NCBI RefSeq assembly: GCF_021919125.1
Contig: NZ_CP083439.1
Location: forward strand, 62,001 to 126,000
DNA: 64,000 nucleotides
Source of the DNA: Clavibacter sp. A6099
GTDB lineage: Bacteria; Actinomycetota; Actinomycetes; Actinomycetales; Microbacteriaceae
Reading direction: 5' to 3'
The first letter of the stretch is position 1, and each line of letters begins with the position of its first letter. The notes under the pieces are model-generated. The model was not told the origin of the DNA. It did not search any database and saw only the letters and a program-made list of their open reading frames with translations. Shown here piece after piece: positions 1-64,000 of this stretch. Both the position numbers and the translations under genes were made by a program.

Positions 1-199
1 CGAACTCGAACGAGCTCGGCCGCACCTGGGGTGCCGGGATGCGGATGGCGGCGGCCGCGGCGCCGCTCGTCGAGTCGGCGGCCGGCGCGGGTGCGTCGGC
101 GGCCTGCGCGGGCGCGACGCCCGCGAACGCGGTGCCGGCGGCGACCACGACGGCCAGGGCGGTGAGCGGGAGACGTCGTCTCGGTGAGGTGCGGGTCAT
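1..199 (-). CDS. secreted protein, N-terminal part only (cut by window edge)
   Basis: Only the first 66 codons are in the window. The protein starts MTRTSPRRR, has a hydrophobic stretch and an AQA-type signal-peptidase site near residue 33, followed by an Ala/Pro-rich linker. This is a Sec-type export signal. A good ribosome site (GGAAGGA, 8 bases before ATG) supports the start. The mature part is missing, so the function cannot be named; secreted hydrolases with such linkers are common in plant-associated actinobacteria, but that is only a background expectation. Confidence 0.7.
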   Translation of the reverse strand, partial: MTRTSPRRRLPLTALAVVVAAGTAFAGVAPAQAADAPAPAADSTSGAAAAAIRIPAPQVRPSSFEF

Positions 200-297
200 G
201 TGCGTTCCTTCCGTGCGGGCCGGGTCGCCCGTGCCCATGGTTCTCGCTGAGGTGGACTCCGCGCATCCCCCCCTCCGGGCCGCCCCCGGACGAGGCG

Positions 298-332
298 TAC
301 CGTGGACGGGACCCGCCTCGCACCGACAGGAG
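298..332 (+). promoter_or_regulatory. -10 box and ribosome site of the pyroglutamyl peptidase gene
   Basis: TACCGT at 298-303 fits an actinobacterial -10 box. The leader would be about 30 bases and contains the ribosome site GACAGGAG at 325-332, just before the ATG at 340. This decides the start against the longer upstream frame. Confidence 0.45.
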
Positions 333-339
333 CCCCCGC

Positions 340-981
340 ATGCCCACCGTCCTCCTCACCGGTTTCGAGCCCTTCGACGGCGACACCAGCAACCCGTCGT
401 GGACCGCCGTCCAGGAGGTCCGCGACCGCTGGGACGGCGACGCCGAGATCCAGGTGCGGCAGCTGCCCGTCGACTTCGCGAAGGTCGACGACGCGCTGCG
501 GGCGGCGCTCGCCGAGGTGGATCCCGATGTCGTGATCTCCGTGGGCCTCGCCGGCGGCATCGAGACGCTCGAGGTGGAGCGCGTCGCGATCAACGTCGAC
601 GACGCCCGCATCCCCGACAACACGGGGTTCCAGCCCATCGACGAGCCGGTCGTCGACGGCGGCCCGGCGGCGTACTTCAGCACCCTGCCGATCAAGGCGG
701 CGGTCGCGGCCGTGCGCACCAAGGGGATCCCCGCGGTCGTCTCGCAGACCGCCGGCACCTACACCTGCAACCACGTCTTCTACCTGCTGATGCACGAGCT
801 GCGCGACCGCCCCGGCACCCGCGGCGGCTTCGTCCACATCCCGTACTCGACGGAGGAGGCGATCGGCACCGACCGCCCCTACATGCGCATGGAGCAGATC
901 GCGACGGCCCTCACGGCCGTGGTCCGCGCGACGCTCGCGAACGCGACCGACGTGAAGGTGGGCGGCGGGTCGCTCGACTGA
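340..981 (+). CDS. pcp: pyrrolidone-carboxylate peptidase (pyroglutamyl peptidase I)
   Basis: A cytoplasmic cysteine peptidase (family C15) that removes N-terminal pyroglutamate from peptides. The 213-residue length is normal for the family. All three catalytic residues are visible: Glu80 in ETLEVERVAIN, Cys143 in AGTYTCNHVFY and His166 in GGFVHIPY. The N-terminal LLTGFEPFDG is also a family hallmark. The ATG at 340 is preferred because GACAGGAG precedes it and the family starts there; the open frame reaches back to 184 without homology-like sequence. It is a single gene, divergent from the secreted-protein gene to its left. Confidence 0.95.
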   Translation: MPTVLLTGFEPFDGDTSNPSWTAVQEVRDRWDGDAEIQVRQLPVDFAKVDDALRAALAEVDPDVVISVGLAGGIETLEVERVAINVDDARIPDNTGFQPIDEPVVDGGPAAYFSTLPIKAAVAAVRTKGIPAVVSQTAGTYTCNHVFYLLMHELRDRPGTRGGFVHIPYSTEEAIGTDRPYMRMEQIATALTAVVRATLANATDVKVGGGSLD

Positions 982-1223
982 TCCGCTGAGCGAGGCACGG
1001 CCCCCGGTCTCCCGGCGTCCGCGCCTGGGGATCGGCGCGGCGGCTCCCCGGGCGCGCCGCCTACCCTCGCGGCATCCCCCTGGCAGTCGGTCACGCGGGT
1101 CGCGGCCGTCCGGTCTCGACCACCCCATCCCGTGACGCGGGTGTCGCGCATCGCGGTGCGCGCGCCGACCACGGATCCCGGGGCGGTCGAGAGGCTCCGC
1201 ATGATCGAGATCGGGACACCCGC

Positions 1224-2411
1224 ATGCACGTCGTGATCGCCGGCGGCGGCATCGCCGGTCTCGCCACGGCCATCGCCGTCCGTCGTGCGGGGCACGAGGC
1301 GACCGTCCTCGAGCGCCGGAGCGCCGCCGAGGTGACGGGATCCTGGCTCCAGGTCGCGAGCAACGGCATGGTCGCGCTGGACTCCATCGGGCTCGGCGAC
1401 GCGGCGAGCTCTCTCGGCGAGGCCACCCCGCGGGTCCGCATCTCCGCGGCCGACGGGCGCCGGACGGCGGACCTGCCGCTCGGCCCGCAGCCGGGTGAGG
1501 GCCTCGTCACCCGCTCGCTGCGTCGGGCGGAGCTGCACACGCTGCTGCGGGAGGAGGCGACGCGCGTCGGGGCGCGCACGGTGCACGCGGCGCGCGTGAC
1601 CTCCGTCGCGCAGGACGAGCGGGGAGCGAGCCTCGTGACGGAGTACGGGGAACGGCACGCGGGGGACCTGGTCATCGGCGCGGACGGGGTGGGCTCGGCG
1701 GTCCGGGCGGGTCTGGGTGCGCAGGCGGCCGGCCCCGCGGAGCGCGTCACCGGTCTGGTCTACGTCGGCGGCACGGCCCGGGCGGGTGCGCTGCCCGCCT
1801 CCGCGTCCACGCCGGGCACCCTGCAGTTCCGCTTCGGACGCGACTGCTTCCTCGCGTACGCGATCCTCGAGGACGGCACCACCGGATGGTTCGCGAACCC
1901 CCGCGTCCCCGTCTCCCGGCGCGGGTCCGCCCCGGGCGCGCCGCTCACGTCGGAGGACTGGGCGGATCTGCTGCTGCGGCTCGGCGCCCGGGACGCGCTG
2001 CCGCTCGAGCAGCTGATCCCCGCCACGCCGGACCTCGACTCCCGCTTCCCGCGCCGGGAGGCGCCTCCCGCGTGGGGCGCGCGCCGGGTGGTCCTGGTCG
2101 GCGACGCCGCGCACGCCATCTCCCCGTCGTCCGGCCAGGGCGCGTCGCTCGCGCTCGAGGACGCCGCCGTGCTCGGGCGCATCCTGGCCGGAGGCGCGGA
2201 TCCGGTCGACGTCGTGGCGCAGCTCGCCCGGCGGCGCCAGGAGAGGGTGGCATACGTCATCGAGCAGGGCCGGTGGCTCGATCGGATCAAGCTCCTCGGC
2301 ACGGTGGGCGCCGCGGTGCGGGATCGGGTCATCATGCCGCTCGCCGACCGCCAGGCCGCGCGAGGCCGTGCCGGGGCCGGATCCGAGCTCTACGACTTCG
2401 TGCTGGCCTGA
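1224..2411 (+). CDS. FAD-dependent monooxygenase (aromatic hydroxylase family)
   Basis: A 395-residue flavoprotein of the PF01494 type. An N-terminal dinucleotide fold is seen in VVIAGGGIAGLATAIAVRRAG, a DG-type motif in DLVIGADGVGSAVR (about residue 153), and the second FAD motif in VLVGDAAHAISPSSGQG (about residue 290). Members hydroxylate aromatic or polyketide-like substrates with NAD(P)H and O2; the substrate cannot be read from the sequence. The ribosome site is weak (GAGATCGGGA). The 240 bases before it hold no gene that I can support. It converges with the transporter at 2425, 13 bases away. Confidence 0.85.
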   Translation: MHVVIAGGGIAGLATAIAVRRAGHEATVLERRSAAEVTGSWLQVASNGMVALDSIGLGDAASSLGEATPRVRISAADGRRTADLPLGPQPGEGLVTRSLRRAELHTLLREEATRVGARTVHAARVTSVAQDERGASLVTEYGERHAGDLVIGADGVGSAVRAGLGAQAAGPAERVTGLVYVGGTARAGALPASASTPGTLQFRFGRDCFLAYAILEDGTTGWFANPRVPVSRRGSAPGAPLTSEDWADLLLRLGARDALPLEQLIPATPDLDSRFPRREAPPAWGARRVVLVGDAAHAISPSSGQGASLALEDAAVLGRILAGGADPVDVVAQLARRRQERVAYVIEQGRWLDRIKLLGTVGAAVRDRVIMPLADRQAARGRAGAGSELYDFVLA

Positions 2412-2424
2412 CGGCGCGGACGCG

Positions 2425-3819
2425 TCACGCCACCCGCGCGTCCGCCCCGCGCACCCGCAGCATGAGCAGCAGCCCCGCGAGCAGCACGATCACGATGCCG
2501 ATGATCCCGAAGCGCGTGTCGCCCGTGATGGCCACCGCGATGCCGAACAGGCCCGGCGCCAGGAACGAGACCGCGCGGCCCGTGGTCGTGTAGAGGCCGA
2601 ACATCTCGCCCTCGCGGCCGGCCGGCGAGATCCGCGCGAGGAAGGTGCGGCTCGACGACTGCACGGGGCCCACGAACAGGCAGAGGAACAGGCCCGTCGC
2701 CCAGAAGCCGGCCTTGGCGTCGCCGACGGCGAGCACCGCGGATCCGCCGAGGATGAGGCAGACGAGCGACACGAGGATCACCGGCTTCGCGCCGAACCGG
2801 TCGTCGAACCAGCCGGCCGCGAACGTGCCGATGCCGGCGACCACGTTGGCCGCGACGCCGAACAGCAGCACCTCGGTGGTCGTGAACCCGAAGACCTGGG
2901 CGGCGATGATGGCCCCGAACGTGAAGACGGCCGCGAGCCCGTCGCGGAACACGGCGCTCGCGACGAGGAACACGATGACGCGCGGCGACTCCCGGTAGAG
3001 CTCCGCGATCCGGCGGAACAGCGTGCCGTACGACGCGAGGATGCCCTGCCGCTTCCGCCCCGGCGCCGCCGGGATCTCGGGCACGCCCACCAGCACGGGG
3101 ATCGAGAACACGGCGCACCAGATCGCGGCCACGAGGATCGCGATGCGCACGTCGAGCGCGCCACCCTCGGCTCCCGACGGCAGGCCGAGGAGGCCGGATG
3201 CGCCCGGCGTCCCGAAGTCGAAGAGGAAGAGGCCGAGCAGCAGCGCGAGCAGCACGATCCCGCCCACGTAGCCCATGCCCCAGCCGAGGCCGGACACGCG
3301 GCCGACCGTGCGCGGCGTGCTCACCTGCACGAGCATCGCGTTGTAGTTCACGCTCGCGAACTCGAAGAACACGTTGCCGGTGGCGAGGAGCACGGCGCCG
3401 AGCCAGAGGTAGGAGGGCACGGGCTCGACGAACACCATGCCGAGCATCGCGAGCACGACGATTCCGGTGTTGATCCCGAGCCAGAGGCGGCGGCGGCCGG
3501 ATCCGTCGGAGCGCTGCCCGAGCACGGGCGCGAGCACCGCGATGAGGAGCCCGGCGATGGTGAGCGCGAGCGAGATCACGCCCGAGGTGTCGGCCTTCGC
3601 GGCCACGAGCGCCGGGTTGCGCGCGTCGTCGCCCGCGGCAGCGACGATCGCGGGATCCACGAACAGGCTGCTCGCGAGGTACGTGCTGAAGACGAAGGTG
3701 GTGACCACGGCGTTGAAGGCCGCGGATCCCCAGTCCCACAGCGCCCATGCGGCGACCCGTCGGCGGGGAGGGGCGGCGGGCTCGGGCTCGGCGACGGCGG
3801 CGGGCGCGGTGGTGCTCAT
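2425..3819 (-). CDS. MFS transporter, UMF1/Atg22-like family
   Basis: A 464-residue integral membrane protein with about 12 hydrophobic segments. The opening WALWDWGSAAFNAVVTTFVF is the signature of UMF1-family MFS proteins (related to yeast Atg22). The substrate is unknown; relatives export amino acids or small metabolites. The start at 3819 is exactly 6 bases after a TAGGTT box and has no ribosome site, so the mRNA is probably leaderless. It is divergent from the phosphotransferase gene at 3892, which has the same promoter design. Confidence 0.85.
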   Translation of the reverse strand: MSTTAPAAVAEPEPAAPPRRRVAAWALWDWGSAAFNAVVTTFVFSTYLASSLFVDPAIVAAAGDDARNPALVAAKADTSGVISLALTIAGLLIAVLAPVLGQRSDGSGRRRLWLGINTGIVVLAMLGMVFVEPVPSYLWLGAVLLATGNVFFEFASVNYNAMLVQVSTPRTVGRVSGLGWGMGYVGGIVLLALLLGLFLFDFGTPGASGLLGLPSGAEGGALDVRIAILVAAIWCAVFSIPVLVGVPEIPAAPGRKRQGILASYGTLFRRIAELYRESPRVIVFLVASAVFRDGLAAVFTFGAIIAAQVFGFTTTEVLLFGVAANVVAGIGTFAAGWFDDRFGAKPVILVSLVCLILGGSAVLAVGDAKAGFWATGLFLCLFVGPVQSSSRTFLARISPAGREGEMFGLYTTTGRAVSFLAPGLFGIAVAITGDTRFGIIGIVIVLLAGLLLMLRVRGADARVA

Positions 3820-3825
3820 GGTCGC

Positions 3826-3885
3826 AACCTAGTCGGTGGACGTGTCGCGGCAGGGTCGCGCGGCCGCGGAGCCCGCCCCTACGCT
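3826..3885. promoter_or_regulatory. back-to-back leaderless promoters
   Basis: On the minus strand TAGGTT (3831-3826) lies 6 bases before the ATG at 3819. On the plus strand TACGCT (3880-3885) lies 6 bases before the ATG at 3892. Neither gene has a ribosome site, so transcription probably starts at the start codon itself. Only 72 bases separate the two genes. Confidence 0.6.
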
Positions 3886-3891
3886 GGCCCG

Positions 3892-4644
3892 ATGGACGGA
3901 CCCCTCGAAGGCGGCAACATGAACCGCGTCGAGCGCGAGGGCGACACCGTCACCCGCGACGCCGGCCCGTGGACCCCGACCGTGCACCGCTGGCTCCGGC
4001 ACCTCGCGCTCGCGGGCGTCGAGGGGATCCCGCAGCCGCTCGGCATCGAGGGCGGCCGTGAGCGGCTGGCGTTCATGCACGGCGATGTGCCCGTCTACCC
4101 GCTGCCGCGCTGGATCTGGGCCGACGACGTGCTCGCGCAGGCCGGCCGCCGCCTCCGCGAGCTGCACGACGCGAGCATCGGCTTCGCGCTCGACGGCGCG
4201 GTCTGGCAGTCGGTCACCAAGGTGCCGAGCGAGGTGATCTGCCACAACGACTTCGCGCCGCACAACCTCGTCTTCGCCGACGGCCGGCTCACGGGCGTGA
4301 TCGACATGGACATGGCCTCGCCCGGCCCGCGCATCTGGGACCTCGCGTACCTCGCGACGCGCGCGGTGCCGCTCTCCGGCTCCGCGCAGGACGGCGCGCC
4401 CGGCATGGACGACGCCCGCCGCCGCGTCGCGCTGCTCCTCGACGCGTACGGATCCGACGCGACCTGGGCCGACGTCCTCCGCATCGCGATCCTCCGCCTG
4501 CACGACCTCGCCGAGATGTCGATCGAGAAGGCCGCCGAGTTGGGCAAGCCGCATCTCCGCGACGAGGCCGCCCACTACTCCGCCGATGCCGCGTTCCTCC
4601 ACGGGATCCTCGACGCCGAGCGCGCGCAGCCGGGCCCGGCCTGA
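3892..4644 (+). CDS. aminoglycoside phosphotransferase-like kinase
   Basis: A 250-residue protein of the APH/choline-kinase fold. The catalytic loop is clear: CHNDFAPHNLVF (Brenner-type HxDxxxxN, about residue 121-132), followed by GVIDMDMASPGP with the metal-binding Asp. The N-terminal lobe is short, so the nucleotide-binding part is reduced. Family members phosphorylate small hydroxyl compounds; only some confer antibiotic resistance, so I give no substrate. The ATG at 3892 follows a leaderless -10 box; Met10 (3919) is an alternative start. It converges with the NUDIX gene at 4649. Confidence 0.8.
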   Translation: MDGPLEGGNMNRVEREGDTVTRDAGPWTPTVHRWLRHLALAGVEGIPQPLGIEGGRERLAFMHGDVPVYPLPRWIWADDVLAQAGRRLRELHDASIGFALDGAVWQSVTKVPSEVICHNDFAPHNLVFADGRLTGVIDMDMASPGPRIWDLAYLATRAVPLSGSAQDGAPGMDDARRRVALLLDAYGSDATWADVLRIAILRLHDLAEMSIEKAAELGKPHLRDEAAHYSADAAFLHGILDAERAQPGPA

Positions 4645-4648
4645 CGCC

Positions 4649-5050
4649 TCAGCCGCGCGCGATCCGCCCCGCGACCTCCCGCAGCACGTCCGCGTCCTCG
4701 TACGCCAGCTCCATCCCGACCGCGTCGCCCACCGGGAACCACGCGACGCGCTGCCCCTCGGTGAGCCGGATGTCCTCCACCGCCACGTCGAGCCGTGCGG
4801 TGAACGTGTGCTCGATCCCGTAGGAGCGCGTGCGCGTCATGAGGTGCGCCACCTCGGCCGGCGGGATCCGCGCGCCCAGCTCCTCCTCGACCTCCCGCAC
4901 GATGCACGCGAGCGGCGTCTCGCCCGGCTCGAGCATGCCGCCGGGGATCGCCCACATGCCGGGGAAGGGGATCGTCGGGATGTCGTCGCGCAGCTGCAGC
5001 AGGATCCGCCCGGCAGCGTCCACGAGCACGACCTGGCAGCCCTCGCTCAC
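4649..5050 (-). CDS. NUDIX hydrolase
   Basis: A 133-residue protein with the NUDIX box GGMLEPGETPLACIVREVEEELG (about residues 38-60; G-x5-E-x7-REVxEE-x-G pattern). These enzymes hydrolyse nucleoside diphosphates linked to another group, with Mg2+ bound by the REVEEE glutamates. The GTG start at 5050 overlaps the stop of the MarR gene by four bases (GTGA), so the two genes are translationally coupled and form one operon. The substrate is not predictable. Confidence 0.85.
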   Translation of the reverse strand: MSEGCQVVLVDAAGRILLQLRDDIPTIPFPGMWAIPGGMLEPGETPLACIVREVEEELGARIPPAEVAHLMTRTRSYGIEHTFTARLDVAVEDIRLTEGQRVAWFPVGDAVGMELAYEDADVLREVAGRIARG

Positions 5051-5541
5051 GCGGATGCGCCCGCGTCCGGTCCGTCGATGGTGTGCGCGGTCATGGCGAT
5101 CGCGGCGCGCGCGATGTCCTCCGCCGTCTCCTCGGTGCCGAGCGCGGGGGAGGCCCGGAGCGCCACGGCGGCCGCCTCGCGGTAGTCGGCCTCCATGCGC
5201 GCGAGCGTCTTCCGGCCGGCGGGGGTGAGCTCGAGGAAGACGCTGCGGCGGTCCCGCGGGTTCGGCACGCGGTCGAGGTGCCCGGCGCCGACCAGCCGGT
5301 CGATCACCGCGGTCACCGCGCCCGTGCCCATCGAGATCTCGGAGGCCAGGTGCTTGGGGGTCATGCGGTGGAGGTCGCCCACCACGCTGATCACGGTCAG
5401 GTCGGTGGCGTTCATCCCGATGTCCTGCGCGATGCGCGTGCGCAGGTGGCGCTGCGCGGTCTCGATCATGTGCAGCGCGTTGGCGAGGGCATCCACGGCC
5501 GCGGCGTCGTCGCGGCGGCGTGCGGTTCTCTCCGGGGTCAT
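5047..5541 (-). CDS. MarR-family transcriptional regulator
   Basis: A 164-residue winged-helix DNA-binding protein. The recognition region LASEISMGTGAVTAVIDRLVGAGHLDRVPNPRDRR carries the MarR wing signature (DxRxxx). It is the first gene of a two-gene operon with the NUDIX hydrolase. The ATG at 5541 is chosen because the family begins near there; the frame is open to 5709 but that part is promoter-like. It is divergent from the TasA-like gene at 5783, and the space between holds a cluster of GCGAGT inverted repeats that may be its operators. Confidence 0.85.
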   Translation of the reverse strand: MTPERTARRRDDAAAVDALANALHMIETAQRHLRTRIAQDIGMNATDLTVISVVGDLHRMTPKHLASEISMGTGAVTAVIDRLVGAGHLDRVPNPRDRRSVFLELTPAGRKTLARMEADYREAAAVALRASPALGTEETAEDIARAAIAMTAHTIDGPDAGASA

Positions 5542-5649
5542 CTCGGGTGTCCCTGCGTCGGTGGATCGGGTGTATCCGGGGGCGGTCCAGCGACTGTAAC
5601 GCGCCAGGGCGGCCGCCACGGCGGCCGCATCCCCTCGGCGAACGCGTTG

Positions 5650-5716
5650 CCCCCCGCAGTGGGGGGATTGCGCGGAATGCGAGTAGCTGTACATTCGAGT
5701 TACTCGCACAGCGAGT
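5650..5716 (+). promoter_or_regulatory. promoter of the TasA-like/SipW operon with an inverted-repeat operator cluster
   Basis: TTGCGC (5668-5673), a 16-base spacer and TACATT (5690-5695) form a plausible promoter for the gene at 5783. Half-sites of GCGAGT(A) occur three times around it: GCGAGTA 5679-5685, its complement TACTCGC 5701-5707, and GCGAGT 5711-5716. The last two form ACTCGC-ACA-GCGAGT. A C6-N5-G6 stem (5650-5666) lies just upstream. The layout suggests a repressor such as the neighbouring MarR protein; that link is inference. Confidence 0.5.
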
Positions 5717-5782
5717 CACCGAGCTTCCTTCCTCAGGGGCTCACCCAGCCCCTCCCTCCCCCTACAGACCCGGAGTCAGACC

Positions 5783-6451
5783 ATGTCGCACCACATCGCC
5801 GCCGCCGCCAAGACCAAGCGCGTCCGCTTCGCCCCGCTCGCCATCGCCGGCGGCGTCGCCGCCGCCGTCCTCCTCTCCGTCTCGATGTCCGGCACGCTGT
5901 CGGGCTTCGTCGCCTCGATCACCAACGACACCAACACGGCGGCCTCCGGCTCGCTCGTCATGCAGGAGTCGCAGGCAGGCGCCACCGGCGCCCCGACCGT
6001 CACCTGCCTCAGCACGAGCGCGACGTCCGGCGTCGACTCCAACGCCGCCACCTGCTCCACCATCAACAAGTTCGGCGGCTCGACCACGATGACCCCCGGC
6101 CAGACGGTCACGAGCGTCGTGAACATCAAGAACGTCGGCACCTCCAAGGCCTCGACCTTCACGCTGACCCCCGGCGCGGCCTGCACGCAGACCAAGAACG
6201 GCACCGTCAACGGGTCGGCCACCGACTTCTGCGCCAAGCTCAACGTCGTCATCACCGCGGCCGGCAGCGCCACCCCCGTCTACTCGGGCACCGCGGCGGC
6301 CCTCGCCGGATCCTCCGCCAAGACGCTGACCGCCCTCGCCGCCAACGGCAGCACCGACTTCACCTTCGCCGTCACGCTCGACGCCTCCGCCGGCAACACG
6401 TACCAGGGCCTCGGCGCCTCGCTGCCCCTCACCTGGACCTTCGCCGCCTAG
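5783..6451 (+). CDS. SipW-dependent exported protein, TasA/camelysin-like
   Basis: A 222-residue exported protein. After a basic start and a hydrophobic helix (about residues 16-40) comes GFVASITNDTNTAASG, the kind of cleavage region used by SipW-type signal peptidases rather than a normal AxA site. The mature part is Thr/Ser/Ala-rich with VKNVGT-like beta-strand repeats (VVNIKNVGTSKASTFTLTPG), as in TasA and related fibre proteins. Two or three cysteine pairs may form disulfides. It heads a three-gene set with a signal peptidase and a LamG-like protein. GGAG lies 9 bases before the ATG. Its role as a surface fibre is inferred from the family and neighbours. Confidence 0.75.
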   Translation: MSHHIAAAAKTKRVRFAPLAIAGGVAAAVLLSVSMSGTLSGFVASITNDTNTAASGSLVMQESQAGATGAPTVTCLSTSATSGVDSNAATCSTINKFGGSTTMTPGQTVTSVVNIKNVGTSKASTFTLTPGAACTQTKNGTVNGSATDFCAKLNVVITAAGSATPVYSGTAAALAGSSAKTLTALAANGSTDFTFAVTLDASAGNTYQGLGASLPLTWTFAA

Positions 6452-6488
6452 TCCCCCAGTCCGCCAGCCCACCCAGCTGGATCCCCCG

Positions 6489-6512
6489 CGGGGCCGCCGA
6501 GAGGCGGCCCCG
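6489..6512 (+). terminator. hairpin between the TasA-like gene and the signal peptidase gene
   Basis: A perfect 10-bp stem CGGGGCCGCC / GGCGGCCCCG with a GAGA loop, 37 bases after the stop at 6451. No T-run follows. It could act as a partial terminator or as an mRNA-end stabiliser, letting the exported protein be made in excess over the peptidase, as in other fibre operons. Confidence 0.6.
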
Positions 6513-6537
6513 CACCCCTCGACCCGGGAGGTGCCCC

Positions 6538-7608
6538 ATGACCGACATCCAGGACCGCTCGCCCGCCCCGACGGCAGGCATCGCTCCGATCGACGCCCTC
6601 GAGCTTGAGGCGGAGCTCGCCCTCGACCTGGAGCTCCCCCTCGACCTGGAGCTCGACCTCGAGCTGGACCTCCTCGCCGAGGAGCTCCTGCTCGACCCGG
6701 CCGCCCCGGTGCTCCCGGACTCCGGCCTCACCGCCTCCGTCCTCCCCGTGCGCGGCGCGACCCGCCGCGCCGCGCGCACCTCCCGCACGATCCGCCGCCG
6801 CACCGTCCTGATGTGGGCCGCCACCGTCCTCCTCACCGCCCTCGTCGCGGTGACGCTCCTCTTCCAGGCGTCCGGCGGCCGCTGGTTCGTCGTGCAGACC
6901 CCGTCGATGGGCACCACGGCCCCCGTCGGCACGCTGCTGCTCACGACCCCCGTCCTCCTCGAGGACCTGCACGTCGGCGACGTCGTCAGCTTCCACCCCT
7001 CCACCACGCCTGACGAGACCTACACGCACCGCGTCATCGCGGTCGACGCCGACGGGATCACCACCCGGGGCGACATCAACGGCGCCGTGGATCCGTGGAA
7101 GACCGACCAGGCGCACCTCGTCGGCGAGGCCACGACGATCCTCCCCGGCTTCGGCTGGCTCGCGAAGGGCGTGCCGCTGCTGCTCGCCGGCCTCGTCATC
7201 GTCATGGTGCTCACCCGCCCCATCGGCTCGCCGACGCACCGCGCCTCCCTGCGCATGCTCGGCGGCGCGCTCGTCGCCGCGCTCACGGTCTTCCTGCTCA
7301 AGCCCTTCGTCGGCCTCGTCGTGCTCGACGCGGCGACCCGCGGCAGCGACGTGGAGGCGACCGTCGTGTCGACCGGCATGCTCCCCATCCGCATCGCGGC
7401 CGAGGGCGGCACCCACACGACGCTCGCCGCGGGCCAGGTCGGCACGATCACCGCGCCCGCGGCGGAGGCGGGCCGCTTCCACGACGTGACGTCCACGCTC
7501 GACCTGCCGCTCTGGGGCTGGGTCCTCTTCTCCGTCCTCTGCGCGCTCCCCCTCATCTGGACCCTCTCGGTCGGCCTCCCCGCCGAGCGCGAGGAGCGCC
7601 GCGCATGA
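6538..7608 (+). CDS. sipW-like: ER-type (SipW-like) signal peptidase I with an acidic Leu/Asp/Glu repeat
   Basis: A 356-residue membrane protease that would cleave the signal peptides of the exported proteins on either side. Residues 89-110 form the first membrane anchor. The catalytic serine is Ser123 in QTPSMGTTAPVG; the general base is His164 in TYTHRVIAVD instead of the lysine of standard bacterial enzymes, which defines the archaeal/ER (SipW) type. Three further hydrophobic segments follow. Residues 21-53 are a striking repeat of Leu with Glu/Asp, absent from normal family members. GGGAGG precedes the ATG at 6538. The next gene overlaps it by ATGA. Confidence 0.85.
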   Translation: MTDIQDRSPAPTAGIAPIDALELEAELALDLELPLDLELDLELDLLAEELLLDPAAPVLPDSGLTASVLPVRGATRRAARTSRTIRRRTVLMWAATVLLTALVAVTLLFQASGGRWFVVQTPSMGTTAPVGTLLLTTPVLLEDLHVGDVVSFHPSTTPDETYTHRVIAVDADGITTRGDINGAVDPWKTDQAHLVGEATTILPGFGWLAKGVPLLLAGLVIVMVLTRPIGSPTHRASLRMLGGALVAALTVFLLKPFVGLVVLDAATRGSDVEATVVSTGMLPIRIAAEGGTHTTLAAGQVGTITAPAAEAGRFHDVTSTLDLPLWGWVLFSVLCALPLIWTLSVGLPAEREERRA

Positions 7609-8447
7609 CCGTCGCCGCCCGCCTCGCCGCGATCGCCGCGTCCGTCTCCGCGGTCGCCCTCGGCGCCGTCCTCCTCCTCGCGCCCGGGACGAGCGGCGCG
7701 TACACCGCCGCCATCACGAACACGAACAACACGGCCGCGTCGTCCGCCGCCTTCTTCACCTGCTCGAGCGCCTTCGCGGCCGACAAGGCCAATGCGCTGT
7801 TCGCGTACCCGCTCAACGAGGCGAGCGGATCCACCCGGGCCGTCGACGCCGCGAGCGGCGCGTACCCCGGCACCTACCGGGGCGCGATGATGAGCGACAC
7901 GACCAGCGCGCGCGCCTGCGCCCGCGACACCGGCGGTGCATACGTGCTCGACGGCTCCGACTTCGTGACCAACGCGCTGCAGACACAGGGCCCGGCGACG
8001 TTCAGCACCGAGGTGTGGTTCAAGACGACCGTCAAGGGCGGCAAGCTCATCGGCTACGGCAACTCGCAGGCCGGCTCCTCCTCCGCCTACGACCGCCACA
8101 CCTACGTCTCCACGACGGGTCAGCTGGCCTTCGGCACCTACAACAGCGGGTACCAGACGATCACGAGCTCGGCCAACGTGGCCGACGGCGCCTGGCACCA
8201 CGTGGTGGCCACGATGTCGCCGGGCACGGGCATGACCCTGTACCTCGACGGCGCCCGCGTCGCGCAGAACACGGGCTTCACCGCGCCGGAGAGCAACAGC
8301 GGCTACTGGCGCATCGGCTACGACAACGTGTCGGGCTGGCCGAACGCGGGATCCGCCTACTTCGTCGGCAGCATGCGGTTCGCGGCCGTGTACAAGACGG
8401 CGCTCACCGCGGCGCAGGTCCAGAACCACTACGCCGCCGGCCGCTGA
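7605..8447 (+). CDS. exported LamG/concanavalin-like domain protein
   Basis: A 280-residue protein with a hydrophobic signal (residues 8-30) followed by AYTAAITNTNNTAASSA, very like the cleavage region of the protein at 5783, so it is a probable substrate of the same SipW-type peptidase. Residues about 60-278 look like a LamG (Laminin G-like) jelly roll: FSTEVWFKT, ADGAWHHVVATMSPGTGMTLYLDG and the closing AALTAAQVQNHY are typical of bacterial LamG_3 domains. Such domains bind carbohydrate or protein. The start overlaps the peptidase stop (ATGA). It is the last gene of the operon. Confidence 0.8.
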   Translation: MTVAARLAAIAASVSAVALGAVLLLAPGTSGAYTAAITNTNNTAASSAAFFTCSSAFAADKANALFAYPLNEASGSTRAVDAASGAYPGTYRGAMMSDTTSARACARDTGGAYVLDGSDFVTNALQTQGPATFSTEVWFKTTVKGGKLIGYGNSQAGSSSAYDRHTYVSTTGQLAFGTYNSGYQTITSSANVADGAWHHVVATMSPGTGMTLYLDGARVAQNTGFTAPESNSGYWRIGYDNVSGWPNAGSAYFVGSMRFAAVYKTALTAAQVQNHYAAGR

Positions 8448-8450
8448 CGC

Positions 8451-8484
8451 GACGACGGGACGGTCGCGTGACCGTCCCGTCGTC
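8451..8484. terminator. strong bidirectional terminator hairpin
   Basis: A perfect 14-bp stem (GACGACGGGACGGT / complement) with a 6-base loop, between the convergent genes ending at 8447 and 8500. Confidence 0.8.
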
Positions 8485-8499
8485 CGTGCGTGCGATGGA

Positions 8500-9483
8500 T
8501 CAGCTCGCGGGCACCACGTCCCAGTGCTCGCGGATGAGCCCGCCGTCGACCCGGAAGATGTCGGCGGCGAGGAACGGGTCGTCGGCCTTCGCGCCGACCG
8601 GCTGCGAGAAGGTCCAGACGAGGTCGTCGTCGGCGATGGAGATCACCGACTGCTGCGCCGGGAACTGCGCGCCCCCGGAGAAGAAGGCCTTGAGCGCCGC
8701 CGTGCCGTTCGCGGCGACCGTGTTGTGCTGCAGGTACGCCGGGTCGAACGAGCGGTCGAGCACGCTCGCGTCGTGATCCCGGAAGAGCGTGTCGTAGGCG
8801 CCCACGGCCAGCTGCCGGTTCGCCTCCTCCTGCTGCTCGGTCAGCTCGGGCGCGTCCGCCTTGCCCTCGTAGAGGTCGCTGAACATCGTGTTCGTGTTGC
8901 CGCTCGCGGGCTTGCCCTGCGGGATCGGCTGGTCGAACGTCCAGCGCGCGGTGACCTTTCCGTCCGCGAGGCGGAAGAGGTCGACCGCGGCCTCGCCGGT
9001 GCGCTCGTCGTCGGGGTTCGAGGCGACCTGCCAGTGCACGGCCACGAGGTCGCCGTCGGCGGCGATGTGCTTGATAACGGCGTGCGCGCCGGGCACGCGC
9101 TGGTGCGCCGTGGCGAACTCGTCGAGCACGCCGCTCGGGCCGGCCTTCGCCCCGGAGCCGTTCGCGGTCGAGTCGGGGGCGACGGCCGCCAGCACGGCGG
9201 CCTGCGCGCCGGCGGAGGCGGGATCCGGGAAGGCCGCGGTGAACAGCGTCGAGATGATCGTCGCGTTCCGGTCCTCCGTGTCGGAGTCGGTGCGGTCGGC
9301 CGTCGTGCCGCCGTCGCCCGCCGAGCTGGGAGCGGTGGTGGCGACGGCGGTGGTCGCGTCGGGCGTGGTGTCGGAGGCGGCCGAGGCCGCGCCGGGAGCG
9401 GAGCATCCGGCCAGGACGACCACTCCGGCGAGGGCGGCGGTGCCGCGGGCGAGCAGGGAGACGGGGATTCGTTGAACGCTCAT
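8500..9483 (-). CDS. lipoprotein with two SnoaL/NTF2-like domains
   Basis: A 327-residue exported lipoprotein. The lipobox is VLAGC with the lipidated Cys27; a Ser/Thr/Asp-rich spacer follows (28-70). Residues about 75-200 and 208-325 are two SnoaL-like repeats: both contain a pattern of a short helix, an FATAH/YLQHN segment and a closing DIFRVDGGLIREHWDVV strand typical of polyketide-cyclase-like NTF2 folds. Some members bind small hydrophobic ligands, but the substrate here is unknown. There is no clear ribosome site at the ATG at 9483. Confidence 0.75.
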   Translation of the reverse strand: MSVQRIPVSLLARGTAALAGVVVLAGCSAPGAASAASDTTPDATTAVATTAPSSAGDGGTTADRTDSDTEDRNATIISTLFTAAFPDPASAGAQAAVLAAVAPDSTANGSGAKAGPSGVLDEFATAHQRVPGAHAVIKHIAADGDLVAVHWQVASNPDDERTGEAAVDLFRLADGKVTARWTFDQPIPQGKPASGNTNTMFSDLYEGKADAPELTEQQEEANRQLAVGAYDTLFRDHDASVLDRSFDPAYLQHNTVAANGTAALKAFFSGGAQFPAQQSVISIADDDLVWTFSQPVGAKADDPFLAADIFRVDGGLIREHWDVVPAS

Positions 9484-9774
9484 GCACGTACGATGCGACC
9501 CGCGGCTGGGAGCCTCCGATGTGCATGGATGCGGCGCTCGCGGGCTTCTCCTGCTAGGCCACGCGCGGGGCGCGTCATCCGGTCACGAGCTCGCGGGGCC
9601 GCCCGCCCGCCCGATCGCCCCTCCGTTCCGAAGCCCATCCGTCGGGTCCGAGTCACCTGGCAGGGGCCTCCTCGTTGCGCATGCGAGGGGGCTTCCCTGC
9701 GTCCGGGGCCGGGATCCTGCCGCGTGCGCGCCGCGCCGCCCGCCGTCGCCGTCGTCTTCGCCGGCTCCCGGGCG
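9484..9774. other. intergenic stretch, no gene seen
   Basis: This stretch lies upstream of the minus-strand lipoprotein gene at 9483 and should carry its promoter. Several overlapping open frames cross it but none has a ribosome site or a protein-like composition. I see no repeat or RNA gene in it. Confidence 0.5.
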
Positions 9775-9817
9775 CACGACGAACGGCCCGGCGTCGTGGG
9801 CCGGGCCGTTCGTCGTG
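9775..9817 (-). terminator. very strong terminator hairpin
   Basis: A perfect 18-bp stem (9775-9792 with 9800-9817) and a 7-base loop, located 32 bases after the stop of the lipoprotein gene at 9850. It closes the long minus-strand surface-protein cluster. Confidence 0.85.
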
Positions 9818-9849
9818 GTGCTGTCCCGGGGTCGAGCCCGGGAGAGGTG

Positions 9850-10542
9850 CTACTTGGTGTTGACGGTGATCTTGGCGATGCCGACGACGAGCTGGTCGGT
9901 GACGGCGGTCGTGCCGAACGTGCTGTTCAGGAGCGACGCGGCGTCGGGGCTGACCTTGACCGTGGTGCCCTCGAGGACGGCGTTGTCACCCTCCATGGCG
10001 AGGGGCTTCAGGGTCGTGCCGTCGAGGTTGAAGATGTAGACGTCGTTCATGACGGCGCCGTCGCCGACCTGGACCGAGCCGGTGAGGCGGCTGGTGCCGG
10101 GGTCGATGACGAAGTCGGTGAGCTTCACGACGGTGGAGCCGGCGGTGAGGCTGATGCCGGAGCCGGAGTGGTCGATCTCGCCCTGGACGTAGGGGCGGTA
10201 GGACTGCTCGGGGTCGAAGTACTTCACGTTGCCGCCGGTGATGGGGAACGCGAGGGTGCCGGTGGCGCCGTCGAGGGTCGCGGTGCCGATGACGCCGGGG
10301 GTCAGGCCCAGGGTCGTGAGGGCGCCGGTGAAGCCGGAGTCGAGGGTGACCTTCGTGTCGACGCCGGTGAGGGTGGGGATCGTCGCGAGGGGCGTGGGGT
10401 TGGCCTCGGTCGTCGCGGTCGCGGCGGGCTTGGAGGAGGTCGAGGACGACGGGGTCTCGGCGGGGGTCGAGCAGGCCGCGAGGCCGACGACGAGGAAGCC
10501 CGCGGTGGCGAGGCCGAAGACGGACTTGGTGAGGTTGCGCAT
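9850..10542 (-). CDS. lipoprotein of unknown function
   Basis: A 230-residue lipoprotein with the lipobox GLAAC (Cys24) and a Ser/Thr/Pro-rich linker to about residue 55. The rest is beta-rich: GTLAFPITGGNVKYFDP, GEIDHSGSGISLTAGS and LTDFVIDPGTSRLTGSV look like strands of one domain, weakly reminiscent of HtaA-like heme-binding modules, but I do not claim that family. AAAGGA precedes the ATG at 10542. It is last in the minus-strand surface cluster and is followed by a strong terminator. The gap to the preceding gene is 125 bases, so it may have its own promoter. Confidence 0.7.
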   Translation of the reverse strand: MRNLTKSVFGLATAGFLVVGLAACSTPAETPSSSTSSKPAATATTEANPTPLATIPTLTGVDTKVTLDSGFTGALTTLGLTPGVIGTATLDGATGTLAFPITGGNVKYFDPEQSYRPYVQGEIDHSGSGISLTAGSTVVKLTDFVIDPGTSRLTGSVQVGDGAVMNDVYIFNLDGTTLKPLAMEGDNAVLEGTTVKVSPDAASLLNSTFGTTAVTDQLVVGIAKITVNTK

Positions 10543-10667
10543 GATGGATCCTTTGTTCTCAGGGCGGCCGACGTGGTCGCCGGTTGGAGTCGGATGGTGC
10601 TTCGGTGCCCGTCGCCGGGCCGATGGGTCCCGTGATGCTTTCGTGACCCTGGGCGTCCTGTTCGGGG

Positions 10668-11312
10668 TCACCGCTGCAGCCCCGGGCGCTGGTTGCCGTC
10701 GACGCGGAGGGTCATGGATCCGGTCGCGCCCTGGGCGGTCGTGGGCGCCGACGCGGCCAGCCGCACGGTGAGGCGCAGGTGGTCCCGGCCGCCGACCGCG
10801 CGGGCAGGGGATCCGGGCAGCGCGACGCGTCCGACGGCCGGGCGGTCGGCCACCACCGAGGTGATCGTGCCCGAGCAGGTGGCGGTGCCGGGCGCGCCGG
10901 TCCACGCGACCGGGCAGCGGTCGAACGCCACCTGGAGGCCGTCGGACGTGCTCGCGACGGCTGTGCCGCCGAGCGTGACCATGAGCTCCGACGCTCGGAC
11001 GGTGCCGGTGTTGGCGAGGTCCACGAGCCGCACCTGGGCGTCGCCCGGCCGCAGCCCGGTGATCGGGACGGCGAGCTGATCCGCTCCGCCTCCGCCCCAG
11101 TCGAGCTCCACGGCGCCCGCGCGCACGGTGACCCGCGACGTGGCGCGGTCGGCGAGCACGGCGTACGCGGTGCCGGCGCCCGCGAGGGCGAGGGTCACCG
11201 CGATCGCGGTGACGAGCAGCGTCCGGGCGCGGCGGACCGGGTGGCGGGCGGCGCGGCGGCCGTGCAGCACGGGGCGGACGGGAGCGTCGGGTGCGGCGCG
11301 ATGGCGGGGCAT
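10668..11312 (-). CDS. TasA/camelysin-like exported protein
   Basis: A 214-residue exported protein with a membrane-spanning signal at about residues 28-50 (LLVTAIAVTLALAGAGTAYAVLAD) and then TSRVTVRAGAVELDW, the typical mature start of camelysin/TasA relatives. The body is beta-rich with two cysteines. It ends in RPGLQR, the same last four residues (GLQR) as the TasA-like protein at 12857. Its ATG shares one base with the stop of the signal peptidase gene (TGATG), so it is co-translated. It is a probable fibre subunit or fibre accessory. Confidence 0.75.
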   Translation of the reverse strand: MPRHRAAPDAPVRPVLHGRRAARHPVRRARTLLVTAIAVTLALAGAGTAYAVLADRATSRVTVRAGAVELDWGGGGADQLAVPITGLRPGDAQVRLVDLANTGTVRASELMVTLGGTAVASTSDGLQVAFDRCPVAWTGAPGTATCSGTITSVVADRPAVGRVALPGSPARAVGGRDHLRLTVRLAASAPTTAQGATGSMTLRVDGNQRPGLQR

Positions 11313-11959
11313 CAGGCCGGCCCGCCGGCGGTGCGCGGTGGACGGCGCCAGATCACGGTCAGCAGCCAGATGGTGCCCGTCGCGCCGACGACCGCGAACG
11401 CGATCGCGCGGGTGACGGGGTCGCCGAGCCAGACGAACGGCCAGCCGAGGAACGGGACGACGGACGTGCGCTCCCATACGGCGTCGTCGCCGATGGTGAC
11501 GATCCACGGATCGCCAGAGGGGTTGTTGTCGCCCTTGGTCTGGATGGCGAGGCGGTCGGCGGACCAGCCGTCGAGGCGCTCCGCGTCCTCCGGGCCGAAG
11601 ACGTGCGTGACGCGGTGGATCACCCGCACGCGCGGGCCGCTGGGGGCCGTGAAGACGACGACGTCGCCTTCCGCCACCTCCCCGCGGGGCGTCGGGCCGG
11701 TGATCGCGAGGGAGCCGACCGGCATGCCGGGCGCCATCGAGTTCGAGAGGACGGGGACGAAGCGGGTGACGCCGAGGGCGGAGAGGGCGACGACCGCGAT
11801 CACGGCCAGACCGACGGCGGCAGTGAGGAGCCCGCCGAGGACGCCGAGGGCGCGACGGGCCGGGCTGCGGCGATTCGGCGCTGCGGCGGGGGCGGCGTCG
11901 GCTCCGGCGGGGGCCGCGGGTGCGGGCTCGGCGGTGCGCGCGGCCCGGTCGCGGATCAC
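11312..11959 (-). CDS. sipW-like: ER-type (SipW-like) signal peptidase I
   Basis: A 215-residue membrane protease. The anchor helix is residues 37-63. The catalytic serine is Ser74 in LSNSMAPGMPVG, and the base is His115 in RVIHRVTHV, so it is of the Ser-His (SipW) type. TKGDNNPSGDPW is the conserved domain E-like block. A second membrane helix lies near the C-terminus (residues 184-206). The GTG at 11959 overlaps the stop of the LPVTG protein by GTGA. It sits between two genes for likely substrates and is the second such enzyme in this window. Confidence 0.85.
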   Translation of the reverse strand: MIRDRAARTAEPAPAAPAGADAAPAAAPNRRSPARRALGVLGGLLTAAVGLAVIAVVALSALGVTRFVPVLSNSMAPGMPVGSLAITGPTPRGEVAEGDVVVFTAPSGPRVRVIHRVTHVFGPEDAERLDGWSADRLAIQTKGDNNPSGDPWIVTIGDDAVWERTSVVPFLGWPFVWLGDPVTRAIAFAVVGATGTIWLLTVIWRRPPRTAGGPA

Positions 11960-12741
11960 GAGGCGGCCTCGGTGGTGCGGCGGCGTCGGCGGCCGGCGAG
12001 CAGCAGGATCCAGCCGCCGAGGAGCGCGAGGAGGGCGCCGGCGAGGGCGGACGCGATGTCGCGGCCCGTGACGGGGAGCAGGTCGCGCGGGGCGTCGGCG
12101 GCCGGGGCTGATCCGGCGGGCGAGGTGACCGAGCCGGTGCCCGTGCCCGAGCCGTTCCCGGTGCCGCCGCCCGTGGACGGTTCCGTGCCGGTGCCGCCGT
12201 CGTCCACCAGGGCGAAGCCGATGCGCACCATGCCGGCGGTGGACTCCATCCCGTTGTCGGCGCCGGACGGGAAGCGCACGCGCACGGCGATGCCGACGGT
12301 CTCGCCCGCGGCGAGCGGGGTGCGCGTGACGACGCTGTCGAGGGTGGCGGCGGGGCCGGATCCGAGGGGCTCGACGGGCCCGCGGCAGCGCATGGGTGCC
12401 GTGAGGGTCTCGAAGCCGTCCTCGCAGAGCCGGACGGACAGCTGGATCCCGCCCAGCGCGTCGCCGGTGAGGGCCATCGAGCGCATGGCGTCGAGGCGGA
12501 CGGAGAGCGGCGAGGAGTCGTCGGAGACGTTGGTGACGTCGGCCGCCCAGTCGACGGTGTCGCCGGGGGCCAGGTCGTCGAGCGGGATGTCGGGGCCGGT
12601 GAGCTCGCGGACCTCGAGCGAGGGGGAGTCGATGGCGGTGGGGAGCGCGTCGGCGCGAGCGGGGGCCGCGGCACCGGAGGCGACCAGCGTCAGGCACAGC
12701 GCGGCGGCGGCGATGCTGCCGGTGCCGTGGTGTGCGCGCAT
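11956..12741 (-). CDS. LPXTG-type cell-wall anchored protein of the TasA-like locus
   Basis: A 261-residue surface protein. It has a classical signal peptide (cleavage after ARA, about residue 30), an all-beta domain with two cysteines (residues 35-180), a Gly/Thr/Ser-rich spacer (182-215), and a sorting signal: LPVTG at 222-226, a hydrophobic helix and RRRRR. A sortase (not in the window) would link it to peptidoglycan. By position it may anchor the fibre made from the adjacent TasA-like proteins; this is inference. GGAGGA precedes the ATG. Confidence 0.85.
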   Translation of the reverse strand: MRAHHGTGSIAAAALCLTLVASGAAAPARADALPTAIDSPSLEVRELTGPDIPLDDLAPGDTVDWAADVTNVSDDSSPLSVRLDAMRSMALTGDALGGIQLSVRLCEDGFETLTAPMRCRGPVEPLGSGPAATLDSVVTRTPLAAGETVGIAVRVRFPSGADNGMESTAGMVRIGFALVDDGGTGTEPSTGGGTGNGSGTGTGSVTSPAGSAPAADAPRDLLPVTGRDIASALAGALLALLGGWILLLAGRRRRRTTEAAS

Positions 12742-12816
12742 GGTCGTGTCCTCCGGGGGCGGGACGGATGGGGGGTGGTGCGATGGAGCGGGGCGACGCG
12801 CGGGCGCGACGCCGGG

Positions 12817-12850
12817 CGATCGGGCCCCGGCGCGTGCCGGGACCCGATCG
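12817..12850 (-). terminator. hairpin after the TasA-like gene
   Basis: A 15-bp stem with one mismatch (12817-12831 with 12836-12850) and a GCGT loop, starting 7 bases after the stop at 12857. It may lower transcription of the downstream anchor and peptidase genes relative to the fibre protein, like the hairpin at 6489. Confidence 0.65.
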
Positions 12851-12856
12851 GGGCGA

Positions 12857-13555
12857 TCAGCGCTGCAGGCCGTCGCGCTGGATGGCCGACGCCGTGAACG
12901 TCAGCGTCGCGGCCGCGTTCTCGTAGTCGTTGTCCGCGGTGTCGGGCAGCTGCAGGACCATCAGGGTGTTGAGCGTCACGTCGGCGGTGTCGCTCGGGAA
13001 GGTGCCGTCGGCCGAGGGCGCCACGCCGAAGGCCGCCGGCGTGAACGTCGTCCCCGCGCCCGTGAGCGACGCGAGGGTGCCGGTGCCCGTGGTGGACGTG
13101 GTGCCGCTGCAGGTGTAGGGACCCACGGGGTCCGCGGCCGAGGGCGTCCACGCCGTGGAGCAGGTCTGCAGGGTGTAGCGCAGCCCGTCCGTGCCCGACA
13201 CCAGCGACTCGCTCGGGCCGGGGACCGCCGGGTCCTCGGTGCCGAGCGTCTCGCCGGTCACCTCGTACGCGAACGTGACCGACTCGACGAGGTTCCCGTC
13301 GTTGGTCGCGTTCGGCAGCGAGAGCACGATCGGGCGCTGGATGGTGTCGCCCGGCGCGATGTCCGTGATCGTGTAGTCGCCGGTCGCCAGCTCGATGTCC
13401 AGCTGACCCGCGTCGGCCTGGAGGGTCGCCGTGTCGGAGTCGGTGAAGATGGCGAACGCGCCGCCGGTGATGATCGTGCCCACGGCGACGACCGCGCCGG
13501 TGGCGACGATCTTCTTCCAGGGGCGACGACGCTGGGGTGCTGTGGTGGTGCTCAT
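12857..13555 (-). CDS. TasA/camelysin (CalY) family exported protein
   Basis: A 232-residue protein with the hallmark start of the family: basic WKK, a hydrophobic helix ending GGAFAIFTDSDTATLQADAGQLDIEL (about residues 30-55). SipW-type cleavage would fall before FTDSD. The mature part is beta-rich and ends IQRDGLQR. Relatives form amyloid-like fibres or are cell-surface proteases (camelysin); no zinc motif is visible, so a structural role is more likely. AGAGGAAC precedes the ATG at 13555. It lies between the giant surface protein and the anchor protein. Confidence 0.85.
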   Translation of the reverse strand: MSTTTAPQRRRPWKKIVATGAVVAVGTIITGGAFAIFTDSDTATLQADAGQLDIELATGDYTITDIAPGDTIQRPIVLSLPNATNDGNLVESVTFAYEVTGETLGTEDPAVPGPSESLVSGTDGLRYTLQTCSTAWTPSAADPVGPYTCSGTTSTTGTGTLASLTGAGTTFTPAAFGVAPSADGTFPSDTADVTLNTLMVLQLPDTADNDYENAAATLTFTASAIQRDGLQR

Positions 13556-13701
13556 GGTGGTTCCTCTCGATGGGTCTCGCGGTGCGCGGTGCGCGCGGGT
13601 CGTGCGGGTGCTGTTCCTGCTGGTGCGGTGATCGGCGTGTCGGTCGAGGTGGGTCGCCGCATCCGGGGGCGGATGCGGCCTGGGTGGTCGCGGGGCGGGC
13701 A

Positions 13702-16700
13702 TCAGCAGCCCACCGCGGAGACGGTCGCCGGTTGGGCGACGGCGGAGGAGGGCGCGCTCGGGATGCCGACCCAGCGCTGCAGGTCGGGCCGGACGCGCCA
13801 CTGGTAGGAGCGGGACTCGCCGAGCCGATCGTCCGAGAACGACGTCACGGTGCCGGCGAGACGGGCGACGGTGATCCAGGCGCCGGGCGTGGTGCCCGCG
13901 ACGCGCCGCTCGACGAGCTGGTCGGTGGCACCGGGGACCGCGGTCCAGGCGAGCGCCGTGACCGGGCGGCCGGCGACGCAGCTCGCGGTCGCGCCGGTGA
14001 CGGTCGTCGTGCTCGTCCAGGTGCCGGTGGAGGCGCCGAGGCTGGCGTCGTCCCGGTGCGTGAAGCCGCGGGGCACGAGCGGGGCCGGATCCAGGAACAC
14101 GGTGATGGTGGACGACGCGGCGATCCCGGTGCCCGGCGCCGCGGGACGGTCGGTGATCGCGTAGGCGACGACGGAGGATCCCGGCGTCCCCGTGGCCGGC
14201 GGCTGGTAGGTGCACAGGACGGCCGTGCAGGCGAAGGACCCGGGCAGCGCGGCGGGCGGGGTGGCGCCCGTGATCGCGAGCGCGTCGCCGTCGACGTCGG
14301 TGTCGTTCGCGCGCGGATCGACCGTCACGGCCGGCCCGCCGACCGTCGCGACCAGGCGGTCCGCCCGGGCGACGGCCGCGCTGTTGACGGCCGTGACCGT
14401 GATCGTGACCCGCACGTTCCAGGTGCCCGCGCCGCTCTGCAGCGCGTAGTCGAAGACGTCGACGCCCGTGAAGCCCTCGGCCGACCGGTACGTGCACTTG
14501 CCGCGATCCGTGCCCGTCGCGACGCACGTGGCGCTGCCGGCGGTCGGCGACGCGGGCACGGGACCCGCCGCGCCGCCCACGAGGGTCGGCGTCGCCGAGA
14601 GCTGCCCGCGGCTCAGGGTCGCGCCCGTCGCGGCGCGTCCGTCGTTGGCGAGCACGTCGATCACCACGGGCACGCCCTGCGGCGTCGTCGCGGAGTCGGG
14701 CAGCGGGTCGGCGACGGCGAGGACGGTCGCCGTCGCGGTGGCGCTGACCTGCCCGGTCGGCGCGGTCGCGGTGGCCGTCGCGGTGTTGACGATGGATCCG
14801 GCCGCCACATCCGCGGTCGTGGCCGTGTACGTGGCGGTCGCCGTGACGACCTGGCCGGGCGCGAGCGTGCCCGCGGTGCCGGGCCACGTGTAGGCGAGCG
14901 CGGAGACGCCGGTGCGCGGATCCGCGATGGAGACGCTCGTGAGCGTCGTCGACCCGGTGTTCTGCAGCCGGAACGCGTACGTCACGACGCCGCCCGCGGC
15001 CGGCACGTTGCCGGGCGTCGCGGTCTTCGTGAACGCCAGGGTCGCCGTGCGGTCGAGGGTCAGCGTGCGCGTCGCGGTGGCCTGCGCCTGGGTGCCGCTC
15101 GAGGTCGCGCCGCGCACGCTCGCGGTGTTCGCGATCTGCCCCGCGTCGACGTCGGCCTGCCGCACCGTGTAGCTCGCCGTCGCCGTGGCGGTGGCGCCCG
15201 CGGCGAGGGTCCCGGCCGTGCCCGGCCACGTGTACGTCATGGCCGACAGCCCGGGCAGCGGATCCGTGAGCGCGACGCCGGTCAGCGGCACCGTGCCGGT
15301 GTTCGTGATGGAGAAGGCGTACGCGACCGTCGAGCCGGCCTTGGATCCGCCCGTGAGCGTCGCGCCCTTGGTGAGCGTGAGGGCCGCGGATCCGTTGACG
15401 GGCGTGCTCGTCGACGAGCTCGCGGTCGGCGCGGCCACGCCGGCGAAGGTCTGGCCGGAGACGGTGGCGGTGTTCACGATCGGCGTCGCGGCGTTCACAT
15501 CGGCCTGTGTCACGACGTAGGAGGTGGAGGTGAAGGTCTGCGATGCGCCGGGCGCGAGGGTCACGGAGGCGGGGCTGATGCCGGTGACGCGCGGATCCGC
15601 GACCGCCACCTGCCGCAGCGACACGTTCCCGGCGTTGCGCGCGACGAACGAGTAGGCGATCCGCTCGCCGACGTCCGCCTTGCCGTTGCCGTTGGAGTCG
15701 GTGAGCGCGCCGGTCTTCGTGAGTGACAGCGCGGGCGCGGGCGCCACGATCGGCACCGTGACGGAGCTCGCGTTGCTCGTCACTCCCGCGAGCAGCGTGT
15801 TGACGCCGGTCGCGGTCGCAGTGTTCGTCAGTGAGGCGTTCACGGCCTCCGCGGGCGTCACGACGTGGATCCCTGTGCAGGTCACCGACCTGCCGCTGAG
15901 GAACAGGCCCAGCCCGAGCAGGCCGCCGGGGCAGGAGACGGAGGAGACCAGGGGATCGTTCACGGCGAGGTTCGAGAGCGTGAGCCCGCCGGTGTTGGTG
16001 ATCACGAACTGGTACGGGATCTGCTGCCCCTCGGCGTAGGCCGCCGGCTGCGCGGTCGACCGGTCGATCTGCTTCACGAGGGTGAGGGTCGTGAGGTCGA
16101 CGAGGCTCGAGACGCTCACCTCGCGGATCAGGTGCGTGTCCGTGAAGGTGCCCGTGGACGCGAGGTAGCCGAACTTGTAGGAGGAGGGGGCGGGGGTCGT
16201 CATCGTGTACTGCAGGACCTGCGTGAGGGAGGCGGTGGATGCGCCGGCCGCCGCGCCCATGTAGACGGTGACGACGGGGAGCCGCGCCGACGACACCGTG
16301 ATGCGGACCGTCCGGCCGAGATCCGCGGTGGGCGTGCTCAGGGTGGTGGTCGCGCGCAGGCTCGTCGCGGGCGATGCGCCCGTCAGGTAGCAGTAGCCGG
16401 TGAGGCCCGTGCCGGGTCCGCGCAGGGCGATCGCGTTGGGGCGCTGGCCGACGCCGGCGCTCGGGGTGGTGCAGCCGGTGCCTCGGCCCTCGGTGGGGCT
16501 CGAGAAGTTGCCGAACGCGTCGAGTCCGACGCCGAGGTAGCCGCCCGCGACGCCCGCCGCGGTCGTGGTCTGGGCGTAGCCGAGGCCTCCGCCGGACGGG
16601 CCCGCTGCGGTGAGCGGCACGGATCCGTCGGTGAGGAAGAAGCCGATGCCGTCGGCGCCGCCGGACGAGGTGCCGTACTGGTACTGGTCGAACTTGACGT

Positions 16701-17115
16701 CGAGGCCGCCCGTGGCGGGGATCGCGTTGTCGTAGACCACGCCGCCGACCGCGTTGGCGCGGTTGTCGGTGAGCTGGAGGGCCCCCGGGTTCGCGCTCGC
16801 GGGCAGCGACTGGTTCCTGCTCGAGCACACGCCGAGGCTCGACCCGCTCGTCGGGGCGGAGGTGGCGCGGGTGAGGCACGCGCTGCCGAGCGGCTTCCAC
16901 GCGGCGTCCGCCACGGTCGTCCCGCTGAACGACTCGGCGACCAGCTGCGACGCGGCGGTCGCGGTCTGCGCGGGCAGGGTGACGAGGAGGGCGGCGGCGA
17001 CGGCCGCTGCGGCGAGCGCGGCCAGGCGGCGGATCCCGGGGCGGGAGCGCGCTCCGGAGGCGACCGGATCCGGTCCGGCGGCATGGCGCGCACGCGTACC
17101 CACCACTTCGACCAC
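13702..17115 (-). CDS. giant exported protein: L-type lectin domain plus DUF11 and Ig/cadherin-like repeats
   Basis: A 1137-residue surface or secreted protein. A signal peptide spans about residues 29-55 (cleavage near TATAA). Residues about 58-345 resemble a legume-lectin-like domain (DGIGFFLTDG and LGVGLDAFGN blocks). Four DUF11-type repeats follow, each with TxTK...Y.F...NTG..TL..V...DP...S (about 350-780), then two cadherin/Ig-like segments (VLANDG, VDPRANDTDVDGD) and a fibronectin-like tail with ELVERRV-type strands. It ends in VGC. No LPXTG or membrane anchor is present. The GTG at 17115 has only a weak ribosome site. It is the first gene of the minus-strand surface cluster and may be an adhesin. 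Confidence 0.8.
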   Translation of the reverse strand: MVEVVGTRARHAAGPDPVASGARSRPGIRRLAALAAAAVAAALLVTLPAQTATAASQLVAESFSGTTVADAAWKPLGSACLTRATSAPTSGSSLGVCSSRNQSLPASANPGALQLTDNRANAVGGVVYDNAIPATGGLDVKFDQYQYGTSSGGADGIGFFLTDGSVPLTAAGPSGGGLGYAQTTTAAGVAGGYLGVGLDAFGNFSSPTEGRGTGCTTPSAGVGQRPNAIALRGPGTGLTGYCYLTGASPATSLRATTTLSTPTADLGRTVRITVSSARLPVVTVYMGAAAGASTASLTQVLQYTMTTPAPSSYKFGYLASTGTFTDTHLIREVSVSSLVDLTTLTLVKQIDRSTAQPAAYAEGQQIPYQFVITNTGGLTLSNLAVNDPLVSSVSCPGGLLGLGLFLSGRSVTCTGIHVVTPAEAVNASLTNTATATGVNTLLAGVTSNASSVTVPIVAPAPALSLTKTGALTDSNGNGKADVGERIAYSFVARNAGNVSLRQVAVADPRVTGISPASVTLAPGASQTFTSTSYVVTQADVNAATPIVNTATVSGQTFAGVAAPTASSSTSTPVNGSAALTLTKGATLTGGSKAGSTVAYAFSITNTGTVPLTGVALTDPLPGLSAMTYTWPGTAGTLAAGATATATASYTVRQADVDAGQIANTASVRGATSSGTQAQATATRTLTLDRTATLAFTKTATPGNVPAAGGVVTYAFRLQNTGSTTLTSVSIADPRTGVSALAYTWPGTAGTLAPGQVVTATATYTATTADVAAGSIVNTATATATAPTGQVSATATATVLAVADPLPDSATTPQGVPVVIDVLANDGRAATGATLSRGQLSATPTLVGGAAGPVPASPTAGSATCVATGTDRGKCTYRSAEGFTGVDVFDYALQSGAGTWNVRVTITVTAVNSAAVARADRLVATVGGPAVTVDPRANDTDVDGDALAITGATPPAALPGSFACTAVLCTYQPPATGTPGSSVVAYAITDRPAAPGTGIAASSTITVFLDPAPLVPRGFTHRDDASLGASTGTWTSTTTVTGATASCVAGRPVTALAWTAVPGATDQLVERRVAGTTPGAWITVARLAGTVTSFSDDRLGESRSYQWRVRPDLQRWVGIPSAPSSAVAQPATVSAVGC

Positions 17116-17174
17116 CCCCTGGAGACCACGTCCTCGTCAAGGGCGTCACGAGGCCCCCCGGCCTCGCGTCGGCA

Positions 17175-17237
17175 ACGCTAAATCAGCAGGTCGACGCAGG
17201 AAAAGGGACCCAGTAGCGATCTAGGTGAACCAGTAGC
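17175..17237 (-). promoter_or_regulatory. promoter and direct-repeat activator site of the giant surface gene
   Basis: TAGCGT (17180-17175, minus strand) is a good -10 box, giving a leader of about 50 bases. Upstream lie two direct copies of GCTACTGG (minus strand; 17217-17210 and 17237-17230) exactly 20 bases apart, two helical turns. Spacing and position (about -42 to -68) fit an activator binding as a dimer. The activator is unknown. Confidence 0.45.
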
Positions 17238-17313
17238 CCCCGTCTCGGCCCTCCGGCCCCCCGGCCGGGGCACACCGCCTGCGCGGGGGCGGTCCGCGAC
17301 CCGTGGATCCTGT

Positions 17314-17338
17314 GAGTTGAGCCGACATCGCTCAACTC
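17314..17338 (+). promoter_or_regulatory. distal HAIR operator of the dnaK operon
   Basis: A 9-bp inverted repeat GAGTTGAGC / GCTCAACTC with a 7-base spacer. It keeps the TTGAG-N9-CTCAA core of the HAIR consensus bound by HspR. Confidence 0.75.
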
Positions 17339-17351
17339 CTGCCGCCGCGAC

Positions 17352-17398
17352 TTGACGCTCGGCGAGGTCCGGGTAGAGTTGAGTCATCGCGGCTCAAG
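17352..17398 (+). promoter_or_regulatory. dnaK operon promoter with proximal HAIR operator
   Basis: TTGACG (17352-17357), a 16-base spacer and TAGAGT (17374-17379) form the promoter. GTTGAGT-N7-GCTCAAG (17378-17398) is a HAIR site covering the -10 end and the start point, so HspR would block RNA polymerase directly. HspR itself is the fourth gene of the operon, giving the known negative feedback loop. Confidence 0.85.
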
Positions 17399-17511
17399 TA
17401 GCACGCCGCTGACGAAGCGGCACCGCGAGACAGACTCCGCGGGACACCCGCGTCACCACACGAAGCGACCCCGTGATCCGGGGCCTCGCGGCAACAGAAG
17501 GAGAACACCCC

Positions 17512-19379
<1,868 letters not shown>

Positions 19380-19383
<4 letters not shown>

Positions 19384-20033
19384 CCGAGGACACCGCGAAC
19401 GGCGAGGGCCGCGTGCCCGAGGACGAGGGAGCCGAGCAGTCGGCCCCCGCGTCCTCGGACGGACCTGACGCCACGGCGGACGAGGCGGCCGACCAGGCCT
19501 CCGTCCCCGGCGCCGACGGCGCGTTCGTCGAGGCCGAGGGCCCCGACGTCGAGACGACCGACGCCATGGACGAGGAGCTGCAGGACCTCATCGAGCAGAC
19601 CCGGGCGGAGCCCGTCGAGGGCGACTCCGAGCACCTGGCGGACCTGAAGCGCGTCACCGCCGAGTACGCCAACTACCGCAAGCGCACCGAGGCCAACCGC
19701 GAGATCGAGCGCCAGCGCGCGGTCGGCGACGTGGTCAAGGGCATCCTCCCGGTGCTCGACGACCTCGACCGGGCCGAGAAGCACGGCGACCTCGCGGAGG
19801 GCGGACCGCTCACCGCGATCGTCGCCAAGCTGCGGACGAACGTGGAGCGCATCGGGCTGGTCAAGGTCGGCGCCGTCGGCGACGCCTTCGACCCGCAGGT
19901 GCACGAGGCGATCTTCCAGAAGCCGAACCCCGAGGTCCAGGTGGACACCGTCGCGGACGTCGTCGAGAGTGGCTACTACATCGGCGAGACGCTGCTGCGG
20001 GCCGCGAAGGTCGTCGTCGACAAGCCGGAGTAG
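19380..20033 (+). CDS. grpE: nucleotide exchange factor GrpE
   Basis: A 217-residue co-chaperone that releases ADP from DnaK. The first 70 residues are an acidic, probably disordered extension. The long helix region starts near [17 protein letters not shown] and the beta domain carries the family signature ([15 protein letters not shown] ... [23 protein letters not shown]). The start overlaps the dnaK stop by four bases. Confidence 0.97.
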
Positions 20034-20073
20034 CGCCATCAACCGCAGCATCGATCCGGCTGCACCCACCCCG

Positions 20074-20105
20074 GTCCGGGCGTCCGCACGCGCGGGCGCC
20101 CGGAC
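20074..20105 (+). other. hairpin in the grpE-dnaJ spacer
   Basis: A 9-bp inverted repeat GTCCGGGCG / CGCCCGGAC with a 14-base loop in the 120-base spacer. It may be a processing or attenuation point inside the heat-shock mRNA. Confidence 0.45.
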
Positions 20106-20153
20106 TGGGTCGTGCGGCCCCCACCACGAGACGAAGAAGAAGGGAGGCGTCTG

Positions 20154-21170
20154 ATGGCCAGCCAGGACTGGTTCGACAAGGACTTCTACAAGGTCCTCGG
20201 AGTGTCCAAGGACGTCTCGGAGGCCGACCTGAAGAAGGCCTACCGCAAGCTCGCGCGGCAGTACCACCCGGACAGCAACCCGGATCCGTCGGCCGAGGCG
20301 CGCTTCAAGGAGATCAGCGAGGCGCACGCCGTGCTGGCCGACAAGGAGCAGCGCCGCGAGTACGACCAGATGCGGGCCATGGGATCCGGCGCGCGCTTCA
20401 CCGCCCCGGGTGCCGGCGGCGGCCAGGCGGGCGGCTTCGAGGACGTGTTCGGCGGCATGTTCGGCCAGCAGGCCGGCGGCCGCGGTCGGCGCGCGGCCGG
20501 GTTCGGATCCGGCCAGCCGCAGTACAGCCAGGGCGGCTTCGAGGACATCCTCGGCGGCATGTTCGGCAACGGCGGCTTCGGCCAGTCGTCCGGCGGCTAC
20601 CGGGGCTACGGCGCGCCCACCAAGGGCCGCGACGTCACGGCCACCACCACGATCGACTTCCTCACCGCGGTGCAGGGCGACGTCGTGCGCCTGCAGGACT
20701 CCGACGGCCGCCCCCTCACGGTGCGCGTGCCGGCCGGCGTCTCCGACGGGCAGAAGATCCGGCTCGCCGGCAAGGGCGAGCCGTCCGGCGACGGCGGCGC
20801 GTCGGGCGACATCATCCTCACCGTGCACGTGCGACCGCATCCCGTGTTCGAGCGCGATGGGCTGAACCTCCGGGTCAACGTGCCCGTCACGTTCCCCGAG
20901 GCCGCGCTCGGCGCGACCATCGAGGTGCCCACGCTCGGCGGCGATCCGGTGCGGCTGAAGGTCGCGCCCGGCACGTCCAGCGGCAAGGTGCTGCGCGTCA
21001 AGGGCCGCGGCGTCACGACCCCGAAGGGCACGGGCGACCTGCTCGCGCGCATCGAGGTCGCGGTGCCGTCCCGCCTCACCGACGCCCAGCGCGTGGCGCT
21101 CGACGCGTTCGCCAGCTCGGGACCCGGCGAGGACCCGCGCCGGGAGCTCATCGAGCGGGCCAGGAGCTGA
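20154..21170 (+). CDS. dnaJ: DnaJ-family co-chaperone lacking the zinc-finger domain
   Basis: A 338-residue J protein. The J domain is at residues 8-75 with HPD at 38-40, which stimulates DnaK ATPase. A Gly/Phe-rich linker (about 80-155) is followed by the two C-terminal beta-barrel domains (RDVTATTTIDFLTAVQG to RIEVAVP). The protein has no cysteine, so the CxxCxGxG zinc-finger region of classical DnaJ is absent: it is the type II (CbpA-like) layout although it sits in the dnaK operon. AAGGGAGG precedes the ATG at 20154. Confidence 0.95.
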   Translation: MASQDWFDKDFYKVLGVSKDVSEADLKKAYRKLARQYHPDSNPDPSAEARFKEISEAHAVLADKEQRREYDQMRAMGSGARFTAPGAGGGQAGGFEDVFGGMFGQQAGGRGRRAAGFGSGQPQYSQGGFEDILGGMFGNGGFGQSSGGYRGYGAPTKGRDVTATTTIDFLTAVQGDVVRLQDSDGRPLTVRVPAGVSDGQKIRLAGKGEPSGDGGASGDIILTVHVRPHPVFERDGLNLRVNVPVTFPEAALGATIEVPTLGGDPVRLKVAPGTSSGKVLRVKGRGVTTPKGTGDLLARIEVAVPSRLTDAQRVALDAFASSGPGEDPRRELIERARS

Positions 21171-21171
21171 C

Positions 21172-21645
21172 GTGGATCCCCGCGACACGATGGACGAGGA
21201 CGCCCCCGTCTTCGTGATCTCCGTGGCGGCCGAGCTCTCGGGCATGCACCCGCAGACGCTCCGGCAGTACGACCGCCTCGGCCTCGTGTCGCCCACCCGC
21301 ACCGCCGGGAGGAGCCGCCGCTACTCGATGCGCGACATCGTGCAGCTGCGGGAGGTCGCCCGGCTCGGCGCGGAGGGCGTGAGCCTGGAGGGCATCGCGC
21401 GGATCCTCGAGCTCGAGAACCAGGTGACCGAGCTCCGCGGGCGCGTGCGCCAGCTGGAGTCGGCGCTCGCCGACGAGCTGCTGTCGCGGCCCGGCCGCCG
21501 CGTGTTCGCGGCGCGCGGTGACGGCGACGTGGTGTCGCTGCGCGCGGGCGTGCGTCCGTCCCGGCCCACCGAGGTCGTGCTGTACCGGGCGGCGCTCGCG
21601 ATGCCCGGCGACGACCGCGACGGCTCCGGGCGCGACGCCCGGTGA
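21172..21645 (+). CDS. hspR: heat-shock repressor HspR (MerR-type)
   Basis: A 157-residue repressor. The MerR-like helix-turn-helix is VISVAAELSGMHPQTLRQYDRLGLVSPTRTAGRSRRYS (residues 14-51), typical of HspR; a coiled-coil segment follows (ELENQVTELRGRVRQLESAL). It binds the HAIR operators at 17314 and 17378 with DnaK as co-repressor (known for Streptomyces). The GTG at 21172 begins one base after the dnaJ stop, with AGGAG overlapping the dnaJ end. The tail after residue 100 is not conserved. Confidence 0.95.
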   Translation: MDPRDTMDEDAPVFVISVAAELSGMHPQTLRQYDRLGLVSPTRTAGRSRRYSMRDIVQLREVARLGAEGVSLEGIARILELENQVTELRGRVRQLESALADELLSRPGRRVFAARGDGDVVSLRAGVRPSRPTEVVLYRAALAMPGDDRDGSGRDAR

Positions 21646-22868
21646 GCGCCGCTCCCGACGACGCCGCCTCATCCGCCGCCGACGACCTGCTCGACCTGGG
21701 CGCGCTCCGCCGCCGGCCGGACGTCGAGGCCGAGAACCTCTTCGCCGTGGACGCGGCCGACCGGCTGCTGCTCGACGAGCTGGTCGCGGTGCTCGCCGCC
21801 GCGGCCGAGGCGGGCCGCCCGGTGCGGCCCGAGGAGCTCGTCGTGATCGGCGACCAGTACGGCGCCCTCGCGCTGGGCGCCGCTGCCGCGCTGCGTCGAG
21901 CGGGGGCGGCGGATCCCGTGCGCATCCGCGTGCACCAGGACGCCCTCGCCTCCGAGACCGCGCTCCGCCTCAACGCGGAGCTGATCGGCGAGACCGCGGA
22001 GATCGCCCACCACGGGCTGGACGACGTGCTCGCGGCCGGTGCCCGCGTCGTGATCGCGCGCCTGCCCCGCAGCCTCGACGCGCTCGACGAGTGGGCCGGC
22101 GTGGTCGCGCGGGCGGCCGCCGACGACGTGACCGTCCTCGCCGGCGGACGCGTCAAGCACATGACCCCCGCGATGACCGACGTGCTCCGCCGCCGCTTCG
22201 GCGACGTGCACGCCACGCTCGCGCGGCAGAAGTCGCGGATCCTCGTCGCGCGCGAGCCCGTGCGCGCGGCAGGCGGCGACGCTGCCGACGCCTACCCCCG
22301 CCGCGAGTCGCACCCCGACCTCGGCCTCGAGGTGCGCGCGCACGGAGCCGCCTTCGCGGGCGCCCGCATCGACATCGGCACGCGCTTCCTCCTCTCCTTC
22401 CTGCCCGACCTGCCGGCGGGCGCGGCGACCGCCGTCGACCTCGGCTGCGGCACGGGCGTCATCGCATCGGCCGTTGCGCTCGCCCGGCCGGACCTGCGCG
22501 TGATCGCGACCGACCAGTCGTGGGCGGCCGTCGACTCGGCGCGCGCGACCGTCGACGCGAACGGGCTCGCCGACCGCGTGACCGTGGTGCGCGACGACGC
22601 CGGATCCACCGTCCCCGACGGATCCGCCGACCTCGTGCTCCTGAACCCGCCCTTCCACACGGGCGCCACGGTGCACGCGGGCCTCGCGCCGCGCCTCTTC
22701 GCCGCCGCCGCGCGCATGCTCCGCCCGGGCGGCGAGCTCTGGACCGTCTACAACAGCCCGCTCGGCTACCGGCCGCAGCTGACCCGCATCGTCGGGCCCA
22801 CGCGCGAGGCCGGTCGGAACGCGAAGTTCACGGTCGCCGTCTCGACGAAGCCCGAGGCGCGGGCCTAG
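21642..22868 (+). CDS. class I SAM methyltransferase, RsmC/RlmG-like
   Basis: A 408-residue two-domain protein. The C-terminal half has the SAM motif VDLGCGTGVIASAVA (about residue 266) and the NPPFH motif (about 336) of base-N2 rRNA guanine methyltransferases; the N-terminal half looks like the degenerate, duplicated domain of RsmC/RlmG. It probably modifies rRNA, but the target base cannot be told. The GTG at 21642 overlaps the hspR stop (GTGA), so it is co-translated with the heat-shock operon. Confidence 0.85.
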   Translation: MSAAPDDAASSAADDLLDLGALRRRPDVEAENLFAVDAADRLLLDELVAVLAAAAEAGRPVRPEELVVIGDQYGALALGAAAALRRAGAADPVRIRVHQDALASETALRLNAELIGETAEIAHHGLDDVLAAGARVVIARLPRSLDALDEWAGVVARAAADDVTVLAGGRVKHMTPAMTDVLRRRFGDVHATLARQKSRILVAREPVRAAGGDAADAYPRRESHPDLGLEVRAHGAAFAGARIDIGTRFLLSFLPDLPAGAATAVDLGCGTGVIASAVALARPDLRVIATDQSWAAVDSARATVDANGLADRVTVVRDDAGSTVPDGSADLVLLNPPFHTGATVHAGLAPRLFAAAARMLRPGGELWTVYNSPLGYRPQLTRIVGPTREAGRNAKFTVAVSTKPEARA

Positions 22869-22920
22869 CCTCGGATCCACCGCGGCCGCCCGAGCCGCGC
22901 CCGCTCGCCGAGGAGCCCAC

Positions 22921-23361
22921 ATGCCCACCTTCCGCACCCGCGTCATGCATGCCCGCGTCAACGCGAGCGGCCTGCCCGTGCCGCCGGAGGCGCTCGACGA
23001 GCTGGGGGCGGGCAAGCGGCCCGCGGTCGTCGTCACCGTCGCGGGCTACACGTACCGCACGAGCGTCGGCGCGATGGGCGGCCAGCACCTCATCCCGCTG
23101 AGCGCCGCGCATCGCGCCGCGTCGGGCGTCGCAGCCGACGACGAGGTCGAGGTGACCATCGAGCTCGACGAGCAGCCGCGCGAGGCCGTGATCCCGGATG
23201 AGATCGCCGCCGCCTTCGCCGCGGAGCCCGCCCTGGCCGACGCGTTCCGCGCGCTGTCATCGAGCCGGCAGCGCGCCCTCGTGGATCCGATCGCCGAGGC
23301 GAAGACGGACGAGACCCGCGCGCGCCGCGTGGAGAAGGCGCTGGCGGCGCTGCGCGGCTGA
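22921..23361 (+). CDS. DUF1905/YdeI-like (OmpD-associated family) protein
   Basis: A 146-residue protein. The first part (FRTRVMHARVNASGLPVPPEALDELG...VTVAGYTYRTSVG) is a DUF1905 barrel; the last part (PDEIAAAFAAEPALADAFRALSSSRQRALVDPIAEAKTDETRARRVEKAL) is the YdeI/OmpD-associated helical segment. The combination is common in actinobacteria; the molecular role is unknown, with some relatives linked to bacteriocin or antimicrobial-peptide tolerance. GAGGAG precedes the ATG. Confidence 0.8.
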   Translation: MPTFRTRVMHARVNASGLPVPPEALDELGAGKRPAVVVTVAGYTYRTSVGAMGGQHLIPLSAAHRAASGVAADDEVEVTIELDEQPREAVIPDEIAAAFAAEPALADAFRALSSSRQRALVDPIAEAKTDETRARRVEKALAALRG

Positions 23362-23389
23362 CGCGGATCGCACGCGCGGGTCGTGCGCG

Positions 23390-23626
23390 TCAGGGCGCGG
23401 GCGGATCCAGCACGAGCAGGTCGCCGATCTCGCACTCGAGCGCGCGGCAGACCGCGACGAGGGTCGAGTAGCGGATCGCCCGGGCGCGGTCGTTCTTCAG
23501 TACCGACAGGTTGACCTGGCTCACGCCCACGATCGCGCTCAGCCGCGTCAGCGTCATGCCGCGCGCCGCGAGCAGCTCGTCGAGTCGGCAGTGGACGCCG
23601 GTGGGGCCGTCGTCGTCTGCGCCCAT
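23390..23626 (-). CDS. XRE-type helix-turn-helix regulator (YozG-like)
   Basis: A 78-residue protein that is almost only a Cro/CI-type DNA-binding domain (LDELLAARGMTLTRLSAIVGVSQVNLSVLKNDRARAIRYSTLVAVCRALECEIGDLL). Its ATG shares one base with the stop of the DUF2975 gene (TGATG). Such small XRE proteins are regularly encoded with DUF2975 membrane proteins and are thought to regulate the pair. The palindrome at 24274-24303 upstream of the operon is a candidate target. Confidence 0.88.
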   Translation of the reverse strand: MGADDDGPTGVHCRLDELLAARGMTLTRLSAIVGVSQVNLSVLKNDRARAIRYSTLVAVCRALECEIGDLLVLDPPAP

Positions 23627-24264
23627 CAGACGAGGCCGCGGGTGTCGCGCTGCAGGGTCTCGCCGTGCTCGACCACGAGCCCGACGATCATCAGGGCGAA
23701 GCCGAGCGCGATGGTCGACGCGTCGACCTCCGCGACGACGGGCCAGAAGCCGTCGAGCCCGTCGGCGGGGTCGTTGAGCGCGTCGCCGACCATCCAGGCC
23801 ACGCCGGTGCGCGCGGCGAGCGAGAGCAGCGCCGCGATCATCACGGTGCCGCCCGCGAGCGTGACCACGAGGCTGAGGCGGCGGGCGAGCGGATTCGGCC
23901 GGAGCAGCCGGCGCGCGAGGATCGCGACTGTGGCCGCGAGCGCGATGCCCACGGAGGCGTCGAGCGCGATGCGGACGACGTGCAGCGCGACGATGCCACC
24001 CGACAGCTCGCCCACCGCGACCTCGGCGGTGCGGTACGCGCCGGAGCGGAGGTCAGCGGGGCCGGCGTCGGCCTCGGCGGGAAGGGATCCGCGCATCTCG
24101 AGCGACGTGTGCACCACACCGGTCCGCACGGTCTCGACCGCGCTCACGACGGCCGCCGCGGCCACCGCCAGCAGCACGAGCACGGCGATCGCGAGGGCCG
24201 CCCACAGGACGCCGCGCGTGATGCGCGCGGCCGACCCGGTACCGGCGATGGATGTGCGTGCCAT
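23626..24264 (-). CDS. DUF2975 membrane protein
   Basis: A 212-residue protein with four hydrophobic segments (about residues 18-42, 88-112, 125-150, 178-202). The pattern and the following small XRE regulator match the DUF2975/YoaS family. The function is unknown. AGGACG lies before the ATG at 24264. It is the first gene of a two-gene operon. Confidence 0.8.
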   Translation of the reverse strand: MARTSIAGTGSAARITRGVLWAALAIAVLVLLAVAAAAVVSAVETVRTGVVHTSLEMRGSLPAEADAGPADLRSGAYRTAEVAVGELSGGIVALHVVRIALDASVGIALAATVAILARRLLRPNPLARRLSLVVTLAGGTVMIAALLSLAARTGVAWMVGDALNDPADGLDGFWPVVAEVDASTIALGFALMIVGLVVEHGETLQRDTRGLV

Positions 24265-24273
24265 GGTGCGTCC

Positions 24274-24303
24274 TATCGATCATCGTTACAACGAATGTCG
24301 ATA
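24274..24303 (-). promoter_or_regulatory. imperfect palindrome upstream of the DUF2975/XRE pair
   Basis: The inner arms TCGTT (24283-24287) and AACGA (24290-24294) are separated by 2 bases. The outer arms TATCGA and TCGATA extend the dyad to about 30 bases. It is the most AT-rich spot nearby and sits 10 bases before the start codon, so it fits an operator of the XRE protein. Confidence 0.5.
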
Positions 24304-24349
24304 TGGTGGCACGCGGTCGGGCCCGCTGTCGAGGCCCGGGGGCGGGGGA

Positions 24350-24769
24350 TCACGCCGGGTGCGTGCGGAACCACTCCAGCAGCCAGCGGGCGCGGGACGG
24401 CGCGTTCGGACGCGCGGCGGCGGACGCCGGGCGGTCGAGGAAGTCGTCGTAGCCGCGGAGCTCGCGGAGGGTCGCGTCGTCGACCGTGCGGAAGCCCATC
24501 GACCAGGCGGGGAACTGCCGGGCGGGGATCTCCTCGTCGAGCAGCAGCCGCACGTCGGTGTGGCGCTCGTCGGCCTCGATGGCGGCGAACACCGACTCCA
24601 CGGCGTCGTGCGGGCCCTCGAGCACCTGCATGAACTTGCCGTCGCGGTGCAGCAGCAGGCCCGTGAGGCCGGTCCGCTCGTTGTTGTGGATGCACTGGCC
24701 GAGGAGCTCGGCCAGGTCGTCGTCGGTCATGTGCCGTGTGGCCGTGCTCGTGTAGACGGTCGTCCGCAT
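24350..24769 (-). CDS. BLUF-domain blue-light photoreceptor
   Basis: A 139-residue protein consisting of one BLUF domain (residues 1-95) and a short tail. The flavin-site residues are present: Tyr6 (VYTST), Asn30 (HNNERTGLTG), Gln48 (FMQVLEG) and the Trp/Met pair in FPAWSMGF (Trp89, Met91). The Tyr-Gln pair switches hydrogen bonds with FAD on blue light. No output domain is attached, so it must signal through a partner or through its own tail. It stands alone between the DUF2975 pair and a long intergenic space. A GGGGG ribosome site precedes the ATG. Confidence 0.9.
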   Translation of the reverse strand: MRTTVYTSTATRHMTDDDLAELLGQCIHNNERTGLTGLLLHRDGKFMQVLEGPHDAVESVFAAIEADERHTDVRLLLDEEIPARQFPAWSMGFRTVDDATLRELRGYDDFLDRPASAAARPNAPSRARWLLEWFRTHPA

Positions 24770-25184
24770 GGTGCCCCCTGGTGCTGTCCTCCCCATCCTC
24801 GCGCGTCGCGGGCGTGCACCGCGCCCCCGATGCGCGCGCGGCGCGGGGCGGACATCGCGGGGCCGGGGATCCATCGGCATGCGGCCGGCCGGACCGGTGA
24901 CAAGAGCCCGGCGCGTCCGCGGGTACGGCGCGCGCCGGGCTCCTGCTGCTGCCGCGTCCGTTCGGGTCGGATCGCGGAGGGATCTGAGAGCTGCCCCGCT
25001 GGGCGGGGGGACGCGGCGGGGCGCTCCTCGGGTATCCATTCGCACGGCGGCATCGGGGGGAATCCGCTGTACTTCGACGACTCTACGACGCATGTCCTCG
25101 CTTTGGAGGACAAGTCGTGCACGAACGGCGGGTGATCCGAGGGTGAGGGGAGGGTGAGAGGGCCCGCCCGCCGCGGATCCGGGG
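24770..25184. other. 415-base intergenic stretch with two dyads, no gene seen
   Basis: I see no supported gene here. It holds a 12-bp stem GAGCCCGGCGCG / CGCGCCGGGCTC (24904-24942, 15-base loop), which could end transcription from the gene stopping at 25185. It also holds the TGTCCTC/GAGGACA dyad at 25086-25119. Confidence 0.55.
25086..25119. promoter_or_regulatory. two-part dyad (possible operator)
   Basis: TGTCCTC (25093-25099) and GAGGACA (25106-25112) are separated by 6 bases, and ACGAC / GTCGT outer arms extend it. It lies far from start codons, so its purpose is unclear. Confidence 0.35.
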
Positions 25185-25913
25185 TCAGCGGGAGCCGCCG
25201 CCGAGCGTCCAGGTGCGCACGTGCTCCCACGTGAGGGTGTTCCACCAGCGGCCGGACCAGTCCGGGCTGGCGGTGCGGTACATGACGACCGTGTCGCCGA
25301 CGAAGCCGGTCGGCACGGGCTCGTCGAGCTCGCGGATGAAGGCGCCGACCTCGTCGTGCAGGTCGGGGCGGACGAGGAGGTCGTGCGACGCGAGCGAGAG
25401 GTGCGCGCGGAAGCGCGCGGGGTCGAACGAGTGGTGCTCGGGGGAGTCCATGGGTCGGCGGAACGGGGCCGCGACGCGGTCGATGTCCGCCGCGAGCGCG
25501 AGCAGCGCGGCGTTCTTGCTGCCGTCCGCCAGGCCGTCCACGTCGTAGACGAAGCCGAAGCCGTGCTCGCGGACGCCCGCGTTGTGCACCGGGAACGCGG
25601 GGCGGTCGGCGAGGAGCTCGGTGACCGCCTCGATCACCCGTGCCTCGTCGTGCCCGAACGGCTGGCTGCCGATGAGCGTCGCGTGCGGGGGGAAGGCGCC
25701 GGCGGACACGAGGCCGTACTGCGCGCGGATCTGGTCGGTGATGACGGTGACGGCCCGGCAGGTGCGCGGGTCGGGGCGGAGGAAGATCCCGTAGCGGAAG
25801 GGGTCGCTGTCGTCGCGGGGGAGCAGCGACGGACGCATCTCGACCCGGCTGGCCGACGCGGGCGCGGTGTCGGGGGCGGCGAGCGCGTAGGCGGTGGGGT
25901 CGTCGTGGTCCAT
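25185..25913 (-). CDS. 2H phosphoesterase / 2'-5' RNA ligase-like protein
   Basis: A 242-residue protein with both catalytic motifs of the 2H superfamily: His77-x-Thr79 in FPPHATLIG and His171-x-Ser173 in FRAHLSLAS. Members hydrolyse 2',3'-cyclic or 2'-5' phosphodiester bonds in RNA or nucleotides. The substrate here is unknown. GGAGGATCC precedes the ATG at 25913; the open frame goes on upstream but includes the operator-like palindrome, so the short start is preferred. It follows the LacI-type regulator on the same strand and may be its target. Confidence 0.85.
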   Translation of the reverse strand: MDHDDPTAYALAAPDTAPASASRVEMRPSLLPRDDSDPFRYGIFLRPDPRTCRAVTVITDQIRAQYGLVSAGAFPPHATLIGSQPFGHDEARVIEAVTELLADRPAFPVHNAGVREHGFGFVYDVDGLADGSKNAALLALAADIDRVAAPFRRPMDSPEHHSFDPARFRAHLSLASHDLLVRPDLHDEVGAFIRELDEPVPTGFVGDTVVMYRTASPDWSGRWWNTLTWEHVRTWTLGGGSR

Positions 25914-25941
25914 GGGGATCCTCCAGGCGTCGAGCGAGCGC

Positions 25942-25955
25942 AGGGAACGTTCCCT
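25942..25955 (-). promoter_or_regulatory. LacI-type operator
   Basis: A perfect 14-base palindrome, AGGGAACGTTCCCT, with the central CG that is characteristic of LacI-family operators. It lies 29 bases before the 2H phosphoesterase start and downstream of the LacI-family gene at 26077, so it is the probable site of that regulator. Confidence 0.65.
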
Positions 25956-26076
25956 ACGTGGCGACGACGATAGTTCCACATCGCGGATCGGCGAGGACGG
26001 CCGCGGGGTGAACGGCGGGTGGACGCGCGGTGCGCGGGCGAGGGGCCGGTGCCCCACGGCGTCCGGGCGACCTGCG

Positions 26077-27105
26077 TCAGGCGCGGAGGGGGACGGCCGT
26101 GCGGCCCGGGATCAGCTCGCCGTCGACCGCGGTGTGGCGGGTGCCCGTGACGGTGCCGTCGATGCGGTCGACCACGGCGTCGACGGCGAGGGCGCCGATG
26201 ACGGGGATCGGCTGGCGCCAGGTGGTGAAGTCGAGGAGCGCGCTCGTGAAGGGCGGCAGGCCGTCGTAGCCGGTGATGGAGACGCTGTCGGGGGCGGTGA
26301 CGCCGCGGCGGCCGAGGCCGTCGAGGATCGCGAGGGCCCACCCGTCGCTCGGGGCCATGATCGCGGTGATGCCGCCCGCGTCGACGATCGCCTGCGCGAT
26401 GCTGTCCGCCCCCTCGATGTGCCCGCCCCGGTGCTCCTCCCCGCGCACGTGCACGGCGTCGAGGCCGAGCTCGCGGAGGCGGTCGAGCATCGCGAGGGTG
26501 CGTGCGGACATCGTGAGGGAGATGGCGGGCGGGAGCGTGAGGACGGCGACGCGGCGGTGGCCGAGCGACGCCACGTGGTCGGCGAGCCCGCGGCCGCCCG
26601 CCGTCTCGTCGCAGTAGACGCTGCTGAGCGACGCGTCCACCTCGGGGCGGCCGGCGACGACCGTGGGGATCCGGCGCGCGGACGGCAGGATGTCCGCGAC
26701 CGGGAGCGCGCCGCTGCACACGATGAGCCCCTCGACCTGCAGCGAGACGAGGGTCTCGAGGGCCTTGCGCTCCTCCACCACGTCGAACGCGCCGAACCCG
26801 GTCGCCGTGACGACCCGGTACCCGCGCTCCGACGCCCGCTGCTGCAGCGCCGTGAGCAGGTGCCCGTAGAAGGGGGTGGATGCGTCGCGCACGAGGACGC
26901 CGAGCGTGTGGGTGCGGTGCGCCGACATCCCGCGCGCGTGGGCGTTGGCGACGTAGCCGAGCGCGGCCGCGGCGTCGCGGACCGTCTGCTGCGTGGCGGC
27001 GGCCACGCCCGGCGCGCCGGAGAGGGCGCGCGAGACGACGGACTTGGAGACTCCCGCGCGCGCGGCGACGTCGTGGATGGTGGGGGCTGCGCCGGGGCGG
27101 CTCAT
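26077..27105 (-). CDS. LacI-family transcriptional regulator
   Basis: A 342-residue repressor. The helix-turn-helix TIHDVAARAGVSKSVVSRALSG (residues 9-30) and hinge helix are followed by a periplasmic-binding-protein-like sugar domain (LGVLVRDASTPFYGHLL onward). The ligand is unknown, most likely a sugar or related small molecule. No sugar-use genes adjoin; the only nearby candidate target is the 2H phosphoesterase gene with its LacI-type palindrome. Confidence 0.9.
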   Translation of the reverse strand: MSRPGAAPTIHDVAARAGVSKSVVSRALSGAPGVAAATQQTVRDAAAALGYVANAHARGMSAHRTHTLGVLVRDASTPFYGHLLTALQQRASERGYRVVTATGFGAFDVVEERKALETLVSLQVEGLIVCSGALPVADILPSARRIPTVVAGRPEVDASLSSVYCDETAGGRGLADHVASLGHRRVAVLTLPPAISLTMSARTLAMLDRLRELGLDAVHVRGEEHRGGHIEGADSIAQAIVDAGGITAIMAPSDGWALAILDGLGRRGVTAPDSVSITGYDGLPPFTSALLDFTTWRQPIPVIGALAVDAVVDRIDGTVTGTRHTAVDGELIPGRTAVPLRA

Positions 27106-27225
27106 GCGCGGATCCGTGGGGCGAGCGGCGCGACGTGCGCGGCGGGGACGGGGATCGGCGCGGGGTGCGGGGCGGCGGTGGGCACGGGTCCACGGTAGCG
27201 ATGCGGGGACGGCGTGAGGGGCAGG

Positions 27226-27543
27226 TCAGGGGTGGTGCGGCGCCGGATCGGTGGCGGGCGGCGGATCCGCGGGGGGCGTGGGATGCGCGTCGGGCGCATC
27301 CGCGGCGGGCGCCAGCGGCAGGCCGGCCGCACTGGCGCCGAGGCGGCGGAGGATCGCGCGGCACGCCAGGCGGAGCGGGCCGGCCGGTCGCGGCGCGTGG
27401 GGCCCGCCGGCGTCCGCGGCGGCCGTCGTGCGTCGGATCGCTCGGAGCGGGTCGTCGTCGCCCGGATCCCCGGGCCACACGTCGTGCAGCGCGCGGAGCC
27501 GCTCCTGCAGGAGGTCGTCGTCGCGGTCGGGGCTGCTCAGCAC
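27226..27543 (-). CDS. hypothetical small protein
   Basis: A possible 105-residue protein starting with GTG at 27543, with CGGGAG ahead of it. It begins with an acidic stretch (SSPDRDDDLLQERLRALHDVWPGDPGDDD) that looks protein-like, but ends in a long Pro/Ala-rich tail. It could be real or a chance frame in GC-rich DNA. No family is recognised. The 120 bases between it and the LacI gene hold nothing clear. Confidence 0.35.
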   Translation of the reverse strand: MLSSPDRDDDLLQERLRALHDVWPGDPGDDDPLRAIRRTTAAADAGGPHAPRPAGPLRLACRAILRRLGASAAGLPLAPAADAPDAHPTPPADPPPATDPAPHHP

Positions 27544-27723
27544 GCGCGGGCTCCCGGGGGCGTGCGGCGCCGACGGCCGGGGTGCGCCGGGCGTACGCCG
27601 GGCGGCGTGCGCGGGTGCGGGGCGTGCGGCATGGGACCTCGTGCTGCGGCTCGGACGGGAGGGGCACGAGGCTACGGGCCGCGCGGATCCGGTGGCGCGG
27701 CTCCTGCACATGCCGCGGCGCGC

Positions 27724-27746
27724 TAGGTTCGGCGGGACCCGGGAGG
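27724..27746 (+). promoter_or_regulatory. -10 box and ribosome site of the amidohydrolase gene
   Basis: TAGGTT (27724-27729) is followed by GGGAGG (27741-27746), four bases before the ATG at 27750. These fix the start in a much longer open frame. Confidence 0.5.
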
Positions 27747-27749
27747 CGC

Positions 27750-28787
27750 ATGGACCACGACGCCGTCGAAGCCGCACGCGACGCCCGCGGCGGCGTGTGG
27801 CGCGTGCGGGAGCTGCGGCTCGAGCGGATCCACCGGGACGTCGCCGTGTGGATCGCCGGCGGTCGCGTGACGCTCGCCGACCCCGCCGAGGCGGTGCTCG
27901 GGCGGCTCGACCTGGCGATCAGCGACGGCGTCGTCGACCGGCACGTGCACCTCGGGCTCGTGGATCACGCGGCGCTCGCCGGATCGCCCGTCACGGCGGT
28001 GGTCGACCTCGGGTGGGACCCCGCGGAGATCGCCCGCATCGCGGCCCGTCCGCCGGAGGGAGTCGCGGTCCGCTACGCCGGTCCGTTCCACACCGCCCTG
28101 GGCGGTTACCCGTCGGATCGCGCGTGGGCGCACGCGGCCGCGGTGCGCGAGGTGGCGCGCGCGGAGGACGCGGCGGCGGCCGTCGCGGAGGCCAGGGCGG
28201 GCGGATCCGGCGCGGTGAAGATCGTGCTGCACGACGGCGGTCCGCTCCTCGCCGACGACGTGCTGGCCGCGCTGGTCGACGCCGCGCACGCCGCCGGGCT
28301 GCCCGCGGCCGTGCACGCAGAGGGCGCGGGGCAGGCGGCGCGCGCGATCCGGGCGGGCGCCGACGTGCTCGTGCACGTGCCGTGGACCGAGCGGCTCGAC
28401 GACGCCACGCTGCGCGAGTCCGCGACGCGGGACGTGCTCTGGATCTCGACCCTGTCGATCCACGACGGCGCCGACCTCGCGACGGCCCTCGAGAACGCCC
28501 GCCGGTACGTCGCCCTCGGCGGCCGGACCGCGTACGGCACCGACCTCGGCAACGGCGACCTCCCGGTGGGCCTGAACGCGCGGGAGGTCGAGCTGCTCGG
28601 CGAGGTCGGGCTGCGGGGCCCGGCGCTGCTCGACGCGGTGCTGGGCAGCGCGCCCGGCGGCATCGCGCACGCGCTGGCGAACGCGGATCCGCTGCCGTCG
28701 TCCGCCGACGCCACCGCCGGGGAGCTGGTGGCGTGGCTGCGCGGGGCGCACCGGCTGGGTGCGGTGGACCTGCCGCGGCGGGCATGA
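27750..28787 (+). CDS. amidohydrolase-family protein
   Basis: A 345-residue enzyme of the metal-dependent amidohydrolase superfamily. The first metal motif is HVH in DGVVDRHVHLGL (about residue 70), further candidate ligands are Lys in GAVKIVLHDGG, His in PAAVHAEG and VLVHVPWTE, and Asp in AYGTDLGNGDLPVG (about 270). The closest look-alikes are imidazolonepropionase/prolidase-like members; the substrate is unknown. It stands just upstream of the iron transport operon but has its own promoter. Confidence 0.82.
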   Translation: MDHDAVEAARDARGGVWRVRELRLERIHRDVAVWIAGGRVTLADPAEAVLGRLDLAISDGVVDRHVHLGLVDHAALAGSPVTAVVDLGWDPAEIARIAARPPEGVAVRYAGPFHTALGGYPSDRAWAHAAAVREVARAEDAAAAVAEARAGGSGAVKIVLHDGGPLLADDVLAALVDAAHAAGLPAAVHAEGAGQAARAIRAGADVLVHVPWTERLDDATLRESATRDVLWISTLSIHDGADLATALENARRYVALGGRTAYGTDLGNGDLPVGLNAREVELLGEVGLRGPALLDAVLGSAPGGIAHALANADPLPSSADATAGELVAWLRGAHRLGAVDLPRRA

Positions 28788-28831
28788 GCGGCCGACGGCA
28801 CCCTTCCGCCGACCACGGGTTGTCCCTCGAC

Positions 28832-28852
28832 GTGAGGTTAGGCTAACCTCAC
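28832..28852 (+). promoter_or_regulatory. DtxR/IdeR-type iron box overlapping a leaderless promoter
   Basis: A perfect inverted repeat with 10-base arms GTGAGGTTAG / CTAACCTCAC around one central G, matching the TTAGGTTAGCCTAACCTAA-type consensus of actinobacterial iron repressors. The -10 box TAACCT (28844-28849) lies inside it and the GTG start follows 8 bases later. The operon should be off when iron is plentiful. Confidence 0.88.
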
Positions 28853-28857
28853 CTATC

Positions 28858-29760
28858 GTGACCTCCGCCGCCTCCACCGCCCCGATCGCGCGCGCCGCGG
28901 ACCCGGACCCGACGCCCGCGTCACCCGTCGCCTCCGCCCTCGAGGCCCGCGACATCACGGTCGCGTACGGCGACACGGAGGTCGTGCACGGCGCCGGGCT
29001 CGAGATCCGACCGGGCTGCGTCACCGCGCTCGTCGGGCCGAACGGCAGCGGGAAGTCGACGCTGCTGCGCACGATGGCGCGCCTCCAGGCGGCGCGCTCC
29101 GGATCGCTGGTGCTGCGCGAGGAAGGCGCGGAGGCGGGCGAGTCCGACGCCCTCGATCTCTCCCTCCGCCGCTTCGCCCGCCGCGTCGCCCTCCTCACGC
29201 AGGGCCGGCCGACGCCCGGCGGCCTGAGCGTCCGCGACGTCGTCGAGTTCGGCCGCTACCCGCACCGCGGCCGCTTCGGCGGGGCGGATCCCGACGGCCG
29301 GGCGGCCGTGGATCGCGCGCTCGACCTCACGGGCCTCGTCGCCCTGGCGGACCGCGGGGTCGACCAGCTCTCCGGCGGCCAGCTCCAGCGCGTCTGGCTC
29401 GCGAGCTGCCTCGCCCAGGAGACGGGCGTGCTGCTCCTCGACGAGCCCACCACGTACCTCGACCTCCGCTACCAGGTCGAGCTCCTCGACCTGGTGCGCG
29501 ACCTCGCCGATGACGCATCGATCGCCGTCGGCGTCGTCCTCCACGACCTCGATCAGGCCGCCGCGCTCGCCGACACCGTCGCGCTGCTCTCCGACGGCCG
29601 GATCGTCAAGACCGGCACCCCATCCGAGGTGCTGACCCCCGACCTCCTCACCGAGGTCTACGGCATCCCCGTCGAGGTCCACGCGGACCCGACGACGGGC
29701 AGCCTGCGCACCCGCGCGGTCGCCCGCCACCACCACAGGAACGAGAGGCTCCACCCGTGA
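28858..29760 (+). CDS. iron-siderophore ABC transporter, ATPase
   Basis: A 300-residue ATPase of the FepC/FhuC group. Walker A is VGPNGSGKSTLL, the signature is LSGGQLQRVWLA, and Walker B is VLLLDEPTTYLD with the TYLD typical for siderophore systems. The first 20 or so residues are an Ala/Pro-rich extension. The GTG at 28858 is probably the transcript start. It is the first gene of the iron operon; its stop overlaps the binding protein start by GTGA. Confidence 0.93.
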   Translation: MTSAASTAPIARAADPDPTPASPVASALEARDITVAYGDTEVVHGAGLEIRPGCVTALVGPNGSGKSTLLRTMARLQAARSGSLVLREEGAEAGESDALDLSLRRFARRVALLTQGRPTPGGLSVRDVVEFGRYPHRGRFGGADPDGRAAVDRALDLTGLVALADRGVDQLSGGQLQRVWLASCLAQETGVLLLDEPTTYLDLRYQVELLDLVRDLADDASIAVGVVLHDLDQAAALADTVALLSDGRIVKTGTPSEVLTPDLLTEVYGIPVEVHADPTTGSLRTRAVARHHHRNERLHP

Positions 29761-30746
29761 TCACGAGACGACGAACCCTGGCGATGACCGCCCTCGCCGC
29801 CGCGACAGCGCTCACGCTGACCGCATGCGGCACCACCGAGGAGGCGTCCACCGGCGCCGGCGCGACGCCGGCCGGCGAGCAGATCACGCTCACCGACGGC
29901 ACCGGCGCGGAGGTCACGCTCGACGGGCCCGCGACCAAGGTCGTCGGCACCGAGTGGAACGTCGTGGAGAACCTCGTGTCGCTGGGCGTGGATCCCGTCG
30001 GCGTCGCGGACGTGGCCGGCTACAGCGCCTGGTCGTCCGCCGTCCCGCTCGTGAACGAGCCCGCCGACATCGGCACGCGCGGCGAGCCGAGCGTGGAGAC
30101 CATCGCGTCGCTCGCGCCCGACCTCATCGTCGCGACCACCGACCTGCCGGCCGACGCGTTCACGCAGCTGAAGGCCATCGCGCCCGTGCTGCAGGTGAAC
30201 TCGGCCGACGGCAGCAAGCAGATCCAGCAGAGCGAGGACAACCTCGAGCTGATCGCGAAGGCGACGGGCACCGAGGACCAGGCGACGAAGGTCATCGACG
30301 GCTACGACCAGGCCGTGTCCGACGCGAAGGCCAAGCTCGACGCGGCCGGGCTCGCGGGCTCGAAGTTCCTGTTCGCCGACGCGTACGTGGACGCCGGCGC
30401 CGTCACCATCCGCCCGTTCGGCACGGGCTCGCTGATCGGCGACGTCACCACCGAGCTCGGCCTCGAGAACGCGTGGACCGGCGAGGTCGACCCGGCCTAC
30501 GGCCTCGGATCCACCGACGTCGAGGGCCTCACGACCGTCGGCGACGTGCAGTTCCTCTACAACTCCAACTCCACGCAGGGCGACGACCCGTTCGCCTCCA
30601 CGCTGGCGGGCAACGCCGTGTGGCAGTCGCTCCCGTTCGTGACCGCGGGCGACGTGCACCGCATGCCCGACGGCATCTGGGCGTTCGGCGGCCCGGCGTC
30701 GATGACGGCGTACGCGAAGGCCGTCACCGACCTGCTGGCCGGCTGA
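29757..30746 (+). CDS. iron-siderophore ABC transporter, substrate-binding lipoprotein
   Basis: A 329-residue lipoprotein (lipobox LTAC, Cys24; a TRRR motif before it could also allow Tat export) with a FepB/FhuD-type fold: GTEWNVVENLVSLGVDPVGVAD, IGTRGEPSVETIASLAPDLIVAT and the long connecting helix are typical. It binds ferric siderophore outside the membrane and delivers it to the permease. The GTG at 29757 overlaps the ATPase gene. Confidence 0.93.
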   Translation: MITRRRTLAMTALAAATALTLTACGTTEEASTGAGATPAGEQITLTDGTGAEVTLDGPATKVVGTEWNVVENLVSLGVDPVGVADVAGYSAWSSAVPLVNEPADIGTRGEPSVETIASLAPDLIVATTDLPADAFTQLKAIAPVLQVNSADGSKQIQQSEDNLELIAKATGTEDQATKVIDGYDQAVSDAKAKLDAAGLAGSKFLFADAYVDAGAVTIRPFGTGSLIGDVTTELGLENAWTGEVDPAYGLGSTDVEGLTTVGDVQFLYNSNSTQGDDPFASTLAGNAVWQSLPFVTAGDVHRMPDGIWAFGGPASMTAYAKAVTDLLAG

Positions 30747-30780
30747 CCCGCGCCCGGCCGACCCGCATCCCGCTGAACCG

Positions 30781-32937
30781 ATGACCGCTCCCGTCCGCAC
30801 CGCGCCCCCGTCGGCCGACGCGCCTCCCGCGTCCGCCGCCGCGGCGTCGATCCCGGACCCCGCCCCGTCGCTCGCCGCGGTCACGCGCGCCGACGGGGCC
30901 GGCCGGATCCCGGTGCGGGCGGTCGCGGTCGTCGCCCTCCTCGCGCTGGTCGTGGCGGTGCTCGCGGTGATCGACGTCACCCAGGGCACCGCCGCGGTCG
31001 GCCCGCGCGAGGTGTGGCAGGCGCTCACCGGGCGCGCGACGCCGGGCGACGCATCCGTCGTGGTCGCGTCGCGGCTGCCGCGCATGGCCGCGGGGATCCT
31101 CGTGGGCCTCGCCCTCGGGGCGGCCGGCGCCGCCCTGCAGACGGTGAGCCGCAACGTGCTCGCCTCGCCCGACACGCTCGCCGTGAACGCGGGCGCCTAC
31201 GCGGCGCTCGCCGTCGCGGCGGTCACCGGGCTCACGCTGCCGGTGCTCGCGGGTGCGGGCGTCGCGTTCGTCGGCGGGCTCGTCGCGGCGGCCATCGTGC
31301 TCGCGGTCTCGGGCCTCGGATCCGGCACCGTGCGCCTCGTGCTCGCGGGCAGCGCGCTCGCGCTGGGCCTCGGATCCGTGACCAGCGCGCTCCTCCTCCT
31401 CTTCCCGCAGCAGACCTCCGGCCTCTACCGCTGGGGCCAGGGCGGCATCGGCCAGAACGGCTTCGACGCGGTCGCGCAGATGGCGCCCGTCGTGGTCGTC
31501 GCGCTCGGGATCCTGCTCCTCATCACCCGCCGGCTCGACGCGCTCGGGCTCGGCGACGACGCCGCCCGCAGCCTCGGCGTCGACGTGCGTGCGACCCGCG
31601 TGATCGCCGTGCTCGCCTCGGTGCTGCTCGCCGCCGCCGCCGTGACGGTCGCCGGGCCCATCGGCTTCGTGGGCCTCTACGCGCCCGCGTTCGTGCGGCC
31701 GCTGCGCCGGCTCGTGCCGGGCGTGCGCCGCTCGTGGGTCTTCGTCCCCATCGCCGGCCTCATGGGCGCGGCCGTCGTGCTGCTCGCCGACGTGCTGCTG
31801 CGCGCGGTCGTCGGCGCCGAGGCGTCGGTCGCGGTGCCGACCGGGCTCGTCACCTCCCTCATCGGCGCGATCGTGCTCGTCGTGCTGGCCGTGCGCACCC
31901 GCGACAGCGCGACGCCCGCGCCCACCGAGCGCCACGGCGTGATCACCCGCCGGCGCGCCGCGCTCGTGGTCGGCGCGCTGGTGCTCGTCCTGGTTGGCCT
32001 GCTCCTCGCGTCCGTGCTCCTCGGCGACGCGAAGCTGCTCCTCGGCGACCTCGTCAACGGGATCCGCGGCACCGCCGGCCCCGTCGTCAGCTACGTGCTC
32101 GACACCCGCGTGCCCCGCGTGCTCGCCGCCGTGCTCGCGGGCGCGGCGCTCGCGCTCGCCGGCGTGCTCGTGCAGGCCGTGACCCGCAACCCGCTCGCAG
32201 ATCCCGCGATCCTCGGCGTCTCGGGCGGCGCGGGCCTCGGCGCCGTGCTGTTCGTGACGACCGCGCCGCTCGCGTCGGGCTGGGGCATCGCCGGCGCGGC
32301 CGGGCTGGGGGCGCTCGCCGCGGCGGTCGTCGTCTTCGGCCTCGCGGCGCGCGGCGGCTTCCCGCAGAACCGGCTGGTGCTCATCGGCGTCGGCGTCTCG
32401 GCGGGCACGGCGGCGGCTATCAGCATGATCATCGTGCTCACGGACCCGTTCAACGGCGCGAAGGCGCTCACCTGGCTCTCCGGATCCACCTACGGCCGCG
32501 GCTTCGACGACGCCCTGCCGGTGCTCGCCGCCCTCGTGCTCGCGGTGGCGGTCGCGGCCCCGCGCCACAGGATGCTGGATCTGGTGGCCCTCGACGACGA
32601 CACCCCGCGCCTGCTCGGCGTCTCGCTCGGCCGCTCGCGCCTGCTCGCCCTCTCGATCGCGGTGGTGCTCACGGCGACGGCGGTCGCCGCGGTCGGCGTG
32701 ATCGGCTTCGTCGGCCTGGTCGCGCCGCACGCCGCCCGCGCGCTCGTCGGATCCCGCCACGTGCGCGTCGTGCCCGTCGCGATCCTGCTGGGCGCCGCCC
32801 TCGTGACCCTCGCCGACCTGCTCGGCCGCACCGTGATCGCCCCCGGCCAGCTCGGCGCCGGCCTCGTGACCGCGCTCGTCGGCACGCCGTACTTCGTGTG
32901 GCTGCTGTGGCGCGGGCGGGCGTCGCGCGGGCGGTAG
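30781..32937 (+). CDS. iron-siderophore ABC transporter, fused double permease (FhuB-like)
   Basis: A 718-residue protein that joins two FecCD-type permeases in one chain, as in FhuB. The first half spans about residues 45-370, the second 385-718. Each has the conserved block for ATPase contact: GDDAARSLGVDVRATR and DDTPRLLGVSLGRSR, and each the GPIGFVGL / GVIGFVGLVAPH motif. About 18-20 membrane helices. The last 118 bases (32820-32937) recur at 34391-34522, on the far side of the cassette that follows. Confidence 0.93.
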   Translation: MTAPVRTAPPSADAPPASAAAASIPDPAPSLAAVTRADGAGRIPVRAVAVVALLALVVAVLAVIDVTQGTAAVGPREVWQALTGRATPGDASVVVASRLPRMAAGILVGLALGAAGAALQTVSRNVLASPDTLAVNAGAYAALAVAAVTGLTLPVLAGAGVAFVGGLVAAAIVLAVSGLGSGTVRLVLAGSALALGLGSVTSALLLLFPQQTSGLYRWGQGGIGQNGFDAVAQMAPVVVVALGILLLITRRLDALGLGDDAARSLGVDVRATRVIAVLASVLLAAAAVTVAGPIGFVGLYAPAFVRPLRRLVPGVRRSWVFVPIAGLMGAAVVLLADVLLRAVVGAEASVAVPTGLVTSLIGAIVLVVLAVRTRDSATPAPTERHGVITRRRAALVVGALVLVLVGLLLASVLLGDAKLLLGDLVNGIRGTAGPVVSYVLDTRVPRVLAAVLAGAALALAGVLVQAVTRNPLADPAILGVSGGAGLGAVLFVTTAPLASGWGIAGAAGLGALAAAVVVFGLAARGGFPQNRLVLIGVGVSAGTAAAISMIIVLTDPFNGAKALTWLSGSTYGRGFDDALPVLAALVLAVAVAAPRHRMLDLVALDDDTPRLLGVSLGRSRLLALSIAVVLTATAVAAVGVIGFVGLVAPHAARALVGSRHVRVVPVAILLGAALVTLADLLGRTVIAPGQLGAGLVTALVGTPYFVWLLWRGRASRGR
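32820..32937 (+). repeat. direct repeat, copy A (3' end of the permease gene)
   Basis: This is the intact end of the permease gene. It shares 72 identical bases (32851-32922) and a nearly identical border with copy B at 34391-34522. The pair flanks the 1453-base cassette at 32938-34390. Confidence 0.9.
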
Positions 32938-33004
32938 CGGGGCGATCGTGGCACGGCCGACCTCGAGGTTGTGGAAGGACACGTCACGGCGGCTGGGGAT
33001 GACC

Positions 33005-33010
33005 TAGCTT
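33005..33010 (+). promoter_or_regulatory. possible -10 box of the MauE/Cys-rich cassette
   Basis: TAGCTT, about 50 bases before the first gene of the cassette. No convincing -35 box is seen. Confidence 0.3.
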
Positions 33011-33059
33011 CTCGTGCGCGGGCCTCTTCGCCTACCTCGCCCGTGTTGTGGGGACGCTC

Positions 33060-33545
33060 ATGCTGGGGACGCTGCTGGTCATCGCCCGCATGTGCGCAGG
33101 TGGATTCTTCGTCTGGACGGGCAGCGCGAAACTGAGCCGGTCTCGACACTTCTGGTCTCAGATCATGGGTTACAAGATCGTCGGACCGCGTCAAGCCAGG
33201 TTCCTCGCCGCAACGCTGCCTCCCGTCGAGTTCGTCGCCGGCTTGTTCTTCGCCGCTGGGCTATGGCCCGCCGGGACGGGGTGCGTCCTGCTCCTGCTGC
33301 TCGCCGCATTCACTGTCGCCATCGCATCCTCTCTGCTCCGTGGCCTCGAGAACGATTGCGGCTGCGCGGGAAGCGGTCGCGTCTCACCGATCCTCATCGT
33401 CCGCAATGTCATTCTCGCTTCGCTGGCGGTGGCTGGAATGTCATCCGCGGCGCCGGAGTATTCCGGCGAGATCATCCTCGTGACATGCGGGTGCCTCCTT
33501 GTCGTCGCAATCAGCTCCCATTCGTATCGTGCAATCGGAAGATGA
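33060..33545 (+). CDS. MauE/DoxX-like membrane redox protein
   Basis: A 161-residue membrane protein with four hydrophobic helices (about 1-20, 48-70, 73-95, 112-132) and a fifth short one near 140-152. The cytoplasmic/extracellular loop carries DCGC (Cys100, Cys102), the CGC motif typical of the MauE family, whose members help form disulfides in secreted cysteine-rich proteins. A second pair, TCGC, is near the end. ATG at 33060 follows GGGGAC; GTG at 33048 is the alternative. It lies 27 bases before the gene for a 13-cysteine exported protein, so a role in folding that protein is very likely, though inferred. Confidence 0.72.
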   Translation: MLGTLLVIARMCAGGFFVWTGSAKLSRSRHFWSQIMGYKIVGPRQARFLAATLPPVEFVAGLFFAAGLWPAGTGCVLLLLLAAFTVAIASSLLRGLENDCGCAGSGRVSPILIVRNVILASLAVAGMSSAAPEYSGEIILVTCGCLLVVAISSHSYRAIGR

Positions 33546-33572
33546 TCACCATTCAGATCGAAAGGTATTCGC

Positions 33573-34259
33573 ATGTCGACTCGACGCAGCATCTTGAGGG
33601 GCCTCATCGGGGCAGCGGCGCTCACGGCAACCGGACAGGTCCGATCATTCGCGGCGTCCGCCTCACCGGTTTCGGCGTCACCCATCCGTGAGTCAGACCA
33701 TCCCTGGTACCTGCAGCCGCTCGCGGCGACTGCCACGGCAGGTGCCGATGACCTGACGGTCCTCCATCGGGCGGCAACAGCGGCGGCGATACAGGAGGGG
33801 TATGCGCCGGACGTGGTGGCCTCGGCGGTATCGCAGGCCACCGTGTCGGTCAACACTCGCGGCAACAGGGTTGGCAAGTGCTCCCTGATCTTGGACGCGC
33901 ACGCCGTGTTCGTGCTGACGAAGGAGTTCGGAACGGGGCATCTGAATCGCCAGGCGGTGCAGACGCTCTGGGCCGGCGCAGACGATATCGTCCGAGACCT
34001 CGTACCGGCGGCTCACGCCAAGATGATGGCCTCCGGTGAATCGGGCAGCATAGAGGCGGCGGACGCGGCTTCGAGCTGCTGCACCGTCCTCGGCAACGCG
34101 ATCGGCACGTGTTGCCGATATGACTTCCAAGGGCTGTTCGAATGCTGCGGACCCTGTGCGTTCACCTTCCCCGAGATCCCGGTCTTCATAGCCTGCGTCG
34201 CCGTATGGTGCAATTACTGCTCGGCCGCGCACTGCAAGGAGTGGTACTACGAGTGTTGA
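33573..34259 (+). CDS. Tat-exported cysteine-rich protein, bacteriocin precursor-like
   Basis: A 228-residue protein I cannot match to a named gene with certainty. It starts STRRSILRG followed by a hydrophobic stretch and AASA, a twin-arginine (Tat) signal. Residues about 31-165 form a mostly helical domain with one cysteine (Cys103). Residues 169-228 contain 12 cysteines (169, 170, 180, 181, 191, 192, 195, 208, 213, 216, 221, 228), enough for six disulfides. This arrangement, a Tat signal, a middle domain and a compact Cys module, recalls the halocin C8 precursor, where the middle part is the immunity protein. It uses ATA (three times) and TAT codons, unlike its neighbours. GAAAGG precedes the ATG. 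Confidence 0.7.
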   Translation: MSTRRSILRGLIGAAALTATGQVRSFAASASPVSASPIRESDHPWYLQPLAATATAGADDLTVLHRAATAAAIQEGYAPDVVASAVSQATVSVNTRGNRVGKCSLILDAHAVFVLTKEFGTGHLNRQAVQTLWAGADDIVRDLVPAAHAKMMASGESGSIEAADAASSCCTVLGNAIGTCCRYDFQGLFECCGPCAFTFPEIPVFIACVAVWCNYCSAAHCKEWYYEC

Positions 34260-34354
34260 TGCGTCCAAGGTGAGGTGCTCCCCGCGGTCGATCACGCCGA
34301 TTTCCCGGAATGCGTGCTGAGCTGGATGAGTAGGCACCCCGTCCGCCTCACGCG

Positions 34355-34377
34355 GAGCCGGTGCGCCGCGCCGGCTC
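34355..34377 (+). terminator. hairpin after the cysteine-rich gene
   Basis: GAGCCGG / CCGGCTC, a 7-bp stem with a 9-base loop, 95 bases after the stop and just before repeat copy B. Confidence 0.45.
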
Positions 34378-34390
34378 GATCTCTCGACCC

Positions 34391-34522
34391 GCTCGGCCGC
34401 ACCGTGAACGCCCCGGCCAGATCGCCCCGGGCCAGCTCGGCGCCGGCCTCGTGACCGCGCTCGTCGGCACGCCGTACTTCGTGTGGCTGCTGTGGCGCGG
34501 GCGGGCGGCTCGCGGGCGGTAG
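34391..34522 (+). repeat. direct repeat, copy B (orphan fragment of the permease 3' end)
   Basis: A second copy of the end of the permease gene, including its in-frame stop (…WLLWRGRAARGR). 34436-34507 is identical to 32851-32922. Copy B carries 14 extra bases from an imperfect tandem duplication (ACGCCCCGGCCAG followed by ATCGCCCCGGGCCAG), which breaks the frame. It has no upstream gene and is a remnant. The remaining 34260-34657 holds no gene; 34523-34657 is the promoter region of the acyltransferase. Confidence 0.9.
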
Positions 34523-34657
34523 TCCGGCGCGGGTCCCGGGGTCCCCCGAGCAGCCGACGCCGGATCGGTCGTCCGGCTCGGGAGGCCTGGTCGAGCGGCC
34601 CGGACCCGTGGTCGCGCGGCCGATCCGCGGCGGGAGCGGCGCGATCACGCTCGGAGC

Positions 34658-35788
34658 ATGTCCTCCCTCCGACTCCCGACCGCCCTCCCGCTGCCGCAGG
34701 CGGCGCCCGGTGCGGCGCCGCTCCTGCCCTCCCTGACGGGACTGCGGTGGGTCACCGCGGTGACGATCTTCGGCTTCCACATCCTCGTCGTCCGCTACTT
34801 CGCGGATCCGGCCGCCATGCCCTGGATGGGCGCCTTCACGGGCGGCCGCTCCGGCGTCACCATGTTCTTCGTCCTGTCCGGGTTCGTGCTCGCCTGGGGT
34901 CACGTCGCGGGTCGCTCGACGCGCTCCTTCTACATCCGGCGGCTGGCGCGGGTGTACCCGCTGCACCTGGTCGGGATCGTGCTGGCGCTCGTGGTCGCGG
35001 CGACGCTCGTGCCGAGCATCCGGACGGACGGGCCCGTCCCCCTGGCGGCGAATGTGCTGCTGGTGAACCCGTGGAGCCGCGACTGGTGGCAGGCGGGCAA
35101 CCCCGTGAGCTGGTCGCTCGCCTGCGAGGCGTTCTTCTACCTGCTCTTCCCCGTGCTGATGCGCCTGCTGTCCGGCCGGTCGGCGCGCACGCTGGGGCTC
35201 GTGGTCGTCGGGTGCCTCGCGGTGGCGCTCCTGGCGCCGGGGATCGGCGCCGCGTCGCCGCTGCCGATGGACGGGGACTCCACCCCGCTCCTGCGCCTTC
35301 CGGAGTTCGTGGTCGGCATGGCGGCGGCGGTCCTCATGCGCGAGCACCGGTGGGCGCCGCCGCGCCTGCGCGCTGCGGTCCTCCTGGCCGTCGTCGGCTA
35401 CGCCGCCTCCATCCTCGCCATGCTCCCCGCGAACGACGGGAGCTGGATCCAGCCCGGGCACGTCGTGGAGGTCGGCGCCTACGCGCTCCTCATCGCCTCC
35501 CTCGCGCACGTCGACGCCCGCGGCGGCCGGACGTTCCTCGCGGGCCCGCGGTGGCAGGTGCTCGGCCAGGTGTCGTTCGCGTTCTACCTCGTCCACGTGC
35601 TCGTCATCTGGTCCGTGTCGTCCCCGTGGCCGGACGGCCAGCCGGTCCTGCCCTGGCCCGAGGCCACCGCGCTGATGCTCTGCGCGTTCCTCCTCGCGCT
35701 CTCGCTCGCGTGGATCCTTCACCGCTACGTGGAGATCCCCGCCCAGCGCCTGGTGCTGCGGCTCGACCGGCGCGTCCGCGTCGCGTGA
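34658..35788 (+). CDS. acyltransferase family protein (OafA/YrhL type)
   Basis: A 376-residue integral membrane acyltransferase with about 10 helices. The N-terminal SLTGLRWVTAVTIFGFHILVV has the conserved His; RSGVTMFFVLSGFVLAW and YIRRLARVYPLHL are family blocks; the usual SWSLACEAFFYLLFP motif is at about residue 150. It would O-acylate a surface glycan or lipid. The start CACGCT box 6 bases before ATG resembles the leaderless pattern but with a changed first base. Confidence 0.88.
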   Translation: MSSLRLPTALPLPQAAPGAAPLLPSLTGLRWVTAVTIFGFHILVVRYFADPAAMPWMGAFTGGRSGVTMFFVLSGFVLAWGHVAGRSTRSFYIRRLARVYPLHLVGIVLALVVAATLVPSIRTDGPVPLAANVLLVNPWSRDWWQAGNPVSWSLACEAFFYLLFPVLMRLLSGRSARTLGLVVVGCLAVALLAPGIGAASPLPMDGDSTPLLRLPEFVVGMAAAVLMREHRWAPPRLRAAVLLAVVGYAASILAMLPANDGSWIQPGHVVEVGAYALLIASLAHVDARGGRTFLAGPRWQVLGQVSFAFYLVHVLVIWSVSSPWPDGQPVLPWPEATALMLCAFLLALSLAWILHRYVEIPAQRLVLRLDRRVRVA

Positions 35789-35820
35789 CGCGGGGATCGG
35801 TCGAGCCGGCCGCGCGGAGG

Positions 35821-36507
35821 TCACGCTCCGCGGCGGTCGCCCTCCCCGGGCACGACGAAGCCGCTCTCGTACGCGAAGACGGCGGCGCCGACGCGGCTCC
35901 GCGACTCCGACTTGGCGAGGATGGCGCTCACGTGGGACTTCACGGTGCCCTCGCTCATGAACAGCCGGCCGGCGATCTCGAGGTTGCTGAGCCCGTCGAC
36001 GAGCGCCGCGAGGACGTCGCGCTCGCGTTCGGTGAGCGTGTCGAGCTGAGCGGTCTTCACGGGATCGGAGACGCGGGTCGCGTCGATGCGGCGTTGCAGG
36101 AGGCCGCGGGTCATGGCGGGGTCGATGAGCGCATCCCCGCGGACGGCGCTGCGCACGGCGGCGGCCAGCACATCGGCGCCGGCGTCCTTGAGGAGGAAGC
36201 CGGATGCGCCCGCCCGCGCGCTGTCGAGGAGGTACTCCTCGTCGTCGAAGGTGGTGATCATGAGCACCGCGCCGGCGGTCTGCGCGTCGAGGATGCGGCG
36301 GGTGGCCGCGATGCCGTCGAGCTCGGGCATGCGGATGTCCATCACGACGACGTCCGGCCGGTGCTCGGCCGCGGCCTCGACCGCGAGCCGCCCGTTGGCC
36401 GCGGTCGCGACGACGGTGAAGTCGGTCTCGTACTCGAGCATCGCGCGGATCCCGAAGAGGATCACCGGCTGGTCGTCGGCCACGACGATCGTGATCGTCC
36501 CGCTCAT
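35821..36507 (-). CDS. LuxR-type (NarL) response regulator
   Basis: A 228-residue regulator. The receiver domain has the phospho-acceptor Asp57 in VVMDIRMPELDGI and the conserved Lys in LLKDAG; the LuxR helix-turn-helix is LTERERDVLAALVDGLSNLEIAGRLFMSEGTVKSHVS (about 160-196). The ATG overlaps the kinase stop by ATGA, so the pair is one operon. Its likely targets are itself and the divergent export operon at 37866. Confidence 0.93.
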   Translation of the reverse strand: MSGTITIVVADDQPVILFGIRAMLEYETDFTVVATAANGRLAVEAAAEHRPDVVVMDIRMPELDGIAATRRILDAQTAGAVLMITTFDDEEYLLDSARAGASGFLLKDAGADVLAAAVRSAVRGDALIDPAMTRGLLQRRIDATRVSDPVKTAQLDTLTERERDVLAALVDGLSNLEIAGRLFMSEGTVKSHVSAILAKSESRSRVGAAVFAYESGFVVPGEGDRRGA

Positions 36508-37703
36508 CGGTCGGCCGCCTCTCGGGTCTCCTCGAGGGGGATCGACAGGACGGTCCGCCAGCCGCCCTCGGCGGTCGGCCCCGAGCGGAGGCTCCCGCCG
36601 AGGGACATGGCGCGCTCGGACATGCCCACGATGCCGAAGCCGGGCGCACCCGTCTCGCGGTGACGGGCGGGACCCTCGTCGTCGACGACGGCGTGGAACC
36701 ATCCGTCCCGATGGCGGAAGTCGATGGTCACGTGCCGTCCCTCCGAGTGCTTCATGACGTTGGTGAGCGCCTCTCTGGCGACCTCGACGAGCGCGTTCTG
36801 CGCGTACTCGGGTCCCTCGAGCGCGCCGAACACCTCGACGGAGACGCCCGTCGACCGCACCGTCTCGACGACGCGATCCAGCCGCTCGACGGGCGATCCC
36901 TGCGGGCGCGTCGTCGCGGCGTCGGGGGAGCGCAGCAGGGTGACGGCCCGGCGCATGGAGGTGAGCGCCTCGCCGCCGTCGGCGACGACCGCCTCGAGCG
37001 TCCGGCGGAGCGCGTCGGGATCGTCGGAGGAGGTGCGGAGGGTGGCCTGCGCGCGGATGACGATGGCGCTGACGTGGTGAGCCACGGTGTCGTGGAGGTC
37101 GCGGGCCACGGCGGTGCGCACCTTCGCGGCGTCGCGTTCGCGCTCGGTCTCCTTCAGCGCCTCGTCGCGCCGCGTCGCGACTAGAGCCGCCTCGCGCTGC
37201 CGGTGGATCATGCTGCCGAGTGCGATGACGACCGCCAGCAGCACCATCAGCAGGGTCCGCGGGACGGGATCGTCCAGGAGATGCCGGGGGACATCGAGCA
37301 GCCCCGAGTAGTTCGCAGCGGGGTCGTAGATGCACAGCAACGCGCCGAAGGCGACGAGAGGCAGGAGCACCGCCCAGCGGACGCCCTCGATCGCGGCGCG
37401 GAAGGCGACGACCAGGACGGCCAGCGACCGGAGCAGCAGCGCCTCGAGGTCCGTGAGGTCCACCTGCCATTCCAGGGCGTAGACGAGCACGGGGATGAGG
37501 ACCAGGGAGGCGCGCGGAGATCGTCCCGTCGTGAACCAGGCTCCCGCCGCGAGGGCTCCGGCCACGGCGATGAGGAGGACCTGGGCCTCCCGGAGGCCCA
37601 GGGCGATGGCGAGCAGGCTCCCCGCGGAGATGGCCCCGAAGGCGAGCAGGACGAGGCCGGCATCGCGCCGCCAGGACCTCCTGCTCGTCAAGAACCTCAT
37701 CAC
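36504..37703 (-). CDS. sensor histidine kinase (HisKA_3 type)
   Basis: A 399-residue membrane kinase. Five or six hydrophobic segments cover residues 12-170; no extracellular sensor domain of size is seen, as in kinases that sense membrane stress. The phospho-acceptor is the His in ARDLHDTVAHHVSAIVI, and the ATPase part has EALTNVMKHS and GFGIVGMSERA. TACGGT lies 7 bases before the GTG at 37703, so a leaderless start there is likely; ATG at 37700 is the next codon. Confidence 0.9.
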   Translation of the reverse strand: MMRFLTSRRSWRRDAGLVLLAFGAISAGSLLAIALGLREAQVLLIAVAGALAAGAWFTTGRSPRASLVLIPVLVYALEWQVDLTDLEALLLRSLAVLVVAFRAAIEGVRWAVLLPLVAFGALLCIYDPAANYSGLLDVPRHLLDDPVPRTLLMVLLAVVIALGSMIHRQREAALVATRRDEALKETERERDAAKVRTAVARDLHDTVAHHVSAIVIRAQATLRTSSDDPDALRRTLEAVVADGGEALTSMRRAVTLLRSPDAATTRPQGSPVERLDRVVETVRSTGVSVEVFGALEGPEYAQNALVEVAREALTNVMKHSEGRHVTIDFRHRDGWFHAVVDDEGPARHRETGAPGFGIVGMSERAMSLGGSLRSGPTAEGGWRTVLSIPLEETREAADR

Positions 37704-37814
37704 AGGGGCAACCGTATGTCCCCGCTCGTGGCGCACCTACGGCGGGACGCGGGAATGGCCATCCGGCTGACGGTCCTGGCCGTTCGACCGATCCCGCGCG
37801 AGCACCCCCGTTCG

Positions 37815-37862
37815 TAGCGTCGGAAGCGACCGAGCGGACCACCACGGGCCGCCGGAGAAGGA
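37815..37862 (+). promoter_or_regulatory. promoter and ribosome site of the MacAB-like operon
   Basis: TAGCGT (37815-37820) is a likely -10 box; AGAAGGAG ends just before the ATG at 37866. The 160-base space to the divergent kinase gene is a likely target of the response regulator. Confidence 0.45.
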
Positions 37863-37865
37863 GCG

Positions 37866-38903
37866 ATGGTGAGCGTCTGGCGCAAGTGGGTATTCCCGAT
37901 GACGAGGCTGGTGGTGCTGGCGGCGATCGCGGTCGCGCTCGTCCGCATGGCGTTCGTCGGCCAGGCGACGGAGGAGACCGCCGAGACGCCGACGGGCTCG
38001 GTGGTGCAGTCGCAGGTGGCCGCGAAGATCGGCACGGTCGTCAACGACGTGACCGTGAAGGGCAGCATCCAGCCGGATCCGGACGTGGCCGTGAAGGCGA
38101 CGCTGCAGGGCAAGGTCTCGAAGCTCGTCGCCGGTCAGGGCGCGACCGTCAAGGCCGGCGACCCGATCCTCGTCATCCGCCAGGAGACGGCGGCGGACCC
38201 GGTGGTCGCCGCGGATGGCAGCGTCACGCAGCCGAAGCCCAAGGTCGTCACGCAGACCGTGACCGCGTCCGCCGCGGGGACCCTCTCCTCGCTCGGCGTG
38301 CTGGTCGGCCAGGAGGTCGCCGTCGGCGACGCCGTCGGCCAGGTCTCGCCGACCACCTTCCGCGCCACCGCGCCGCTGACGGCCGAGGAGCAGTACCGGC
38401 TCGTCACGCAGCCGACGGCCGCGAAGGTCGCCATCACCTCGGGCCCGGCCCCGTTCGACTGCACCGACCTCCGGATCGGCCAGCCGGCGGCATCGACCGG
38501 CACCGCGACGGGGACGTCGGGCGGCACCGGCACCGGATCCGCTGGGTCCGCGAGCGGCGGCGACGCCGGCTCCTCCAGCGGCGTCGTCTCCTGCGCCGTG
38601 CCCGCCGGCGCCCGGGTCTTCCCGGGGCTCGCCGCGGAGATCACGATCCCCGCCGGGCAGGCGTCCGACGTGCTGACCCTCCCGACAACCGCGGTCGAGG
38701 GCCTCGTCGACACGGGCAACGTCTGGCTGCCCTCGGCGACCGGCGCACCGGAGGAGCGGGCCGTCGGCCTCGGGATCAGCGACGGCACGGTCGTCCAGAT
38801 CACCTCGGGCCTGAACGAGGGCGACCAGGTCCTCGAGTTCGTCCCCGGCGCCCCGGCGCCGAAGACCGACGACGCGAGCACGACGGGCGGGTACGGCGGA
38901 TGA
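37866..38903 (+). CDS. membrane fusion protein (HlyD/MacA-like) of an ABC exporter
   Basis: A 345-residue protein with one N-terminal membrane helix (about 12-32) and two lipoyl-like half-motifs (VKATLQGKVSKLVAGQGATVKAGDPILVI and VTASAAGTLSSLGVLVGQEVAVGDAVG), then a Gly/Ser-rich loop with a Cys on either side and a beta-barrel end (VFPGLAAEITIP). It links the transporter to the outside. The stop overlaps the ATPase start (ATGA). AGAAGGAG precedes its ATG. Confidence 0.85.
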   Translation: MVSVWRKWVFPMTRLVVLAAIAVALVRMAFVGQATEETAETPTGSVVQSQVAAKIGTVVNDVTVKGSIQPDPDVAVKATLQGKVSKLVAGQGATVKAGDPILVIRQETAADPVVAADGSVTQPKPKVVTQTVTASAAGTLSSLGVLVGQEVAVGDAVGQVSPTTFRATAPLTAEEQYRLVTQPTAAKVAITSGPAPFDCTDLRIGQPAASTGTATGTSGGTGTGSAGSASGGDAGSSSGVVSCAVPAGARVFPGLAAEITIPAGQASDVLTLPTTAVEGLVDTGNVWLPSATGAPEERAVGLGISDGTVVQITSGLNEGDQVLEFVPGAPAPKTDDASTTGGYGG

Positions 38904-39607
38904 GCCTGATCCGTCTCGAGCAGGTGACCCGGACGGTCGAGCGTCCGGATGACGAGCCGCTCACGATCCTCCACGGCGTCGACCTCGACGTCTCCGTCGG
39001 CGACCACGTCTCGATCGTGGGCCGCTCGGGATCCGGGAAGTCGACCCTGCTGAACATCCTCGGCCTGCTCGACACCCCGACCACAGGTGAGGTCTACCTC
39101 GACGACGTCCCGATGGCGCGCGTGTCCGGTTCCCGGCGCGACCGGGCCCGCGGGGGCGACATCGGGTTCATCTTCCAGCAGTTCAACCTGCTGCAGGGCC
39201 GCACGGCCCGGGAGAACGTGATGACCCCGCTGCTCTACTCGACGGGCCGTTCGTTCTGGCGCCGGGCGTCGATCGCGGCGGACATGCTCGAGCGGGTCGG
39301 CCTCGGCCACCGCATCGATTCCATGCCGGAGACGATGTCCGGCGGCGAGCAGCAGCGCGTCGCGATCGCGCGGGCCCTGGTGCGGTCGCCGCGGCTGATC
39401 CTGGCGGACGAGCCGACCGGCGCGCTCGACATCGAGACCGGCGCGACGGTGATGACCCTGCTGGCGGAGGTCGCGCACGCGTCCGGCGCGGCGCTGGTCA
39501 CGATCACGCACGACCCGACCGTCGCGGCCCGCGCGGATCGGCACCACCGCCTCGAGATGGGCGTCCTCGCCCGCGCCGAGGCCCTCACCGGCGGGAGCCG
39601 CGCATGA
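38900..39607 (+). CDS. ABC transporter ATPase, MacB/LolD type
   Basis: A 235-residue ATPase. Walker A GRSGSGKSTLLNILG, signature MSGGEQQRVAIARAL and Walker B LILADEPTGALD are all present, with the LolD/MacB-type FQQFNLLQGRTA loop. It powers the FtsX-type permease encoded next (ATGA overlap). Such systems, linked to two-component pairs, often handle peptides or cell-wall stress compounds. Confidence 0.93.
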   Translation: MSLIRLEQVTRTVERPDDEPLTILHGVDLDVSVGDHVSIVGRSGSGKSTLLNILGLLDTPTTGEVYLDDVPMARVSGSRRDRARGGDIGFIFQQFNLLQGRTARENVMTPLLYSTGRSFWRRASIAADMLERVGLGHRIDSMPETMSGGEQQRVAIARALVRSPRLILADEPTGALDIETGATVMTLLAEVAHASGAALVTITHDPTVAARADRHHRLEMGVLARAEALTGGSRA

Positions 39608-40836
39608 ACGCAGCACTGAAGCGCATGGCCACCGGCCTCGTCGGCGCCGTCGTCGAGGCCTGGACGGAGCTGCGGATCCACCGCACCCGTGTCCTCCTCT
39701 CCCTCATCGGCGTGGCGGTCGCGGTCGCCGCGATCACCTCCGTCGTCGGCCTCGGCGCGGTCGTGCAGCAGGCGCAGACCGAGAAGATGGACCGGCAGAC
39801 CGGCCAGCCGGCGACGCTCTCGGTGACCATGAAGCCCGAGGGGAACGTGAGCCTGCCGTACGCGGACCAGCGCGCCCTCCTCGCGCAGGCCTCGGGCCGG
39901 TTCGGGATCACCCGATCGACCACGGTCGGCTACTCGGACGTCCAGGTCGAGCTCCCGAAGGGGGCGACGGACGTGCGCACCACCATCGTCGACGCCGACT
40001 ACGGCGAGATCCACCGCGTCGACGTCACCAAGGGCCGGTGGTTCGACGACCAGGACGCCGACGCGCTCGCCCCGAGCATCGTCGTCAACCAGGCCTTCCT
40101 CGCGACCTTGGGCTCGCCCGACGTCGCCACCCATCCGACGGTCGTCCTGCAGGGGGCGCAGGGGGAGCGCACCGCCGTGGTCGTGGGCGTCATCCCCGCC
40201 CAGGACGCCACCGAGCCGCCGTCGATGTACGTGCTGCCCGACACCGCCACGCAGGTGCTGACGACTGACGCGCTGGACGCCATGCTCCCGCAGATGGAGT
40301 TCTGGGTCCCGGAGCACGAGGCCCCCGGGCTCGCGACGGCGATCCGCTCCGACCTGGCGTCCTCCGTCCCCGACGGCGTGCAGGTCGACGTCGAGCGGCA
40401 CGATCGCGGCGTCTTCTCCTACGACCCGCTGCAGTCCCTGAAGATCCTCGTGGGCGCGGTGGCCGGCCTGGTCATGCTCCTCGGGGCGCTCAGCCTGGTG
40501 AACATCTCGCTCGTCACCGTGCGGCAGCGGATCCGCGAGATCGGCGTGCGTCGCAGCTTCGGCGCGAGCGCGGGCCGGATCTTCTTCGCCGTGATGATGG
40601 AGAGCATCGTCGCCACGGTCGCCGCGGGCGTGATCGGCGTCGTGGTCGCCGTCGCGATCGTGAAGAACCCGTGGATCCTCTCGCACGTCGCCTCGGGCGT
40701 CACCCGGTTCCCGCCGTTCCCGCTCTCCGCGGCGTTCCTCGGGCTCGGGGTGTCGCTCGCGGTCGGCGCGATCGCGGGGCTGCTGCCGGCGCTGGTCGCG
40801 GTTCGGGTGTCCGTGATCGACGCGATCCGGTACTGA
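39604..40836 (+). CDS. ABC transporter permease, FtsX/MacB type
   Basis: A 410-residue permease with the layout of MacB: one helix (about 25-50), a large extracellular domain of about 220 residues, then three helices (about 280-305, 330-355, 370-395). The REIGVRRSFGAS block is the conserved FtsX motif. Together with the two upstream genes it forms a mechanotransmission-type efflux pump. It ends in VSVIDAIRY, as in the family. Confidence 0.92.
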   Translation: MNAALKRMATGLVGAVVEAWTELRIHRTRVLLSLIGVAVAVAAITSVVGLGAVVQQAQTEKMDRQTGQPATLSVTMKPEGNVSLPYADQRALLAQASGRFGITRSTTVGYSDVQVELPKGATDVRTTIVDADYGEIHRVDVTKGRWFDDQDADALAPSIVVNQAFLATLGSPDVATHPTVVLQGAQGERTAVVVGVIPAQDATEPPSMYVLPDTATQVLTTDALDAMLPQMEFWVPEHEAPGLATAIRSDLASSVPDGVQVDVERHDRGVFSYDPLQSLKILVGAVAGLVMLLGALSLVNISLVTVRQRIREIGVRRSFGASAGRIFFAVMMESIVATVAAGVIGVVVAVAIVKNPWILSHVASGVTRFPPFPLSAAFLGLGVSLAVGAIAGLLPALVAVRVSVIDAIRY

Positions 40837-40842
40837 GACGGG

Positions 40843-40868
40843 GCCGGGCGGGGATCATTCCGCCCGGC
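40843..40868 (+). terminator. terminator of the MacAB-like operon
   Basis: GCCGGGCGG / CCGCCCGGC, a 9-bp stem with an 8-base loop, 7 bases after the stop at 40836. Confidence 0.75.
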
Positions 40869-40906
40869 TCCACACGGGCGTCCGTCTCCTACGGGCGCCC
40901 GTCCGT

Positions 40907-40930
40907 CGTACGGCGGGGCCCCACCGTACG
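40907..40930. promoter_or_regulatory. 24-base near-perfect palindrome upstream of the second kinase gene
   Basis: Outer arms CGTACGG / CCGTACG flank GGGGCCCC with one mismatched pair. It lies 37 bases before the start at 40967. It may be an operator of the two-component pair that follows. Confidence 0.5.
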
Positions 40931-40966
40931 GGGGCATTCCCCACCCCCGATCCGGGAGCGAGCAGG

Positions 40967-42580
40967 ATGGGCGACGTGCCCGTCGCTCGCGAGGCTGGGA
41001 ACATGAACACCACACCATCCGCGACCGAGGCCGAATCGACGCCCGTGCCACCCGAAGAGCTCTTCCCGGAAGCCGCCGACGCGTCCGACGCGTCCGACGC
41101 CGGCGGGCCTCCGTCCGATGCCGCGGGCGGGAGCGAGGACGTGGATCCGGACGACGCCCCCGCTCCCCGCGATCGCCGCCGCTCCTTCTACTCCTCCGCC
41201 TGGCGGCGCTTCCCCCGCGACATCGGGTACCTGCTCCTGACCGCGGCGCTGTGCGCCACGGTCTACCTCGCGCTCCCCAACATCGTCTTCGGCCTGATCG
41301 ACCAGCTCCTCTGGTCGGCGACCGGCCTGTTCGCGGCGCTCGCGCTCTCCGTCGTGCTCTTCGGGGCGCTGTTCGCGGCGCGCGGGCTCGGCGCCGTCGA
41401 GCGGATCCGCATCGGGTGGGCCGAGCCCCGGCCGATCCGCCCGGTCGACTGGACGCCGCGGTGGACGCAGAACCGGGCCATGCGCTTCCTGTCCGCGGTC
41501 GCCAACCCGCACTACTGGCTGCACCTGCTGCACGCGGTCGTCGTCTACCCGCTCGTGGCCATCGTCACGCTCGGCGCGGGCGCCATCCTGCTCGCCGGGT
41601 TCCTCGGGCCCATCGCGGGCGTCTTCGCCCTGATGGCGCTCGACTGGCGCATCGACCCCTACCTCACGGAGCGCGGCTTCGACACGGGGCGCACCGAGGC
41701 CCTCGCGGTCGCGATCGGCGTGGTGGCGATGGTCCTGTCCGTCGTGCTGCTCCCGCTCTGGGCGCGCGGCGCCGTGCTCGCCCACTACTGGGTCGACCAC
41801 GCCCTCCTCGGCGGCTTCAAGTCGGACGCCCTCGAGCGCCGCGTCCAGGGCCTCGAGCAGTCCCGCGCCGGTGCCGTGACGGCCGAGGGGCAGACGCTCC
41901 GCCAGATCGAGCGCGACCTGCACGACGGACCGCAGCAGCGCCTCGTGCGGCTGCGCATGGACCTCGCGGCCGCCGAGCGCGCGCTGGACACGGATCCGGA
42001 GCGCGCCAGGACGCTCATCGCCGAGGCCTCCGAGCACGCGCACGACACCCTCGAGGAGCTGCGCGCGCTGTCCCGCGGATTCGCCCCGCCGATCCTCCTC
42101 GACCGCGGGCTGGTCGCGGCGCTGGAGGCCCTCGCGTCCCGGGCGACCGTCCCCGTGGCGCTCGACGTGCAGCTGCCCGAGAAGCTGGTGCTCCCGACCG
42201 AGGTCGAGCGCAACGTCTACTTCACCGTCAGCGAGCTCCTCACCAACGTCGCGAAGCACTCCGAGGCGACCCGCGCGGACGTCACGCTGGTGCTGATGCG
42301 GGACTTCGACGGCGCGCGGATCCTCGTGGCCCGCGTGACCGACGACGGCCGGGGCGGCGCGTCCGTGCAGGAGGGCCACGGCCTCGAGGGGCTCGTCGGG
42401 CGGATCGGCGCGCTCGACGGCGACGTGAGCATCTCCAGCCCGCAGGGCGGACCCACGCGGATCACCGCGCGTGTCCCGCTCGTGACGCTGAACGGCGTAC
42501 CGACCGACGGATCCGACCGCACCGGCACCGGCACCGGCGCGGGCGGCCCGGTCGGCGCCTCGCCCGACCCCACCGCGTGA
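40967..42580 (+). CDS. sensor histidine kinase (HisKA_3 type) with PSPA7-like sensor region
   Basis: A 537-residue kinase. Residues 1-75 are a disordered acidic stretch. Four or more membrane helices cover about 85-270, resembling the 'sensor' domain of actinobacterial NarL-type kinases. The phospho-acceptor is in QIERDLHDGPQQRLVRLRMDL; the ATPase domain has SELLTNVAKHSEA, DDGRGGA and GHGLEGLVGRIGAL. ATG 40967 has GGGAG before it; ATG 41003 is a weaker alternative. The response regulator gene follows 14 bases after the stop. Confidence 0.9.
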   Translation: MGDVPVAREAGNMNTTPSATEAESTPVPPEELFPEAADASDASDAGGPPSDAAGGSEDVDPDDAPAPRDRRRSFYSSAWRRFPRDIGYLLLTAALCATVYLALPNIVFGLIDQLLWSATGLFAALALSVVLFGALFAARGLGAVERIRIGWAEPRPIRPVDWTPRWTQNRAMRFLSAVANPHYWLHLLHAVVVYPLVAIVTLGAGAILLAGFLGPIAGVFALMALDWRIDPYLTERGFDTGRTEALAVAIGVVAMVLSVVLLPLWARGAVLAHYWVDHALLGGFKSDALERRVQGLEQSRAGAVTAEGQTLRQIERDLHDGPQQRLVRLRMDLAAAERALDTDPERARTLIAEASEHAHDTLEELRALSRGFAPPILLDRGLVAALEALASRATVPVALDVQLPEKLVLPTEVERNVYFTVSELLTNVAKHSEATRADVTLVLMRDFDGARILVARVTDDGRGGASVQEGHGLEGLVGRIGALDGDVSISSPQGGPTRITARVPLVTLNGVPTDGSDRTGTGTGAGGPVGASPDPTA

Positions 42581-42581
42581 C

Positions 42582-42587
42582 TACGCT
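42582..42587 (+). promoter_or_regulatory. leaderless -10 box of the second response regulator gene
   Basis: TACGCT, 7 bases before the ATG at 42595, with no ribosome site. The regulator may therefore also be transcribed on its own. Confidence 0.5.
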
Positions 42588-42594
42588 CGGGACC

Positions 42595-43257
42595 ATGGAC
42601 GACGGCCCGGATGCAGCGCGCATCCGGGCCGTCGTGGTCGACGACGCCGTGCTCCTCCGCGAGGGGCTCGCGCGCGTGCTCGTCGAGGCCGGCATCGACG
42701 TCGTCGCCCAGCACGCGGACGCCGCCAGCTTCCTCGCGGCGCTCGCCGCCGACGCCCCCGACGTCGTGGTGATGGACGTCCGCATGCCGCCGACCTTCTC
42801 CGACGAGGGGATCCGCGCCACGGTCGAGGCCCGGCGGCGCGTGCCGGGGATCGGCGTGCTGCTGCTCTCCCAGTACGTCGAGGCCGCCTACGCCGAGGAG
42901 GTCTTCCGGAGCGGGACGGCAGGGATCGGCTACCTGCTCAAGGACCGGGTGACCCGGCTCGAGGAGATCGACGACGCCGTGCGCCGCATCGCGTCCGGCG
43001 GCACCGTGCTCGACCCGGAGGTGGTGACGCAGCTCATGGCCCGACGACGAGATCCCCTCACCGCGCTGACCCCGCGCGAGCGCGAGGTGCTCGCGCTCAT
43101 GGCCGAGGGCCGCACCAACGCGGCGATCGCGCGGGCCCTGGTCATCGGCACGGGCGCGATCGAGAAGCACGTGACGAGCATCTTCGTGAAGCTCGGCCTC
43201 GAGGACACCGGCGAGGACCACCGCCGGGTCCTCGCCGTGCTCGCGTACCTCGGCTGA
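42595..43257 (+). CDS. LuxR-type (NarL) response regulator
   Basis: A 220-residue regulator. The receiver has Asp61 (VVMDVRMPPTFSDEG, the typical partner sequence for the DHGPQQR kinase group), the Lys in LLKDRV, and the LuxR helix-turn-helix LTPREREVLALMAEGRTNAAIARALVIGTGAIEKHVTSIF. It is the partner of the preceding kinase. The pair lies downstream of the MacAB-like exporter, so the exporter has a two-component pair on each side. Confidence 0.93.
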   Translation: MDDGPDAARIRAVVVDDAVLLREGLARVLVEAGIDVVAQHADAASFLAALAADAPDVVVMDVRMPPTFSDEGIRATVEARRRVPGIGVLLLSQYVEAAYAEEVFRSGTAGIGYLLKDRVTRLEEIDDAVRRIASGGTVLDPEVVTQLMARRRDPLTALTPREREVLALMAEGRTNAAIARALVIGTGAIEKHVTSIFVKLGLEDTGEDHRRVLAVLAYLG

Positions 43258-43279
43258 TGCGCTCCTCTACGGTCGGGGC

Positions 43280-43510
43280 ATGACCCGTCCCGTCTCCGAC
43301 CCCGCCGCCCGCATCCGGACGACGCGCCGGGTCCTCGTCGGCGTTCACGCCGTCCTCGCCGTCGGTCAGGTCGTGGTCGGCGTCCTGGCGTTCACGGTGA
43401 CGGACGCCTCCGAGGGCACGCGGGCGCTCGGCATCGTGATGCTCCTGGGTGCCGTCGCCTCCGCGACTCTGGCGATCCTGTTCGCCGTCGCCCTGCGGCG
43501 CTCGCGCTAG
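43280..43510 (+). CDS. small two-helix membrane protein
   Basis: A 76-residue protein with two hydrophobic helices (about 18-38 and 47-70). TACGGT lies 6 bases before the ATG with no ribosome site, a typical leaderless start in this window, which supports that it is a real gene. No family is recognised. It converges with the acetyltransferase at 43520. Confidence 0.6.
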   Translation: MTRPVSDPAARIRTTRRVLVGVHAVLAVGQVVVGVLAFTVTDASEGTRALGIVMLLGAVASATLAILFAVALRRSR

Positions 43511-43519
43511 CCGCCCGGA

Positions 43520-44095
43520 TCAGCCCCCCAGCGGCTGCACGTACCTCCGGCACACGTGCACGCGCCGGAACCGCGCCCGCATCTCCGCCTCGCGCTCCAC
43601 GGCCGCGTGCAGGAACGTGAGCACCGGCCGGCCGAGGCCCTCGGGCGTGGTGAAGCCGCTCGTGTCGTCGCCGTCGCCCACGAAGACGTGGAGATAGCGG
43701 GTCTGCTCGACGAAGCCGACGCCGCGGTACCAGGCGTTCGCGGCGGGATCCTCGCGGGTCCAGGCGTCGAGCTCGGTGGCGCCGGTGCCCGCGAGGAGCG
43801 GGACGGCGGTCTCGAGGAGCGTCGTCGCGATGCGGCGGCCCTGGTGGTCGGGGTGGACCGCGACCGTGTCGATGGTGGCGAGGGCGTCCTCGACGCCGAT
43901 GTCGAGGATCCCGACGATCGTGCCGTCGGGATCGGCGGCGACGAGCGCGACCGACGGCTCGGCCGGTTCCGGGCGCCGCGGCAGCACGTCGTCGAAGTAC
44001 TGCGAGCCGAGGAACGAGAGCGCGCGGCAGCGGATCCAGCCGGACTCGTCAGCGGGGGAGTAGGCGCGGATGGTGGGCGCGGGGTGCGCGGGCAT
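43520..44095 (-). CDS. GNAT-family acetyltransferase
   Basis: A 191-residue protein with the acetyl-CoA binding motif VAVHPDHQGRRIATTLLE (about residue 85) and a YRGVGFVEQTRYLHVF end block. It would acetylate an amine; the substrate is unknown. The ATG at 44095 has AGGACT before it. The tail after residue 150 (FGDGDDTSGFTT...) is an extension past the usual GNAT core. Confidence 0.85.
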   Translation of the reverse strand: MPAHPAPTIRAYSPADESGWIRCRALSFLGSQYFDDVLPRRPEPAEPSVALVAADPDGTIVGILDIGVEDALATIDTVAVHPDHQGRRIATTLLETAVPLLAGTGATELDAWTREDPAANAWYRGVGFVEQTRYLHVFVGDGDDTSGFTTPEGLGRPVLTFLHAAVEREAEMRARFRRVHVCRRYVQPLGG

Positions 44096-44240
44096 GCGGA
44101 GTCCTGTCGTCGAGGCGCGCCGGGCGGATCGGCCGGGCGCGGGTGGAGGGGGAGCGGGGCGGGCGCTCATCTCGACGACATGCGTCCATGGTGCCGGACG
44201 CGGAAGGCGGGCACCAGGGTCCGCCGCGGATCCGCGTGGC

Positions 44241-44657
44241 TCACCCGAAGACGTACGACGCGAAGTCCGCGGGCACGTTCTCGCGCTGCCACTCCAGCTC
44301 CGCCACGAGCGCCTCGCCCGACAACGCCCGCCGTGTGTACCGCGGGATCACGCGGCTGTGGGCGGCCATGTGCGCGACGGCCGCGGCCTGCCCGACGGCT
44401 CGTGCGACGGCCGTCGCCTCCGGTGACACGGCGTCGCGCGCGGCGGCATGGCACGCGAAGGCGAGCGAGCGCATCGCGCCGACGCCCAGCGCTCCGTCTG
44501 CGAAGGCCGCCGCTCCCGCGATCGCGTCGCGCAGTCGGCCGTCGTCCGGGCGTTCCGCGGAGAAGACCGGGAGGAGCCGGGCTCCGCATGCCGCGGCCCA
44601 GACGATGAGCCGCCTGCGGTCACCCTCGGCGAGCGTCGGGTCGGTCGGGTCGATCAT
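44241..44657 (-). CDS. Imm-5-like putative immunity protein
   Basis: A 138-residue all-helical protein. LIVWAAACGARLLPVFSAERPDDGRLRDAIAGA...VGAMRSLAFACHAAARDA...AVGQAAAVAHMAAHSRVIPRYT matches my memory of the 'putative immunity protein' (Imm-5-like) family found in many actinobacteria. The true function is unproven. The ATG overlaps the stop of the acetyltransferase gene (ATGA), so it is third in a kinase-acetyltransferase-Imm operon. Confidence 0.65.
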   Translation of the reverse strand: MIDPTDPTLAEGDRRRLIVWAAACGARLLPVFSAERPDDGRLRDAIAGAAAFADGALGVGAMRSLAFACHAAARDAVSPEATAVARAVGQAAAVAHMAAHSRVIPRYTRRALSGEALVAELEWQRENVPADFASYVFG

Positions 44658-45172
44658 GCGTCCAGCTCGCGCCCCATCTGGATCCGCCGACCGAGCCGGT
44701 CGAGGCCGAGCCGCGCCTCCGTCTCCACGAGCGCCACGTGGAACGGCGTCGCGGGCGGCTCCTCGACGAAGCCGGCGCGAGCGTAGGCGGGCGCGTTCCA
44801 TGGCACGTCGGCGAACGTGCGCAGCGTGATCCGCCGGTGGCCGCGCCGTCGGGCCTCATCCGCGGCCGCCTCGACGAGCGCGCGCCCGTGGCCGCGGCGG
44901 CCGTGCTCCGGCGGCACGGAGACCTGCTCCAGGTGCGCGAGGCCGTCGACCTCGAGGACGTGCGCGAAGCCGACGAGCCCGGTGTCGGATCCCCCGGCCT
45001 CCTCCTCCGCCACCAGCAGGAACCCGGGCTCCGCAGCGCGCGACGCACCGGTGGGCGCCGGCGGCCAGCCCTCAGGATCCAGCAGGTCGACGAGCAGACG
45101 GTCGGCCGCGTCCTCGATCCCCTGCAGCGCATCGAGGTCGGAGGAGGCGGCGAGACGGATGCGGGTGGTCAC
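44654..45172 (-). CDS. GNAT-family acetyltransferase
   Basis: A 172-residue acetyltransferase. The CoA loop is EQVSVPPEHGRRGHGRALVEAAADEARRRGHRRITLRTF (about 85-125), followed by WNAPAYARAGF. GTG at 45172 overlaps the stop of the kinase gene by GTGA; TACGAT lies 5 bases before it, so a separate leaderless transcript is also possible. The substrate is unknown. Confidence 0.87.
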   Translation of the reverse strand: MTTRIRLAASSDLDALQGIEDAADRLLVDLLDPEGWPPAPTGASRAAEPGFLLVAEEEAGGSDTGLVGFAHVLEVDGLAHLEQVSVPPEHGRRGHGRALVEAAADEARRRGHRRITLRTFADVPWNAPAYARAGFVEEPPATPFHVALVETEARLGLDRLGRRIQMGRELDA

Positions 45173-46284
45173 CCTGCATCGTACGAGGGGGTGCCCGCGG
45201 CGGTCAGCCGAGCGCGCTCCGCCGCCTCGAGCACCAGGTCGAGCAGCGCGACGAGCTCCGCCATCGCCACCTCGCCGGGCTCGTCGGGGAGGCTGCCCCG
45301 TCGCGGCGCGGATCCGGAGTCGAGAGCGGCCACGAGGTCGGCCGCGAGCTTCCATCGCAGCGCCATCGACGCGTCGAGGCCGAGGCGCACGACGTCCGTC
45401 GGCACGGCCGACCCGGCCGAGCGGATCCCCCGCGCGTAGCGGTCGACGGCGACGTCGAGCACAGCCGCCACGTCCGCGACGGACGCATCGCCCCGCCGCA
45501 CCGACGAGCACAGCAGCGACGCGAGGTCGGCGCCCACCGGCCCCGGCCCCAGCGACTCCCAGTCGATGAGCACGATCCCGCCCGCGTCCCGGAAGACGTT
45601 GGCGCCCGTCGCGTCGTGGTGGCAGAGCGTCCGAGGCAGCGCCTCGAGCACGCCGCGCACGCGGTCCTGCTCGGCGAGCAGCCTGGCGGCGGCGGGGATG
45701 CGCGCGCCGAGCCGGGCGCGCGCTGCGGGCCCGGGTGCCGCGAGGATCCGCGTGCCGTCGGCGGCGGCCTCGGGCTGCGCGTGCCGGTCGATCCATCCGG
45801 TGAAGAGCCACGGATCCACCGGCGGCCGACCGAGCCAGCGCCCGGCCAGCGAGCCCAGCGCCTCCGCGGCGTCGAGCAGCGCGGGGCGGTCGAGCGGCCG
45901 CGGGCCGAGGTGCCGCACCTCCTCGATCCAGAGCGTGACGCCCCCGGACGCGTCCCGCAGCGTCCCGAGCGCGTGCGGCGCGCGGATCCCCGCCGGCAGC
46001 GCGTCGAGGAGCCCCGACCGGTAGGCGGCCAGCTCGCGCGCGCCGTTCGCGACGAGGTACGGCACGGCCAGCGCGGGCCCCTCCGTGCGCTTCTCGACGA
46101 GCGTCCACGCGAGAGCCGCCCCATCGGCGAGTCGCGCCAGTCCGCCGATCCGCGTCACCGACCGGTGCGCGAGGAACGCGTCGTACTCGAGCGGCTCGCG
46201 CACCACATCATCGAGCGCCGTGACGGGCCTGCCGAGGAGGTCGGCGACGGCGGCCGTCAGCCCCGCGTGCCTCTCGTCGTCCAT
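45169..46284 (-). CDS. aminoglycoside phosphotransferase-like kinase
   Basis: A 371-residue APH-fold protein. The catalytic loop is LCHHDATGANVF with HxDxxxxN and the metal Asp in GIVLIDWESLGPGPVGADLA (about 230-260). The substrate is unknown. TAGCGT is exactly 6 bases before the ATG at 46284, another leaderless promoter. It is the first gene of the three-gene operon on the minus strand. Confidence 0.82.
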   Translation of the reverse strand: MDDERHAGLTAAVADLLGRPVTALDDVVREPLEYDAFLAHRSVTRIGGLARLADGAALAWTLVEKRTEGPALAVPYLVANGARELAAYRSGLLDALPAGIRAPHALGTLRDASGGVTLWIEEVRHLGPRPLDRPALLDAAEALGSLAGRWLGRPPVDPWLFTGWIDRHAQPEAAADGTRILAAPGPAARARLGARIPAAARLLAEQDRVRGVLEALPRTLCHHDATGANVFRDAGGIVLIDWESLGPGPVGADLASLLCSSVRRGDASVADVAAVLDVAVDRYARGIRSAGSAVPTDVVRLGLDASMALRWKLAADLVAALDSGSAPRRGSLPDEPGEVAMAELVALLDLVLEAAERARLTAAGTPSYDAG

Positions 46285-46329
46285 GCCCCGACGCTACCGA
46301 TGCGGCGCCGGGGCGAGGAGCGGCTCCTG

Positions 46330-48024
46330 CTAGTCCGCGTCCACCACGATCACCGTGACGACCGGCGTGCGGCGGTGGCGGCGCTGGAGCCAGCGCTGCA
46401 GGCCGTCGCTCATGGCGCGCTCGGCGGCGACGCCGTCGAGGTGGCGCTTGGCGGCCGCGTTCTTGAGCGCGGTGCTGATGGCGGCCTCGGCCTCGGGGAT
46501 CCAGCCGTCGTGCTCCACGAAGCCGCGCGTGATGAGCTCGGCCGGGTGGATCAGCTTCTGCTCCTTCTCGTCGAAGATGCCGAGCACGGTGATCTGCCCC
46601 TCGGCGGCCAGCGTGCGGCGCTCCTCGAGGGCCTCCTCGGTCGCGACGCCGATGGTCATGCCGTCGACGAAGACGTAGGGCGCGGGCACGCGGCCGGAGA
46701 TGGAGGCGCGGCCGTTGACCAGGTCGACGCTCACGCCGTCCTCGATGACGAGCGCGTTCTTCACGCCCGTGCTCTCGGCGAGCGCGGCGTTGGCGACGAG
46801 GTGGCGCCACTCGCCGTGCACGGGCAGCACGTTGCGCGGCTTGACGAGGTTGTAGCAATAGACGAGCTCGCCGGCGCTGGCGTGGCCGGAGACGTGCACC
46901 TTCGCGTTGCCCTTGTGCACGACGTCCGCGCCCCAGCGGATCAGGCCGTTGATCACGCCGTAGATGGCGTTCTCGTTGCCGGGGATGAGCGAGCTGGCCA
47001 GGAGGATCGTGTCGCCCTCGCCCACCTCGATGATGTGCTCGCGGCGCGCCATGCGGCTCAGCGCCGCCATCGGCTCGCCCTGCGAACCCGTGCAGATGAG
47101 CGTGACCTTGTCGTCCGGCAGCTTGTTCAGCGCCTTGAGGTCGATGACGAGGCCCTTGGGGATGCGCAGGTAGCCGAGGTCGGACGCGATCTTCATGTTG
47201 CGGACCATCGAGCGGCCCACGAACGAGACCTTGCGGCCGTACTGCTCGGCGGAGTCGAGCACCTGCTGGATCCGGTGCACGTGGCTCGCGAAGCTGGAGA
47301 CGACGATGCGCTTGGGCGCCGTGCGGAACACCTTCTCGATGGCGGGCGTGAGGTCCTTCTCGGCGGTCGTGAAGCCGGGGACCTCCGCGTTGGTCGAGTC
47401 GGTGAGGAACAGGTCCACGCCCTCCTCGCCGAGGCGTGCGAACGCGCCGAGGTCGGTGAGGCGGCGGTCCATCGGGAACTGGTCCATCTTGAAGTCGCCC
47501 GTGTGCAGGACCATGCCGGCGCCGGTGCGGATCGCGACGGCGAGGCCGTCCGGGATGGAGTGGTTCACGGCGACGAACTCGAGGTCGAACTTGCCCGCGG
47601 TGATGCGGTCGCCCTCCTTCACCTGGCGGGTGACGGGCTTGATCTTGTGCTCCTCGAGCTTCGCGCTGATGAACGCGAGCGTGAGCCGGGATCCGATGAC
47701 GGGGATGTCGGGCCGCTCCTGCAGGAGGTAGGGGACGCCGCCGATGTGGTCCTCGTGGCCGTGCGTGAGGACGATGCCCGTGATCTTGTCGAGGCGCCCG
47801 CGCAGGGTGCTGAAGTCGGGGAGGATCACGTTGATGCCGGGCTGGCTCTCCTCGGGGAAGAGGACGCCGCAGTCGACGATGAGCAGCTCGCCCTCGTACT
47901 CGAACAGCGTCATGTTGCGGCCGACGTCGCCGAGGCCGCCGAGGGGCGTGACGCGCAGGCCGCCGCGGGGCAGGCGCCCGGGCTTGGCGATGTCGAGGGC
48001 GTGGGCGTGGGACGTGGGAGGCAT
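46330..48024 (-). CDS. rnj: ribonuclease J
   Basis: A 564-residue RNase J, a metallo-beta-lactamase/beta-CASP enzyme that matures and degrades RNA (5'-exo and endo). The zinc motif HGHEDHIGG is at about residue 88; motifs LHTGDFKMD, STNAEVPGFT, FASHVHRIQQ and HVSGHASAGELV are all present. The length is normal. AGAAAGG precedes the ATG at 48024. In many relatives dapA lies next to it; here it does not. Confidence 0.97.
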   Translation of the reverse strand: MPPTSHAHALDIAKPGRLPRGGLRVTPLGGLGDVGRNMTLFEYEGELLIVDCGVLFPEESQPGINVILPDFSTLRGRLDKITGIVLTHGHEDHIGGVPYLLQERPDIPVIGSRLTLAFISAKLEEHKIKPVTRQVKEGDRITAGKFDLEFVAVNHSIPDGLAVAIRTGAGMVLHTGDFKMDQFPMDRRLTDLGAFARLGEEGVDLFLTDSTNAEVPGFTTAEKDLTPAIEKVFRTAPKRIVVSSFASHVHRIQQVLDSAEQYGRKVSFVGRSMVRNMKIASDLGYLRIPKGLVIDLKALNKLPDDKVTLICTGSQGEPMAALSRMARREHIIEVGEGDTILLASSLIPGNENAIYGVINGLIRWGADVVHKGNAKVHVSGHASAGELVYCYNLVKPRNVLPVHGEWRHLVANAALAESTGVKNALVIEDGVSVDLVNGRASISGRVPAPYVFVDGMTIGVATEEALEERRTLAAEGQITVLGIFDEKEQKLIHPAELITRGFVEHDGWIPEAEAAISTALKNAAAKRHLDGVAAERAMSDGLQRWLQRRHRRTPVVTVIVVDAD

Positions 48025-48513
48025 GGTGCCTTTCTGGTCAGGTCGTGCAGGTGATGCCGAGGTGCGCGGGTCGTGCTCGCGCGGTTCGTGCGTGGAGACG
48101 GTGCCTCCGGTGATGTTCAGGGGGCCGTCCGGGAGGACGGGTGGTGCGGCGCCGGGTCGCGGGCGACGGGGGCGATGCGCGTCGTGCGGATGCCGTCTCG
48201 CTCCCGGTCGGATCAGGGACCAGCCGGTGTGGGCTGGGGTCCGTGTCGCGGTGGTGAGCGGCGGCGCGCGATGCGCGGTCAGGGTCGAGTCTCCCATGCC
48301 CGGGGCGGGGAGTCCGCCCGGGCACTCCGCGCGCCCGCTCCGGGAGCCGGGGCGACGCCAACCCTCCCTTCACGTTAGGGTTGGTCGCAGGAGCCCCGCT
48401 CCGATCCCCTTCCCCCTCCGGCTGCCCGACCGGCCGCCCATCACCCGCGCGACGCCGCGCCCTCGAACCTCATCAGAGCGGGCGCGCAGCCCGCGACAGA
48501 ACGGAGCCCCTCC
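48025..48513. other. 489-base divergent control region of rnj and the SulP gene
   Basis: No gene is supported here. A hairpin TGCCCGGGGCGG / CCGCCCGGGCA (48297-48324, one bulge) lies in the middle. TAGGGT (48376-48381, plus strand) is a possible -10 for the transporter gene, giving a leader of about 125 bases. The long region could hold the rnj leader, often autoregulated in bacteria. Confidence 0.5.
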
Positions 48514-50046
48514 ATGGCCTCAGGAACAGCCATCCCCACCGTCCCCGCGCCGCCCGTGCGCCACCCCAGCCCCACCGTCCTCCAGGCGCTGCGGAGCCCC
48601 CGCCTGCTCAGCCGCGAGGTGCTCGCCGGCCTCGTCGTCGCGCTCGCGCTGATCCCCGAGGCGATCTCGTTCTCGATCATCGCGGGCGTGGATCCGCGCG
48701 TCGGCCTCTTCTCCTCCTTCGTGATGGCCGTCGCCATCGCGTTCCTCGGCGGCCGGCCCGCCATGATCACGGCCGCCACCGGCGCCGTCGCGCTCGTCGT
48801 GGCGCCGGTCGTCCGCGACCACGGCCTCGACTACCTCATCGCCACCGTGATCCTCGGCGGGCTCCTGCAGATCGTGCTGGGCCTCCTCGGCGTCGCGAAG
48901 CTCATGCGCTTCATCCCGCGCTCGGTGATGGTCGGCTTCGTCAACGCGCTCGCGATCCTCATCTTCTCCGCGCAGATCCCGAACCTCGTGGGCGTGCCGT
49001 GGCTCGTCTACCCGCTCGTGGCCGTCGGCATCGCGATCATCGTGCTGATGCCGCGGATCACGAAGGTCGTCCCGGCGCCGCTCGTCGCGATCGTCGTGGT
49101 CACCGTCGCGGTGGTCGTCACCGCGCTCGCCGTGCCGACCGTGGGCGACGAGGGCGCGCTGCCCGACAGCCTGCCGACCCTCTTCATCCCGGACGTGCCG
49201 CTCACGTTCGACACGCTGCGGATCATCGCGCCGTACGCGCTCGCGCTGGCACTCGTCGGGATCCTCGAGTCGCTGATGACCGCCAAGCTCGTCGACGACA
49301 TCACCGACACCCCGTCGCGCAAGACCCGCGAGACGCTCGGCCAGGGCGGCGCGAACATCCTCTCGGGCCTGTTCGGCGGCATGGGCGGCTGCGCGATGAT
49401 CGGCCAGACGATGATCAACGTGAAGGCCTCCGGCGCCCGCACCCGCATCTCGACGTTCCTCGCGGGCGTCTTCCTGCTGATCCTCGTGGTCGGCCTCGGC
49501 GACGTCGTCGCGATCATCCCGATGGCCGCGCTCGTGGCCGTGATGATCATGGTCTCGGTCGGCACGTTCGACTGGCACAGCATCCGGCCGTCGACGCTGC
49601 GCCGCATGCCGGTGGGCGAGACGCTCGTCATGGTGCTCACGGTGATCGTCGTGGTGCTCACCGACAACCTCGCGATCGGCGTCATCGTCGGCGTGATCGC
49701 GGCGATGATCGTCTTCGCCCGCCGCGTCGCCCACTTCGCCACGGTCGAGCGCACGGAGCGCACCGACGAGGACGGTGCCCCGGTCGCGCACTACGCCGTC
49801 GTCGGCGAGCTGTTCTTCGCCTCCAGCAACGACCTCACCACCCAGTTCGACTACGCGGGCGACCCCGAGCGCGTGGTGATCGACATGACCGGATCCCACG
49901 TGTGGGACGCCTCGACCGTCGCCGCCCTCGACGCCATCACCCACAAGTACGAGCGCCACGGCAAGCGGGCCGTCATCAGCGGGATGAACGCCTCATCCGC
50001 CGCGATGCACGGCCGCCTCGCGGGGGAGCTCGGCGCGGGGCACTGA
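48514..50046 (+). CDS. SulP-family anion transporter with STAS domain
   Basis: A 510-residue membrane protein. REVLAGLVVALALIPEAISFSIIAGVDPRVGLFSSF and the GGMGGCAMIGQTMINVKASGARTR block are SulP signatures; about 10-12 helices are followed by a C-terminal STAS domain (ERVVIDMTGSHVWDASTVAALDAI, about 455-505). It transports sulfate, bicarbonate or similar anions; the substrate is not resolved. ACGGAG lies ahead of the ATG. Confidence 0.93.
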   Translation: MASGTAIPTVPAPPVRHPSPTVLQALRSPRLLSREVLAGLVVALALIPEAISFSIIAGVDPRVGLFSSFVMAVAIAFLGGRPAMITAATGAVALVVAPVVRDHGLDYLIATVILGGLLQIVLGLLGVAKLMRFIPRSVMVGFVNALAILIFSAQIPNLVGVPWLVYPLVAVGIAIIVLMPRITKVVPAPLVAIVVVTVAVVVTALAVPTVGDEGALPDSLPTLFIPDVPLTFDTLRIIAPYALALALVGILESLMTAKLVDDITDTPSRKTRETLGQGGANILSGLFGGMGGCAMIGQTMINVKASGARTRISTFLAGVFLLILVVGLGDVVAIIPMAALVAVMIMVSVGTFDWHSIRPSTLRRMPVGETLVMVLTVIVVVLTDNLAIGVIVGVIAAMIVFARRVAHFATVERTERTDEDGAPVAHYAVVGELFFASSNDLTTQFDYAGDPERVVIDMTGSHVWDASTVAALDAITHKYERHGKRAVISGMNASSAAMHGRLAGELGAGH

Positions 50047-50091
50047 CCCGGGCTGGCCCCGATACACCCGGCCGGGCCGGGTCCGGCCGGA

Positions 50092-50111
50092 CGTTGGACG
50101 ACCGACCAACG
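50092..50111. other. small inverted repeat
   Basis: CGTTGG / CCAACG with an 8-base loop between the transporter gene and the secreted-protein gene. It may be a terminator or an operator. Confidence 0.3.
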
Positions 50112-50225
50112 ACCGCCCCGGACGCGTGCGCCCGCGCATCCGCTGCCGCAGTCTCTTCCTCGTCGGCAACACCGTTTCGACAACACGACAGATCAATCCG
50201 AACCCCTATGGAAGAGGACGAAATC

Positions 50226-50726
50226 ATGAGCAAGCTGAAGTCGAAGACCACGAAGACCATCGCCGCGGCCACCCTGAGCGGCGCCCTGATCGCCGGGCTC
50301 AGCGGATTCGCCGCGGCCCCCGCCCAGGCCGCTGAGCCGGCGCCCGCTGCGTCCAGCGAGGTGAACAGCCCCATCACGGGCAGCGTCAACCTCGATCCCG
50401 TCGCCATCATCGCCGCGGTCAGCGCCGCGGTGAACGACCAGGGCGACCGCAACGGCGCCGTGCTCGCCGCGCTCGACGTGGGCTACTACAACGCGGGCAA
50501 CCCCGACCGCCTCACGGTCGCGGTCGTCAACAAGAACCAGCCCATCGACGTCACCGGCGCGATCGTCGATGCGCAGCCCATCGACATCAAGGGCGGCAGC
50601 TACGTCATCTACTGGTTCGACGGGCCCGGTCGCGTCACCAACAACGGCGACGGCGGCTTCCTGAACTGGGGCGTGCTCGGCAACCAGGTGAAGACGGACA
50701 ACGTCATCAGCATCAACGGCGGCTGA
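50226..50726 (+). CDS. secreted protein of unknown function
   Basis: A 166-residue protein. A Lys-rich start and hydrophobic stretch end in APAQAA (signal cleavage about residue 36). The mature protein is beta-rich with VNLDPVAIIAAVSAAVNDQGDRN and LTVAVVNKNQPIDVTGAIVDAQPIDIKGGSYVIYWFDGPG; no cysteine and no anchor. I do not recognise a family. GAAGAGG precedes the ATG at 50226. Confidence 0.75.
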   Translation: MSKLKSKTTKTIAAATLSGALIAGLSGFAAAPAQAAEPAPAASSEVNSPITGSVNLDPVAIIAAVSAAVNDQGDRNGAVLAALDVGYYNAGNPDRLTVAVVNKNQPIDVTGAIVDAQPIDIKGGSYVIYWFDGPGRVTNNGDGGFLNWGVLGNQVKTDNVISINGG

Positions 50727-50748
50727 TCCCCTCGAGAGCGCTGCACCG

Positions 50749-50787
50749 CGACCGCCCCGTCATCCTCCTGGGATGGCGGGGCGGTCG
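50749..50787. terminator. bidirectional terminator hairpin
   Basis: An 11-bp stem (CGACCGCCCCG / complement) extended by an inner CATCC/GGATG stem, between the convergent genes ending at 50726 and 50760. It includes the stop of the minus-strand gene. Confidence 0.75.
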
Positions 50788-51620
50788 TCCGTCGTGCCCG
50801 TGATGGCCCGGGGCTGCGCCGCCGCGCCGCGGGGTCGCCGCACGCGCCGCGACCGGATCACCCCGCGCACGAACGCGACCGACACCAGCGCCGTGCGGTT
50901 CGGCGCGTTCCAGCTGCGCATCAGCCGGCCGAGGTGCCAGGCGACGGCCTGCCTGCTGTACGAGGTGGCCCGCGCGATCTCGTCGTTCGACATGCCGTAC
51001 GCGGTGAGCGCGAGCATCCGCTCCTCCACGTCGTCGAGGTCGGGGGCGCGGGCCACGAGGTCGAGCTCGGGCTCCGCTGCCGGATCCGCGGCGGCCGGCC
51101 CGGGCACGGTCACGACGACCGGCACGGCGGCCGGCACCGCAGGCCGGGCGGCGTCCTCCGCGCGGTGCTGCGCCCACGCCTCCACCCAGCACGTGCCGAG
51201 CTCGTGCGCCACGTGCGAGGCCCGGGCCATCGCGACGATGAGCATCCCGTTCCGCTCGGCGACGGCAGCCTGCATCACTAGCGCGAAGACGCGGAGCGCG
51301 GGCAGGGCCCCGCGGAGGGCGACGGAGAGGTCCACGTCGGGCTCGGCGGCGCTCCGCCGGGCGACCTCGCGCAGGTCGTCGAGGCAGGCGGCGGGGAGCG
51401 GGCGGCCGTGCTCGACGGACGAGAGCGCGGATCCGAGCACCAGCGGCACGATCTCCTCGTATCGCAGCCGCAGCCAGTCACGGCCGGCGGGCCGGACCTC
51501 GTCGAGCGGGCACTGCAGCAGCAGCGCGTGGAACTCGTCGACGCGGGCGTCGAGCCGGAGCCCCAGCGGCTGTCCCGGGCGCATGGCCCTCGTCTGCTCG
51601 GCACCCCGGACGTCGCTCAT
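50760..51620 (-). CDS. LuxR-type helix-turn-helix regulator
   Basis: A 286-residue protein. The C-terminal part (VEERMLALTAYGMSNDEIARATSYSRQAVAWHLGRLMRSWNAPNRTALVSVAF, about 205-258) is a LuxR/GerE-like DNA-binding domain. The N-terminal 170 residues are helical and unlike known receivers; no phospho-Asp is visible. A Pro/Ala-rich hinge joins the parts. A run of seven G acts as the ribosome site before the ATG at 51620. Confidence 0.75.
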   Translation of the reverse strand: MSDVRGAEQTRAMRPGQPLGLRLDARVDEFHALLLQCPLDEVRPAGRDWLRLRYEEIVPLVLGSALSSVEHGRPLPAACLDDLREVARRSAAEPDVDLSVALRGALPALRVFALVMQAAVAERNGMLIVAMARASHVAHELGTCWVEAWAQHRAEDAARPAVPAAVPVVVTVPGPAAADPAAEPELDLVARAPDLDDVEERMLALTAYGMSNDEIARATSYSRQAVAWHLGRLMRSWNAPNRTALVSVAFVRGVIRSRRVRRPRGAAAQPRAITGTTDDRPAIPGG

Positions 51621-51755
51621 CGGATCCCCCCCCAGGAATGCGCGCGGGGCGACGACGATGCGTCCTCCCCTCCATGAACGTCCCACAGACCCGGGCCCGG
51701 CTCAAGGGCAGGGACGTGAACGGGGCGGTGGGGGTTCCCCGTTCCCGCACCCGGG

Positions 51756-52439
51756 TCAGCGCCCGCGGTCGGTGTCCCGAGCCGGGCCCCGGCCACCCGG
51801 CCTGCTCCGATCCCGAGCAGCGGCGGCCGCTCGGGGCCGGGGAGCTGCAGGGACGACCACCGTCTCGAGCATCGCGCACAGGGGACCGAGGTCACGGCTC
51901 TCGGACGCGATGCGCGACGCCCGGTCGTTCTCCGCGCCGGACACGCGACGCCAGTCCAGCTGCCACCCGGCATCCCGAGCCACGCGATCCCAGAAGAGCC
52001 TCTGAGTCCGCCCGTTCCCCTCGCGGAAGGGGTGGATGTAGTTGAGCTGGTCGTAGTGATGCGCGAGCCTCTGCACGAACCGCTGGCGGTCGAGTCCCCG
52101 GAGCATGCCGTCCGCGCGGAGCTCCTCCGCCGTGAAGGAGGCCGCCCGGTCGATCATCGAGACCGGGAGGAAGAACTCCGCGCCCTCCGCGTCCTTGCGG
52201 ATGTCGACGGTGCGGATCTCCCCGGCCCAGTCGTACACGTCGGCGAACAGACCCCGGTGGATGGCGCGGAGCTCCGTGAGGTCTCCCGTCGGACGCGGCG
52301 GTCGGGTCAGGAGCTCGATCATCGCGGCGAAGGAGAGGTCGCCCTCCGCCCGGTCGAGCTCGGCGCGCGTCCGCGCGCCCACGCGGTTGCGGAGGATCCC
52401 CGTCGCCGGGTCCACGTACGGATCGACGAAGCCGTCCAT
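51756..52439 (-). CDS. Fic-domain AMP transferase (class I, toxin partner)
   Basis: A 227-residue Fic protein. The active-site motif HPFREGNGRTQR is complete (His136 catalytic; Glu140 in place of the usual Asp), so it can transfer AMP to protein targets. No inhibitory motif lies in the protein itself; it is encoded 10 bases after a small gene with the SxxxEG inhibitory motif, as in VbhA/VbhT and FicA/FicT pairs. This is a toxin-antitoxin operon. The last 30 residues are Arg/Pro/Ala-rich. Confidence 0.88.
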   Translation of the reverse strand: MDGFVDPYVDPATGILRNRVGARTRAELDRAEGDLSFAAMIELLTRPPRPTGDLTELRAIHRGLFADVYDWAGEIRTVDIRKDAEGAEFFLPVSMIDRAASFTAEELRADGMLRGLDRQRFVQRLAHHYDQLNYIHPFREGNGRTQRLFWDRVARDAGWQLDWRRVSGAENDRASRIASESRDLGPLCAMLETVVVPAAPRPRAAAAARDRSRPGGRGPARDTDRGR

Positions 52440-52449
52440 CGCGCGTGGG

Positions 52450-52641
52450 TCAGCCGATGCCGTATCGGGCGCGGACGCGCTCGCGCAGCTCCGCGGCGTC
52501 GATGCGCCCCGCGACGTACTCGCCGGCGTCCTCCGACGTGCCGGGGGTGAGGTGCAGCCCCTCCATCTCGCCGCTGTGCGCGGCGTCCTCCACACGACGG
52601 CGGCGTTCCTCGCGCCCGGCGCCATCCCGATCCTCCGGCAT
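52450..52641 (-). CDS. Fic antitoxin (VbhA-like, SxxxEG motif)
   Basis: A 63-residue protein. HSGEMEGLHL carries the inhibitory motif Ser23-x-x-x-Glu27-Gly28; its Glu would reach into the ATP site of the adjacent Fic protein and block AMP transfer. SEDAGEYVAGRIDAAELRERV is the rest of the VbhA-type helix bundle. GGAG precedes the ATG at 52641, and TACGAT upstream (52670-52665) is a likely -10. The gene is too small to be found by length alone. Confidence 0.82.
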   Translation of the reverse strand: MPEDRDGAGREERRRRVEDAAHSGEMEGLHLTPGTSEDAGEYVAGRIDAAELRERVRARYGIG

Positions 52642-52755
52642 CCGCACTCCGATCCTCGATGCCCGATCGTACCGGCGCGACCCCGGCGGAACCGGGGCCG
52701 CTCGATATCGTGGGCCCACCCGCGTGACCCGCGCGGCGTTCGAGGAGGAGCCCCC

Positions 52756-54135
52756 ATGAGCAGCTACGCCGTCACCGATCCGACCACCGGCGAGACCGTC
52801 GCCGAGCATCCCGAGATCACCGACCAGGAGCTGCAGGAGGCCATCGGCGCGGCCGAGGGCGCGTACCGCGGCTGGTCGCGCCGCACCACGATCGCCGAGC
52901 GCGCCGCCCTCGTCGCGCGCGTCGCCGAGCTGCACATGGAGCGCCGCGACGAGCTCGCCCGGATCATCGTGCGCGAGATGGGCAAGCCGCTCGACCAGGC
53001 CCTCGGCGAGGTCGACTTCGCCGCCGACATCCTCGGCTACTACGCGCGCAACGCCGAGGAGTTCCTCGCGGACGAGGCCATCGAGCTCGCCGACGGCACC
53101 GGATCCGCGTTCGTGCGCCGCTCGGGCCTCGGCGTGCTGCTGGGGATCATGCCGTGGAACTTCCCCTACTACCAGGTGGCCCGGTTCGTCGGACCCGCGA
53201 TCGTGACCGGCAACGCGATCCTGCTCAAGCACGCGCCGCAGTGCCCCGAGTCGGCCGCGGCGATCCAGAGGATGTACCGCGACGCGGCCGCCGAGCTCGG
53301 CGCCGACGCGGGCGTCTACGTGAGCGTGCTCGCGTCGAACGCGCAGATCGAGGGCGTCATCGCCGACGCGCGCGTGCAGGGCGTCTCCGTCACGGGATCC
53401 GAGCGGGCGGGCGCCGCCGTCGCGGAGATCGCCGGCCGGCACCTCAAGAAGGTCGTGCTCGAGCTCGGCGGATCCGACCCCTTCATCCTGCTGTCGACCG
53501 ACGACCTGGACGCGGCCGTCACGGACGCCGTCAACGCGCGCCTCGACAACAACGGCCAGTCCTGCAACGGCGCCAAGCGCTTCATCGTGATCGACCACCT
53601 CTACGACGAGTTCGCGGCGCGATTCACGGCGCAGCTCACGGCGGCCCAGCCCGCGGATCCGATGGCCGACGGCACCCTGCTCGGCCCGCTCTCCTCGCGC
53701 GCCGCGACCGAGCGCCTCACGGAGCAGCTGTCCCGCGCGGTGGCGCAGGGCGCGACCTTCCTCGCGAGCGGCGAGCCCGTCGGCAACCTCTTCCCGCCGG
53801 CCGTGCTCGCCGACGTGACCCCCGAGATGGACGCCTATCGCGAGGAGTTCTTCGGCCCGGTCGCCGCGCTCTACCGCGTGCGCTCCGAGGAGGAGGCGGT
53901 CGCGCTCGCCAACGACACCCCGTTCGGTCTCGGCTCGTACGTCTACACGACGGATCCGGAGCAGGCGCTGCGGGTGGCCGACGGCATCGACGCGGGCATG
54001 GTCTGGGTCAACCTCGTGCTGGGCGACGCGGCCGAGCTGCCCTTCGGCGGAGTCAAGCGCTCGGGCTCGGGCCGCGAGCTCGGCCGCCACGCGGTCGACG
54101 AGTTCGCGAACCGGAAGCTGATCCGCATCGCGTGA
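52756..54135 (+). CDS. NAD(P)-dependent succinate-semialdehyde-type aldehyde dehydrogenase
   Basis: A 459-residue aldehyde dehydrogenase of the GabD/Sad group. Catalytic Cys270 is in NNGQSCNGAKRF and Glu236 in VLELGGSDPF; MPWNFPYYQ and FGGVKRSGSGRELG are family blocks. It oxidises succinate semialdehyde or a related aldehyde in 4-aminobutyrate breakdown. GAGGAG precedes the ATG. It stands alone; no transaminase is adjacent. Confidence 0.9.
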   Translation: MSSYAVTDPTTGETVAEHPEITDQELQEAIGAAEGAYRGWSRRTTIAERAALVARVAELHMERRDELARIIVREMGKPLDQALGEVDFAADILGYYARNAEEFLADEAIELADGTGSAFVRRSGLGVLLGIMPWNFPYYQVARFVGPAIVTGNAILLKHAPQCPESAAAIQRMYRDAAAELGADAGVYVSVLASNAQIEGVIADARVQGVSVTGSERAGAAVAEIAGRHLKKVVLELGGSDPFILLSTDDLDAAVTDAVNARLDNNGQSCNGAKRFIVIDHLYDEFAARFTAQLTAAQPADPMADGTLLGPLSSRAATERLTEQLSRAVAQGATFLASGEPVGNLFPPAVLADVTPEMDAYREEFFGPVAALYRVRSEEEAVALANDTPFGLGSYVYTTDPEQALRVADGIDAGMVWVNLVLGDAAELPFGGVKRSGSGRELGRHAVDEFANRKLIRIA

Positions 54136-54217
54136 GGCGCGGGCGGGCGTCGGCGCACGGGCCGCGGCGGGGGCGCGCAGCCGTCCGTGAGGCGCGGGCG
54201 GCGAATACCCTTCACCC

Positions 54218-54574
54218 GTGACGGATCCGCACGACGCTGCTCTCCGCCCCCGATCCCGTGCCTGGCGGCTCGACTGGCTCAGCCTCATCGGGCCGGCGGG
54301 GGTCGCCGCGTCGATCACGGGCGCCTGGCTGGTCCCCCAACCGCAGCTCCTGATCGGGGCGGTGCTGTTCGCTGCCGTGTCGATCGCCACGTTCGTGATC
54401 GGGATCGTGGGCGTCAGGCGGGGGATCGGCGAGGCGCGACGGCATCCGGCGGAGCGGCCGCGTCTCATCGGGGGCGGCATCGCGGTGTCCTCCGTCGGGC
54501 TGCTCGCGTCCGGTGCCGTGGTGCTCGCGATCGGCGGGATCCTCTACGCGCTCTCGCAGTACCGGCCGTACTAG
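54218..54574 (+). CDS. small multi-helix membrane protein
   Basis: A 118-residue protein with four hydrophobic segments (about 20-42, 47-68 and 85-115 as two). TACCCT lies 6 bases before the GTG, the leaderless pattern seen elsewhere. The pattern is like DUF4190-type proteins but I do not claim the family. Confidence 0.6.
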   Translation: MTDPHDAALRPRSRAWRLDWLSLIGPAGVAASITGAWLVPQPQLLIGAVLFAAVSIATFVIGIVGVRRGIGEARRHPAERPRLIGGGIAVSSVGLLASGAVVLAIGGILYALSQYRPY

Positions 54575-54594
54575 CCAGCTAGCCAGCTAGCCGG
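54571..54594. repeat. tandem 8-base repeat
   Basis: CTAGCCAG, CTAGCCAG and CTAGCCGG stand in tandem across the stop codon of the membrane protein gene. CTAG is rare in such GC-rich DNA. Confidence 0.7.
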
Positions 54595-54624
54595 CCAGTC
54601 AGCTCGCAGCTGCGCCCGGCCCGC

Positions 54625-55965
54625 TCACGCGCCGTGCGTCGCCGACGGGCCCCGCCGCGCCGCCACGGCCGCGTCCAGCCCGGCGGCGATGACGTCCAGC
54701 GGATCCGGGAGCGCGGCGATCGCGGTGGCGAGCTCCCGGCTGCGCGCGCGGTACGACGGCGTGGTCAGGACGTCGCGCACCGCGCTCCGGATGGCGCTCG
54801 GGCGAGGCTTCCCCGTGCGCAGGTCCCTGCCGCACCCGGCCCAGGCGACGCGTGCCGCGACCTCGGGCTTGTCCTCCGTGGATCCCGCGACCACGAGCGG
54901 CAGGCCGTGCGCGAGCACCCGCTGCACGCCGCCGAACCCGCCGTTCGTCACGACCGCGTCGCACAGGGGCAGCAGGAGGTCGTAGGGGAGGAACTCCGCC
55001 ACGCGCGCGTTGGCGAGGAGCGGGCCGCCGAACGCGCGCTCCACCTCCTCGACCGGCCGACCGCCCGTGGCCGCGACCACGAGCACGTCCTCGTCGGCGA
55101 GCGCGCGCAGCGTCGGGACGATGAGCCGGCCGAGGTCGACGTTGTCGATGGTGCCCTGGGTGACGTGCACGACAGGGCGGTCGCCGACCAGGTCGGGCCA
55201 CCAGTCCGGCAGCTCCGCGTCGTGCGCGCCGCCGGTCGTCGGGCGGAGCGGCCCCACGAAGCGCACCGTGTCGGGCAGCTCGCGGCGCGGGTACTCGAGT
55301 TCGGCGACGCTCAGCTGGAAGACGCCGTCGTAGGAGAGGTAGGCGAAGTCGAAGGTGTCCGTCTGGGCGGGCGGGGCGCCGATCTCGGCCATCACGACGT
55401 CGACCGCCTGACGGAGCGGGCGGGTGAGGCCCGGGCGGATCGCCGCGTTCAGGGCCCGGTCGCGGAGGTGGCCGAGCGGGCCGCGGCCAGGTGGGAGGGC
55501 CGCGCCGAACGGCGCCGCGTCGACGCTCGTGAGCGTCACGGGCGTGGTCGCCAGCCCCAGGACGGGGAGCCGCTCGGCCCGCGGCAGGGCCAGGTAGGGA
55601 GAGAGCCCGGTGAACGCCGACTCGCTGAGCACCGCGTCGAAGCGGCCCGCATCCAGGAGGGCTCGGAGGGCACGGTGCTGCCCGGGGATGACCCGTACGA
55701 ACATCGCCAGCATGCCCTCCCGGATCGCCGCGACGCCTCGCGCGGCCGAGGCCTCCGAGAGCAGGCCCTCGAGCTGCGCGTCGTCGAAGTCGACGTCGGC
55801 GGGCAGCGGGGCGAAGGTGAGGCCGGCGTCGGTGACCAGCTCGCGGTACTTCTCCCCGGTGAGCAGGGTGACGTCGGCCCCGCGGGCGACGAGTCCTCGT
55901 CCCACGGTGACGAGCGGCGCCACGTGGCCGTAGATGGGCGGGGCGCAGAGCAGGTAGGAGGGCAT
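54625..55965 (-). CDS. UDP-glycosyltransferase (MGT/GT1 family)
   Basis: A 446-residue GT-B glycosyltransferase. The N-terminal APPIYGHVAPLVTVGRGLVARGADVTLLT is the acceptor-side start; the C-terminal donor part has HVTQGTIDN, VVAATGG, FLPYDLLLPLCDAVVTNGGFGGVQRVLAHGLPLV (about residues 335-375). It would glycosylate a lipophilic acceptor such as a macrolide or terpenoid. GGAAG precedes the ATG at 55965. A small membrane protein gene lies 93 bases upstream on the same strand. Confidence 0.88.
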   Translation of the reverse strand: MPSYLLCAPPIYGHVAPLVTVGRGLVARGADVTLLTGEKYRELVTDAGLTFAPLPADVDFDDAQLEGLLSEASAARGVAAIREGMLAMFVRVIPGQHRALRALLDAGRFDAVLSESAFTGLSPYLALPRAERLPVLGLATTPVTLTSVDAAPFGAALPPGRGPLGHLRDRALNAAIRPGLTRPLRQAVDVVMAEIGAPPAQTDTFDFAYLSYDGVFQLSVAELEYPRRELPDTVRFVGPLRPTTGGAHDAELPDWWPDLVGDRPVVHVTQGTIDNVDLGRLIVPTLRALADEDVLVVAATGGRPVEEVERAFGGPLLANARVAEFLPYDLLLPLCDAVVTNGGFGGVQRVLAHGLPLVVAGSTEDKPEVAARVAWAGCGRDLRTGKPRPSAIRSAVRDVLTTPSYRARSRELATAIAALPDPLDVIAAGLDAAVAARRGPSATHGA

Positions 55966-56058
55966 GTCGGGGCTTCCGTTCGAAGGCGGCGCGCGCCGGT
56001 CGGGCACGTCGTCGTGGCGTGGCGTGGCGGGGCAGGTGGAGGTGGGCGGTACCGCGAC

Positions 56059-56235
56059 TCAGGTGCAGGCGGCCAGGACGGGCTCGGGCTCGACCGGATC
56101 CGCGAGCAGGAGCCGATGCAGCCCGACCGTGCCCGACACGAGGGACGTGCCGACGACCAGGGCGGCCACGCACCCGGCACCGAGGGTGGCGGCCGCGCAG
56201 ACGAGCGGCAGCCGGCGGTGCAGGGGACGACGCAT
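56059..56235 (-). CDS. small one-helix membrane protein
   Basis: A 58-residue protein with one hydrophobic helix (about 10-35) after a basic start (MRRPLHRR). AGGAG lies 8 bases before the ATG, and TACGGT (56290-56285) lies upstream. It is on the same strand as the glycosyltransferase and probably part of its operon. No family is recognised. Confidence 0.5.
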   Translation of the reverse strand: MRRPLHRRLPLVCAAATLGAGCVAALVVGTSLVSGTVGLHRLLLADPVEPEPVLAACT

Positions 56236-56423
56236 GCGGGGACTCCTCGGTCGGGTGCGCGGGGAGACCGCGGTCAGGTGGTGCACCGTAGCGAGCGGTC
56301 CCGGGATGTCAGCGGATCTGTCCACACGCAGCGCACCGCGGCGTGACCGGGAGGCGGCGCCGACGCCGGCGCGTGTCGTCGTGTGACGCGCTCGCTGGCG
56401 GCCGCTGCCCCGCGGGCGTCACC

Positions 56424-57734
56424 ATGGCCGCCATGGTGGAGGTCACGACGGCGCCGATCGACGAGATCCGGGGCCAGCGCACGAGCATCAAGTGGACGCG
56501 GTTCCCCGCGGACGTGCTGCCCCTGTTCGTGGCCGAGATGGACTACGCGATCGCCGAGCCCGTCGTCGAGGAGCTGGTGCGCCGCGTGCGCGCGTCCGAC
56601 GTCGGCTACCTCGACGGGCCCGGCCCGCTCGCCCCCGCCTTCGCCCGGTTCGCCCGCGAGCGCTGGGGGTGGATCGTCGACGAGTCGCGCGTGCGCATCG
56701 CCACCGACGTGAGCGTCGGCATCGTCGAGACGCTGCGGCTCGCGGTGCCGCGCGGCGGACGCGTGGTCGTGACGCCGCCCGTGTACCCGCCGTTCTTCGA
56801 GCTGGTGGAGGAGGCCGGAGCACGTGTCGAGGAGGTGCCGATGCTCGTCGCGGACGGCCGCGCGTCCCTCGACCTCGCGGGGCTCGAGCGCGCGTTCGCG
56901 TCCGGGGTCGACGCGTTCCTCCTCTGCAACCCGCACAACCCGATGGGGCTCGTGCACGATGCCTCGACCCTCGCGGCCGTCGCGCGGCTCGCCGCCCGCC
57001 ACGACGTGCTCGTGATCAGCGACGAGGTGCACGCGCCGCTCACGCTCCCGGGCGCGACCTTCACGCCGTTCGCGCCGCTGGCCGAGGCGCTCGGCGCGAG
57101 CTCCGTGTGCGTCACCTCGGCGAGCAAGGGCTGGAACCTCGCGGGCGCCAAGTGCTCGCTCGTCATCGCGGGGGATCCGCGCACCCACGCCCTGCTCGAC
57201 GGCCTCGTCGAGGAGGTGGCGTGTCGCACGAGCATCCTCGGGCTGCACGCGAACGTCGTCGCGTTCTCCTGTACCGACTGGCTCGACGATGCCATCGCCC
57301 GAATCGTCGCGAACGACCAGCTCCTCGCCTCCCTCCTCGCCGAGCACCTGCCCGGCGTCGTCCACCACCGCCCCGCCGCCGGCTACCTCGCCTGGCTCGA
57401 CCTCCGCCCGCTCGACCTCGGCGCCGATCCCGCCGAGGTGCTGCTCAAGAGGGCTCGAGTCGCCCTCAACGCCGGCCACTGCTACGGCACCGGAGGCGCC
57501 GGCCACGCCCGCCTCAACCTCGCCTGCGATCCCGACGTGCTGCGGGAGGCCGTGCGGCGGATCTCGGCGGTCGTCGGGTCCGGGGCCGCTCCGGATCCTG
57601 GCTCCGCGCCCGCTGGCGCCGCGCCCCTCGTCGCTGCCGCGCCCGCGCCCGACGCCCCGCCCGACCCCCTGTGCGCATCCGCCCCCGCCCGCATCCCCGC
57701 CCACGTCGCCACCCACCGAGGAGCACCCGCATGA
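56424..57734 (+). CDS. PatB/MalY-type PLP-dependent C-S lyase or aminotransferase
   Basis: A 436-residue aminotransferase class I/II protein. The PLP lysine is Lys235 in TSASKGWNLAGAKC; LLCNPHNPMGLV and ISDEVHAPLTLPG are typical. PatB/MalY proteins are cystathionine beta-lyases that release homocysteine and pyruvate. The last 60 residues are Pro/Ala-rich. No clear ribosome site precedes the start; ATG 56433 is an alternative. The stop overlaps the next gene (ATGA), so it heads a four-gene sulfur operon. Confidence 0.88.
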   Translation: MAAMVEVTTAPIDEIRGQRTSIKWTRFPADVLPLFVAEMDYAIAEPVVEELVRRVRASDVGYLDGPGPLAPAFARFARERWGWIVDESRVRIATDVSVGIVETLRLAVPRGGRVVVTPPVYPPFFELVEEAGARVEEVPMLVADGRASLDLAGLERAFASGVDAFLLCNPHNPMGLVHDASTLAAVARLAARHDVLVISDEVHAPLTLPGATFTPFAPLAEALGASSVCVTSASKGWNLAGAKCSLVIAGDPRTHALLDGLVEEVACRTSILGLHANVVAFSCTDWLDDAIARIVANDQLLASLLAEHLPGVVHHRPAAGYLAWLDLRPLDLGADPAEVLLKRARVALNAGHCYGTGGAGHARLNLACDPDVLREAVRRISAVVGSGAAPDPGSAPAGAAPLVAAAPAPDAPPDPLCASAPARIPAHVATHRGAPA

Positions 57735-58918
57735 CCGACCGCATCCTGACCACGCACGCCGGCAGCCTCCCGCGCACGCCCGAGCTGACCCGGCTGCTCG
57801 TCGCCCGCGACCAGCGGCGCGCGTTCGACGCGGACGAGCTCGCGGAGGTCGCCGCGTCCGCCGTCGCCGACACCGTGCGTCGGCAGCTCGAGACGGGGCT
57901 CGACATCGTGAACGACGGCGAGGTGCCGCGCGTCGGCTTCTCGACCTACGTGCTCGAGCGCATCGACGGGTTCGGCGGCGCCGGGCACCGGAAGCCCACG
58001 CTCGACTCGATCAAGTTCCCCGAGTACGCCGCGTTCCAGGCGAAGCAGATCGTGGAGGGCGCGGATGTGGCGCGGGTGTGGGATCCGCCGGTCGCCCAGG
58101 GCCTCCTCGAGTACGACCCCGCGCTCGCCGGGATCACGGAGGACCTCGACGGCTTCGACCGCGAGCTGGCCGTGCAGGCCGGGCACGGACTCCGGCCCGC
58201 GGGCACCTTCTTCTCCGCGGCGACCCCGGGGATCGTCTCGACGACGCTGCTGCTGGACGCCGCGAACCCGCACTACGGCGACGACCGCGCCTACGTCTTC
58301 GCGCTCGCCGACCAGCTCAAGCTCGAGTACGACGCCATCGTCGCGCGCGGCCACACCCTGCAGCTCGACGCGCCCGACCTCGCGATGGAGCGGGTGATCC
58401 AGTTCGGCGACGCCACCCTCGAGGAGTTCCTCGCGGCGGTCGACCTGCACGTCGACGCGCTCAACCACGCGATCCGGGACATCCCGCGCGAGAGGGTGCG
58501 CCTGCACGTCTGCTGGGGCAACTGGCAGGGCCCGCACCAGGATGACGTGCCCGTCGACGTGCTGCTCCCGCACCTGTACCGGGCGAACGTCGGCGCGTTC
58601 AGCTTCCCGCTCGGCAACCCCGCGCACCAGCACGAGGCGCCGTCGTTCCGCGCGCACCCGCTGCCGGAGGGCGCGGTGCTCATCCCGGGCGTGGTGGACG
58701 TGACCACCAACTACCTGGAGCACCCGCAGGTGATCGCCAACCGGATCCTCGAGGTCGTCGACGCCGTGGGCGACCCGACCCGCGTGATCGCCGGCACCGA
58801 CTGCGGCCTCTCGACCTTCGCGAGCTACGAGTTCGTCGCCACCGACGTGGCGTGGGCGAAGCTCGGCGCGCTCGTCGAGGGCGCGGCCATCGCCTCGCGT
58901 CGGGCGTTCGGCGCATGA
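57731..58918 (+). CDS. MetE C-terminal-like (cobalamin-independent methionine synthase family) protein
   Basis: A 395-residue single-barrel protein related to the catalytic half of MetE. The zinc ligands are visible: HVC in RVRLHVCWGNWQGPHQDD (about 258), and the Cys in IAGTDCGLSTFAS (about 356). TTHAGSLPRTPELTRLL is the family start. It would move a methyl group from a donor to a thiol, perhaps homocysteine. It overlaps both neighbours by ATGA. Confidence 0.88.
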   Translation: MTDRILTTHAGSLPRTPELTRLLVARDQRRAFDADELAEVAASAVADTVRRQLETGLDIVNDGEVPRVGFSTYVLERIDGFGGAGHRKPTLDSIKFPEYAAFQAKQIVEGADVARVWDPPVAQGLLEYDPALAGITEDLDGFDRELAVQAGHGLRPAGTFFSAATPGIVSTTLLLDAANPHYGDDRAYVFALADQLKLEYDAIVARGHTLQLDAPDLAMERVIQFGDATLEEFLAAVDLHVDALNHAIRDIPRERVRLHVCWGNWQGPHQDDVPVDVLLPHLYRANVGAFSFPLGNPAHQHEAPSFRAHPLPEGAVLIPGVVDVTTNYLEHPQVIANRILEVVDAVGDPTRVIAGTDCGLSTFASYEFVATDVAWAKLGALVEGAAIASRRAFGA

Positions 58919-60279
58919 GCGTGCTGGACGGGATCCGCGCCGCCGCGCCGGTCGACGCCGCCGCCCCGGTCGCCGAGGCCCCGGCCGCCGCCGGCTTCAC
59001 CACGCGCCAGGTGCACGCCGGATCCGCGATCGACGGCGACCACGGCGCCCGCGTCTCGCCCGTGCACCTCAGCGCCGGCTTCGTCTTCGACAGCTTCGCC
59101 GAGGCCCGCGACCGCTTCGCCGGGGTCGACGAGGGCTACCTCTACACGCGCAACGGCAACCCGACCACCGACGAGGTCGAGAAGCGGCTGGCCGAGCTCG
59201 AGGGCGGCACCGAGGCGATCCTCCTGGCGAGCGGCCAGGCGGCGACCACCACGGCGCTGCTGTCGATCCTGCAGGCCGGCGACCGGATCCTCTCCTCGAG
59301 CAGCATCTACGAGGGCAACCGCGGCCTCTTCCGCCAGAACCTCGGTCGGCTCGGCATCGGGGTCGACTTCGTGGACGACCACGGCGACCTCGACGAGTGG
59401 GCCAGCCGGATCACGCCGGAGACGCGCGTGCTCTTCGGCGAGCCCATCCCGAACCCCAAGAACGACCTGCTCGACCTGGCGGGCATCGCCGACGTCGCGC
59501 ACCGCCACGGCCTGCCGTTCGTGGTCGACGACACGCTCGCGACCCCGTACCTGCTGCGGCCGATCGAGCACGGCGCCGACGTCGTCGTGCACTCGACGAG
59601 CAAGTTCCTCGCGGGCCACGGCTCGGTGCTCGGCGGCGTGGTGGTGGACGGCGGATCCTTCGACTGGGCCGCCCGTCCCGACCTCTTCCCGCACCTGAAC
59701 CAGCCCGAGCGCTCCTTCGGCGGCGCGAGCTGGGCCGACCGCTTCGGCCGCGGCGCGCTCATCGCGTACGCCCGTGAGATCGTGGCCTCCCGCTTCGGCC
59801 CGACGCCCGCGCCGTTCAGCTCCTTCCTGCTGCGTCAGGGGATCGAGACGCTGTCGCTGCGGGTCGAGCGCCACTCCGCCAACGCGCTCGCGGTGGCGCG
59901 CTTCCTGGAGGCGCGGCCCGAGGTGTCGTCGGTCGACTACGCGGGGCTGGAGTCGAGCCCGTCGCACGACCTGGCGCTCACGTACCTGCCCGACGGGCAG
60001 GGATCCGTGTTCTCGTTCACGCTCGCGGGCGGCGAGCCCGCGGCGGAGGCCTTCACCGACGCCGTGCGGCTGTTCAGCCGCATGACGCACCTCGGCGACG
60101 TGCGCTCGCTCGTGCTGCACCCGGCGTCGACCACGCACGCCGGCCGCACGCCCGAGGAGCGCGACGCCGCGGGGATCTGGCCGGGGCTGCTGCGCGTGTC
60201 CATCGGCATCGAGGACATCGCCGACATCCTCCGGGACCTCGAGCGCGGCCTCGACGCCGCGCGCGCGATCGGATCCTGA
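58915..60279 (+). CDS. MetY-type O-acetylhomoserine sulfhydrylase family enzyme
   Basis: A 454-residue Cys/Met-metabolism PLP enzyme. The PLP lysine is Lys230 in VVHSTSKFLAGHGSVLGG; the length with the Thr/Arg-rich FASRFGPTPAPFSSFLLRQGIETLSLR block fits the MetY group. It makes homocysteine or methionine from an O-acetyl(succinyl)homoserine and a sulfur source. The first 28 residues are an Ala/Pro extension. It follows the MetE-like gene (ATGA). Confidence 0.9.
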   Translation: MSVLDGIRAAAPVDAAAPVAEAPAAAGFTTRQVHAGSAIDGDHGARVSPVHLSAGFVFDSFAEARDRFAGVDEGYLYTRNGNPTTDEVEKRLAELEGGTEAILLASGQAATTTALLSILQAGDRILSSSSIYEGNRGLFRQNLGRLGIGVDFVDDHGDLDEWASRITPETRVLFGEPIPNPKNDLLDLAGIADVAHRHGLPFVVDDTLATPYLLRPIEHGADVVVHSTSKFLAGHGSVLGGVVVDGGSFDWAARPDLFPHLNQPERSFGGASWADRFGRGALIAYAREIVASRFGPTPAPFSSFLLRQGIETLSLRVERHSANALAVARFLEARPEVSSVDYAGLESSPSHDLALTYLPDGQGSVFSFTLAGGEPAAEAFTDAVRLFSRMTHLGDVRSLVLHPASTTHAGRTPEERDAAGIWPGLLRVSIGIEDIADILRDLERGLDAARAIGS

Positions 60280-60281
60280 CA

Positions 60282-61589
60282 GTGGCCCGCCGCCAGCACC
60301 TCGGCTGGTTCCTGTCCCGCGGCTTCGGCCCGCAGGGCTGGGGCCACCCGTACCGCGAGTGGAACCACGACTGGACCCGCCCGGATCTCTACCAGCAGTC
60401 CGCGCGCGAGCTGGAGCAGGCCGGCTTCGAGCTCATCGTGATGGAGGACGCCGTCTCCCTCGGCTCACCCGAGACGCTCGACCTCCGGGTCCGCGGCGCG
60501 TACGGCGGCCCCAAGCACGACCCGCTGCTGCTCGCGCCGTGGCTCTTCGCGGCGACCTCGCGAATCGGCCTCGTGCCGACGGTCAACGCCGGGATCACGC
60601 CGCCGTACCTCGCGGCCCGGCAGGCGCAGACGCTGCAGCACCTGAGCGCGGGGCGGTTCGGGATCAACCTCGTCACCGACGTCGGCAGCGCCCGGCACGT
60701 GGGCCTCGCGCCGCTCCCGCACGACGGCGCGTACGACCGCGCCGACGAGTGGATGGAGGTGGTCCGCCGCCTCTGGCACAGCTGGGACGGCGGCGCGCTC
60801 GTCGAGGATCCGGCCACCGACCGCTTCGCCGACGGATCCCTGCTCGACGCGTTCCAGCACCGCGGCGCGCACTTCTCCGTCGACGGGCCGCTCAACGCCG
60901 TGCCGTCCGAGTTCGGCGACCCCGTGATCGTCTCGCCCGGCGGATCCCCGCGCGGCCTGTCCTTCGCCGGCACCCAGTCCGACGTGCAGCTCGGCCTCGC
61001 GCCCCTCGAGCCGGCGAAGCTCCTCGCCTACCGCGCGAAGGTGCTCGACGCGGCGGCCGCGCACGGGCGCGGGCCGGGCGACATGCGGATCCTCTTCGTC
61101 GTGAAGCCCGAGATCGTGGCGAGCGAGGAGGAGGCGCGCCGGGTCGTGGACGCGTCGCGCCACCCGACCGACGCGCAGCTGCGGGCGATCGCGCTCGGCT
61201 GGTCGAGCGATCTCGAGACCGACCTCACGGGCCTCGACCTCGACCGGCCGGTGGACCGCGGCGTCTTCGGCGAGCACGTCTCGCACGGCACCATCGCGGG
61301 CCTCTACGGCGGCACCGAGGATGCGCCGCTCCGCGAGCTGCTCACCCGCAAGGCGCGCAAGGGCCTCGTCGCGGAGCGCGCCGGGTTCGTCGGCACGGCC
61401 GAGGCGTTCGCCGACTTCGTCGAGGAGCTCGGCGACGACGCCGACAACGACGGCCTGCTCTTCTCGGGCGACCTGCACCCGGTCACGCTGCACCGCATGC
61501 TCGACGACCTCGTGCCCGTGCTCCGCCGCCGCGGCATCCTCCGCGACGAGCTGGCGTCGGGCGGCCTGCGGGCGAACCTCTTCGGCTGA
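60282..61589 (+). CDS. FMN-dependent monooxygenase, NtaA/SnaA/DszA-type (LLM class)
   Basis: A 435-residue flavin monooxygenase. GFGPQGWGHPYREWNH and the block RIGLVPTVNAGITPPYLAARQAQTLQHLSAGRFGINLVTDV are hallmarks of the nitrilotriacetate/dibenzothiophene-sulfone monooxygenase group. It probably oxidises an organosulfur compound to release sulfite, supplying sulfur to the upstream MetY-type enzyme. The GTG at 60282 is three bases after the preceding stop. It ends the operon. Confidence 0.9.
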   Translation: MARRQHLGWFLSRGFGPQGWGHPYREWNHDWTRPDLYQQSARELEQAGFELIVMEDAVSLGSPETLDLRVRGAYGGPKHDPLLLAPWLFAATSRIGLVPTVNAGITPPYLAARQAQTLQHLSAGRFGINLVTDVGSARHVGLAPLPHDGAYDRADEWMEVVRRLWHSWDGGALVEDPATDRFADGSLLDAFQHRGAHFSVDGPLNAVPSEFGDPVIVSPGGSPRGLSFAGTQSDVQLGLAPLEPAKLLAYRAKVLDAAAAHGRGPGDMRILFVVKPEIVASEEEARRVVDASRHPTDAQLRAIALGWSSDLETDLTGLDLDRPVDRGVFGEHVSHGTIAGLYGGTEDAPLRELLTRKARKGLVAERAGFVGTAEAFADFVEELGDDADNDGLLFSGDLHPVTLHRMLDDLVPVLRRRGILRDELASGGLRANLFG

Positions 61590-61620
61590 GGCGGTAGGCA
61601 TGCATCGCGTCGGCTGCTGA

Positions 61621-61650
61621 TACTTCTATTAGTACTAAAGTTAATAACCA
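61621..61650 (+). promoter_or_regulatory. AT-rich palindrome upstream of the Fic gene
   Basis: TTAGTACTAA (61629-61638) is a perfect palindrome inside the most AT-rich patch of the area. It lies 43 bases before the GTG at 61681, so it is a candidate operator for the winged helix of that Fic protein. Confidence 0.5.
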
Positions 61651-61680
61651 CGACGAGGGGGAGACGGAAGGGGGCCGCAG

Positions 61681-62967
61681 GTGTCGTACGTCGAGCTCGT
61701 CTGGGATCCGCAGGACTCCGCCCACCTCAGCCGCCGTGATCGCGCGCGGGGCGTCTATCGGGCGTTCGTGCCCGAGGAGCTCCCCACTTCCCTCCCGCAG
61801 CTCGGGCGCGAAGCGGAGGATGCCGCGACCGACGCCCTCGCGGTGTTGGCGAGAGCCGACGAGCGGATCGGTCGCCGAGCCGGCTACCTCAACCACCTGC
61901 TCATCCGGTCGGAGAGCATCTCCTCGTCATGGATCGAGGGGAACCGCGTCACTCCGAAGCGACTCGCGATCGCCGAGCTGCTGCAGCAGGGCACGCGGGT
62001 CGCCCTCGACGTCATCGCCAACGTGCGGGCCACCGAGGACGCGATCGCCGCCCTCGCGGATCGACAGCGCAGGATCACCGTCCCGGACTTCGAGGCGCTC
62101 CAGCACGTCATCGAGCCCTCGCTCGCCGAGGGGATCCGGACGGAGCAGAACTGGGTCGGGGGATCCGGCTGGTCCCCGCTGCGTGCGGACTTCGTGCCGC
62201 CGCCGGAGGGCGAGGTCCGCCGTCTCCTCCAGAATCTCGCCCGCTTCTGCACGTCCACGGAGGGGAACCCGGTCGTGCGGGCGGCCATCGCGCACGCCCA
62301 GTTCGAGACGATCCACCCCTTCATCGACGGGAACGGCCGCACGGGTCGCGCGCTCATCCACACGGTCCTGCGGCGGGGTGACGCGGTGCGGGACATCCTG
62401 ATCCCCATCTCGACGGTCCTCTCCGCGGACGCGGGCGCCTACATCGCGGGGCTCACCGCCTTCCGAGCGGGCCGCGTCGACGAGTGGGTGCGTGCCTTCG
62501 CCGAGGCTGCGGAGCTGGCCGCCGGCACCGCGGTGCGCCTCGCGGAGGACGTCGCCCGGCTCGACCGGGAGAGCGTGGAGCGACTCGTGGAGCATCGGCG
62601 CCAGGAGGGCCGGGCCCCTGCGCGACCTCGAGCGGACGCGGTCGTCCTGCGCATCCTCGGTCGGCTGGCCACCGACCCGGTCCTCACGGAGGAGAGCGCC
62701 GCACGCACCCATGGTGTGTCACGAGTCGCCGCGCACCGGGCGCTCACCCAACTGGCCGACGCGGGTGTCCTCGCGCGGAACAAGGACCAGAAGGGGCGCC
62801 TCGTCTGCTGGACGGCGGATCGCCATCTCGCGCTCGTGGCCCTCAGTGAGCGGAGCAACCGCGTCGGTGGTGTCGATACGGCGGTGCGACGCCCACATGA
62901 GGGCCCGCCTGCCCCGGACGAAACCGTGCTCGGTCGATTCCGCGATGGCGATCCGGCAGGGGACTGA
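61681..62967 (+). CDS. Fic-family protein with built-in inhibitory motif and C-terminal winged helix (class II)
   Basis: A 428-residue Fic protein. The inhibitory motif is Ser82-x-x-x-Glu86-Gly87 (SSWIEGN), in the N-terminal part; the catalytic motif HPFIDGNGRTGR starts at His212. Residues about 300-380 form a winged-helix domain (ESAARTHGVSRVAAHRALTQLADAGVL), so it can bind DNA, perhaps its own palindrome upstream. GGAAGGGGG precedes the GTG. It converges with the TetR gene, 18 bases apart. Confidence 0.92.
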   Translation: MSYVELVWDPQDSAHLSRRDRARGVYRAFVPEELPTSLPQLGREAEDAATDALAVLARADERIGRRAGYLNHLLIRSESISSSWIEGNRVTPKRLAIAELLQQGTRVALDVIANVRATEDAIAALADRQRRITVPDFEALQHVIEPSLAEGIRTEQNWVGGSGWSPLRADFVPPPEGEVRRLLQNLARFCTSTEGNPVVRAAIAHAQFETIHPFIDGNGRTGRALIHTVLRRGDAVRDILIPISTVLSADAGAYIAGLTAFRAGRVDEWVRAFAEAAELAAGTAVRLAEDVARLDRESVERLVEHRRQEGRAPARPRADAVVLRILGRLATDPVLTEESAARTHGVSRVAAHRALTQLADAGVLARNKDQKGRLVCWTADRHLALVALSERSNRVGGVDTAVRRPHEGPPAPDETVLGRFRDGDPAGD

Positions 62968-62985
62968 GCAGTCGGGATCGGCCGA

Positions 62986-63678
62986 TCAGGCCGCGCCCGT
63001 GCCCGCGATGTCGCGCAGCCGGCGGCGCACCGCGGCATAGGACGCGACGAGGGTCGCGTCGAGGCCGGCCGTGCGCGCATCCGCCCACTCGTCGAAGGCC
63101 GCGCGCACGGCGACGCCGGCGAGCTCCGTCACGAGGCGGGCCTCCTGCGCCGTGATGCGGCCGCCGAACGCCGTCGTGATCCGCTCGGCCAGCTCCCACG
63201 AGCGCGTCGCGTCGAGGGAGACCGCGGTCGACCGCAGCTGCGGCTCCGCGGCCATGAGCCGGCGCACGCGCAGCTGCTGGTGGGCGATGGCGGAGAGGTC
63301 GCCGTCGAGGCTCGCGAGCACCTGCTCGTAGACGGCCTCGAGCTGGGGGAGCGGCGCGGATCCGCGGTCGACCTCGGCGAGCCAGGCGTCGAGCGGCGCG
63401 TCGAAGACGGGGTGCAGCGTGAGGACCGACTCCTCCTTGCTCGGGAAGTAGCGGAAGCACGTGCGGTCGGAGACGCCCGCGGCCTGCGCGATGTCGTGGA
63501 TCGTCGTGGCCGCCATGCCGCGCTGCTCGAAGAGCGCGAGCGCCGCCTCGCTGATCTCGGTGGTCGTCGCCATGCGCCGCCGCTCGCGGAGGCCGGTCGC
63601 GGCGCCGGTCGCGCCGTCAGCCGTGCCGCCCGCGCTCTCGGCGTCCGCCGTGTCCGCCGTCTCGCTCACCGTGCCCAT
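62986..63678 (-). CDS. TetR-family transcriptional regulator
   Basis: A 230-residue repressor. The helix-turn-helix is EISEAALALFEQRGMAATTIHDIAQAAGVSDRTCFRYFPSKEE (about residues 41-83). The ligand domain is unlike any I can name. The start at 63678 is preferred because GGAGG lies before it and the operator-like dyad sits upstream; the frame is open to 63801. It is divergent from the efflux gene at 63822, its probable target. Confidence 0.9.
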   Translation of the reverse strand: MGTVSETADTADAESAGGTADGATGAATGLRERRRMATTTEISEAALALFEQRGMAATTIHDIAQAAGVSDRTCFRYFPSKEESVLTLHPVFDAPLDAWLAEVDRGSAPLPQLEAVYEQVLASLDGDLSAIAHQQLRVRRLMAAEPQLRSTAVSLDATRSWELAERITTAFGGRITAQEARLVTELAGVAVRAAFDEWADARTAGLDATLVASYAAVRRRLRDIAGTGAA

Positions 63679-63726
63679 GCCGTCGTCCGCCTCCCGCGGA
63701 TCCGACCTGCCGGATCCGCCGTTCGT

Positions 63727-63757
63727 GTCATAGACTGCCACATGGTCCGAGTCTGAC
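63727..63757. promoter_or_regulatory. dyad between TetR and the efflux gene
   Basis: AGACT (63732-63736) and AGTCT (63750-63754) are inverted with a 13-base spacer, and GTCA/TGAC outer arms extend the dyad to 31 bases. TAGACT may also be the -10 box of the plus-strand gene. It is the probable TetR operator. Confidence 0.6.
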
Positions 63758-63821
63758 ATCTGGATCGTCCCCGCTCCGCAGCGTCGCGTGCGCCCCGCCA
63801 TCCACTCCCCGGAGACACCCC

Positions 63822-64000
63822 ATGACCACGCCGCCCACCGCCGACACCCGGCGCGACGCCACCTCTCGCGACGAGACGCTGCCCGCCGCGTCCCGTGCCG
63901 CGTCCGATCGCGCCGTCTCCCCCGAGGACGAGCGCCTGCCGCACGGCGCCCCGCTCGTCATCGGCCTGCTCGTCGTCGCCGCCTTCGTCGTGATCCTCAA
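63822..64000 (+). CDS. MFS drug-efflux transporter (DHA2-like), N-terminal part only
   Basis: Only the first 59 residues are in the window. After a charged start the sequence GAPLVIGLLVVAAFVVILN begins the first helix; in this family the next residues usually read ETIM, the DHA2 (EmrB/LmrB) signature, but they lie outside. GGAGA precedes the ATG. The divergent TetR regulator supports an efflux role. Confidence 0.7.
   Translation, partial: MTTPPTADTRRDATSRDETLPAASRAASDRAVSPEDERLPHGAPLVIGLLVVAAFVVIL

What the first reader, a model, noticed from the sequence alone, without database searches (positions are those of the whole stretch)
32938..34390. A low-GC cassette with a MauE-like redox protein and a 12-cysteine Tat-exported peptide
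Two co-oriented genes stand alone between copies of a permease end: a CGC-loop membrane redox protein and a twin-arginine protein with 12 cysteines in its last 60 residues. The pair looks like a self-contained disulfide-peptide system, possibly a bacteriocin. The line 33541-33600 is 50% GC by my count against about 70% or more around it, and the peptide gene uses three ATA codons, so it was probably acquired. I do not recall this pair being described.
Basis: partly seen in the sequence, partly recalled or inferred. Interest (0 to 1): 0.88.

Follow-up and report, generated by a model that had tools for sequence, protein, structure and literature searches.

The report
Two-gene secreted cysteine-rich peptide system
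A small foreign-looking pair of genes in some Clavibacter plant bacteria probably makes and exports a heavily disulfide-bonded peptide, perhaps an antibiotic against related bacteria, together with its own membrane protein that helps form the bonds.

Summary
Between two copies of a fecCD permease end lies a 1.45-kb cassette, lowest in GC of the window (0.646; mean 0.738). It encodes a MauE protein (PF07291) and a 228-residue twin-arginine protein with 12 cysteines in its last 60 residues.

Both genes lie adjacent at the same site in 4 of 18 genomes of the genus (Clavibacter); the other 14 show no DNA match to the cassette. One of the four Tat genes has an in-frame stop. The Cys domain is under purifying selection (dN/dS 0.02-0.04). 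A diverged version (25% identity, 10 cysteines kept) follows a MauE gene on Curtobacterium plasmid pS16, with a possible immunity gene behind it. No Pfam, NCBIfam or PDB match above cut-off; halocin C8 and fulvocin C models fail.

Best reading: a Tat-exported precursor of a 5-6-disulfide peptide with a dedicated MauE-type redox partner, probably antibacterial. Activity is not shown. MauE beside precursors with at least 8 cysteines is in print as candidate RiPP clusters of Streptomyces, so this is a new variant of a predicted kind.

The parts
30781..32937 (+). fecCD-type double permease gene; its 3' end is the insertion site
   Evidence: PF01032 E 2.3e-149; its end is found in 18 of 18 genus genomes
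32821..32836 (+). left copy of the 16-base direct repeat, inside fecCD
32938..33047 (+). leader between the fecCD stop and MauE; 86-87% identical in the three other carriers
33048..33545 (+). MauE-family membrane protein, 165 aa, with CGC loop motif (C104-G-C106); an ATG at 33060 is an alternative start
   Evidence: PF07291 E 1.3e-22; CGC shared with the Curtobacterium homologue
33573..34259 (+). Tat-signal precursor protein, 228 aa, 13 Cys
   Evidence: dN/dS 0.12 and 0.14 over the whole gene against G005 and G013
33573..33662 (+). twin-arginine signal (MSTRRSILRG..., then hydrophobic stretch and AxA-like site); read by eye, cleavage point inferred
   Evidence: sequence; RR aligned with the Curtobacterium homologue
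33663..34073 (+). pro region, about 137 aa (WYLQ motif shared with Curtobacterium; one Cys, C103)
34074..34256 (+). Cys-rich domain, residues 168-228, 12 Cys; 10 of them align with the 10 Cys of the Curtobacterium protein
   Evidence: dN/dS 0.024 and 0.044
34392..34407 (+). right copy of the 16-base direct repeat; present at the right end in 4 of 4 carriers
34420..34522 (+). second copy of the fecCD 3' end, 100 of 103 identical; among the four carriers seen only in the window genome
34658..35788 (+). flanking acyltransferase (not part of the system); directly follows fecCD at the empty site of G008
   Evidence: PF01757 E 1e-33

Best explanation
The cassette is a minimal two-gene system for a secreted disulfide-rich peptide. 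The larger gene encodes a precursor exported by the Tat pathway. Its C-terminal domain of about 60 residues carries 12 cysteines and is held by five to six disulfides on the outer side of the membrane. The MauE protein is the dedicated membrane redox partner: its CGC loop passes electrons from the peptide thiols to the membrane, as MauE is thought to do for the small subunit of methylamine dehydrogenase. The pro region of about 137 residues keeps the domain soluble or inactive until a protease frees it. The mature peptide most likely acts against related bacteria. Shown here: the pair, its linkage in two genera, its patchy presence as an insertion, selection on the Cys domain, homology over full length. 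Inferred: Tat export, disulfides, the MauE role, processing. Inferred with less support: antibacterial activity.
For: MauE profile match. Twin-arginine start, pro region and 12-Cys domain. Adjacent in 4 of 4 Clavibacter carriers, no DNA match to the cassette in the other 14 of 18 genomes. Same gene order on Curtobacterium plasmid pS16 with full-length homology: pairwise BLASTP E 5e-9; 0 of 1000 shuffles reach the score, z 16.9. The 10 Cys of the Curtobacterium domain align with Cys here. Cys domain dN/dS 0.024 and 0.044 against 0.13-0.14 in the pro region, window against G005 and G013, two intact copies that are nearly alike and so not independent. A small protein with two hydrophobic stretches (by eye) overlaps the end of the Curtobacterium gene, as an immunity gene could. 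Plasmid location, patchy presence and low GC fit an accessory weapon. MauE beside precursors with at least 8 Cys was proposed as RiPP clusters (PMC7794033, passages). Clavibacter bacteriocins are reported to act mostly on other species of the genus (passages of PMC11748494), and inhibition zones are reported among such strains (passages of PMC12628682).
Against: No activity, peptide or disulfide data. No bacteriocin model matches. The window's Cys domain is acidic (net -3), the Curtobacterium one basic (+4). No immunity, protease or transporter gene is seen in the Clavibacter cassette. With cysteines masked the similarity of the Cys domains is barely above chance (41 of 1000 shuffles reach it), and that of the pro region alone is modest (5 of 1000). 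The MauE tree does not resolve, so it does not group the Clavibacter and Curtobacterium MauE proteins. Of 103 other MauE matches in the class sample, 89 loci were scanned and none showed such a partner. No twin-arginine model of Pfam or NCBIfam rang for the window protein. pS16 is typed non-mobilizable. The structure prediction was uninformative (mean pLDDT 32.4).
Confidence: 0.5

Rival explanations
1. The Cys-rich protein is secreted toward the plant: a small cysteine-rich protein that works in the apoplast. MauE again makes its disulfides.
For: Clavibacter and many Curtobacterium live in or on plants (recalled). Purifying selection on the Cys domain fits a conserved target. No immunity gene seen in the Clavibacter cassette.
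Against: Present in only 4 of 18 genus genomes, with an in-frame stop in one of them. The Curtobacterium copy is on a large plasmid with a candidate immunity gene. No match above cut-off to a known family.
Confidence: 0.2
2. A secreted redox or cofactor protein, like a shrunken relative of the methylamine dehydrogenase small subunit, which also has MauE as maturation partner.
For: MauE match; twin-arginine start; 12 Cys, the number I recall for the disulfides of that subunit.
Against: No Pfam family at E up to 1 for the whole protein. No other mau gene in the cassette; other mau genes were not searched for in the rest of the genome, apart from MauE itself, which has one match there at E up to 1e-6.
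Confidence: 0.12
3. The pair makes a non-antibacterial surface or signalling peptide, and the variable presence only reflects a hotspot.
For: The DNA behind fecCD differs between genomes, with another low-GC insert in G011.
Against: Small size, heavy cysteine content, plasmid carriage and a MauE partner seem to me more typical of secreted peptide weapons (judgement, not a test).
Confidence: 0.13

Closest known systems
MauE-containing candidate RiPP clusters of Streptomyces (decRiPPter, PMC7794033)
   Same: A MauE homologue in a cluster with a gene for a precursor of at least 8 Cys (passages).
   Different: Here there are only two genes, and the precursor is a 228-aa twin-arginine protein with a long pro region. 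The paper's intergenic training ORFs were 30-300 nt, so I infer that its precursors are short.
Methylamine dehydrogenase small subunit MauA with MauE/MauD
   Same: A MauE protein serving an exported multi-disulfide protein; six disulfides and a twin-arginine leader in MauA are recalled.
   Different: No Pfam match; no other mau gene in the cassette; cysteines packed in the last 60 residues behind a pro region.
Halocin C8 and halocin C8-like bacteriocins (TIGR04449)
   Same: Tat precursor with a long N-terminal part and a C-terminal Cys-rich peptide with 10 Cys (recalled).
   Different: The model does not match this gene; Cys spacing differs (recalled); I recall no MauE partner for halocin C8.
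Fulvocin C-related proteins (NF033852)
   Same: C-terminal Cys-rich bacteriocin-like domain (recalled).
   Different: No match in the genome up to E 10, nor from NCBIfam on pieces of the protein.

Membership tests
MauE (PF07291) | Profile match above the curated cut-off | tested here: met
   80.9 bits against 27, residues 8-131 of 165; Curtobacterium partner 84.9 bits
MauE (PF07291) | CGC cysteine pair in a loop (recalled as typical) | tested here: met
   C104-G-C106, shared with the Curtobacterium homologue
MauE (PF07291) | Role in disulfide formation of an exported partner | not testable with these tools
   Needs gene removal and mass spectrometry
Methylamine dehydrogenase small subunit | Sequence match to a Pfam model of the family | tested here: not met
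   No Pfam family at E up to 1 for the Tat protein
Halocin C8-like bacteriocin (TIGR04449) | Profile match above the curated cut-off (24 bits) | tested here: not met
   No match at this gene up to E 10 in the own genome; none from NCBIfam on the domain alone
Fulvocin C-related (NF033852) | Profile match above the curated cut-off (35 bits) | tested here: not met
   No match up to E 10 in the own genome
Tat substrate | Twin arginine, hydrophobic segment, cleavage site | tested here: inconclusive
   Visible in the sequence and in the homologue. The homologue hits a TAT-target model below its cut-off (TIGR02811, E 0.0015, 18.8 of 48.45 bits). No TAT model rings for the window protein
MauE/Cys-rich candidate RiPP clusters (decRiPPter) | MauE homologue beside a precursor with at least 8 Cys | tested here: met
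   12 Cys in the domain here, 10 in Curtobacterium
MauE/Cys-rich candidate RiPP clusters (decRiPPter) | Precursor homologous to the Streptomyces ones | not tested
Bacteriocin | Inhibits related bacteria; producer immune | not testable with these tools
   Only a candidate immunity gene in Curtobacterium (L167:6177-6422)

The most novel reading that the evidence does not exclude
The pair is the founding example of a new family of Tat-exported, 5-6-disulfide bacteriocins of Microbacteriaceae. Each is encoded with its own MauE-type oxidase, so that two genes suffice to make, oxidise and export the weapon. It spreads on plasmids and by insertion at the fecCD end.
Probability: 0.4. Interest if true: 0.68.

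Novelty: new variant of a known kind. Interest (0 to 1): 0.52.

Why it matters
MauE homologues are common in actinobacteria (103 of 296 sampled genomes of the class at E up to 1e-6), and what most of them serve is unknown to me. A two-gene unit with an obvious multi-cysteine client gives a clean test of what MauE does. If the peptide is antibacterial, it adds a family to the little-characterised bacteriocins by which Clavibacter and Curtobacterium compete, and a compact module for making disulfide-rich peptides.

Tried and rejected
Halocin C8 and fulvocin C membership: tested, no match. Methylamine dehydrogenase small subunit: no Pfam match. Weak NCBIfam matches to two enzyme models (E 0.015-0.07, 12-14 bits against cut-offs of 528 and 223) were set aside. 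Plasmids and phages with the whole window protein: no match. The C-terminal 72 residues at a lax limit led to three plasmids. The first, Curtobacterium (E 0.2), was accepted because a MauE gene lies next to it and the full-length proteins align; the other two (E 2 and 9) were not pursued. Plasmid searches with the Curtobacterium proteins found only that record.

Wider searches for the Tat protein found no convincing relative outside Clavibacter: family 398 genomes (7 weak matches, not inspected one by one), class 394 (5 weak, likewise), phylum 396 with the Cys domain (27 weak, of which one search printed the two most Cys-rich frames for 24 loci), family 269 with the three-sequence profile (16 genomes with weak matches, not inspected), order 198 (1 weak, not inspected). 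These sets overlap. Viral contigs: 171 stretches matched a pattern, none a relative. The single scan of named genomes returned one place, Clavibacter sp. VKM Ac-2872.

Neighbour search: of 103 MauE matches other than the window's own, 89 loci were scanned (29 with 1.5 kb, 60 with up to 2.5 kb on each side) and 14 were not fetched. 14 ORFs passed the cysteine filter; none has RR in its first 30 residues, and by eye they look like shadow frames. MauE genes on two other plasmids have neighbours whose annotation names no Cys-rich protein; their ORFs were not scanned. MauE tree: unresolved, long branches. Structure: mean pLDDT 32.4, so no fold search was made; the second structure job was not used. 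PDB: no relative by sequence. Promoter and terminator scan: none found.

Literature: searches found no paper; one search found 113 with 'MauE' (begin of word) and bacteriocin, of which 20 were listed and none looked relevant by title; one search found one (PMC7794033); one search found 17, none relevant by title; some searches gave background listings only, apart from the passages read.

Full report
What is there. The window is G000:C1:62001-126000 of a 3.33-Mb genome. The genus is Clavibacter: one same-genus genome (G013) has a contig of the same length, 2,167,218 bases, as the named record Clavibacter sp. VKM Ac-2872. The species of the window is not known. Behind the stop of a fecCD-type permease gene (30781-32937) lie a MauE gene (33048-33545; PF07291 E 1.3e-22) and, after a gap of 27 bases, a 228-aa gene (33573-34259) without any Pfam or NCBIfam match above cut-off. 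That protein starts with a twin arginine and a hydrophobic stretch, continues with a region of about 137 residues, and ends in a domain with 12 cysteines.

Is it more than chance. The cassette is lower in GC than 626 of 626 sampled windows of its length in the 64 kb (0.646; mean 0.738, sd 0.024), and GC3 of its genes is 0.75 and 0.79 against 0.97-0.98 next door. The Cys stretch is the densest in the window. The gene is under selection: between the window and G005 or G013, dN/dS is 0.024 and 0.044 in the Cys domain, 0.132 and 0.142 in the pro region, 0.27 and 0.23 in MauE. G005 and G013 are nearly alike, so these are not independent. The signal region alone shows a ratio of about 1 on few changes. 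The G003 copy was left out because it has an in-frame stop.

Distribution. In the genus the protein is in 4 of 18 genomes. A DNA search with the whole locus finds the fecCD end in 18 of 18, and the cassette behind it in the same 4 of 18. The other 14 show no DNA match to either cassette gene at E up to 1e-10; a diverged MauE elsewhere in those genomes was not sought with the protein. The DNA behind fecCD differs among the 14, so the place is a hotspot. G008 is a clear empty site: fecCD is followed directly by the acyltransferase that lies behind the cassette in the window (95.9% identical). In G003, G005 and G013 the cassette is followed instead by a gene that I read by eye as a sensor kinase; no profile was run on it.

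How it sits. A 16-base word of the fecCD interior recurs at the right end of the cassette in 4 of 4 carriers, and in the window the last 103 bases of fecCD follow once more. I read this as insertion or transfer by recombination using fecCD homology, with the window genome having received the cassette into an acyltransferase background. This is inference; no ORF of integrase size lies in the cassette beside the two genes (by eye).

The same pair elsewhere. A lax search with the Cys domain led to Curtobacterium sp. MCSS17_016 plasmid pS16 (E 0.2; 546 kb, typed non-mobilizable). There a MauE gene is followed, with overlap, by a 246-aa protein with a twin-arginine start, the WYLQ motif and 10 C-terminal cysteines. 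It aligns over its full length (BLASTP pairwise E 5e-9; 0 of 1000 shuffles), and its 10 cysteines fall on cysteines of the window protein. The evidence by parts is uneven: Cys domain z 9.9, N-terminal part z 6.3, pro region without signal z 3.9 (5 of 1000 shuffles reach it), Cys domain with cysteines masked z 2.1 (41 of 1000). The linked MauE (34% over 108 residues) makes common descent of the pair much more likely than cysteine content alone would. A third Curtobacterium gene, overlapping the second, codes for an 81-aa protein with two hydrophobic stretches. I see no counterpart in the Clavibacter cassette.

What it is not, as far as tested. The halocin C8 model and the fulvocin C model do not match; no Pfam family matches the Tat protein; PHROGs gives only an E of 0.22; PDB gives nothing by sequence. 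AlphaFold2 with two sequences gave mean pLDDT 32.4 and says nothing.

How it most likely works. MauE is speculated to help make the disulfides of the methylamine dehydrogenase beta subunit (stated in PMC7794033, passages read, citing van der Palen 1997, which I did not read). That subunit has six disulfides and a twin-arginine leader (recalled). The present pair copies that logic: a twin-arginine export signal, a domain with an even number of cysteines (10 or 12), and a MauE partner. The product is then a secreted disulfide-rich peptide or protein. That it is antibacterial rests on context: patchy presence, plasmid carriage, a pro region, a possible immunity gene in one genus, and bacteriocin rivalry reported for Clavibacter (passages in PMC11748494 and PMC12628682). 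A bacteriocin of another type from Clavibacter, CmmAMP-I, is known to me from memory only; the library holds no paper with that name, so I could not compare it.

What is in print. Searches for MauE with halocin C8, bacteriocin, disulfide, cysteine-rich and Clavibacter gave one relevant paper, PMC7794033; of the 113 papers only 20 were listed. It reports three candidate RiPP families in Streptomyces with a MauE homologue and a precursor of at least 8 cysteines. I found no description of this Clavibacter/Curtobacterium pair in these searches, and the library holds only openly licensed papers.

Limits. Only two diverged versions are known, so the family profile is weak. The genome searches were samples. 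The synonymous divergence of the Tat gene (0.37-0.41) is about three times that of MauE (0.13-0.14) between the same genomes, which I cannot explain; it may mean separate recombination of the two genes.

Noticed in passing
L062 (G011), directly after the fecCD stop: A different low-GC insert (GC 0.635 over 1 kb) sits at the same site, with a hydrophobic ORF and no significant similarity to the cassette; the fecCD end is an insertion hotspot.
   Followed up: partly
L002 (G003): The Tat gene copy of G003 has an in-frame stop while its MauE frame is open; copies without a stop exist in the three other carriers.
   Followed up: partly
window 33048-34259: Synonymous divergence of the Tat gene is about three times that of the adjacent MauE gene between the same genomes.
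   Followed up: no
L048 (G000:C1:1538059-1538202): A sub-threshold halocin C8-domain match (14.4 bits, E 0.23) elsewhere in the same genome, far outside the window.
   Followed up: no
L167:6177-6422: An 81-aa hydrophobic protein overlaps the end of the Curtobacterium Cys-rich gene; candidate immunity protein with only sub-threshold family matches.
   Followed up: partly
window 17301-19250 and 61621-61680: The next-lowest GC stretch of the window, and the only other 60-base line at 50% GC.
   Followed up: no
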